DNA of 33,918 bases, from assembly GCA_005889135.1 (NCBI GenBank), contig VBEK01000011.1:1-33918 (forward strand). Reading direction: 5' to 3'. The first letter of the stretch is position 1; each line of letters starts with the position of its first letter. The position numbers and the translations under genes were made by a program. Positions 1-33,918 of this stretch are shown piece after piece. The notes beneath the pieces were generated by a model, which made no database searches, was not told where the DNA came from, and worked only from the letters and a program-made list of their open reading frames with translations. Origin of the DNA: Chloroflexota bacterium. GTDB lineage: Bacteria; Chloroflexota; Dormibacteria; Dormibacterales; Dormibacteraceae.

Positions 1-2
1 CT

Positions 3-623
3 GATCGTGAACTCGCGCGCTTCCTGGCGAGTAAAGGAGAGACAGGCGTTGTCGCGCGCCTGCTCCGTTGGCATGATCCAGGGGTGCGCTTCTGGGCGAT
101 CGCGGCGGCTGAACACATCTACTCGACGACTGACTATGTCAAGGTGCTTGAGCGGGCTGTAAAAGACCCTGACGAGGCTGTCAGCTCGGACGCCGTTGAC
201 AGGTTATGGCAGATTGCGCCCAAACGCGTGCAGCGTTTGTCGCGGTCGATGGTCGCCAAGCTGTCATCTCAAATCCGCTCCGGTGAGAAAGTCTTCTGGC
301 TATGGTCTCTTGCCCGGTTGCGAGCGCACGACGCGATTCCAGCGATCGAGGCGCTCAGATCAAGCGAGCCTGGCTGGACCAAGCTCGCACGCGTTGCCGA
401 TGTAGTCCTCAGATATTTGAGGGAGGGAGAGTCCGCGGTTGCAAGTGCGATCGCGAATCACACGGATCATGGCCACATTGAAGAGTTATGCACCCTTGCG
501 TGGTTCGTAACTCGAAGTGAGGTGGCGCGCGCGGCGGTAGAACGCTGCGCGATTTCCGCCCCCGACGAAGAGTGCCGTCGGGAGTGTGGCTTTGCATTGG
601 AGAAACTGAAGAAGGCGAGTTAG
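3..623 (+). CDS. HEAT-repeat-like protein, 5' end outside window
   Basis: The reading frame is open to the left edge, so the gene begins outside the window; an internal GTG at 84 would give 179 residues, but the residues before it continue the same helical pattern. The visible part is built of short amphipathic helices with repeated Ala, Leu and Arg positions (for example AVSSDAVDRLWQIAP and AIPAIEALRSSEPGW), as in HEAT-like or armadillo-like scaffolds. No catalytic motif, signal peptide or membrane segment is visible. It looks less GC-rich than the genes after position 1300 and ends about 190 bases before a partial tRNA gene, so it probably belongs to an integrated element. The function is not recognised; the HEAT-like call rests on pattern only. 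Confidence 0.6.
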   Translation, partial: DRELARFLASKGETGVVARLLRWHDPGVRFWAIAAAEHIYSTTDYVKVLERAVKDPDEAVSSDAVDRLWQIAPKRVQRLSRSMVAKLSSQIRSGEKVFWLWSLARLRAHDAIPAIEALRSSEPGWTKLARVADVVLRYLREGESAVASAIANHTDHGHIEELCTLAWFVTRSEVARAAVERCAISAPDEECRRECGFALEKLKKAS

Positions 624-728
624 ATTTTCAGGGCGAGCGAGGTTTACCGCGAAGGCAGTCGTTATCCACAGAGCGTGACGCCTCCGATGGCAGGTGCCAA
701 AAACAGGTCGGGCCCCGCGTACAGCAAG

Positions 729-764
729 GCCAGTGGCAAACGCTGGCATCAGGTGCCACTCGGC
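729..764. repeat. Imperfect inverted repeat beside the tRNA scar
   Basis: GCCAGTGGCA (729-738) faces TGCCACTCGGC (754-764), and CAGGTGCCA occurs twice as a direct repeat (about 690-698 and 750-758). Clusters of short direct and inverted repeats next to a tRNA attachment site are typical of recombinase arm sites, but a hairpin ending the upstream gene is equally possible. Nothing else is apparent in 624-811. Confidence 0.3.
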
Positions 765-811
765 AGCATTCGGCGAATACGGATTGCGACTTCTGAACCG
801 GCCGCAGCGAT

Positions 812-857
812 CTGTTAACCGCAAGGTTCGGAGTTCGAATCTCCGTCCCGGAGCCAC
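812..857 (+). pseudogene. 3' half of a tRNA-Asn gene (attachment-site scar)
   Basis: The sequence runs from an anticodon loop CTGTTAA (anticodon GTT, Asn) through a variable region and a T arm (CGGAG-TTCGAAT-CTCCG) to an acceptor 3' strand TCCCGGA, a discriminator G and an encoded CCA. The expected partners are missing upstream: no TCCGGGA acceptor 5' strand, no D arm, and the bases 5' of the loop do not pair with those 3' of it. Integrases that target tRNA genes rebuild the gene at one end and leave the displaced 3' part at the other. With this orientation the element would lie to the left and the old chromosome would resume at about 858. It is not expected to make a functional tRNA. Confidence 0.65.
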
Positions 858-939
858 TCTCGAATTCAAAGTCGACCGTCGCGCGTCGCGGCCAAAGCGC
901 AGAATCGCTACCCGCGCACCTTCTCCTTTGCGCCTTGAC

Positions 940-1296
940 CTACGTCAATCCTCGCGGTCGGCCGAGCAATCTGGCTGCGAACAAGAAAAGCTGCCGGCCT
1001 CGCCAGCCGATCACCACGTAGAGGACTAAATCGATACCGACGAAAGCCCAGCCGTACCCGCTCGATAAGTTGAGCCAACTGTGGAGCCACATCCAAACGC
1101 TTACCACTCCGACCACGGACGGAAGAAAGAGCCACAGAAGCACATCTCTCAAGCGATCGTCTGGAGTGTCGCCGGGGTACGTGACCGGCTCAGTGCCCTT
1201 GCCGTTCGATGGCGCGCCATCCTCGTCGCCGTTAGCCCACGCGGCCATCCGTCCGAGGTCGGTCTGGTGCCTGTCGTTTCTCAGCTCCGCCATCAT
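940..1296 (-). CDS. Small two-helix membrane protein, hypothetical
   Basis: This predicted 118-residue protein has a polar N-terminal half (about residues 1-48) followed by two hydrophobic segments, roughly 50-75 (LLWLFLPSVVGVVSVWMWL) and 80-98 (YGWAFVGIDLVLYVVIGW), and a short basic tail. Such a clean topology is unlikely in a chance frame. A GGAG element lies about ten bases upstream of the ATG at 1296. The family is not recognised. It is transcribed away from the CNB gene at 1396, with about 100 bases between their starts. It is the first gene on the chromosomal side of the tRNA scar and ends about 80 bases from it. Confidence 0.55.
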   Translation of the reverse strand: MMAELRNDRHQTDLGRMAAWANGDEDGAPSNGKGTEPVTYPGDTPDDRLRDVLLWLFLPSVVGVVSVWMWLHSWLNLSSGYGWAFVGIDLVLYVVIGWRGRQLFLFAARLLGRPRGLT

Positions 1297-1359
1297 GCGC
1301 GCGAGCTCCGGGTGCGTTGGCTGCTTTCGAACCTGATTCCAGGGGTCCTGGTGCGGTTC

Positions 1360-1388
1360 TTGTGGCTGCCTCTGGTGCGCGTTATCCT
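1360..1388 (+). promoter_or_regulatory. Candidate leaderless promoter of the CNB gene
   Basis: TTGTGG (1360-1365) and TATCCT (1383-1388) are separated by exactly 17 bases. The ATG at 1396 follows the -10 element by 7 bases, so transcription would begin at or next to the start codon. No Shine-Dalgarno element precedes that ATG, which agrees with a leaderless message. Confidence 0.4.
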
Positions 1389-1395
1389 GCCCTCG

Positions 1396-1818
1396 ATGAG
1401 TGATCCGAAGACCGAAGCCCTGGGTCGGGTTCCAGTGTTTGCTGGGTGCAGCCGCGAAGAGCTGGAATTCCTCGTGACGCGCACTGACGAAGTAGATGTC
1501 CAGGCCGGGAGGACCTTGATCCGGCAGGGCAAACCGGGCGACACCTTCTATGTCCTACTTGAAGGCGAGGCTGATGTCGATGTCGACGGGCAGGCCAGGC
1601 CTTCAATGCAAGCAGGAAGCTTCTTCGGCGAGATCAGCATGCTGGATCGTGGCCCCGCCACGGCGACCGTCGTGACCAAGACTCCCGCGAAACTGATGGT
1701 GATGAGCCACGTACAGTTCCGCGACGCCATCAAGGCCAACGATCAGTTGCTGTCGCATGTAATGCGGGCCGCGGCCGAGCGGATGCGCCGCGATTCACTG
1801 GAGCGCCAGCGCAGCTAA
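1396..1818 (+). CDS. Single-domain cyclic-nucleotide-binding (CNB) protein
   Basis: This 140-residue protein is essentially one CNB domain: the entry helix (VPVFAGCSREELEFL), the beta-roll (RTLIRQGKPGDTFYVLLEGE) and the phosphate-binding cassette around residues 77-92 (FGEISMLDRGPATATV). The cassette keeps Gly78 and Glu79, but the Arg that binds the cyclic phosphate in Crp/PKA-type domains is Ala88. No DNA-binding domain follows, only a short helical tail. The frame is open much further upstream, but the CNB homology begins just after this ATG and a promoter-like element sits directly before it. The next gene, 108 bases on, encodes a cyclase-domain protein. It may bind cNMP weakly, bind another ligand or act through protein contacts. 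Confidence 0.85.
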   Translation: MSDPKTEALGRVPVFAGCSREELEFLVTRTDEVDVQAGRTLIRQGKPGDTFYVLLEGEADVDVDGQARPSMQAGSFFGEISMLDRGPATATVVTKTPAKLMVMSHVQFRDAIKANDQLLSHVMRAAAERMRRDSLERQRS

Positions 1819-1926
1819 GCCACGCCTCATCGGGCACGAAGAGGTCTAGTGGTGTTCACCTTAGCCTCGCCGTCTAACTGACCCTGGTCGACCCTAACAG
1901 ACTTCCAATCGCCACGCGATGGCAAA

Positions 1927-3870
1927 ATGCGTTTCGTGGCAGTGACGCCCTCCTTACTCCCCCAGGCGCGAACCGCGTACGACCGCCATGATTGGCGCGC
2001 CGCGGTTGCGCTGTATCGCCAGTCGCTGGAGGCAGGGGAGAACCTTGTCGGCCCCGACCTGGAGCGCCTTGGCAAGGCTGCCTGGTGGATCGGCGATCGC
2101 GAAGGCTGCCTGGACGCTCACGAGCGGGCGTACGGGAAGTACCTCGAAGAAGGTGATCGCCGCCGAGCGGCAAAGTGCGCCCAGATGCTTCGCTTCAACT
2201 ACGTCAATGGGCTGGGTGACAGAGAGACTGGATTGGGCTGGAGCGCGAAAGCCGCGAAGCTGCTTGCTGGCCTTGACGAGTGTGCCGAACATGGGTATCA
2301 GATACGTCTCGATGCCCGCAAGCTCTGCACCACAGGCCATCGCGAGGAGGGTCTTCCGCTCTACGACAAAGCACTCGAAATCGGGCGTCGCCTCCACGAT
2401 CCAGACCTGGTGGCGCTCACCGAATCATGGAAGTCCCTTGACTTGATCGAGGCGGGGCGCGCCGAAGAAGGCTTCGCCCTCGTCGACGAGGTGTGCGCCG
2501 CGGCGGTTGGTGGCGAACTCGGTCCGTGGGCGACTGGCATCGTACTTTGCAATGCGATTTCGGCCTATCGAGATTCAGCCGACTATGCCGGCGCGGGCGA
2601 ATGGGCCGAGAGGGCGGCACGATGGTGCGAGCGACAGTCGATCCACGGCTTTCCGGGGATCTGTCGCGTACGGCGCGCCGAGGTCTTGCGCTTGCGAGGC
2701 GCCTGGGTCGACGCCGAAAAGGAGGCTCGGGCGGCAGGCGAGGAGCTCGAGCGATTCCTAGTCGCATATGCGGCACAGGCCTATCTCGAGTTAGGTGAGA
2801 TCCGTCTTCGTCTCGGTGACCACCCGGGAGCTGAGGCGGCGTTCCGTCAAGTTCACGCTTTGGGCACGGATCCCCAGCCGGGCCAGGGACTCCTGATGTT
2901 GGCCCGTGGCGAGCCGCAGGCTGCAGCACGCGGATTGCGGCGCGCACTTGAGAACGTCAATCTGGTGACCGTTGAGCGCGCTCGGATTCTCGAGGCGCTG
3001 GTGGAAGCGCAGTCCACTTTCGACCAGGCCGGCTCGGCAACCACCGCCAGTGAGCTTGAGGACATTGCGGCGTCAAATCCACGTCCGGCGCTGCGGGCCA
3101 TGGCACTGCGCGCCCGAGGTTCGATTGATGTTGCCGCCGGCAAGCAAGCCACTGCCGCTCTTCGACAAGCACTCCAATTGTGGCGGTCGCTAGACGCGCC
3201 CTATGAGGTGGCACGGACACGAGTCCTGCTCGCCGCCAGTTACCAGCTCGAGGGAGACGCCGAGGGTGCGCGCCTGGAATTGGATGCGGCAGCACTTGCC
3301 TTCGATCGACTCGGGGCGGCGCCGGATGTTGCGCATGTCAATGAGAAGATCGCCAATCTTCCCGGATCGCAGCCCGCAACCACTCGCCGCGCCTTTCTGT
3401 TCAGCGACATCGTTGACTCGACAAAGCTGGCCGAGACCTTGGGCGACGAGACATGGGCAGATCTCCTTCGGTGGCATGACGCTGCACTTCGCGGCCTATT
3501 CGCCCAGCACCGGGGCGAAGAGGTCGACCACGCAGGTGATGGATTCCTGGTCGCTTTTGAGTCGAGCGCGTCGGCCATAGCCTGCGCGACTGCTATGCAA
3601 CGCATGCTCGCCGCGCATCGTCGCGACCATGGATTCGCGCCACGAATTCGCGTCGGCGTCCACGCTTCTGACGCCGTTCGCTCCGGTCGCGGGTTTCGCG
3701 GCAGCGGCGTCCACCAGGCGGCGCGAATCGCTGCCCTCGCCCGCGCTGATGAAGTATTTGCGAGCGTGGTGGCGGCGGGGGAAGCGGGGCTCACAGAGAG
3801 CGAGCCGCAGGCTGTGAAGTTGAAGGGATTCGCACGACCAGTTGAGGTTGTCGCAATCGCTTGGCGTTAA
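1927..3870 (+). CDS. TPR-type protein with C-terminal class III nucleotide cyclase domain
   Basis: In this 647-residue protein, residues 1-475 form a long array of helix pairs with TPR-like spacing (for example AAWWIGDREGCLDAHERAYG and AAYQLEGDAEGARLELD-like units). Residues 488-647 form a class III adenylate/guanylate cyclase domain. The metal-binding aspartates are present (Asp494 in LFSDIVDST, Asp538 in AGDGF) and the transition-state Arg is kept (Arg600 in VHQAAR). The substrate-binding Lys is Asp534 and the usual Asn is His596. The same VDxAGDG/VHxxAR pattern is, from memory, common in a large bacterial subfamily whose product is mostly untested. No membrane segment is visible, so it should be cytoplasmic. 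It lies directly downstream of a CNB gene, which suggests they act together. Confidence 0.85.
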   Translation: MRFVAVTPSLLPQARTAYDRHDWRAAVALYRQSLEAGENLVGPDLERLGKAAWWIGDREGCLDAHERAYGKYLEEGDRRRAAKCAQMLRFNYVNGLGDRETGLGWSAKAAKLLAGLDECAEHGYQIRLDARKLCTTGHREEGLPLYDKALEIGRRLHDPDLVALTESWKSLDLIEAGRAEEGFALVDEVCAAAVGGELGPWATGIVLCNAISAYRDSADYAGAGEWAERAARWCERQSIHGFPGICRVRRAEVLRLRGAWVDAEKEARAAGEELERFLVAYAAQAYLELGEIRLRLGDHPGAEAAFRQVHALGTDPQPGQGLLMLARGEPQAAARGLRRALENVNLVTVERARILEALVEAQSTFDQAGSATTASELEDIAASNPRPALRAMALRARGSIDVAAGKQATAALRQALQLWRSLDAPYEVARTRVLLAASYQLEGDAEGARLELDAAALAFDRLGAAPDVAHVNEKIANLPGSQPATTRRAFLFSDIVDSTKLAETLGDETWADLLRWHDAALRGLFAQHRGEEVDHAGDGFLVAFESSASAIACATAMQRMLAAHRRDHGFAPRIRVGVHASDAVRSGRGFRGSGVHQAARIAALARADEVFASVVAAGEAGLTESEPQAVKLKGFARPVEVVAIAWR

Positions 3871-3956
3871 ACGGCGTTGCAGCAAACCTGCGAAAGCACA
3901 GCCTACAGGCCTCATTGGTCGGCTACCGGTCTCGGCGGTCGTAGCTACTTCTTGGG

Positions 3957-5894
3957 TCAGTGCCCAGCCGTCACTTCTTTGCGCATCGCTTCCCACGCCT
4001 CTCGTGCGTCCTGGACCGAGCCGGCGTCCTCGATCGTAGAGATGTCTCCTGGGTCCTTGTCGAGAGTGACTGCCTTCAATACCCTCCGCATGATCTTTCC
4101 ACTGCGTGTCTTGGGAAGCATCGTGACGAAGTTCAGGTCTCCAATCACGGCCACTGGGCCGAGCTCGCGGCGCACGGTCTCGAGAAGCTCCTTGCGGAGC
4201 TCGTCAGACGCCTCGTAGTCCTTCTTGAGAACGACGAAGGCCGCGATGACCTCCATGCGGACGGGATCCGGTCGAGCTGTCACGCCAGCCTCCGCCACGC
4301 CTGGGTGGCGGAGGAAAGCCGTCTCTACCTCGATCGTCCCAATGCGGTGGCCCGCAATCTTGATGATCTCGTCGGCCCGCCCGCTGAACCACACGTAACC
4401 ATCCTCGTCGAACGAGGACGCGTCTCCGCTGAGGTAAAGCGTCTTCCCAGGGATTCGTCGCCAATAGTCATTGGCGTAGCGCTCGACCTCGCCCCAAAGC
4501 GTTGCGGTCAGACCCGGGAAGGGCCGCTTGATCACCATCATCCCCTTCTCGTTCGCCGGCAGCTCGTCTCCCTCGGGCGACACGACCATCGCCTCCACGC
4601 CTGGGAGGGCAATGCCACCCGAGCCGGGCTTGATGGGCAGCAGGCCGATGCCCCATGGGTTGCCGAAGATCGGGCCCCCGGTTTCCGTCTGCCACATGTG
4701 GTCGATGACCGGGACTTTGTTCTCGAGCACCTCTAGTTGCAGCCACTCCCAAGCCGGCGCGTTAAGCACTTCGCCTGCGCAAACGATTCGCGTCAGGGAG
4801 CCGAGATTGTGCTTGCGCGCCGGCGCGGTGCCGTACTTCATGAGCATCCGGGCGGCGGTTGGCGAAGTGAAGATTCCAGTGACCGCGTTCTCCTCGATGA
4901 TCCGATAGAAGGTTTCGGCGCTCGGATGATCGAGCCCGCCTTCATACGCGATCGTCGTGCAGCCTGCGATGAGCGGCGCATACACGATGTAGCTGTGTCC
5001 GACGATCCAACCAATGTCCGAGGTCGACCACCAGACGTCGTTTTCCTTGAGGCCAAAGACCCATTCGCCCATCGAGTGGATGTAGACCTGGTACCCACCA
5101 TGTGTATGCACGGCGAGCTTGGGTTTGGCCGTGGTGCCTGAGGTCGCCAGGATATAAGCGGGTTCGTTGGACTCCAGCCACTCGACTTCGTCGCTCTGGC
5201 CGGCGCTGAGGGCGAGGAAGTCCTCCCAGTAAACATCGCGGCCGGCCGTCATCGCGGGGGCCTCGGCACTGCGCCGATGCACGACGACGTTCTGGACGTG
5301 CTTGTCTCGGTCACCTAGCGCTTCATCGACGATCCCCTTCAGCGGCACATCCTTGCCCTTCCGGTATGTGATGTCGGAACAGAAGAGTGCAGTCGCGCCG
5401 GCCATCTCCAGGCGGTCGCCCAACGCGCCAGAGCCGAAACCCGCGAAGACCGCGATGTGGATGGCTCCAATCCGAACGCAGGCCAGCATCAGCACGATCG
5501 CCTCCCGGCAGGTGGGCATGTAGATGCCTACGCGATCACCCTTACGGATTCCCATACCGCGGAGAGCTGCCGCCGTCCGCCGGACGTCGTGGGCCAGCTG
5601 GGCGTAGGTCAGGACAGTCCGCCCCCCGCGCTCGTCCTCACACACAAGCGCGGCCCTGCCGCCGTTGCCGGCCTCGACGTGGCGATCGACGGCGTTATAT
5701 GCGAGGTTCGTCTCGCCGCCGATGAACCATCGAAAGTAGCGGCCGCGTTCGTCCGGGTGCTCCGGGTCCCAGTCGAGTACGCGGTCCCAGCGCCGGTGCC
5801 ACGGAAGGGCGGTCGCGGCCTGTGCCCAGAACCGGTCCGGGTCCTCTTTGGCGGCTCGGACAAATGCGCTGACCTTCGGGTTGATCGTCTCCAT
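3957..5894 (-). CDS. acsA: Acetyl-CoA synthetase (AMP-forming)
   Basis: This 645-residue enzyme activates acetate to acetyl-CoA through acetyl-AMP in the cytoplasm. It has the N-terminal ACS cap, the phosphate-binding loop (ILATSGTTAKPK), the WQTETGG motif whose Trp closes the acyl pocket in acetate-specific enzymes, the hinge region (YVWFSGRADEIIKIAGHRIG) and the C-terminal PKTRSGKIMRR with the catalytic, acetylation-controlled Lys. The length matches the family. The loop reads TTAKPK where most relatives have STGKPK, a variant seen in ACS side branches, so propionate or another short acid is possible. The start is the ATG at 5894 because AGGGAGA lies four bases before it; a GTG at 5915 is less likely. 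It diverges from the stress/trehalose operon and converges with the cyclase gene. Confidence 0.92.
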   Translation of the reverse strand: METINPKVSAFVRAAKEDPDRFWAQAATALPWHRRWDRVLDWDPEHPDERGRYFRWFIGGETNLAYNAVDRHVEAGNGGRAALVCEDERGGRTVLTYAQLAHDVRRTAAALRGMGIRKGDRVGIYMPTCREAIVLMLACVRIGAIHIAVFAGFGSGALGDRLEMAGATALFCSDITYRKGKDVPLKGIVDEALGDRDKHVQNVVVHRRSAEAPAMTAGRDVYWEDFLALSAGQSDEVEWLESNEPAYILATSGTTAKPKLAVHTHGGYQVYIHSMGEWVFGLKENDVWWSTSDIGWIVGHSYIVYAPLIAGCTTIAYEGGLDHPSAETFYRIIEENAVTGIFTSPTAARMLMKYGTAPARKHNLGSLTRIVCAGEVLNAPAWEWLQLEVLENKVPVIDHMWQTETGGPIFGNPWGIGLLPIKPGSGGIALPGVEAMVVSPEGDELPANEKGMMVIKRPFPGLTATLWGEVERYANDYWRRIPGKTLYLSGDASSFDEDGYVWFSGRADEIIKIAGHRIGTIEVETAFLRHPGVAEAGVTARPDPVRMEVIAAFVVLKKDYEASDELRKELLETVRRELGPVAVIGDLNFVTMLPKTRSGKIMRRVLKAVTLDKDPGDISTIEDAGSVQDAREAWEAMRKEVTAGH

Positions 5895-5898
5895 GGCG

Positions 5899-5905
5899 TC
5901 TCCCT
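5899..5905 (-). promoter_or_regulatory. Shine-Dalgarno element fixing the acsA start
   Basis: AGGGAGA on the minus strand is followed by CGCC and then ATG (5894). It falls inside the longer open frame from GTG 5915, so it favours the shorter protein. Confidence 0.65.
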
Positions 5906-6205
5906 GCTGGTGCACTCGAGCTCAGTCGGGAGCCCGACCCTTCGAAGTTGATGCCTCGCTAAGTCGGTAGTTTGCGCTCGATGTACGGTGCCCGCAACCT
6001 CGTTGACGGTTGCCCCAAGAGCGGCGTTCCGGCGAGGGCGACGACCACTCAGCAATCGCTGAGAAGCGACGGTCTGGCGGCGAGGAACCCTCGCCGTGTG
6101 GAGGTACCTCAGCCCTAGCCGGGAGACTCAAAACCGGCGCTCACCTATACAGTAGGCAGTGCGACTCGGCGTCGAGTCGATGCTGGGGTAAGGAGGCCGG
6201 GGGAC
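5906..6205 (+). other. Divergent intergenic region with hairpins
   Basis: About 300 bases separate acsA from the operon starting at 6206. It holds two perfect hairpins, CTCAGC-AATC-GCTGAG (6048-6063) and GGCGAGG-AAC-CCTCGCC (6079-6095), and a looser CCGG...CCGG pairing near 6118-6137. A strong AAGGAGG (6190-6196) stands nine bases before the GTG at 6206. I could not match it to a riboswitch class that I can recall, and I see no convincing -35/-10 pair. It may be a structured 5' leader of the plus-strand operon. Confidence 0.35.
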
Positions 6206-7120
6206 GTGGTCTTGACCAGTCGCGTCAGCTTTGCCCACGCTGACACGCGCCCGCGCATGCGAATCCTGGTGCCGGTGCTGATGGGCCAGATGGCGCGGCC
6301 GGTGATCAGCATTGGCGACGCGCTTGCGATTTCGCCGGGTGCGTCCGGCACCTTACTGGCCCTGGTTGAAATTCGATCGGGCCGCGACAACGAGGTTTTC
6401 GCGCAGGAGCAGCGGCGGCGCGACATGTTGCGCTGGGTGGCGGGGCTCGAGTACGACAGCGATGTGCGCCGGCGTTTGCGCCTCAGCCTGCGTATCACCG
6501 CCAACGTCGCCAGCAGCGTTCGCGACGCAGCGGCAGAAAACGAAGCCACGAGCATGGTGCTCGAATGGCCAACGCTCGAAAGCGCACGACGTCACGGTCT
6601 CATCGACCTCACGCGCCAACTCCTGACCGACCATGCATTCGACCTGATGTTTGTCCGCGCGAATCGGCGAACACCGGACCTGGCGATCGCGCCCCGATCG
6701 ATTCTGGCTTCGATTCGCGGCGGACCCAGCGCTCGCGCCGTTGCCTCAACGGGAGCGAGGCTGGCCGATGCCTTCGGCAGCTCGTTGACCATGCTCCATG
6801 TGCAGACGGATACCCAGCACCCCGACCGCTCGCGCCGGGAATGGGACAGCTTCGACCAGATCGTCGAGGAGCTGCGGCGGCCCGCGACTCAGGTTCGCGT
6901 AGTCCGTCACGACAGGCCGGCGGCGGGCATCCTCGAAGAGGCTCTTGGCCATGACCTGATCGTCATCGGATCGCGACTCAACCAGTCCAGGGCCGGCGCA
7001 TTGCTCGGTCGGGAAATCGATCGGATACTTCGACGCCTCGAAGCCTCCGTCGTGATGGTCCGCGCCAAGGCCGTGGCACCATTCATGCGGAACCGCCAGA
7101 CCAACGGCAGCGAAAGGTGA
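6206..7120 (+). CDS. Tandem universal stress protein (UspA-like)
   Basis: This 304-residue protein appears to contain two UspA-like alpha/beta domains. The first opens with RILVPVLMG (from about residue 18) and the second with a beta strand ending in LTMLHVQ (about residue 195). The last part, DLIVIGSRLNQSRAGALLGREIDRIL followed by SVVMVRAK in outline, has the classic Usp end, though the ATP-binding G-2x-G-9x-G(S/T) motif is only partly kept. The GTG start at 6206 is supported by AAGGAGG nine bases upstream; an ATG at 6257 is the alternative. Its stop overlaps the GTG of the trehalose synthase-like gene by four bases, so the two are probably translationally coupled and share a stress role. 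Confidence 0.75.
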   Translation: MVLTSRVSFAHADTRPRMRILVPVLMGQMARPVISIGDALAISPGASGTLLALVEIRSGRDNEVFAQEQRRRDMLRWVAGLEYDSDVRRRLRLSLRITANVASSVRDAAAENEATSMVLEWPTLESARRHGLIDLTRQLLTDHAFDLMFVRANRRTPDLAIAPRSILASIRGGPSARAVASTGARLADAFGSSLTMLHVQTDTQHPDRSRREWDSFDQIVEELRRPATQVRVVRHDRPAAGILEEALGHDLIVIGSRLNQSRAGALLGREIDRILRRLEASVVMVRAKAVAPFMRNRQTNGSER

Positions 7121-8703
7121 GCACGACCGAACCAACTGCAGCTCACGTTGCGATCGGTCACGATGCGGCGAGGCTGTTGGGCGAGTTCTCACCGATCATC
7201 CTCAGCAACCGCGCCCCGCTCACCCCAACAACCGAAGGACGGCTTGTGCCGGGCGCCGGAGGTCTGGTCAAGGCCCTGACATCACTGGCGAGCGCCACCA
7301 GGGCCACCTGGGTCTCAGCCGCGCGGACGGACGCCGAACGAGAGGTCGCGAACGCTGGCGTGCCCATCAGCTCGGAAGATGGTTCCGAACAAGCCTTTCC
7401 GATCTATTTCGCTCCCACCGATCCCGAGGCGTACCGGCTTCACTATTCGGTGATCAGCAATCCGCTGATCTGGTTCGCGCACCATTACCTCTGGAACATC
7501 TCGCTCGAGCCGAACATCGACCGCGGAATTTACGAGGCGTGGTTGGACGGTTACCGAGTGGTCAACGCAGCCATTGCCGATCGTGCGCTGTCGCTCGCCC
7601 GAGAACTACCCCGCCGCCCGCTGTTCCTGACTCAGGACTACCAGCTCTACTTGACGCCGGAGCTGATTCGCGCCGCGCTGCCGGATGCGGTGCTGCAGCA
7701 CTTCATCCACGTGCCGTGGCCCGAACCAAGGTACTTCAAGGTGCTCCCGACCGCGATGCGGGAGCCGATCCTCAAGGGCCTCCTCGCGAACGACATCATC
7801 GGGCTGCAGACCAGTCTTGACGTGCACAACTTCCTGCGCTGTTGCGACGAGCTGATGGGCCTGCGGGTAGCCGAAGCGGAGGGCGCAGTACTGTACGGGG
7901 GCAGGCTCGTCTGGATTCGCGCATATCCGGTCTCGATTGATTTCGACGCGATGGTGCAGCTCTCTGAATCGCCTGCGGTCCAGGCGATCGAGGATGAGGT
8001 GGCGGCGTGGCGACCCGAAAAGCTCGTCGTCCGCGTCGATCGCACAGATCCGGCGAAGAACCTGGTTCGTGGATTTCTCGCCTACGAGCGTTTGCTGGAG
8101 GACCATCCAGAACATCACGGCCGGGTCGCCTTATGGGCGTTCCTGCAACCGTCCAGACAGGATGTCGATGCGTATCGCGAATATCTCGAACTCGTCACTT
8201 CGACGGTCGAGCGAATCAACTCGCGCTTCGGCCGGCAGGACTGGACACCTACCAGGCTGGACCTCGGTGAAGATCTGCACCGGGCGGTCGCCGCCTATCG
8301 GAGCTATGACGTGCTGCTGGTAAATCCGATCCTCGACGGAATGAACCTCGTCGCGAAGGAGGGCCCGGTGGTCAACCAACGCTCGGGCGTATTGGTCCTT
8401 TCGGAATCGGCGGGCGCCCACGAGGAGCTGGGCGCCTACGCGATCAGCATCAACCCGTTCGACGTGGAGTTGACCGCGCGGGCCCTGCAGAGGGCTCTTG
8501 AGATGGGACTCCCCGAGCGCAACGACAGATCGCACGCGATCAAGCAGATAGTCGCCATCAACGACGTGGCCCGCTGGATCCGGCACCAGCTCGAAGACAT
8601 CCGTTCCGTGGTGCCCCGACCGCACGAACGGCGCGCCACGATCGAGCCAAAGCCGGCTGGCTCGGACGGTGTGGGAAAGCGCGAGCTGGTCGACAAGACC
8701 TGA
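7117..8703 (+). CDS. otsA: Trehalose-6-phosphate synthase-like glycosyltransferase (GT20)
   Basis: This 528-residue GT20 enzyme is expected to transfer glucose from a nucleotide sugar to glucose-6-phosphate, giving trehalose-6-phosphate, an osmolyte precursor. Visible motifs are the N-terminal ILSNRAP and GAGGLVKAL loop, FIHVPWPEPRYFKVLP, VDRTDPAKN with the phosphate-binding Arg and Lys, and NPILDGMNLVAKEG. The acceptor-site motif normally written HDYHL is QDYQL here, so both histidines are Gln, which makes a different acceptor possible (for example a glucosylglycerol-phosphate synthase-like activity). No phosphatase domain is fused and none lies nearby. It begins with a GTG overlapping the stress-protein stop (GTGA, 7117-7120). 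Fairly sure of the family, less of the exact product. Confidence 0.8.
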   Translation: MSTTEPTAAHVAIGHDAARLLGEFSPIILSNRAPLTPTTEGRLVPGAGGLVKALTSLASATRATWVSAARTDAEREVANAGVPISSEDGSEQAFPIYFAPTDPEAYRLHYSVISNPLIWFAHHYLWNISLEPNIDRGIYEAWLDGYRVVNAAIADRALSLARELPRRPLFLTQDYQLYLTPELIRAALPDAVLQHFIHVPWPEPRYFKVLPTAMREPILKGLLANDIIGLQTSLDVHNFLRCCDELMGLRVAEAEGAVLYGGRLVWIRAYPVSIDFDAMVQLSESPAVQAIEDEVAAWRPEKLVVRVDRTDPAKNLVRGFLAYERLLEDHPEHHGRVALWAFLQPSRQDVDAYREYLELVTSTVERINSRFGRQDWTPTRLDLGEDLHRAVAAYRSYDVLLVNPILDGMNLVAKEGPVVNQRSGVLVLSESAGAHEELGAYAISINPFDVELTARALQRALEMGLPERNDRSHAIKQIVAINDVARWIRHQLEDIRSVVPRPHERRATIEPKPAGSDGVGKRELVDKT

Positions 8704-8728
8704 ACACCGGCCATTCGATCCGCGACGT

Positions 8729-9415
8729 TTAGGTGCGCCTAGGCTTCCGGCGGGCTCTCTTTGCTGGGGAGCCAGAGGCTCTCGATGGCCAGGCAGCCAG
8801 TGCGACTTCGGCGACGGCCATCAGCGCCGCCTCATCGGCTCCATCTCGCGCCTGCACTGACATCCCGGATATAACGGTCGCGATGTATCGGGCCAGCGTG
8901 GCTGGAACGGCGTCTCGAGGAATCTCGCCCTTGGCCTTGCCGGCGGCGATCCTCTTCTCGAGCATGGTCTCCATCAACCCTCGGGTGGCCGCCACGACGT
9001 CGGCGACGGAGCGATTGTCCGGGGCGCAGGACAAGGTGCCGGAAGAGATCACACATCCCCCTGGCGTGGCGCCGGCCGGAAAGAGATGTGCCGCCGCACG
9101 GAGGAGGCGTTTGACCACGTCTCGCACCGTCTTCTCTTCCACCAGTGCTCGTTCGAGCGGGAGCCCATAGTCCCGCACATACAGGTCGAGAGCCTCACGG
9201 AAGAGTTCCTCCTTTGATCCGAACGCGGCATAAAGGCTCGGTGGGTTGATGCCTAGCGTGTCAGTGAGATCTGCGATCGAGGTTCCTTCGAATCCTCGAG
9301 TCCAGAACTGACGCAGGGCGGAATCAAGGGCTGCCTCCCGGTCAAAGGCTCGCGGCCGTCCTCGGGAGCGGGCGGGTGCACTGATAGGGCGTTTCACCTT
9401 GTCTCCCTGTTGCAT
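8729..9415 (-). CDS. TetR/AcrR-family repressor
   Basis: This 228-residue regulator has an N-terminal TetR helix-turn-helix at about residues 23-70 (ALRQFWTRGFEGTSIADLTD then SLYAAFGSKEELF), followed by an all-helical ligand-binding domain and a basic C-terminal tail (KRARRKPRR). It is divergent from the SRPBCC gene, and the 59 bases between them contain an inverted repeat overlapping a promoter. It therefore probably represses itself and its neighbour until a small ligand binds. A Cys in the ligand domain (GGCVISS) resembles a TetR subgroup often linked to electrophile or quinone responses; that link is tentative. It converges with the trehalose synthase-like gene, leaving 25 bases between stops. 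Confidence 0.85.
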   Translation of the reverse strand: MQQGDKVKRPISAPARSRGRPRAFDREAALDSALRQFWTRGFEGTSIADLTDTLGINPPSLYAAFGSKEELFREALDLYVRDYGLPLERALVEEKTVRDVVKRLLRAAAHLFPAGATPGGCVISSGTLSCAPDNRSVADVVAATRGLMETMLEKRIAAGKAKGEIPRDAVPATLARYIATVISGMSVQARDGADEAALMAVAEVALAAWPSRASGSPAKRARRKPRRT

Positions 9416-9446
9416 TGGAAGCCTCGTTTATGTAGTATACGCTACA
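9410..9446 (+). promoter_or_regulatory. SRPBCC promoter with overlapping TetR operator
   Basis: TTGCAT (9410-9415) and TAGTAT (9433-9438) are 17 bases apart and form a plausible promoter for the gene at 9475. The -10 element lies inside TGTAGTATACGCTACA (9431-9446), an inverted repeat with arms TGTAG and CTACA. Its position between tetR and its divergent neighbour makes it the best operator candidate. The tetR ATG itself overlaps the -35 element. Confidence 0.6.
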
Positions 9447-9474
9447 GAATTCGGGAAGCCACACAGGAGGTCAC

Positions 9475-9966
9475 ATGCCGACCAACAACACAAGGGTTCA
9501 GGAGCAAGGGAGCACGAACGTCAAGGATCAAAGCTTCACCACCACCTTTTCGGTAGACAAGACTCCGAAACAGGTTTTCGACGCTATCAATAATGTCCGC
9601 GGATGGTGGGGAGGCCAATTCGAAGGGAGCGCTCACAAACTCGGTGACGAGTTCACGTACCGCTACGGGGACCTCCATTACAGCAAGCAAAGGATCACAG
9701 AACTAATTCCGGGCAAGAGAGTCGTTTGGCTCGTGACGGAAGCCAATCTCGACTTTGTTGAAGACAAGAGCGAGTGGAAGGGAACGAAGATCACTTTTGA
9801 TATCGCTGACAAGGGCGACAAGACCGAGGTCCGGTTCACCCACGTGGGCCTGGTTCCTGACTATGAGTGCTACGGGGCTTGCTCGAGCGCATGGGGCTCT
9901 TACGTGAAAACTAGCTTGCGCAGCTTGATCACGACCGGGAAAGGACAGCCAGACATCAACGACTAG
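9475..9966 (+). CDS. SRPBCC (START-like, AHSA1-type) protein
   Basis: This 163-residue protein has the helix-grip fold signature of AHSA1-type SRPBCC proteins: an opening strand (SFTTTFSVDKTPKQVFDAI), the conserved GWWG after it, a central beta sheet (RITELIPGKRVVWLVTEA) and the long C-terminal helix (WGSYVKTSLRSLITTGKG). Such proteins bind hydrophobic ligands; no enzyme activity can be read from the sequence. AGGAGG (9465-9470) precedes the ATG. It faces a TetR gene across a shared operator and is probably induced by the ligand of that repressor. The gene is richer in Lys and Asn codons and lower in GC than its neighbours, which hints at recent transfer. Confidence 0.8.
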   Translation: MPTNNTRVQEQGSTNVKDQSFTTTFSVDKTPKQVFDAINNVRGWWGGQFEGSAHKLGDEFTYRYGDLHYSKQRITELIPGKRVVWLVTEANLDFVEDKSEWKGTKITFDIADKGDKTEVRFTHVGLVPDYECYGACSSAWGSYVKTSLRSLITTGKGQPDIND

Positions 9967-10004
9967 AGGCTGGATCCAGACGATCGATGGACTTCGTCGG
10001 CAGG

Positions 10005-10030
10005 GGGCGCCGCTCGTAAGGGCGGCGCCC
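10005..10030 (+). terminator. GC-rich hairpin after the SRPBCC gene
   Basis: GGGCGCCGC (10005-10013) pairs perfectly with GCGGCGCCC (10022-10030) across an 8-base loop, about 40 bases after the SRPBCC stop. No T-run follows, so it is only a candidate terminator. Confidence 0.5.
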
Positions 10031-10093
10031 GGTTGCCCCGATGCCGAATTAAGGCTCGGATCTATTACCTGCAGGCGCTACTCTGACGCAGTC

Positions 10094-10654
10094 TTGCGCT
10101 GGATCAGTGCCTTCACTTACGCTTCGGCCGTAGCGTTGCTTGCGGCCGTGGTGAGCGAGGTCCTGACGTGGACGACAGCCCGCTCGGCGTTTCTCCTTAT
10201 CTGGGCGATTCTTCTTCTGTTCGTCGTCATCGGGCTGTTCATCCACCCCATGCGCTGGCCCGCCTGGGGACTATTCGTCGGCTTCTGGGGCGCCGTCGGA
10301 GCAGTCTGGCTGCTGTTGCTCCAGTTTCTCGCCATGGCTGACGTGCTTCGCCAGCCGGCATATGGAGATTGGGCAGCGTGGCCACTGGCACTTCTCGGGA
10401 TCTGGAGCCTCGTCGCTTCGGGCCTCGGCTTCGGCAACCAGACATTCCCAAGGCTGGTTGACGGCTTGGGCATCTTGACCGGGATCGGCTTGCTGGCGCT
10501 CAGTGTCACCGTCTGGATCGGTCTCGACGACGGAACCAGGCCTGTAGCCGCGGCGGCCGCTATCGCCTACGTCCTGTATGCGGTCGGCCTCGGCATGGTG
10601 TTCTGGACCTCAGCATCGAAGGGGGCCGAGGCGGGTCGAGCCCATTCCTTCTAA
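10094..10654 (+). CDS. Six-helix membrane protein, hypothetical
   Basis: The 186 residues contain about six hydrophobic segments, near 7-27, 32-50, 57-80, 93-113, 120-142 and 150-172, ending in a short polar tail, so this is an integral membrane protein. No transporter or enzyme motif is recognised. The start is a TTG at 10094; there is no ATG or GTG before the first membrane segment and no strong ribosome-binding site. It lies downstream of a candidate terminator and converges with the histidine kinase gene, so it is probably transcribed alone. Confidence 0.6.
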   Translation: MRWISAFTYASAVALLAAVVSEVLTWTTARSAFLLIWAILLLFVVIGLFIHPMRWPAWGLFVGFWGAVGAVWLLLLQFLAMADVLRQPAYGDWAAWPLALLGIWSLVASGLGFGNQTFPRLVDGLGILTGIGLLALSVTVWIGLDDGTRPVAAAAAIAYVLYAVGLGMVFWTSASKGAEAGRAHSF

Positions 10655-10712
10655 TAGTGTGGGCGCGCGTCTCCAGCCGCCCAGACTTTGGCGAGATTAC
10701 GCGCGCGCGACC

Positions 10713-12044
10713 TTATCCAGGTGGCCGGGCGGTGTTCAAATCGGGGGCTTCCGCTCGCCGCTGAGCGATTCGACCGTTGTTTGTGGCGCTCACAGGCACT
10801 ACCCCGGAAACGCGGGTTCCATGGCCGGGCTCGGACTGTAGCCGAAGGGTCCCGCCGACGGCGCCCAGGCGATCACGCATGTTGGTCAGGCCGGCCCCTT
10901 CATCGCGGCGGCCGACTTCGAAGCCGACGCCATCATCGCTAACTTCGAACAGCAGGCCACCGGCGTCCTCCCAGATCCGCACGCGGGCAGAGGCCTGCTC
11001 GCCAGCGTATTTACCTGCATTTTGCAGCGCTTCCAGGCAGCAGAAATACACCGCCGCCTCGACTTCGGGCGCATACCTGCCGACACCGTCAGCATCGGCG
11101 CTCGCGGAAAGTGCAGCCCGACGGCATGCGGCCCTCAGAGCCACTCCGAGCCCGGCGCTCGAGAGCAGTGGCGGATAGATGCCGTGCGCCAGCGACCGCA
11201 GCTCCTCGATGGCCGACCTGACGTCATCCTGCAGCTGATTCGCCAGCGACCTGGCGCGTTCAGGGTCGCGCTCAGCGAACTGCTCGAGCAACCGCACCTT
11301 GACCGCAAGCGCGACGAGGTGCTGCTGCGCCCCGTCGTGCAGATTGCGTTCGATGCGTCTTCGCTCGGCGTCGGCGGCCGCGACCAGCCGCCCACGCGAC
11401 GCTTGGAGCTCGGTCGCCTGCCGGCGCAGCTGCTCGAGAGAGTCCTTTAGCGACGAGTCCAGATGCGCTTTCTTCACCGCCACCCCCAATTCGCGCGCGA
11501 CCTCTTCCAACGTGACGTCGATGTGGGCAGCGAGGTCCTTGCTCCTGGGCGCCCGTTCGGCCACGACCAGGCCGAAGAGTTGACCGCTGTTGCTGATGGG
11601 CGCCACTCGCAACGTCGCCTGCTCCCGTCCGTCAAGCAATGCTGGCAGCCAGACCCTGGCCCAGCTTGCGCTCGAGACGTGGGCGTTGGCGGCGATGGCC
11701 TCTTCGGCTGGCGTGATCGAGATGGGCTTTCTGTCCGCCCGCGGATCTGCCGCCGCAAGTCGGAGGCTTCCCCCCTCGCTGAGCCAGAGCTCAGCTGCGT
11801 CCAGTTTGAAGCCGTCCCGCAGCGCCTCCACCATCTGGAGCAGGAGCTCGTCCATGGGAACGCCGCGGGCGAGCTGGCTCGCAAAGGAACTGCGCACGAA
11901 GTCAATGGCCGACAGGCTCGCCGTCTCCCGGCGCTGCCGCGATTGGGCCGAGGCAGCAGACGCGATCAGGGTGACCGCAAGGATCGCGGCCACTAGCCCC
12001 GCCAGCATGAGGACCGGGCGGTCGAATTGGCTCAGTTCAGGCAC
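10713..12044 (-). CDS. NarL-type sensor histidine kinase
   Basis: This 443-residue kinase has one N-terminal membrane helix (about residues 10-32), a GAF-like sensor region (50-195), a coiled linker and a HisKA_3 dimerisation segment with the phospho-acceptor His236 (RIERNLHDGAQQHL). The HATPase domain that follows shows its N box (EALQNAGKYA) and G boxes (DDGVGF, GAGLTNM, GHGTRV). It should phosphorylate a NarL/FixJ response regulator, and two such regulators plus a lone receiver lie within 8 kb (16602-19018). The GTG start is 18 bases after the permease stop, so it is the last gene of the CNB-ABC-kinase operon. The gene is intact, although the transporter genes ahead of it are damaged. Confidence 0.88.
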   Translation of the reverse strand: MPELSQFDRPVLMLAGLVAAILAVTLIASAASAQSRQRRETASLSAIDFVRSSFASQLARGVPMDELLLQMVEALRDGFKLDAAELWLSEGGSLRLAAADPRADRKPISITPAEEAIAANAHVSSASWARVWLPALLDGREQATLRVAPISNSGQLFGLVVAERAPRSKDLAAHIDVTLEEVARELGVAVKKAHLDSSLKDSLEQLRRQATELQASRGRLVAAADAERRRIERNLHDGAQQHLVALAVKVRLLEQFAERDPERARSLANQLQDDVRSAIEELRSLAHGIYPPLLSSAGLGVALRAACRRAALSASADADGVGRYAPEVEAAVYFCCLEALQNAGKYAGEQASARVRIWEDAGGLLFEVSDDGVGFEVGRRDEGAGLTNMRDRLGAVGGTLRLQSEPGHGTRVSGVVPVSATNNGRIAQRRAEAPDLNTARPPG

Positions 12045-12062
12045 GTCAGGCTAGGCTGCTGT

Positions 12063-12977
12063 TCAGTCCTCCACGCGCAGGGCCTCGACCGCGGGCAAGC
12101 GGGCGGCGCGCAATGCCGGCGGGATCGTGACCACCAGCACTGACAGGTAGATGAGGCCGACGGTGAGCGCGAGCGAAGAGATGTCAATCGCGAGGCGCGC
12201 TCCAGGCCGGAACACGTTCATGACTGTTGCAGCCATAAGCACACCGACCCCAATCCCGACCAGAGCACCGCACGTGGCCGTGAGCATCCCCTCCGAGACG
12301 ATCCCGGCCAGCACCTGACCCGGCATGTAGCCGAGAGCCCGCAGCATGCCGATCGAGCGACGCCGTTCGATGACCGCCCTCAACGCGAGGATGCCCAGGC
12401 TGAGGACCCCGACCAGGAGTCCGATCCCCATCACGAGCCGCATGAAGTCGATGAATGCCTGCGTGCCGGCGGCCGCGGAATCGTAGATCTCGCTGACGGT
12501 TGTCGTGTCGGCCCCCTGGTTGAAGACTTCCCGCTCGATCTGGCGAGCGACTGACTTGGCGTCAGCGCCCTGCACTGTCTTGGCCAGGATGGTGGTGCCG
12601 ACCGGCAGCGTAGCGAAGGGCGCCATCGCGGCCTCGGAGCCTACCAGGCCCCAGAAACCCAGGTTGCTCGTGATGCCAACCACGCGAAAGTGCACCGGCC
12701 CGTCCGGCCCCAGCAGCGTCACGACCATGCCGAGAACCTGAAAGGTGGGTGTGACGACGAGGTGAGGGTCTTGTGCCAGGGCTTCCCAAACCTCCGCGTC
12801 ACTCTTGAAGCGAGCCTCCCGACTCGTGAGCTCAAAGGGTCCGGTGGCCAGCTGGGCGCGGCTGAGCGCGTACAGCGGCAGGTATGAGTCTTGTTGCGTA
12901 GCGCCGGTGCTCAAGCTCACATCACCGCGGTAGGGTCGGGTCGGCATCGCGATCTGGCGCACGATCTGCGAACGCAC
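12063..12977 (-). CDS. FtsX-type ABC permease, C-terminal part (split gene)
   Basis: These 304 residues are the C-terminal portion of an FtsX/MacB-type permease: part of the extracytoplasmic domain, then a membrane helix (LVMGIGLLVGVLSLGILAL), the cytoplasmic RRRSIGMLRALGYMPGQVL loop characteristic of FtsX, and two more helices before a PAVEALRVED end. The frame continues without a break upstream of the GTG at 12977 as far as a TAG at 13038-13040, beyond which the same frame encodes the N-terminal part. So the two pieces are one gene with a nonsense codon. Whether this piece is translated alone is unknown. Confidence 0.8.
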   Translation of the reverse strand: MRSQIVRQIAMPTRPYRGDVSLSTGATQQDSYLPLYALSRAQLATGPFELTSREARFKSDAEVWEALAQDPHLVVTPTFQVLGMVVTLLGPDGPVHFRVVGITSNLGFWGLVGSEAAMAPFATLPVGTTILAKTVQGADAKSVARQIEREVFNQGADTTTVSEIYDSAAAGTQAFIDFMRLVMGIGLLVGVLSLGILALRAVIERRRSIGMLRALGYMPGQVLAGIVSEGMLTATCGALVGIGVGVLMAATVMNVFRPGARLAIDISSLALTVGLIYLSVLVVTIPPALRAARLPAVEALRVED

Positions 12978-13037
12978 TGATTCGGGAAGGGACAGCCCTT
13001 GCGTCGTAGGTGCGCTGACGCGGATGTCGTATTCATC

Positions 13038-13040
13038 CTA
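13038..13040 (-). other. In-frame TAG splitting the permease gene
   Basis: On the minus strand the permease frame reads ...GTC GCC CTG GGC TAG GAT GAA TAC..., and the codons after it stay in the frame of the downstream open reading frame (13037 to 12977 is 60 bases). A single base change, for example CAG to TAG, would explain it. No frameshift is needed. Confidence 0.85.
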
Positions 13041-14864
13041 GCCCAGGGCGACCGCGCCCACGAATGACGGGATGAGCACAGCGGTGATGGTCATCAGGGC
13101 GAGAATGAGCCCGAACGCGCCGGTGCCCAGGCCCGCCCTGACTGGTCGGCGCGTGAGATAGGCGAGGGATGGCCTCACCGTCGCCCTGATCCCGCCCCGA
13201 AGCCAGCCCGCAGGGATCTCCAGCACGCGGAGGTTGGAAGCTACGATCAAGCTGAGCCCGAATACCGCAACAAGGGCGCCGAGGCCTAGCACCTGGAACT
13301 CTTTGGCCCCGAAAGTCGTGATGCTGGCTGCCACGGCCGCCGCCCACGCCGCCAGGGCAACTCCCGTGATGGTCGCCCGCAGCCGATCTGAGATCCGGCC
13401 GCCGACCAGCGCCGCCGCCACTAGCACCAGGCCGACTCCGCCGGCCAGCCGGACAGGCAGGTTGCCCGCGTTCAGAGCGGCGAGTGAGACCAAGCCGAGG
13501 CCGGCCAGGAGCGCGCTCCTCCACAGCGACCGCTTCCCGCGAGCGGCCGGCTCGGGCAGATTCTTGATCGCCAAGGAGATCTGCATCCGGGAGCTCCTCA
13601 CAGACGTCGCGAAGAGGGTGGCGAGCACTATCAGGGCACCGATCGCGATGGAAAGCGCGACTGCACTGGGCGTGATCGGGGACAAAGTCGGCCCAGAGCG
13701 CCCCTCCACCGCATAGGAGTAGAGAACGCTGCCGCCCCGCAGCCGCTGTGCGAGGCCGAGGCCGATAACGGCACCGGGCACTAGCGCCGCCGCCGCGGCA
13801 GCCAGGCTGTAAAGCCCACCCTCCAGGACCGACAGCGTGATCGTGCCGGCCCGACTTAGTCCCAGGGCTCGCAGTACGGCGTGTCGCGGGCGCCTCTCGT
13901 CGGACAGCGCGAACCCCAGGTTCACCACGAGGGCCGAGCCGGCCAAGGCGACGAACAGGCTTAGGCCGGTGAAGATGCTGCCATCCTGTTGGGCCCGTTT
14001 GACCAGGGCGTCGACGTCTTCGCGCTTCGCCTCCCGCACTTTCAGGCTCGGTCCGCCGGGCAGGGCCTGAAGCGCAGCCTGGACTCGTGGGGCGAGATCC
14101 TGCGCTCGGTCCAGTTCCACCCGGCCTTCGCCGGGAACCGCCACCCGGATGACGTTGACGCCTCGGTCTGCAGTCAGTGGCCGTAGGTTGGCCAGTGGAG
14201 AGAAAAGTGCCGGCCGGAGAGTGTAGGCGCCTGGTCCCTGCGCCTCGGCGATTCCGGCCACGCGAAACTCCACCGCCTGCAGGGGACCGACGGAGACACG
14301 GAGCCGGTCGCCAATCCGCGCGTCGAGCGCGGCGGCCAGCGAGGCCGAGATCAGGACGTGGTCCGGCGCCAGGTCCTGGCCGAGGGTGGTCTTGCCGTCC
14401 ACAAGCCGGTAGGCGCCGAACGGGCCTTGAGTGGCCGGGTCGAAACCGACCAGCATGACGAGGCCCTTGGCATTGGCGCGATCGAGGTCGACCACCGAGC
14501 TGGGCAGCTCGACACCCGCCTGGACTCCGTGCAACGAAGATCGCAGGCCAGGATCGGCGGCCAGCCCCGAGGCCAGCGCGGGGTCGAAGAAACGGCCGCC
14601 ATCAGCGGCGAGCAGGTCGACGTTGCCCCAGGCCAGGTACGCGCTCCGCGTCGACGATTCCAGGAACGAATCGCTCAGCACTTGAGTCGCGAAGATGGCT
14701 GTGGTTCCGATCATCAGGCCAAACACCACCACGGCGGACTGCCCAGGCCGCCGCACCGCCTCTCGCAGAGCGAGTCGGGCCAAGAGGGGCCTGCGCAAGG
14801 CGAGAACGAGCAACGCGATGTAGATCAGCAGGAACAGGCCGATCACGACCCACGACAGGTTCAT
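13038..14864 (-). CDS. FtsX-type ABC permease, N-terminal part (ends at premature TAG)
   Basis: These 608 residues begin with a membrane helix (VVIGLFLLIYIALLVLAL), then RLALREAVRRPGQSA and a second helix, a large extracytoplasmic domain, and a group of helices including the FtsX core (LFVALAGSALVVNLGFAL, then RRPRHAVLRALGLSRAG). A further half begins with LTRRPVRAGLGTGAFGLIL and is cut off by TAG. Together with the downstream piece the gene would encode about 930 residues, the size of two-FtsX-domain permeases. The ATG at 14864 overlaps the TGA of the ATPase (ATGA). The frame is open further upstream, but that part is a shadow of the ATPase gene. Related permeases export lipids, peptides or antibiotics; the substrate here cannot be told. 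Confidence 0.8.
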   Translation of the reverse strand: MNLSWVVIGLFLLIYIALLVLALRRPLLARLALREAVRRPGQSAVVVFGLMIGTTAIFATQVLSDSFLESSTRSAYLAWGNVDLLAADGGRFFDPALASGLAADPGLRSSLHGVQAGVELPSSVVDLDRANAKGLVMLVGFDPATQGPFGAYRLVDGKTTLGQDLAPDHVLISASLAAALDARIGDRLRVSVGPLQAVEFRVAGIAEAQGPGAYTLRPALFSPLANLRPLTADRGVNVIRVAVPGEGRVELDRAQDLAPRVQAALQALPGGPSLKVREAKREDVDALVKRAQQDGSIFTGLSLFVALAGSALVVNLGFALSDERRPRHAVLRALGLSRAGTITLSVLEGGLYSLAAAAAALVPGAVIGLGLAQRLRGGSVLYSYAVEGRSGPTLSPITPSAVALSIAIGALIVLATLFATSVRSSRMQISLAIKNLPEPAARGKRSLWRSALLAGLGLVSLAALNAGNLPVRLAGGVGLVLVAAALVGGRISDRLRATITGVALAAWAAAVAASITTFGAKEFQVLGLGALVAVFGLSLIVASNLRVLEIPAGWLRGGIRATVRPSLAYLTRRPVRAGLGTGAFGLILALMTITAVLIPSFVGAVALG

Positions 14865-15468
14865 CGAACTGCTTCCACACGTTGGTCGTTGCTCGATTCG
14901 ATGCGACCGTCGCGCATGTGAAATGTGCGCCGCGTGCGCTCTGCAACCTGCGGGTTGTGCGTGACCAGGACGACGGTCTGGCCATCCCTGTTCATGCGCA
15001 CGAGCAGCTCGACGATGACCTGCGTGACCTCCGTGTCGAGGTGGCGCGGTGAGCCAATCCCAATGTCTCGAGCATCTCCAGCGCGCGTCGGCGCGAGTCG
15101 CGCGAGTTGACGTTCTGCAGCAGGAGCGGAATCTCCACGTTCTCGACCGCCGAGAGCACGGGCAGCAAGTTGAAGGCCTGGAAGACAAAGCCCATGTGGT
15201 CGCGGCGGTAGGCGGTACGTGTGCGATCGGACATCGTGGAGAGGTCCTTGCCGTCGACCACGACCTGTCCGCCGTCGAACGCGTCCAGGCCGGAAAGGCA
15301 GTTGAGGAGGGTCGTCTTGCCCGAGCCGGAGGGACCGACGATGGCGACCATCTCGCCGCGCTCGACCTCGAGGTCGATGCCGCGCAGGGCCTCGACCTCG
15401 TTGGCGCCCCGATAGACCTTGCGCAGGCGCCTGGCCTGAACGATCGAGCCGTGTGCCGGTTGCTGCAT
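14861..15468 (-). pseudogene. ABC transporter ATPase with internal deletion
   Basis: The first part is a normal LolD/MacB-type ATPase: Walker A (GPSGSGKTT), Q loop ([10 protein letters not shown]) and the helical domain up to ETLGLAHR. Directly after this the sequence jumps, in another frame, to [13 protein letters not shown] and continues with the H loop (VVLVTHNPQVAERT) to a TGA at 14861-14863 that overlaps the permease ATG. The missing stretch should hold the LSGGQ signature and Walker B (about 38 residues, near 112 bases, which agrees with the frame change). In the first frame translation runs into a stop at 14992. It cannot work as an ATPase as written. Its ATG overlaps the CNB stop (TGATG at 15466-15470). 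Confidence 0.85.
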
Positions 15469-16460
15469 CAACGGATTTCCTCCCGCCGGTGGCCGGCGGC
15501 TATCTCGACGAGTTCCTTCTCGTCCGCGTAGCGTCGCGGAACTGAGGCCACCCGGCAAGGGGTGAGCGCCCTCAGTGTGGCGGTTCGCGTTCCGCTTTCG
15601 AGGGTGGCGCGCTCGCCAACGATTGCGCCAGGGCCGACTTCAGCCACCTGCATGCCGTCGACCTCGACCGCAAAAGTGCCGTCGAGCACCAGGAACATCT
15701 CGTCGCCGGCTTCGCCCTGCTCGATGAGCGTCTTGCCCTTCGCCAGACTGCGGCCCTTCGATTTACCGCTCTTGATCACCATTTGGCCCAGCTCGCGCTC
15801 GAGCTCGCTCTCGACCTGCTTCACCAGTGCCGGCGAGTCATACGCACCCCATGGGGTTCGCTCGCCGAAGGCGTCGTTGATCCAGGTGGCGAAGTCGGTC
15901 AGGCCCGTTTCCTTGACCAGGTTGCCGCTGTGGTCATAGATCCAGTGCCGCGGAAACGCACTGGCGCCGGCCAATCCGTACTCTGTGCGGCCGTCGCTGT
16001 GGATGGTGAGGAAGAGCGTGGTCCACGCGACGGCTGAATCGATCTGGAGGAAGGGTTTGCGCGAAACGGGTCGGGGAGCCGGGACTCCGGTGCGACCACC
16101 ACAAGTCTGCATGAACCGGACGTATGTCTCTGTGACCTCAGGCTGCGGACGGATGTCGGGCATCGCCTTCGCCTTCACGGTGACCGTCTTGGGCCCGAGC
16201 CTCAATCGGGTGGCACCGATCCGGCCCTTGCCGTGCTGGCCGTAGCCAGTGATCCTTCCATCCTCCACTTCGATCCAGCCGCGCAGCTCATTGGCCTCGC
16301 GGAAGAGGTCCTGACGATGCCAGGCGTCGATGTCGTCGAGCACGGACGGGAGCGGCTCGTCGTAGTGGGCCAGACCCATGTCGAAGGGCACGGCCAGGAA
16401 TCCATTGACCGCCTCGTAGGGAATCCAGGAAATCGCGGTGACAGAGCTCTCGTATTTCAT
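15468..16460 (-). CDS. Protein with C-terminal CNB domain, head of the ABC-kinase operon
   Basis: Residues 1-225 of this 330-residue protein form a domain I do not recognise, with many aromatic residues and a beta-rich pattern. Residues 237-315 form a CNB domain with a complete phosphate-binding cassette ([16 protein letters not shown]: Glu283, Arg292, Thr293). No DNA-binding domain or membrane helix follows, so it probably acts through protein contacts or an activity of the N-terminal domain. GGAGG lies seven bases before the ATG. It is the first gene of a minus-strand operon with the ABC ATPase, permease and kinase, all joined by overlaps or an 18-base gap. Its divergent neighbour is a receiver-cyclase fusion, a plausible source of its ligand. 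Confidence 0.82.
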
Positions 16461-16601
16461 TCATCAACCTCCGCCCTGCAACTTAGGGCCAGGGCAGGCC
16501 GTGGTCGATGGTGAGGGCTGGCGTCTTTGAGTAGGGTCAGCCGCACGGCGGCGGTGACGCTGGCTCCCTTGTTCGAACTCGAGTCAGCGCGTCCACTTAC
16601 G

Positions 16602-17927
16602 GTGTTGGCAAAGATCACCGTGCTAGTCGCCGACGACAGCGTGATCGTGCGCGAGGGATTGCGCGCGCTGCTGGAGACGACCGAGGATGTGGTCGTCGTC
16701 GGGTTGGCGTGCGACTACGACGAGGTGATCGCGCGCGCGGAGGCGCTCGAGCCGCAGGTGATCGTCACCGACATCCGCATGCCACCGACTTTCCAACGCG
16801 AGGGGATTGACGCCGCTCGGCTCGTGCGCAAGAGGCATCCCGGGACCGGGATCGTGATCCTGTCTCAATTCGACGACCCCGAGTACGCGGTCGCGCTGCT
16901 CAGCGAAGGCGCCTCGGGCTGCGCCTACCTGCTCAAGGATGGCTTGGCGGCCGGAGATCAGCTGGCGAGGGCGGTGCGCATCGTGACCACCGGCGGCTCC
17001 TTGCTCGATCCCAAAATTGTCGAGGCGCTGGTCCTACCGCTCGACGAGACGGACCTGACGCCCGTGGAAGAGGAACTGCTCGCGTGGGTGGCAGAGGGTA
17101 GGTCCATCAAAGCGATCGCGCTCAAGCGCTTGACCACGGGCGCTGAAGTGGCCGCGTCAGTCGCGCAGCTCTTCCTCAAGCTTGCAAAACAGGCGTCAGG
17201 CGGCGGAGAAGCGGGTCTTCGCAATCTGCGCCGGCTGCACCAGGCCATTGTCGATCGCGAGGAGCAGGGTGAGATGCTCAGCCGCCTGCTCCCAGGCGGC
17301 ATCGCAAATCGACTGCGTCAGCGTGGTCATGGTCTCGGTGACGTCCAGCAGCTCGTGGTTACCGTCCTGATCTCAGATGTGCGCGGCTACTCGGCGATCG
17401 CCGAAGTCACCGACCCGTCGCGGCTGGCGATGCAGCTAAAGGAACATCGCATAGCGGCCAGCGAAGCCATCCTGGCCCAGCGCGGGACAGTCATGCAGTT
17501 CGTCGGCGATTCAGTGATGGCGGTGTTCGGCGCCCTCGAGCCACTCGCCGATCATGCCGATCGCGCGCTCATGGCAGCCGAGTCGATGCACAGAGCCCAG
17601 TTCGCGGTCAACCGGCGATGGAAGGGGGAGGGACTCCCCATTTTTGAGCTCGGAATCGGCCTGACGACAGGGGTAGTGGCCGCCGCGCTGATCGGGAGCG
17701 ATGAGCGTGCCGAGTACTCGCTTGTGGGTGATGCCGTGAACCTCGCGCAACGCCTGCAGCAGCTGGCGTCGGGCGGTGAGACTGTGGTCAGCGATGCGAC
17801 CTATGGGGCTTTGACCATCCCTCCCCGCGCTGAAAGGCTGGGTCCGACCTCGGTCAAAGGCCGCCACGAGCCGGTTACCGCCTTTCGGGTTCACGCGCCG
17901 CAGCCAGATAGATCAGCGTCGCCTTGA
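16602..17927 (+). CDS. Response regulator-class III nucleotide cyclase fusion
   Basis: This 441-residue protein begins with a NarL-type receiver: acidic pair Asp11/Asp12, phospho-acceptor Asp57 (VTDIRMPP), Ser88 and Lys112. A degenerate LuxR-like helical segment follows (about 150-195, DLTPVEEELLAWVAEGRS, without a convincing recognition helix), then a class III cyclase domain (about 250-430). Both metal Asp residues (Asp259 in ISDVRGYS, Asp303 in VGDSVMAVF), Asn380 and Arg384 (GDAVNLAQRL) are kept, while the substrate Lys is Gln299. Phosphorylation by a kinase, perhaps the one at 10713, would control the cyclase. The start is uncertain: GTG 16602 fits the receiver best, TTG 16527 would add 25 residues, and neither has a clear ribosome-binding site. 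Its 3' end overlaps the opposite regulator gene by 53 bases. Confidence 0.85.
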   Translation: MLAKITVLVADDSVIVREGLRALLETTEDVVVVGLACDYDEVIARAEALEPQVIVTDIRMPPTFQREGIDAARLVRKRHPGTGIVILSQFDDPEYAVALLSEGASGCAYLLKDGLAAGDQLARAVRIVTTGGSLLDPKIVEALVLPLDETDLTPVEEELLAWVAEGRSIKAIALKRLTTGAEVAASVAQLFLKLAKQASGGGEAGLRNLRRLHQAIVDREEQGEMLSRLLPGGIANRLRQRGHGLGDVQQLVVTVLISDVRGYSAIAEVTDPSRLAMQLKEHRIAASEAILAQRGTVMQFVGDSVMAVFGALEPLADHADRALMAAESMHRAQFAVNRRWKGEGLPIFELGIGLTTGVVAAALIGSDERAEYSLVGDAVNLAQRLQQLASGGETVVSDATYGALTIPPRAERLGPTSVKGRHEPVTAFRVHAPQPDRSASP

Positions 17928-18555
17928 CACGGCGGTGGACCTCAGGTTCCTCGCTCAGTCCAAGCTTCGAAAAGATCGAACTGATGTGTTTTTCGACTGC
18001 CCCCTCCGTCAGGTGGAACGCCTTAGCAATGGCGGCGTTGTTCTTGCCTTCCGCCACGGCACTGAGGATTTCTTCCTCGCGCGGAGTCAGGTCGACAAGT
18101 GCTGAGCGTTTGTTTCGAGAGCGGGCGGCGATGAGATTCTCGATCACCCTGGCGTCGATCACCGAACCACCACGCGCGACCTCGCGTATGGCGTTGACGA
18201 GCTGACCCAGGTCGGACACCCGCTCCTTCAGCAGGTAAGCGCGGCCAGAGGCGCCGTGGTCTAGGAGTGCAAGGGCGTACTCGGCGTCGGCGAACTGGCT
18301 GAGCACCACAACTCCGATCGGAGGCGTGCGCCCCCTCAACTCCTCTGCCACCCGGATGCCTTCATCGGTGTTGGTGGGCGGCATTCTGATGTCGGTGAGC
18401 ACCACGTCGGGCCGTTCCCTGTCGACGGCCGCCCGCAGGGAATCCAGATCACTACACGTCGCGACGAGCTCGAGCTCATCCACCGATTGAAGAAGCTCTT
18501 TCATACCTTCGCGAATCAGGAAGCTGTCGTCCGCAAGCACAAGTCTTATCGGCAT
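17875..18555 (-). CDS. NarL/FixJ-type response regulator
   Basis: This 226-residue regulator pairs a receiver (acidic pair DD in VLADDS, phospho-acceptor Asp in VLTDIRMPP, Lys in YLLKE) with a complete LuxR-type helix-turn-helix near the end (LTPREEEILSAVAEGKNN then TEGAVEKHISSIFSKLGL). The receiver closely resembles that of the cyclase fusion next door, so the two probably arose by duplication and may share a kinase. The open frame extends to 18870, but the receiver begins at the ATG at 18555. It is divergent from the lone receiver at 18644 and convergent, with a 53-base overlap, with the cyclase fusion, which could allow antisense interplay between the transcripts. Confidence 0.9.
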   Translation of the reverse strand: MPIRLVLADDSFLIREGMKELLQSVDELELVATCSDLDSLRAAVDRERPDVVLTDIRMPPTNTDEGIRVAEELRGRTPPIGVVVLSQFADAEYALALLDHGASGRAYLLKERVSDLGQLVNAIREVARGGSVIDARVIENLIAARSRNKRSALVDLTPREEEILSAVAEGKNNAAIAKAFHLTEGAVEKHISSIFSKLGLSEEPEVHRRVKATLIYLAAAREPERR

Positions 18556-18603
18556 CGCGCAAAGGATAGGGCTGGCCCCACTGTCTTCATGGTGCAGGCT
18601 CCC

Positions 18604-18632
18604 TTGGCCGTACCCGGTTGCGCAATTAAGCT
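18604..18632 (+). promoter_or_regulatory. Candidate promoter of the lone receiver gene
   Basis: TTGGCC (18604-18609) and TAAGCT (18627-18632) are 17 bases apart, and the ATG at 18644 follows by 11 bases, giving a leader of only a few bases. A matching TAAGCTGC lies 6 bases before the GTG of the gene at 21912. Confidence 0.35.
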
Positions 18633-18643
18633 GCGGACGCAAG

Positions 18644-19018
18644 ATGCCTGTGGAAGTCTTGATCTGCGACGACCAGGAGGCGTTTCGCAGCGCCGCGCGG
18701 GAAGTCGTGGCCGCCGTGAAAGGATTCGAGGTCGTCGGCCTGGTCGAAACCGGTGAGGAGTCGGTCGTGGCCGCCGGCCGACTACGCCCAGACCTGGTCT
18801 TGATGGATGTCAACCTGCCTGACATCGACGGACTGGAGGCGAGCCGGCGCATCACAGGCGCCGACCCCAAGGTAGTGGTTCTGCTCCTGTCGACCTACGA
18901 CCTCGAGGAATTTTCGAGCCGGATCGCGGGGTCGGGAGCGATCGGATTCATCTCCAAAGCCACTTTTGGCCCCGAAGTCCTCTGCGAAGTCTGGGCCCGC
19001 GCCGCAGCGACCGATTGA
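18644..19018 (+). CDS. Stand-alone response-regulator receiver
   Basis: The 124 residues are a CheY-like receiver and nothing more: acidic pair in ICDDQ, phospho-acceptor Asp in LMDVNLPD, Ser/Thr pair in LLST and Lys in FISKA. With no output domain it would act by protein contact or as a phosphate sink for the nearby kinase. A DNA-binding domain is not simply lost downstream by frameshift, because an unrelated FAD monooxygenase starts 13 bases after the stop. That close spacing puts both in one transcript, although any functional link is unclear. Confidence 0.85.
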   Translation: MPVEVLICDDQEAFRSAAREVVAAVKGFEVVGLVETGEESVVAAGRLRPDLVLMDVNLPDIDGLEASRRITGADPKVVVLLLSTYDLEEFSSRIAGSGAIGFISKATFGPEVLCEVWARAAATD

Positions 19019-19031
19019 TCCCGGCATCCAC

Positions 19032-20174
19032 ATGAAGGCCCTGATCGCAGGCGCGGGCATAGGCGGTCTTGCGACTGCGATCGCCTTACGGCAGGCAGGC
19101 CTGGTCGTCGAAGTTCTCGAGCGCTCGCAAGAGCTGCGAGAGTCGGGTGCTGGTTTGATGATCTGGCCTAACGGCACCCGCGCGCTGCAAGCCCTGGGCG
19201 TCGCAGTCAGACGATTGGTTGTGGAGCGCATCTCATTCCGAAGCTGGCGCGGCCATGAGCTCATGGAGATCCCGATGGACATCATCTCGGAGCGGTACGG
19301 CTCCGACGTTGCTTTTGTCTCGCGTGCCGACCTACAAGCAGCCCTCACGTCGACGCTCGGCGAAGATGCGCTGAGTCTTGGCGCCGACGTTCAGAGCTTC
19401 GAGGAGACCGAAGACCACGTTGAGGTCAGACTTCGGCACGATTCGGTGGCTGGCGACCTCCTCGTCGGTGCAGACGGCATTCGCTCGGTGGTGCGCCGCG
19501 AGCTGCTTCGCGATGGCGATCCGTTCTATCTGGGATCGACCATCTGGCGCGGAGTGGTGCACAGCCCAGGTATCCCGATCGATCGTGGGCAAGGCATCAA
19601 CTGGGTCGGTCCTGGCTCCGAATTCCTCGCGTTCCATCTCCCCGATGATCGGATCTATTGGGCAGCTGTGACCAAAGAACCTCGCGGTGAGATGTCAGGG
19701 CCGGGAGGTCATAAGCAAGATCTGCTGGATAGATTTGGCCGTTGGCAGGATCCGGTCTCGGCTTTGATCGCCGCCAATGACCATGCAGCGATCCTTCGCA
19801 ACGACATGTATGACCGGCCGCCCGTCAATCATTGGAGCCGCGGGCGAGTCACGCTGGTCGGAGATGCCGCGCATCCGATGACCCCAAATCAGGGCCAGGG
19901 CGCCTGCCAGGCATTGGAAGATGCAGTCGCCCTGGGGAGGGGCTTCGCACATGCAGCTAACGTCGCCGACGCCTTCAAGTTCTATGAGCGCCAGCGTCTG
20001 GGTCGCGCCAATCGAGTCGTCAAAGCATCGCGCCAAGCCACGCGCGGGGTTCAGATCGACGCCCCAATCCTGTGCGCGATTCGTGATACCGCCGCACGCA
20101 TTCTGCCCCGAACTTTGATGCTGAGAATGCTGGACAAGACATTGTCCGCGGTGCCGGCGGGCGACTTGGACTGA
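19032..20174 (+). CDS. FAD-dependent aromatic monooxygenase-like protein
   Basis: This 380-residue group A flavoprotein monooxygenase is of the salicylate/hydroxybenzoate hydroxylase type. It has the FAD dinucleotide motif GAGIGGLATA at residues 7-16, the acidic ribose-binding end VEVLERS, the DG motif (GADGIRSVVRREL) and the GD motif (LVGDAAHPMTPNQGQGACQ, near residue 277) that closes the FAD site. The usual reaction is NAD(P)H- and oxygen-dependent hydroxylation of a small aromatic or related compound; the substrate cannot be inferred. The start is the ATG that places GAGIGG near the N-terminus, 13 bases after the receiver gene. A methyltransferase follows and may have its own promoter. Confidence 0.88.
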   Translation: MKALIAGAGIGGLATAIALRQAGLVVEVLERSQELRESGAGLMIWPNGTRALQALGVAVRRLVVERISFRSWRGHELMEIPMDIISERYGSDVAFVSRADLQAALTSTLGEDALSLGADVQSFEETEDHVEVRLRHDSVAGDLLVGADGIRSVVRRELLRDGDPFYLGSTIWRGVVHSPGIPIDRGQGINWVGPGSEFLAFHLPDDRIYWAAVTKEPRGEMSGPGGHKQDLLDRFGRWQDPVSALIAANDHAAILRNDMYDRPPVNHWSRGRVTLVGDAAHPMTPNQGQGACQALEDAVALGRGFAHAANVADAFKFYERQRLGRANRVVKASRQATRGVQIDAPILCAIRDTAARILPRTLMLRMLDKTLSAVPAGDLD

Positions 20175-20193
20175 CCTCCCGTTGTGCTATTAA
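20166..20193 (+). promoter_or_regulatory. Candidate promoter of the methyltransferase gene
   Basis: TTGGAC (20166-20171), which overlaps the monooxygenase stop, and TATTAA (20188-20193) are 16 bases apart. Transcription would begin around 20200, close to the GTG at 20202. Confidence 0.35.
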
Positions 20194-20201
20194 GGACCGC
20201 G

Positions 20202-20852
20202 GTGAGTGGATCCAAACCGCCGATGGGTCCGCAAGGGCCATCAATCGACTGGTCTGAGCTGCGCCCGAGGCGCCCCGAGGACTTCGGTGCTCTTTATGCA
20301 GCACCTCCGCCCTGGGACATAGGTCGACCCCAACGTGCATTTGTCGAGCTGGCGAGGGCTGGGGAAGTAAAGGGACGCGTGCTGGACGTAGGTTGCGGCA
20401 CAGGTGAACACGCCCTCATGGCCGCCGGACTCGGACTGGAAGCGGTCGGCATCGACGTGGTCCCCGCAGCGATCGCGATCGCCCAGCGCAAAGCGGCTGA
20501 CCGTGGTCTATCGGCGCGCTTCTTAGTGGCGAACGCGCTTGAGCTGACGTCGCTGAACGAACGGTTCGACACGGTGCTTGACTGCGGGTTGTTTCATATC
20601 TTCAAAGACGACGACCGCCTGCGCTTTGTTGACAGCCTGAGAGCGGTCGTGCCAGCCGGTGGCCGCTACTACATGCTGTGCTTCAGCGACCTGCAACCAG
20701 GCGACTCGGGGCCGCGCCGGATCGCGAAAAGCGAGATCATCGCCAGCTTTGATAACGCCTGGCATATTGACGCCATCGACCCAGCCAAGATCGACATAAC
20801 CACCAGCGCAGATGGTGTCCTCGCCTGGCGAGCGTCGATCACCCGAACCTGA
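20202..20852 (+). CDS. Class I SAM-dependent methyltransferase
   Basis: The 216-residue protein has the Rossmann-like methyltransferase core: motif I VLDVGCGTGEHA (about residue 60), an acidic end of strand 2 (VGIDVVP), FDTVLDCGLFHIF for motif IV/post-II, and a final YYMLCFSD strand. The N-terminal PPPWDIGRPQ resembles small thiol- or tellurite-resistance-type methyltransferases that act on small molecules, but the substrate is not certain. The GTG at 20202 is chosen because AAGGA (20192-20196) lies five bases before it; GTG 20184 and ATG 20223 are alternatives. It follows the FAD monooxygenase by 27 bases, so hydroxylation followed by methylation is conceivable. Confidence 0.85.
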   Translation: MSGSKPPMGPQGPSIDWSELRPRRPEDFGALYAAPPPWDIGRPQRAFVELARAGEVKGRVLDVGCGTGEHALMAAGLGLEAVGIDVVPAAIAIAQRKAADRGLSARFLVANALELTSLNERFDTVLDCGLFHIFKDDDRLRFVDSLRAVVPAGGRYYMLCFSDLQPGDSGPRRIAKSEIIASFDNAWHIDAIDPAKIDITTSADGVLAWRASITRT

Positions 20853-20953
20853 GGCGTCTCGGGCTACCCGCAGCGTCCAGTCACGACTCTGGGCGTGACG
20901 TCGAGCGACGCGCTGCGGCCGCACCTAGACTCAAATGACCAGGAGGTTTGAAG

Positions 20954-21730
20954 ATGGCTGTCGCTCTCAATTACCTGCTCGTCGATGACGCCGCTCCGGC
21001 CGCGGTGATCACCCTCAACCGCCCCGACCAGCTGAACGCCCTTTCGACTGGCCTCATGAGGGAGCTCACCGCCGAGCTCGAGCGTCAGGCTGCGCGGCCC
21101 GAAGTGCGGGCGATCGTGCTCAAGGGCGCCGGCCGTGGCTTCTCGGCGGGTCATGACCTCAAGGAGATGCAGGCCCGCTCGCTCGATGAAGAGCGCGAGA
21201 TCTTCGCCGTCTGCAACCGCCTCATGGCGACCGTTCAGTCGGTGCCGGTACCGGTGATCGCGGCCCCGCACGGCGTGGCGACCGCAGCGGGTTGCCAGCT
21301 GGTCGCGACGTGCGACCTCGCAATCGCGAGCGACGATTGCCGTTTCGCCACGTCCGGGATCAAGTACGGGCTCTTCTGCTCCACACCCGGTGTCGCCGTC
21401 GCCCGCAACGTGAGCCGAAAGCACGCGCTGGAGATGCTGCTCACCGGGCGCTTCATCGACGCGGCGACCGCAGAGCGGTGGGGCCTGATCAACCGCGCGG
21501 TCCCTCGCGAGCGGCTGGACGAAGAGGTCATCGCGCTCGTACACGAGCTGGCGCAACTGAGCCGATACGCGCTCGAGCTCGGCAAGATTGGCTTCTACAG
21601 CCAGGTCGAGGCCCGGCAGGCCGAGGCGTACGACATGATGGCCGAGGCGATCTCGTGCAACGCGGTCGCACCCGACGGCCAGGAGGGAATCGCAGCCTTC
21701 GTCGAGAAGCGTAAGCCGGTCTGGAGCTGA
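20954..21730 (+). CDS. Crotonase-fold protein, ECHDC3-like enoyl-CoA hydratase/isomerase
   Basis: This 258-residue crotonase-superfamily protein starts at an ATG placed seven bases after a perfect AGGAGG (20941-20946). The oxyanion-hole region GRGFSAGHDLKEM (about residues 60-72) and the second hole region HGVATAAGCQLVATCDLAIAS in outline are present, as are KYGLFCSTPGVAVAR and the C-terminal helices. The two catalytic glutamates of classical enoyl-CoA hydratase are not there: the first position is Gln (GCQLVA) and the second falls in ATSGIKYG. This is the pattern of the ECHDC3-like branch, whose reaction is poorly defined. It should bind an acyl-CoA, but hydration should not be assumed. It appears to be a single-gene unit. 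Confidence 0.85.
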   Translation: MAVALNYLLVDDAAPAAVITLNRPDQLNALSTGLMRELTAELERQAARPEVRAIVLKGAGRGFSAGHDLKEMQARSLDEEREIFAVCNRLMATVQSVPVPVIAAPHGVATAAGCQLVATCDLAIASDDCRFATSGIKYGLFCSTPGVAVARNVSRKHALEMLLTGRFIDAATAERWGLINRAVPRERLDEEVIALVHELAQLSRYALELGKIGFYSQVEARQAEAYDMMAEAISCNAVAPDGQEGIAAFVEKRKPVWS

Positions 21731-21911
21731 GTGTGGCTCAGCGCGCGCTCGTGTAGGTTTCGCAAATCACGTCGTGCTCGGCTCTGGCGACGTCCGAAGG
21801 GGTCCGCAATGCCTACGTAGGCGTCCTTCGCGCGTCCCTATATATATGTGAGTGGTGGCGAAGCCCGCCGCTAACGGCTCAATTCTGAAGCTGCACAGAT
21901 AAGCTGCAGCC

Positions 21912-23237
21912 GTGACCGTCGGGTCCTCCTGGTCAGCCGCACTTTCGAAGCGGCGCTTCCGCACCGTCCTCCTGATCTGGATCGGACTCCCGATCGTCTC
22001 CGTCTACCTCTGGGGCGCCGTGGTCCAGCCTGTCCTCTTTTCCGCCTACCAGGGTGACTTCCAAGAGAGCTACATGCGGGCCGCGAGCCGAATCGCCGCC
22101 GGCCAAGACCCCTACGACCTCTGCCGCACCTATGGCTGCTTTGAACCCACCGGGCCGCAGTACGTAATGCCCCCGCTCCTCGCATGGCTGCTCCAGCCGG
22201 CCATCCACGTTGACCAAAACATCGTCGCTGTCGGCGTGGTCGTCGCGCTCAATGTGGCCTTCGCCGTCTTTCTCGCAACCACGCTCCGCGCGCTGCGCGT
22301 CGCCGACTGGCAGCTCGCCGCCCTCCTGGTCCTGGTCGCCATGACCTTCGGCATGACCGGCAACATCGACGAGGGCCAGGTCAACCCGATCCTCCTCGGT
22401 CTCTCGGGCGTCTGGCTGCTCGCCTGGGTCGACGGACGCTGGTGGGGTGGGGTGGCGCTGGGAGCCGCGGTGGCGATCAAGGTCATCCAGGCCCCGACCG
22501 CCCTACTGGTCCTGATCGCCCGGCGCTGGTCGATGTTCATAACGGCGACCGCCACAGGTCTGGTCCTGTGGCTCGTCGCCACGCCGCAGTACCTTTTCGA
22601 ATACCTCTTTCAGGTCGCGCCTCAGGTCAGCGGGGGTACCGGCCTGTACGAAAATCAGTCTCCGGGCGGCACCATCACCCGCTTGATCGAGCCGGCCACC
22701 TTTCTTGGCGCCGTCTACGGAAGCCCTCCGGTCGCGCGCGTCCTGACCCTGGTCGTCTCGATCGCAGTGCTGGCGTCGACGCTGTGGCTCCTACGTCGCG
22801 CGGCGCGCGACGCCACCGGCAGGGTGCTCGAAGGCGCGGCCATCGTCGCGGCCGGCCCGTTGATCGTGACCTACTCCTGGAGCACGCACCTCGTGCTGCT
22901 GCTGCTCCCCATCCTCGTTCTGCTCGCGTGGTCCATCCGGCGCCAGGACTGGAAGGTGCTGGGCCTGCTGGCGACCGGATACCTGCTGATCAACCCGGGA
23001 CATCACTGGTTCCAGGCCCTACTGGTGTCGGGCTACCGCGACCTCGTCGTCTTGCGGCTGATGGCGGAGTTGGGTGTTATCGGTGTGTTCTTGATCTGGA
23101 TCGCGGCCTTGATGGCGGTCAGGCGCGAGCGGTCAATGAGCCTCGGCCGCGCGGCGGAAAGGCGCCGCGAATTGAAAATTGCGCAGCAGCCATGGTTCGG
23201 CGCCGAGCAGCAAGATCCAGCCGGCCTCCCAAACTAG
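21912..23237 (+). CDS. GT87-like polyprenyl-phosphate-mannose glycosyltransferase (membrane)
   Basis: This 441-residue polytopic protein has about ten hydrophobic segments and a GT-C layout. The first long loop carries an acidic motif (GDFQESYMRAASRIAAGQDPYD in outline) of the kind used as catalytic base by GT87 mannosyltransferases, and GNIDEGQVNPIL resembles a later conserved loop. Such enzymes use a polyprenyl-phosphate sugar on the outer face of the membrane to build glycolipids or glycans. The start is a GTG at 21912 with no clear ribosome-binding site; TAAGCTGC just before it resembles the -10 region at 18627. Its last 105 bases overlap the end of the opposite gene at 23133. Confidence 0.75.
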   Translation: MTVGSSWSAALSKRRFRTVLLIWIGLPIVSVYLWGAVVQPVLFSAYQGDFQESYMRAASRIAAGQDPYDLCRTYGCFEPTGPQYVMPPLLAWLLQPAIHVDQNIVAVGVVVALNVAFAVFLATTLRALRVADWQLAALLVLVAMTFGMTGNIDEGQVNPILLGLSGVWLLAWVDGRWWGGVALGAAVAIKVIQAPTALLVLIARRWSMFITATATGLVLWLVATPQYLFEYLFQVAPQVSGGTGLYENQSPGGTITRLIEPATFLGAVYGSPPVARVLTLVVSIAVLASTLWLLRRAARDATGRVLEGAAIVAAGPLIVTYSWSTHLVLLLLPILVLLAWSIRRQDWKVLGLLATGYLLINPGHHWFQALLVSGYRDLVVLRLMAELGVIGVFLIWIAALMAVRRERSMSLGRAAERRRELKIAQQPWFGAEQQDPAGLPN

Positions 23238-24281
23238 CATCGGCCTGAAGATCGCGATCGCGATCAGCTGTGCCGCCAGGACACCGAGCAGAAGCCACAG
23301 CCCCTGCGGCAGGCTCAACCGAGCTCGAAGAAGGATCCAGGCCGGGAGCACGAAGACCGCGGGGTCGTACTCGTGAAGGTATGACGCCGACGCCGTGCTG
23401 CCCACGATCCCGAGCGCAAACACGATGTCCATGCGGTCGCGCCGGAACCAGGCCAACGCTAACGCAACGGCGCCAAGCGTCAGCTCGATGGTCGTCGCCA
23501 CCGATCCGCGGCCAAACCACGCGTACGTCATGACGGAGTGAATCAGATTGGTGCTCGTGTAGGCCACGCTGCTCTGGTAGGACGCAATTCCATGTGCGCC
23601 CATCAGGGCCAGTGATGCGCCGCCCAACACCGCACTCGAGACCGCGAACGCAACTACCGGACGCCAGCGTCCGCTGACGAGCAGCGCGATCGGCAGCAGG
23701 AGAACCAGTTGCGGCTTTAAGAACACGGCGACAGACAGCGCCACTCCAGCGAGCGACCAGTGCTCCCGCTCGAGCAGCCACCACGTTAGCGCCAGTAGCG
23801 CGATGCTCAGAGCCGCTGTCTGGCCGAGCCAGAACGTGTAGTGCATCGGCCAGATCGCAAGCGCGATCAACAACAAAGTGATGCGAGCCAGGCCCTTGCC
23901 GGGGCAGACCAGGAGCCAGGCCCCGATGAGGAGCAAGAGGCTCAGGACGGTCCAGAGGAGGAACCCGACCGGCACTGACAGCGGCGTAAACGGAACCAGA
24001 AGCCAGGCCATCGGCTCAGGCGTGACGTAGTTGTGCATTGAATCGATGACATTTCCCGGCGCTGGAAATACAGATGAAAGGCGGCGTTCGAGGTCGAGGT
24101 CGTAGATGTGCGACCAGCCGTAGTTCAACCCGATCTTGGCCGCGACATAGTAGAGGCGGAAGTCTTCCTCATACGGGTCCGTGGCGAAGTGGTTGATCCA
24201 TCGCGCCACGCCGAATGCGGCCGTTATGCCGGCCGTAAGGGCCGACACCGAAAGCCACAGCGGCGGCAGTTTCCGCCCCAC
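23133..24281 (-). CDS. GT87-like membrane glycosyltransferase, paralogue A
   Basis: This 382-residue protein has about ten membrane segments. The first external loop contains EEDFRLYYVAAKIGL and GWSHIYD, almost the same as in the gene at 24624, and FWLGQTAALSIALLAL matches the second conserved GT87-like loop. The acidic motif would act in sugar transfer from a polyprenyl-phosphate donor. The GTG start lies six bases after the stop of a small frame (24288-24470) that resembles a methyltransferase end. The C-terminus overlaps the convergent gene at 21912 by 105 bases; both C-termini look natural, but one may be extended beyond its ancestral stop. The paralogue B gene is divergent. Confidence 0.75.
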   Translation of the reverse strand: MGRKLPPLWLSVSALTAGITAAFGVARWINHFATDPYEEDFRLYYVAAKIGLNYGWSHIYDLDLERRLSSVFPAPGNVIDSMHNYVTPEPMAWLLVPFTPLSVPVGFLLWTVLSLLLLIGAWLLVCPGKGLARITLLLIALAIWPMHYTFWLGQTAALSIALLALTWWLLEREHWSLAGVALSVAVFLKPQLVLLLPIALLVSGRWRPVVAFAVSSAVLGGASLALMGAHGIASYQSSVAYTSTNLIHSVMTYAWFGRGSVATTIELTLGAVALALAWFRRDRMDIVFALGIVGSTASASYLHEYDPAVFVLPAWILLRARLSLPQGLWLLLGVLAAQLIAIAIFRPMLVWEAGWILLLGAEPWLLRNFQFAAPFRRAAEAH

Positions 24282-24287
24282 GGCGGG

Positions 24288-24470
24288 CTACTCGCGCGCC
24301 GGCTTCACAGCCAGCGCCAGAATCGAGACACCGAAAGGCAATTCGACCCTGTTCAGGAGGAAGCGCTCCGCGCCGAACACAGCGGCCAAAGCGCTGTTTA
24401 CCGGCTTGGGAGCCGCTGGCCGCAGCTCCGTTCGGCCGGACATAAGCCAGTCAGTATATGGGCGAACCAC
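24288..24470 (-). pseudogene. Possible methyltransferase C-terminal remnant
   Basis: A 60-residue frame ends in LPFGVSILALAVKPARE, which resembles the last beta strand and end of many class I methyltransferases; the part before it (LNRVE preceded by a helix) also fits. An in-frame TAA stands just before its GTG, so the rest of such a protein is missing. It runs directly into the glycosyltransferase gene (six bases). It could be a decayed gene or a small real gene. I see nothing else in the 342 bases between the two glycosyltransferase starts. Confidence 0.35.
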
Positions 24471-24623
24471 ACGGTCGGCCCACGGTTAACTAGTCAAGGC
24501 TGGGAGAGGACGGGCAGCGTCAGCTGCGCCCTCGGCAAGTAGAGTCTGGTTCCTTAGGCCCGAGCTCCTGAGGATCGACCACCCTGCATCAACAGGGCGG
24601 GCCTCGGGCGCAGGAAGCATCCG

Positions 24624-25826
24624 TTGGGCGCGGCAGCCGTCAAGATGTCGGCTTTAGTGCGGCCGATGAAATCCGACAGTTCCGCTCGCCTGCCTCCGCT
24701 GTGGACGGCCGCTGCCGCAGTCGCAAGCGGGTGGGGTGCTGTGTTCTCGCTCAAGCGATGGGTCGAGCACTTCCTCACGGACACCGCCGCGGACGACTTC
24801 CGCGTCTACTACTACGTCGCGAGACTGGGCCTTCAGCAGGGTTGGAGTCACATCTATGACCAGGCGATCCTCAAGGCGGTCATGGCCGCGCACTTCACGG
24901 GCTCTCTGGCGGCCGTCGACGGTGGCCACACCTACCCCAACCTGCCGACCCTGGCGTGGATCATCGCGCCGCTTACTGTCTTGCCGTTCGGCGATGCCTA
25001 CGCGGCATGGGCACTGCTCGGGCTTATCTGCGTGCTGATCGCCTGGTGGATTGTGAGTCCGTTTGAAGGCATTCGACGGGTCACCTTGCTGTTACTGGCG
25101 CTCGCGCTTTGGCCTGTCCACTACTCGCTGATCTTCGGTCAGTCGACCCCGGAGATCATCGCCCTCGTCGCGGCAGCATGGTGGTGTATCCGTCGGGACA
25201 GGGCGCTAGCGGCTGGATTGGCGCTTGCCCTTGCGGCGAGCCTCAAGCCGCAGGATGTCGTTCTGGTACCCGTCTGCTTGCTCATTGCGGGTCACGTCCG
25301 CGTATTCGCATGGTTCGCGGCCGCGTGTCTTGCCCTCGCGGCGATTTTTTATCTGTTCCTGGGTCCGCAAGGCATTGCGGACCTCTGGCAGACGAACCTG
25401 GAGGTTGATGCATACGCCGGACACAAGATCTTGACCATGGCCTCGCTCACCGGGCCTGGCCTGCCCGCGGCTTTCCTGGAGGCCGGGGCGGCTGGTGTGG
25501 CGATCTTCGGGGCATGGCGGCGCCGCGCCAGTCTTGAACTGGTGATCGCAATCGGCCTGGCGGGCACAGTCGTGTCGACCCTGCATGCGCACGAGTCAGA
25601 CTTCACGATGCTCGTCCTCGCGGCCTGGCTTGTGATGCGTTCGCCAATCGGCGCCCTATCGCGATGGTGGTTACTGCCTGGCATTTTGGCGGTGCAAGCG
25701 ATGGCTATCGGTCTGGCCCCACCTGTCCTGATATGGGAGCTGGTTTGGCTCGGTCTTCTGGTCGTCGACAGAACCGTTTCGCAGGTGCCGGCGCGCGATC
25801 AGAGGGTGGCCGCGCCGGCTGTTTAA
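24624..25826 (+). CDS. GT87-like membrane glycosyltransferase, paralogue B
   Basis: The 400-residue protein is a clear relative of the gene at 23133: LPPLW near the start, ADDFRVYYYVARLGL with GWSHIYD in the first loop, LWPVHYSLIFGQSTPEIIAL for the second conserved loop, and a shared PVLIWELVWLGLL end. It has about ten membrane segments. AGGAAG (24612-24617) supports the TTG at 24624, but ATG 24645 or ATG 24666 would begin closer to the paralogue's start. The two paralogues are divergent and probably arose by an inverted duplication, after which they diverged strongly. Donor and acceptor are unknown. Confidence 0.75.
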   Translation: MGAAAVKMSALVRPMKSDSSARLPPLWTAAAAVASGWGAVFSLKRWVEHFLTDTAADDFRVYYYVARLGLQQGWSHIYDQAILKAVMAAHFTGSLAAVDGGHTYPNLPTLAWIIAPLTVLPFGDAYAAWALLGLICVLIAWWIVSPFEGIRRVTLLLLALALWPVHYSLIFGQSTPEIIALVAAAWWCIRRDRALAAGLALALAASLKPQDVVLVPVCLLIAGHVRVFAWFAAACLALAAIFYLFLGPQGIADLWQTNLEVDAYAGHKILTMASLTGPGLPAAFLEAGAAGVAIFGAWRRRASLELVIAIGLAGTVVSTLHAHESDFTMLVLAAWLVMRSPIGALSRWWLLPGILAVQAMAIGLAPPVLIWELVWLGLLVVDRTVSQVPARDQRVAAPAV

Positions 25827-26035
25827 GGCGTTCACGCGGGCGTGCCGCCACCCTCGGCGTCGCGGCGCGCTTGTTACATTCATCGCGCTTTCGGCGAGGG
25901 CTCGATGCCTCTGGACTTCGACGGGCTCCGACGCGCGATGTAGCATCGCTTCGCGACGTCGAGTTAGCGCCCATTCGGTGGGCCCACCCATTCCGTCCTC
26001 GGGCCTTCCGCACAGCACCAGAGGGAGGTAGCGCG
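25827..26035 (+). other. Intergenic region with a GGTGGGCCCACC palindrome
   Basis: The 209 bases before the acyl-CoA ligase contain a perfect 12-base palindrome, GGTGGGCCCACC (25977-25988), about 50 bases before the start, flanked by CCATTC repeats. It may be an operator. The long frame that runs through this region is not supported by any homology. Confidence 0.3.
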
Positions 26036-27544
26036 ATGGCCACAACGATCACCCCGATGCGACGGGCGAATCTGGTCGGACGAACCCGGACTGCCGTCAC
26101 ATGTTGCGACGTCGAGCTGACATATGCGCAGACCTGGGATCGGTGCCGTCGCCTGATCGGTGCACTTCGCGACTTAGGACTTGCGCCCGGAGACAGAGTG
26201 GCAGTGATCGCCGGAAACTGCCATCGCTATCTCGAGCTCTATCAAGCAGTGCCTGGCGCTGGCTTCAGCCTTGTTCCGCTCAACCCGCGTCACGCGATCG
26301 CCGAGCTGAGGTACGCGCTCGAGGACTCGGGCGCAAGGGTCCTGTTCACCGGGATCGGGGACCAGGGCCTGGGCGACATGGTCGAGCACATATTTGATAT
26401 GGGCGACGGCTATGAGACGCTGCTCGGTGGGCCGGGCGTGGACTTTCCGGAGGACATTCCCGAGGACACGATCGCCGGGCTTTTTTACACCGGCGGCACC
26501 ACGGGAGCGGCCAAAGGCGTGATGCTCACACACCGAAATCTCATAGCCAACGCCCAGCACTTCGGCATGTGTTGGCAATTCACCCCGGAAACACGCTGGC
26601 TGGTGATCGCCCCGCTCTTCCATGCGGCTGGATCCATTGCGGTGCTGTCGACGGTCTGGAACGCGGGCCAGCATGTGATCCTGCCTGCCTTCGACGCCGG
26701 ACGTGCGCTCGACTTGATCGAGCGACACAGGATCACCTCCACCCTGGTCGTGCCGACAATGCTGGCCGCGATGAGTGAGGAGCAGCTTGCGCGGCCGCGC
26801 GACGTAACCTCGCTGCGATACCTGAGCCACGGAGGCGCCCCGGTCGCCACAGAGACGCTCCGCCGAGCCCACGCCGCCTTTCCGGCGGCCGAGTTGCTCC
26901 ACATCTATGGCGCCACCGAGACGGCGCCGATCGCCACGCTGCTTCCACACGAGGAACGGATGCTCGACATGGCTCAGAGCCGATCCTGCGGGCGACCGGC
27001 GGTTGGAGTGGAAGTCGCCATCCGCGGCCTCGACGGAGCCTGGCAGCAACCGCAATCGATCGGGGAAGTGGTCGTCCGTGGCCCCAATGTCATGGCCGGC
27101 TACTGGAACAAGCCGGTCGAGACCGCGGCGGCACTTGCCGACGGGTGGTACCACACCGGGGACCTCGGCTATCAGGATGATGATGGGTTCGTTTATCTCG
27201 TCGACCGAGCCAAGGACATGATCGTGACCGGTGGGGAGAACGTGTACAGCACGGAGGTCGAAGAGGCCCTTTATCGCCATCCGGCTGTCCGCGAGGCGGC
27301 GGTCTTCGGTATCCCCGATGCCCGTTGGGGCGAGGCGGTTTACGCAGTCGTCGTGCCGCGATCGGCGGTCGATCCCGAGGAGCTGGTAGCACACTGCCGC
27401 TCTCTGATCGCGGGCTACAAGATTCCGAAGACGATCGAGCTGCGTGATGAGCCGCTGCCAAAATCGGGAGCCGGCAAGATCCTCAAGCGCGAGCTGCGGG
27501 AGCCGCACTGGCGAGGAGTCGAGGCAAGGGTGGCGGGCGCCTAG
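26036..27544 (+). CDS. Acyl-CoA ligase (fatty- or aryl-acid, AMP-forming)
   Basis: This 502-residue ANL-family ligase activates a carboxylic acid through an acyl-AMP to its CoA thioester. Motifs in order: P-loop FYTGGTTGAAKGVMLTH (about residues 150-166), HIYGATETAP, the core WYHTGDLGYQDDDGFVYLVD with the ribose-binding Asp, hinge DRAKDMIVTGGENVYS, and PKSGAGKILKRELRE with the catalytic Lys. The sequence suits medium/long-chain or arylacetic acids, but the pocket cannot be read reliably. The ATG at 26036 has AGGGAGG seven bases upstream; the frame is open further but unsupported. The DpgC-like gene begins nine bases after its stop, so the ligase probably makes that enzyme's substrate. Confidence 0.9.
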   Translation: MATTITPMRRANLVGRTRTAVTCCDVELTYAQTWDRCRRLIGALRDLGLAPGDRVAVIAGNCHRYLELYQAVPGAGFSLVPLNPRHAIAELRYALEDSGARVLFTGIGDQGLGDMVEHIFDMGDGYETLLGGPGVDFPEDIPEDTIAGLFYTGGTTGAAKGVMLTHRNLIANAQHFGMCWQFTPETRWLVIAPLFHAAGSIAVLSTVWNAGQHVILPAFDAGRALDLIERHRITSTLVVPTMLAAMSEEQLARPRDVTSLRYLSHGGAPVATETLRRAHAAFPAAELLHIYGATETAPIATLLPHEERMLDMAQSRSCGRPAVGVEVAIRGLDGAWQQPQSIGEVVVRGPNVMAGYWNKPVETAAALADGWYHTGDLGYQDDDGFVYLVDRAKDMIVTGGENVYSTEVEEALYRHPAVREAAVFGIPDARWGEAVYAVVVPRSAVDPEELVAHCRSLIAGYKIPKTIELRDEPLPKSGAGKILKRELREPHWRGVEARVAGA

Positions 27545-27553
27545 GAGTACCTG

Positions 27554-28702
27554 GTGGATCCACTCGCGGTCTTCGACGAGATCACAGATGGCGGTCGGCG
27601 CGAGCTGCGCTGCGCTGAGCTTGTCTACGAGGCGGCGGAGAGGTTTCCCGGCCTGGTGCCCAGCCGGCTCGAGATCGAAGAAGAGCGAACCCACCCGCAG
27701 AAGGAGAAGCGGGGCCTGGAGATCGCGCAGGGCGAGTTCTTTACGCAGGTTCTCGCCGATCCGGGACGTGGATTCCGGTTGATCCACGCGATGGGCCGTC
27801 CGCGCCGTGAGGCCGTGGCCCGTCTCGAGGAACTAAGAACGACGGGGCGAGTCGACCTCGGTACGGCAGCGCTCGAGCGGCGCGGGAACGTCGGCTGGAT
27901 CACTCTCAAGAACTTCGAGTCGCTCAACGCGGAGGACGACGCATCAACAGTTGCACTGGAGACTGCGGTGGATCTGGTGCTGATCGACCCGAGTATCGAG
28001 GTCGGAGTGCTCCGGTCGGCTCCCATGACCCATCCAAAGCACGCCGGCCGGCGCATCTTCGGCTCCGGTATCAACCTGACGCATCTTTACCAGGGAAAGA
28101 TTTCGCTGGTCGAGTTCATGCTCGAGCGTGAGCTTGGATGTGTGGGCAAGATGTTTCGCGGCCTGTCACCGGCGAGGCCGCGAGATGACGGGCTCGAGGA
28201 GGGCCGCATCGAGAAGCCTTTTCTCGCGGCCGTCGATGCCTGGGCCATCGGCGGCGCATGCCAGTGGCTCCTCGTCATGGACGGGGTCGTGGCCGAACGT
28301 GGTGCTTACTTCAGCCTGCCCGCGCGGAAGGAAGGCATCATCCCCGGTTGTGCCAACCTGCGTCTGCCCCGATTTGTTGGTGAGCGCCTCGCCCACCAGG
28401 CAATCTTCATGAACCTGGAGTTCCAGGCCGATTCGGCTTCGGGAAGGCTGCTGGCCGATCGCGTCGTGGAATCCGACCAGGTCGAGGCTGAGGTGTCCGA
28501 TCTGGCGCGCGAGCTGACGGCCGCGGGCGCAACCAGCTTGGTGGCCAATCGGCGTGCGCTGCGCGCCGCACACGAGCCGCTTGACCTTTTTCGCCGCTAT
28601 CTCGCCACGTACTCGATCGAGCAGGCCCGCTGCCTCTACAGTCCAGCATTGATCGACAACCTCGAGAGGAACTGGGCCTCGAGACAGCAAAGTCTGGCCT
28701 GA
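27554..28702 (+). CDS. DpgC-like crotonase-fold protein (cofactor-free oxygenase family)
   Basis: The 382 residues have a long helical N-terminal part (1-105) and a crotonase domain. The segment KPFLAAVDAWAIGGACQW, then YFSLPARKEGIIPG and ANLRLPRFVGERLA, is the signature I recognise from DpgC, the cofactor-independent 3,5-dihydroxyphenylacetyl-CoA 1,2-dioxygenase of glycopeptide-antibiotic pathways. The C-terminal helices (LFRRYLATYSIEQARCLYS) match too. No type III polyketide synthase (DpgA) or other Dpg gene is nearby, so it probably acts on another arylacetyl- or acyl-CoA. TAGGAG (27542-27547), which includes the ligase stop, serves the GTG start and couples the two genes. Confidence 0.82.
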   Translation: MDPLAVFDEITDGGRRELRCAELVYEAAERFPGLVPSRLEIEEERTHPQKEKRGLEIAQGEFFTQVLADPGRGFRLIHAMGRPRREAVARLEELRTTGRVDLGTAALERRGNVGWITLKNFESLNAEDDASTVALETAVDLVLIDPSIEVGVLRSAPMTHPKHAGRRIFGSGINLTHLYQGKISLVEFMLERELGCVGKMFRGLSPARPRDDGLEEGRIEKPFLAAVDAWAIGGACQWLLVMDGVVAERGAYFSLPARKEGIIPGCANLRLPRFVGERLAHQAIFMNLEFQADSASGRLLADRVVESDQVEAEVSDLARELTAAGATSLVANRRALRAAHEPLDLFRRYLATYSIEQARCLYSPALIDNLERNWASRQQSLA

Positions 28703-28742
28703 GCCCCGGGTCGCTAAATGCACGACTCCTGCACGAGGCGTA

Positions 28743-29258
28743 TCAGCAGTCGAACACCGACCAGCAGATGTCGTTTCGCAACCGCTGATCATCCAGGACC
28801 AGTTCGCGGATCGCGTCCGGGAGCTGTTCACGCTGCCATCGGCACTCGAGCCGCCCGGAGTTCTCACCCTCGCCGTCAGGAGCGGCCGCACGCGCCGCCT
28901 TGATCGCGTAAGCCGCCGCTCCGAGCTCGTGCGCAGCGACATGCGCCACCGCCGCGGCCTGGGCGGCCGCATAGGCGGCATGGCGGGCGGCGCCGCTTAA
29001 CTCTCGAGCAGCCCCGTTCGCATGGCCTGCGGCCTCGCGCGCTTGCGACATGGTGATCTCACCACGCACCCAAGCCCGAGCCTGCGCGATCGCCTGGCGA
29101 GGCCGCAGGTCTGAAGGTCGTGCCGATTCGAAGAGGTGCAGGACGTGCTCCGCGCACGTTGCGGCCCACAGTGCGAGCAGCTGATGGTCGGAGTCTGTGA
29201 GCGTCCCTCCGCGGCGGATGGTGATGAAGCGAGGGTCGCGGACTTTCGGGAGGATCAT
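28743..29258 (-). CDS. Putative immunity protein (Imm5-like family)
   Basis: The 171 residues match the family annotated as putative immunity proteins: PKVRDPRFITIRRGGTL at the start, HQLLALWAATCAEHVLHLF, RPRQAIAQARAWVRGEI, then a very Ala- and His-rich helical stretch (about residues 80-120) and WQREQLPDAIRELVLDD near the end. Family members are presumed to neutralise polymorphic toxins, but the role of chromosomal stand-alone copies is unproven. No toxin gene is visible. The ATG at 29258 is 14 bases after the stop of the LLM oxidoreductase, so they form one transcript. The longer frame upstream is a shadow of that gene. Confidence 0.8.
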   Translation of the reverse strand: MILPKVRDPRFITIRRGGTLTDSDHQLLALWAATCAEHVLHLFESARPSDLRPRQAIAQARAWVRGEITMSQAREAAGHANGAARELSGAARHAAYAAAQAAAVAHVAAHELGAAAYAIKAARAAAPDGEGENSGRLECRWQREQLPDAIRELVLDDQRLRNDICWSVFDC

Positions 29259-29272
29259 GGCGGCAGCGCGGC

Positions 29273-30205
29273 CTAGAGGTGGTCCTGTGGCCTCTTCCAG
29301 CCCGAAGTGTCGATCTTCGCCGCGCTCGCCGCTTCCAGGACGCGCGGGGTTTCTTGCGCGAACCTCGGCAGCGCCTCGGCGGCCGCCCACTCCAGCATGT
29401 CGATCTGGTCGTCCCGCGGCTGGTCGAGTATGAACTGGTTCATCCCCGCCTCGACGTAGGGCTGGAGGACGCTGTAGAACGCGTCTTTGGACGCCCATGG
29501 ATCGTCGTCCGCTTTAGGCACCCAGTAATACAGCGACCGATCGAGTGTCTCCGGGTCGCGGCCGATCTGCCGGCAGTAGTCGTCGAGCATCTGATTGCGC
29601 TCCGCCATCTCGGCCGGCGTCCCAAATGCGTTCCAGGTGTCGGCGAACTTGGCGACGATCTTCAGCATGCGTGGTCCGAAGGCACCCAGGACCAGCGGCG
29701 GTCTCGGCTTCTGCACGCTACCCGGTCGCGACCGCGCCTCCTTCAGGCGGTAGTAAGAACCATGGAACGAGCTGGTGTCTTCACGAGTCAGCAGATCGAC
29801 GACCTGGACCGCCTCGTGGAAACGGCCGACGAGCTCTTTAGTCTCGGGAAAGTCGATCCCGAACATCGTGTGCTCGGGTTCATACCATCCAGCGCCCAAC
29901 CCGATCTCGAGCCTTCCGTTTGAGATGTGGTCGACCGTGACCGCCATTTTGGCGAGCACCTGGGGATACCGGAACGTGTTGGAAGTGACGAGAACGCCGA
30001 TGCGGATCCTGCTCGTAACTGCCGCCAGTCCTCCGAGCAAGGTCCAGGCCTCCATGTACGGTCCGTGCGGCCGGCTCGGCTGCACGAGGTGGTCGCACAA
30101 CCAGGCGCTTTCGTAACCGAGACGTTCGAAGAGCTGCCATCGCTCAGCAGTCTTCTCCCAGGTCATGTTCTGATCAGTGCAGATCCCGAAGCGGAACCTC
30201 CGCAT
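29273..30205 (-). CDS. LLM-class (luciferase-like) flavin/F420 oxidoreductase
   Basis: The 310-residue protein is a TIM-barrel luciferase-like oxidoreductase: FRFGICTDQNMTWEKTAE at the start, ESAWLCDHL for strand 2, RIRIGVLVTSNTFRYPQVLAKMAVTVDHISNGRLEIGLGAGW in outline for the conserved core, and LVLGAFGPRMLKIVAKFADTWN for the phosphate-binding part. Members use FMN or coenzyme F420 to oxidise or reduce small molecules; which cofactor applies cannot be told. It is the first gene of a two-gene operon with the immunity-like protein. Its upstream region carries the 42-bp palindromic repeats, the best candidate control site. Confidence 0.88.
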   Translation of the reverse strand: MRRFRFGICTDQNMTWEKTAERWQLFERLGYESAWLCDHLVQPSRPHGPYMEAWTLLGGLAAVTSRIRIGVLVTSNTFRYPQVLAKMAVTVDHISNGRLEIGLGAGWYEPEHTMFGIDFPETKELVGRFHEAVQVVDLLTREDTSSFHGSYYRLKEARSRPGSVQKPRPPLVLGAFGPRMLKIVAKFADTWNAFGTPAEMAERNQMLDDYCRQIGRDPETLDRSLYYWVPKADDDPWASKDAFYSVLQPYVEAGMNQFILDQPRDDQIDMLEWAAAEALPRFAQETPRVLEAASAAKIDTSGWKRPQDHL

Positions 30206-30323
30206 CGCTCGACCCTCCTGGCCACGTTGTCGAAAGCCTCGGAAGCGTAACCGCCTTTGAGGACTCTCAAAGCATCGTCGACCCGATGCGTGGGCTCAGC
30301 GGCGAATGGATGAGAGAGGAATT

Positions 30324-30423
30324 GATAGTCGCGACTAACCGCGGTTCCGGCGTGGGAGATGTCGTGATAGTCGCGACTAACCGCGGTTCCGGCCTGGGAG
30401 ACGTCGTGATAGTCGCGACTATC
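30324..30423. repeat. 42-bp tandem repeat with nested palindromes (2.4 copies)
   Basis: Copies begin at 30324, 30366 and 30408 (the third partial). Each begins GATAGTCGCGACTA, holding the perfect palindrome TAGTCGCGACTA (30326-30337, 30368-30379, 30410-30421). The first two also hold AACCGCGGTT (30337-30346, 30379-30388). They differ at two of 42 positions. In the last copy the palindrome extends to GATAGTCGCGACTATC. The array lies about 120-220 bases upstream of the LLM gene start and next to the terminator of the secreted-protein gene. Confidence 0.85.
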
Positions 30424-30424
30424 A

Positions 30425-30450
30425 GGGCGGCAGCCACGAGGCTGCCGCCC
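30425..30450 (-). terminator. Strong hairpin terminator of the secreted-protein gene
   Basis: GGGCGGCAGCC (30425-30435) pairs perfectly with GGCTGCCGCCC (30440-30450) over a four-base loop, 6 bases beyond the stop of the gene at 30457. T-rich flanks exist only on the plus side (TTTC), so it may end transcription from either direction. Confidence 0.7.
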
Positions 30451-30456
30451 TTTCGG

Positions 30457-30954
30457 TTACTGGGTGACTGTGAACTGGTAGCAGGCACTCTCCAGTGCCA
30501 CAGCCGTGGTAGCCGCGTCGACGATGCGGAAGTGGATATCGAACTGCGTCCCAAGCGGGATGGCCGCCAGGTTGCGGAACAAGCTCGCACGGCCGGTTCC
30601 CGTTTCGTCTGTCGTGATCGCCTGGACAACCGACCCCTGGCCGAGCGTGAGCCAGTTCGTTCCGGTGCAGGCGTCGTTCACGGCCAAATCCGTCGCTCGC
30701 TGAAGGTAGTAGCTGTGGTTCGGGGCCAGGTCCCGCACCCACACATCCAGATAGACGATCTTGTCGGCGTCCTTTGGCTGACGAAACTTCACCAATCCGA
30801 AGCCACCGTCGGGTGTGCCTGCAACTGGTCGCAGGATGACTTCAAGGTTGGCGCCCGAGTCGGCCCGAGCGGCGACCGGAGCCGCGATGGCCACACTTGT
30901 CACCGCCGCCAGCACAGCGCAGACCTTGAGCAGACGCATGGTTCCGATCCTCAT
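30457..30954 (-). CDS. Secreted protein with Sec signal peptide, hypothetical
   Basis: This 165-residue protein starts with a signal peptide: a short basic region, a hydrophobic stretch (LLKVCAVLAAVTSVAIAA) and a likely cleavage after ARA (near residue 31). The mature part is beta-rich with FDIHFRIVD and YLDVWVRDLAPNHSYYLQ and two Cys that could form a disulfide. No family is recognised. AGGAGG (30965-30970) supports the ATG at 30954. A Crp-type palindrome is centred about 98 bases upstream of the start, and a strong hairpin follows the stop, so it looks like a separately regulated single-gene unit. Confidence 0.75.
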   Translation of the reverse strand: MRIGTMRLLKVCAVLAAVTSVAIAAPVAARADSGANLEVILRPVAGTPDGGFGLVKFRQPKDADKIVYLDVWVRDLAPNHSYYLQRATDLAVNDACTGTNWLTLGQGSVVQAITTDETGTGRASLFRNLAAIPLGTQFDIHFRIVDAATTAVALESACYQFTVTQ

Positions 30955-31039
30955 CGCGTGTAGACCTCCTGATCATCCGAGGCTGAAATTGGCGCCTCGC
31001 CGTTCGAGACTGCCGGCAGCGTCCGTCGTTCAGGCGGTC

Positions 31040-31069
31040 CCGCCTGTGATATCCGTCACAAACAGGCGG
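31040..31069 (-). terminator. Hairpin after the cyclase-Crp gene
   Basis: CCGCCTGT (31040-31047) pairs with ACAGGCGG (31062-31069), six bases beyond the stop codon of the gene at 31076. A competing hairpin uses CAGGCGG (31031-31037) with CCGCCTG (31040-31046). The loop region contains the Crp-type site. No T-run follows, so termination is only likely. Confidence 0.45.
31045..31060. promoter_or_regulatory. Crp/FNR-type palindrome TGTGA-N6-TCACA
   Basis: TGTGATATCCGTCACA has both half-sites of the classical Crp consensus. It lies between the stop of the cyclase-Crp fusion (31076) and the start of the secreted-protein gene (30954), about 98 bases upstream of the latter. A second GTGATATC lies at 31069-31076. 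The fusion's own helix-turn-helix is the obvious candidate binder. Confidence 0.6.
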
Positions 31070-31075
31070 TGATAT

Positions 31076-32575
31076 CTAGCACAGCGATCGCAACCGGGCC
31101 TCATCGAGGATCGTGATGTGACCTTGCTGGATCGACACCGCGCCCAGGGTGATCAGCCGGCTGAGGGCGCGGTTGACGTTCTCCCGGCTGGCGCCGACCA
31201 TCGATGCCAGCTCGCCCTGGGGGACCCTGATACCGATCCGCCGGCCGTCGGCGACCGCGGTGCCGTGCCGGTCGGCGAGTTCCAGCAGCTTGCGGGCGGT
31301 CCGGCCCGGCACGTCAAGAAAGGCGACGTCGGCCAGCTCCTCGTCCTTCCGTCGCACGTACCCGACCACGGTGGCGAGCAGACGCAGGCCAAGCTCAGGG
31401 TTCGCTCGCAGGGCGGCCTGGAGGTCGTCCTTGCTCAGAACGACGCAGCTCGTGGATTCGACGGCGACGGCGTCCGCGGTGCGGACCCCAGCGGCGTCGA
31501 ACACGCCAAGCTCGCCGAGGGTGTCTCCGGCTGATAGGAGCCGAAGCACAAGCTCCCGGCCGTGACGCGACGTGCGCGTAACACGGACAAGACCACGCTC
31601 GATGACCAGAAGGAAGTTCGCCGGTTCGCCCTCCCTGACCAGGTGGGCGCCGGCCGCGAACACTCGGCGGTGAACCCGGCGTCGCAGGGTGCCCGCCAGC
31701 TTGGGCGAGATCCCGGCGAACAGAGGCGTGCGAATGAGCACATCGATCGGTTCGACGCCACTGGAGACTGGGGTCTCCAGCTGGAGGCGATAGGTGTCTA
31801 CCGGGGAGCTTGCACCCTTGAACGAGACGGTCTCGCCGATGTCGAAGGGAAACTCCGCGGCCCCGGCCCGGGTCGCAGCATCGACGAGCGCCTCCCCGGC
31901 AGCAGCGCGAGCGGTCAAGCCGGCAGCGCTGTTGGTCACGTCGCCGACCGCCGTGAAATCTTTGAATCCACCGCCTCCGACGTTTCCGCAGTACTCGACG
32001 CCGGAGGAGATGCCGATTCCAATCTCGATCCAGGGTCCGTCCGGCGTCCGATATCCCACGGCGTCGAGAAGGCCGGCGGCGGCGGCGACCGCTTTGCTCT
32101 GGTAGTCGCGGCCGCTGAGGCCGGGCACGAATAAGCCCATCACCTGGTCGCCTGCGATCTGACCCAGGACCCCTTCCTGCTTGAGGAGCACCCGCGACGC
32201 CACGTCGTAGAAGCGATTGAGAAGAGCGGGCACCTCATGTGGAGAAAGCAACCGTGTCAGGGTCGTGTAGTTCCGAACGTCAGCAAAGAGGACGCTGATC
32301 GGCACTATCGCGCCACCTTCTGGCGCCCACTCGAGGCACCGGGCGCAGACGTGAGGAGTCCTTTTGGAGGGGCGGTAACCCAGGGCACGGAATGGCCATG
32401 TGACCGGACCGCCATAGGGCGCATTACAAACCTTGCAGCGCGGCCGGCCAGGAAAGAGTGCAAATGCCCGGCGCCCCAGGCGTGGCCCGAGTGCGGCGAA
32501 CCGGTCGCCGCGCAGGATGGCCGACCAGTGCTCATCCATTGGGACGTGGCTGCCATTCGGCTTTGACGCCGCCAT
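31076..32575 (-). CDS. Zinc-ribbon/cyclase/CNB/Crp-HTH fusion regulator
   Basis: The 499-residue protein combines four modules: a zinc-ribbon-like pair of CxxC motifs (Cys47/50 and Cys77/80), a class III cyclase domain (about 90-265), a CNB domain (about 285-400) and a Crp-type winged helix (about 425-495, ELASMVGASRENVNRALSRL). The cyclase keeps both metal Asp residues (Asp99, Asp143) and Asn215, but the substrate Lys is Gln139 and the transition-state Arg is Gly219. The CNB cassette is complete (GELGVF, Glu355; Arg365, Thr366). So it may bind a nucleotide with the first module without turning it over, and cNMP with the second, to control DNA binding. The ATG at 32575 is chosen; ATG 32539 is possible. 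A Crp-type palindrome lies just past its stop. Confidence 0.88.
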   Translation of the reverse strand: MAASKPNGSHVPMDEHWSAILRGDRFAALGPRLGRRAFALFPGRPRCKVCNAPYGGPVTWPFRALGYRPSKRTPHVCARCLEWAPEGGAIVPISVLFADVRNYTTLTRLLSPHEVPALLNRFYDVASRVLLKQEGVLGQIAGDQVMGLFVPGLSGRDYQSKAVAAAAGLLDAVGYRTPDGPWIEIGIGISSGVEYCGNVGGGGFKDFTAVGDVTNSAAGLTARAAAGEALVDAATRAGAAEFPFDIGETVSFKGASSPVDTYRLQLETPVSSGVEPIDVLIRTPLFAGISPKLAGTLRRRVHRRVFAAGAHLVREGEPANFLLVIERGLVRVTRTSRHGRELVLRLLSAGDTLGELGVFDAAGVRTADAVAVESTSCVVLSKDDLQAALRANPELGLRLLATVVGYVRRKDEELADVAFLDVPGRTARKLLELADRHGTAVADGRRIGIRVPQGELASMVGASRENVNRALSRLITLGAVSIQQGHITILDEARLRSLC

Positions 32576-32601
32576 CTGGGGCGCCTATCGTATCGCTGGC
32601 G

Positions 32602-33876
32602 ATGCGGCGGGTCCTCGTGGGAGCGGCGGCAGTCGTCACATCGCTCGGGTGGCTCCAGCTGGCGGCGGCCTTTGGCTTTCCGGTGACCGCGCCGGCGGCG
32701 ATGCTCGACCGAATGCTCGGAGCCCAGCGTGAGGCCGGACCGGCAGGATGGGTCTTGCTGCTGCTCGGCGAGGCAGCGCTGGCAGCCGCATATTTCCTCG
32801 TCGTCGAGCCCAGGACTCGCGGAGTGGTCGCCCCTATCGCCTACGGACTGGGCGCCTGGCTGCTTTCGGGCGCTGTCCTCATGCCGATCGTTGGCTTGAT
32901 TCAAGGCGCCCCGCCCGCCGGCGACGCTCCCAACGATCCCATGCGTGCGACCTTCTTCATGCTCAACCTGGGCCCTGGTGCCGCGGTCGAGTCTTTGGTG
33001 GCGTGGCTGCTGTTCGGCGCCGTGCTGGCCGCGGGGAGAACCCTCGACGTGCGGCCTCGCGTCTTCTATATGTCCGGCGGCGCCGTGGTACTGGCCGCCG
33101 CCGTGGCGTTCGCGATCCCGATCATCGGGACGCGGTCTGACGTGGACCGGGTCGTCGAAGGCAATCTGGCGGCCCTGCCGACCGGGCCTGTTTTCATCAG
33201 CGTGCTCGAGCTCCCTCAGCCCGCCGGGGCGGTGCTCGGTCCGCACACGCATATCGCGGGCTTTGTCCTGGACGTTTCCGGCACCGCCACGATGGCAATC
33301 GCGGGCAAGGGGACAGTCGACGTGGGCCCAGGCGATGCAGTCTTCACGGCGAACCTCCAGCGCCACGATCACGAGAACAGAGCGGCGGTGCCTGCTGCGA
33401 TCGTCCTCGCCGGTCTGCTCATCATCCTGACGGTCGCTTTGGTGGCCGGAGCCTGGCGTCGTCGCGCCGCGGTAGTACTGGCTCCGCTGCTTGTCCTGGG
33501 AGTCATCGCGACGATCGATCCCTTGATGAATCACTGGTATTTCGTCGGGGTTCGCCCAGCCACTGCGCACGGAGCTGTGATGCCTGTACCCGCCGGTCAC
33601 CGGACATACGAGTCCGACAACCTCACCGCTGTCGCGGCCGGACCCTATACCGAGCGTCTTACTTACCGCCGGCTTGCCTCGGGTGAATCGCTTCGCCTGA
33701 GCGGCCCAGCTGCAATCGTCGTGCTCGACGGCCAGGTTTCGGTCACCACGGGAGCAACGACGACAGGCTTACACGCTGAGTCGGGTGCAACCATCGCCGG
33801 TGGCGCAGAAGCCACCGTCCGGGCCGTTTCGGGAAGCGCACGGATCGTGGTCGTTCAACTGTTACCCCAGGTTTGA
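32602..33876 (+). CDS. Membrane protein with two embedded cupin-like domains
   Basis: This 424-residue protein has about five hydrophobic segments in residues 1-175, a cupin-like beta domain (about 195-262) with possible metal ligands His215, His217 (GPHTHI), His255 and His257 (RHDHEN), two more membrane helices (264-310), and a second beta-rich cupin-like part (about 330-424) without the histidines. Cupins next to membrane helices suggest a ligand or metal sensor or a small enzyme at the membrane; no function is known to me. The ATG at 32602 gives the first membrane helix; the frame is open further upstream but overlaps the opposite gene. Only 26 bases separate it from the divergent cyclase-Crp gene, so the two may be co-regulated. 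Confidence 0.72.
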   Translation: MRRVLVGAAAVVTSLGWLQLAAAFGFPVTAPAAMLDRMLGAQREAGPAGWVLLLLGEAALAAAYFLVVEPRTRGVVAPIAYGLGAWLLSGAVLMPIVGLIQGAPPAGDAPNDPMRATFFMLNLGPGAAVESLVAWLLFGAVLAAGRTLDVRPRVFYMSGGAVVLAAAVAFAIPIIGTRSDVDRVVEGNLAALPTGPVFISVLELPQPAGAVLGPHTHIAGFVLDVSGTATMAIAGKGTVDVGPGDAVFTANLQRHDHENRAAVPAAIVLAGLLIILTVALVAGAWRRRAAVVLAPLLVLGVIATIDPLMNHWYFVGVRPATAHGAVMPVPAGHRTYESDNLTAVAAGPYTERLTYRRLASGESLRLSGPAAIVVLDGQVSVTTGATTTGLHAESGATIAGGAEATVRAVSGSARIVVVQLLPQV

Positions 33877-33885
33877 GGCTCTTCT

Positions 33886-33909
33886 CCCTCTCCCCCTGGG
33901 GGGAGAGGG
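33886..33909. repeat. Perfect 11-bp hairpin after the cupin gene
   Basis: CCCTCTCCCCC (33886-33896) is followed after two bases by its exact complement GGGGGAGAGGG (33899-33909), ten bases after the stop. It may be a terminator. Similar CTCTCCCC...GGGGAGAG elements are dispersed intergenic repeats in many high-GC genomes, which I recall but cannot check here. Confidence 0.6.
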
Positions 33910-33918
33910 TCGGGGTGA

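Follow-up and report, generated by a model that had tools for sequence, protein, structure and literature searches.

A Crp-type regulator fused to a probably non-catalytic class III cyclase half in a rare clade of Chloroflexota

The window, by which we mean the whole stretch of 33,918 nucleotides that was analysed, encodes a 499-residue protein that joins in one chain a four-cysteine ribbon, a class III cyclase domain, a cNMP-binding (CNB) domain and a Crp-type helix-turn-helix. The same chain was found, end to end, in four other Chloroflexota genomes (G391, G422, G395 and G281), where it is 71, 69, 68 and 67% identical, respectively, to that of the window over the full length. On balance, we favour the view that the protein is a Crp-type local regulator in which the cyclase and the ribbon form a non-catalytic input domain. 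The features on which the argument depends are the following.

30457..30954, minus strand: 165-residue protein with a signal-peptide-like N-terminus, proposed secreted target; relatives in G391 and G422
31045..31060, no strand: palindrome TGTGA-N6-TCACA, proposed operator; core conserved at 5/5 loci
31076..32575, minus strand: fusion gene, 499 residues (four-Cys ribbon, class III cyclase that is a putative pseudo-cyclase, cNMP-binding domain, Crp helix-turn-helix)
31085..31303, minus strand: Crp-type helix-turn-helix, residues 425-497, recognition motif SRENVNR (Pfam, residue table)
31403..31666, minus strand: cNMP-binding domain, residues 304-391, with Glu355, Arg365 and Thr366 (Pfam, alignment with GlxR and Mtb CRP)
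31781..32305, minus strand: class III cyclase domain, residues 91-265, with Asp99, Gln139, Asp143, Asp212, Asn215 and Gly219 (Pfam, PDB alignments, residue table)
32336..32437, minus strand: four-Cys ribbon, residues 47-80, with Cys47, 50, 77 and 80 (Cys in 36/36, low dN)
32602..33876, plus strand: divergent membrane-type protein with a Cupin_2 domain; adjoins the fusion in 5/5 loci

Architecture and predicted structure

The fusion open reading frame begins with ATG and runs through 499 codons with no internal stop. Pfam places Guanylate_cyc (PF00211) at residues 92-264 (E 1.5e-7, 31.6 bits, cut-off 21.9), cNMP_binding (PF00027) at residues 304-391 (E 5e-20) and HTH_Crp_2 (PF13545) at residues 425-497 (E 3e-16), the last two also above their cut-offs, and these matches lie far above chance level. 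The PF00211 match and an alignment with CyaB (2e-12) identify a cyclase homology domain of the class III fold, and the CNB domain followed by a Crp-type helix-turn-helix is the arrangement that defines a Crp/Fnr transcription factor. At the N-terminus, all four cysteines of the pattern C-x2-C...C-x2-C are present in 36/36 aligned sequences, including the window; no Pfam name was found for this ribbon, which we regard as a putative metal-binding element. The earlier note had read four domains in a single 499-residue chain, and both the reading frame and the Pfam matches agree with it, the ribbon resting on its Cys pattern; the residue positions it gave (Asp99, Gln139, Asp143, Gly219, Glu355 and Arg365) all proved correct. 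A second class III cyclase, located behind a response-regulator receiver domain, is encoded elsewhere in the window (16527-17927).

An AlphaFold2 monomer model of the fusion, built with 48 aligned sequences, had a mean pLDDT of 87.7 and a pTM of 0.62. In a fold search with this model the best 50 matches were all of the Crp type, with GlxR and Mtb CRP first; the best match, to GlxR, had an E value of 8.1e-23, a TM (target) of 0.60 and an rmsd of 11.8. Because TM (target) ranged over approximately 0.5-0.67 and rmsd over approximately 8-12 among the matches, the arrangement of the domains in the model is unsure. No cyclase structure was among the fold matches listed for the whole model.

The cyclic nucleotide pocket and the recognition helix

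In alignments, Glu355, Arg365 and Thr366 occupy phosphate-pocket positions of cAMP receptors, and the first two coincide with the GEL and RT residues that GlxR and Mtb CRP have there. The CNB cassette of the window is thus intact, as had been claimed. Arg365 is kept in 4/5 fusions and is Gln in G395, and cNMP sensing may therefore not be general across the fusions. The C-helix pair at the base-contacting positions is Lys410-Asp411 in the window, Lys-Asp also in G391 and G422, Lys-Glu in G395 and Gly-Asp in G281. The window thus has none of the Thr-Ser, Thr-Asn or Thr-Thr pairs of known cAMP receptors; the corresponding pairs are TN in M. tuberculosis CRP, TS in that of E. coli and TT in that of P. 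putida (PMC4005916). The CNB domain of the window may bind one or another cyclic nucleotide. The recognition helix, SRENVNR, retains the Arg-Glu...Arg pattern of CRP, and we presume for these three residues the role that they have in the CRP recognition helix.

Catalytic residues of the cyclase half

Alignment with CyaB (3r5g) and OaPAC places Asp99 and Asp143 on the metal-binding Asp positions, Gln139 on the Lys position and Gly219 on the position of the transition-state Arg; the functional roles of positions 99, 139, 143 and 219 are those that we take to be general in the family. The cyclase of the window accordingly has both metal-binding Asp residues, as the earlier note stated, but only half of the transition-state pair (Asn215 kept, Gly219 in place of Arg), and Gln139 stands where the base-selecting Lys (or Glu) would be. 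We compared these positions in 36 ribbon-cyclases, namely the 5 fusions including that of the window, 5 sister standalone cyclases and 26 others. Asp143 is present in 36/36, and Asn215 in 10/10 of the fusions and sisters and in 25/26 of the others. Asp99 is kept in 31/31 non-fusions and in 2/5 fusions (window and G281), with His, His and Gln in the other three. Position 139 is Gln in 10/10 of the fusions and sisters, the 26 others having 22 Lys and 4 Arg. Two further positions vary: position 144 is Gln or His in 5/5 fusions and Glu in 5/5 sisters and 20/26 others, and position 212 is Glu in 4/5 fusions and 2/26 others and Asp in 5/5 sisters. Gly219 is found in the window alone, the 4 other fusions and 5/5 sisters having Arg. 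In 8/26 of the other ribbon-cyclases position 219 is His (7) or Ser (1); these proteins (L079-L087, from the phylum of an Ilumatobacteraceae genome) may represent a second group of non-canonical or inactive enzymes.

The earlier note had preferred to see a pseudo-cyclase here, citing the loss of Lys and of the transition-state Arg. The preference is supported, although the grounds for it partly differ. Gln139 does not by itself serve as a sign of loss; it is fixed in all five sister standalones, which have both Asp residues, Asn and Arg intact, and it therefore need not mean inactivity. Rv0386 also presumably uses Gln at this position. The loss at position 219 is true of the window, but 4/5 fusions keep the Arg and 8/26 members of the wider family lack it, and Arg219 was lost separately in the lineage of the window. 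The strongest sign of lost catalysis is instead the replacement of Asp99 by His, His and Gln in the sister fusions. Along with the window's Arg loss, the absence of Glu144 from 5/5 fusions and the conservation of the domain, it is what now speaks for a pseudo-cyclase. Asp99 was lost once or twice inside the fusion clade, depending on a weakly supported branch (81/21). Departures from the consensus do not prove inactivity, because Ma1120 of Mycobacterium avium is reported to be active with Ala in place of Asn and to be harmed by the introduction of Asn (PMC4215837).

One alternative is a make-and-sense switch, in which the product of the cyclase half, a cyclic nucleotide, is read by the CNB half within one dimer. 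The window retains both metal Asp residues and Asn, and G281 retains Asp, Asp, Asn and Arg, so that some members of the clade may still be active and G281 in particular may be an active exception; Gln at the Lys position, being common to otherwise intact standalone cyclases, would be no obstacle. Yet Asp99 is gone in 3/5 fusions, the Arg is gone in the window, and Arg365, on the reading side, is lost in G395. Among the unfused relatives of the Crp half, a class III cyclase frame was seen at 5 of 25 aligned standalone loci; at the other 20 a cyclase is absent from the stretch covered, which for most loci was approximately 1.5 kb on each side. One unfused cyclase-Crp pair, in G017:C244 (L077, 7374-8574), belongs to the window's own family; the cyclase, of class III, has Asp, Lys, Asp, Asn and Arg all present, and its stop codon lies 7 nt before the Crp start codon. 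Weighing both sides, we consider a make-and-sense switch unlikely.

Selection on the N-terminal half

Among the fusions, pN/pS was 0.07-0.12 for the ribbon, 0.14-0.30 for the cyclase, 0.11-0.38 for the CNB domain and 0.05-0.55 for the helix-turn-helix, with dS near or past saturation in many of the pairs on which these ratios and the dN comparisons are based. The ribbon region (residues 34-90) had the lowest dN of the four domains in 9/10 fusion pairs, and dN was lower for the cyclase than for the CNB domain in 9/10 pairs. Because pN/pS is well below 1, the N-terminal half is kept by selection and is not debris, and residue losses combined with purifying selection make up the pattern of a pseudo-enzyme.

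A second alternative is that the protein is a plain Crp regulator to which the cyclase half contributes a ligand-free dimerisation or stability module. Class III cyclase domains dimerise, and the erosion of the catalytic residues would be expected of such a module. However, neither the Cys ribbon nor the GNVGGGGFKDFTAVG loop varies among the five fusions, and this, together with the low dN of the ribbon, points to a ligand or a partner rather than to bulk packing. We judge this alternative to be quite unlikely, and continue to prefer a local regulator with a non-catalytic input domain.

Distribution and authenticity

The fusion chain is rare within the genomes searched. In a search of 61 genomes (the window's own and 60 relatives) the full chain was found in the own genome only, and in 400 genomes of the phylum it was found in 4 (that of the window, G391, G395 and G281). 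The four full-length relatives belong to family f32, which lies in the same phylum but differs from the family of the window (f1); the full chain occurs in 4/28 genomes of f32, and the same four (G391, G422, G395 and G281) were the only ones among 177 genomes of its class. Two other phyla were searched: the 12 matches listed (E <= 1e-42) for 396 genomes from the phylum of an Ilumatobacteraceae genome included none of full length, and neither did the 3 listed (E <= 1e-32) for 398 genomes from the phylum of a Bradyrhizobium genome, thresholds at which a distant fusion with weak halves could escape. Among 72,556 plasmid records, 476 had a match and 0 had one covering 80% of the chain. Finally, a scan of 84,980 species with two ribbon patterns, which are narrow enough to miss distant fusions, returned 5 loci, 3 of them full fusions (G391, G422 and G395). 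The earlier note had called for a count of the architecture in databases, and by this count it is not widespread in what was searched.

An artefact, whether an assembly chimera, a lost stop codon merging two adjacent genes or a contig in the wrong genome bin, might be suspected from the standalone cyclase that G429 has at the equivalent cupin-adjacent locus and from the position of the full-length relatives in another family of the phylum, but it is scarcely credible, because four other genomes encode the same chain end to end with an identical junction and because the contig is native to its genome. With the junction seen again in four assemblies, we ruled out an assembly error, and we ruled out mis-binning on three grounds. 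The acyl-CoA synthetase of the same contig is 93% and 89% identical in two genomes of the same genus. Another gene of the contig has matches in 12/12 f1 genomes tested and in 0/6 of f32, and the contig also carries a palindromic repeat found mainly in the window's genus.

That repeat is present as three 42-nt direct repeats (30311-30436), each with the palindrome GATAGTCGCGACTA. The repeats are seen also in G000:C40 (L092, 2057-2201) and in many other contigs, with 156 forward and 147 reverse exact matches to GATAGTCGCGACTA in the genome (often one site on both strands) and 0 for the reversed-pattern control. Among the matches listed, the sites lie mostly in clusters at 42-nt steps, or approximately four helical turns. 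By the same count, one congener gave 25 and 22 matches and the remaining 15 gave between 0 and 4 per strand, and the 44 other relatives together gave just one.

Origin of the two halves

In separate trees of each half, the five fusions fall together on one side of a branch (Crp half 100/100; cyclase half 100/99), which fits a single origin of the fusion clade. The closest relatives of the cyclase half are five standalone cyclases from families f32 and f21 (51-58% identity). The Crp half falls into a group (97/99) with standalone Crp proteins from f1 and f3, the window's own family and class; one of these, G000:C120, is encoded in the window's own genome and shows 45% identity. As the nearest relatives of the two halves are in different lineages, the chain has the look of a chimera drawn from both.

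The distribution over f1 and f32 might suggest a recent transfer between these families, but this was not supported. The fusion is 67-71% identical between them, and the acyl-CoA synthetase of the same contig is similar, at 69, 67 and 71% in G281, G391 and G422, so that a recent transfer is not required and descent with many losses would fit as well as transfer. An empty site was not seen in the two contigs of the same genus that also carry the acyl-CoA synthetase; beyond that gene, their resemblance to the window is limited to short repeats and distant family matches, and long synteny does not continue. A region of approximately 4 kb in G440 contains four separate genes: those of a cupin protein, a sister cyclase and a distant Crp (28%), and one encoding a weak relative (27%, E 4e-7) of the protein downstream of the fusion.

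A candidate operator and the neighbouring genes

The sequence TGTGACGGATATCACA at 31045-31060 is an exact CRP-type palindrome, positioned 15 nt past the stop codon of the fusion and 90 nt ahead of the next start codon. In the other four fusion loci, the corresponding position reads AATGA-N6-TCATA. The core TGA-N6-TCA is thus kept in 5/5 loci, and the next base pair has changed on both sides together (G/C in the window, A/T in the four). The exact palindrome has 1 match in the window, where 0.04 is expected and 4/100 shuffles have one. Genome-wide it occurs at two places (reversed control 0), against approximately 3.5 expected on extrapolating the window shuffles, and enrichment over the genome is not clearly seen; the second copy overlaps open frames. 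In the first 100 nt the palindrome is the most symmetric 16-mer, a symmetry equalled in 47/5000 column shuffles by a test that was designed after the palindrome had been seen. On this evidence we propose it as a candidate operator for the gene downstream. No promoter or terminator pattern was found at 30900-31150. We also considered an RNA hairpin or terminator. Of the three stretches folded, that of the window folds better than shuffles (z -2.4, 5/200 as good), but those of G391 and G281 do not (z -0.15 and -0.41), and this reading was rejected.

The 165-residue protein encoded downstream is 78-79% identical in G391 and G422; in G395 and G281 the gene downstream of the fusion encodes a cupin-like protein, not the 165-residue type. 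No Pfam match was found for the 165-residue protein at E 0.01, and its model (4 sequences, mean pLDDT 70.4) is weakly like Cu,Zn superoxide dismutases (best E 1.2e-3, TM approximately 0.4). On the other side, the divergent membrane-cupin gene, the start codon of which was chosen by alignment, begins 26 nt from the fusion gene on the opposite strand and adjoins 5/5 fusion loci, with 62-67% identity. It is also found beside 4/5 sister standalone cyclases (G429, G494, G493 and G440), there being no cupin match in the 8 kb examined at the G452 locus, and because it adjoins these standalone genes, the cupin link is probably older than the fusion. In G391, a putatively transposase-like open reading frame (L021, 3-557) adjoins the fusion cassette.

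Discussion

The model that we favour for the fusion has the following steps. The C-terminal half would form a Crp-type dimer that binds the TGTGA-type palindrome beside its own gene and, from there, would control the gene downstream and perhaps the fusion gene and the divergent membrane-cupin gene as well. The cyclase and ribbon half, having lost catalysis or being in the course of losing it, would act as a non-catalytic input; it would dimerise and bind a nucleotide, a metal or a partner, and its state would be passed on to the Crp half. A cyclic nucleotide, supplied by other cyclases, may still fit the Crp pocket.

One could envision a more specific scenario, which we put forward tentatively, in which a cyclase has turned into a receptor. 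Once fused to its own reader, the cyclase site would have lost catalysis in more than one lineage and become an allosteric sensor of nucleotide or metal, so that a single dimer reads one signal in the cyclase pocket and another in the CNB pocket to control one local promoter. If this is true, the clade would show directly how the maker of a second messenger becomes a sensor.

Second-messenger makers and readers are normally separate proteins, and here they are joined in one chain. The single clade, whose members have lost catalytic residues in different ways and whose two halves each have intact standalone relatives, constitutes a small natural series in which to study how enzymes turn into sensors and whether catalysis can be dispensed with as a result of fusion. 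The system also brings a testable candidate operator and a defined neighbour gene.

Among the titles and abstract openings of the open-access matches listed, we found no description of a chain with cyclase, CNB domain and Crp helix-turn-helix. The accessible part of one account of multi-domain bacterial cyclases mentions cyclase domains accompanied by a CNB domain or by a helix-turn-helix motif, mainly in two-domain proteins, and that part of its description does not have all three together (PMC4886424). Cyclase-HTH and cyclase-CNB proteins have thus already been described, and it is this domain order for which we found no description in the literature searched. The cyclase-LuxR regulators of Actinobacteria (CHD+LuxR, e.g. 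Rv0386) likewise have a cyclase homology domain and a helix-turn-helix in one chain (PMC3466318), but their helix-turn-helix is of the LuxR type, whereas that of the fusion is of the Crp type, has its own cNMP-binding domain and does not belong to the LuxR class.

Each half of the fusion also has a counterpart among separate proteins. Standalone class III cyclases with the same four-Cys ribbon are approximately 35-58% identical to the fusion over ribbon and cyclase, keep Asp99 in 31/31 cases and are encoded by open frames of 264-456 residues; among the matches listed, the alignment ends within or just beyond the cyclase half of the fusion. The Crp/Fnr cAMP receptors (GlxR, Mtb CRP Rv3676 and E. 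coli CRP) share with the fusion the CNB domain and Crp helix-turn-helix, the phosphate-pocket Glu and Arg and the Arg-Glu...Arg of the recognition helix, with 33-35% identity to GlxR and Mtb CRP over approximately 220 columns. Unlike these receptors, the fusion has its Crp part placed behind a ribbon-cyclase half and Lys-Asp as its C-helix pair.
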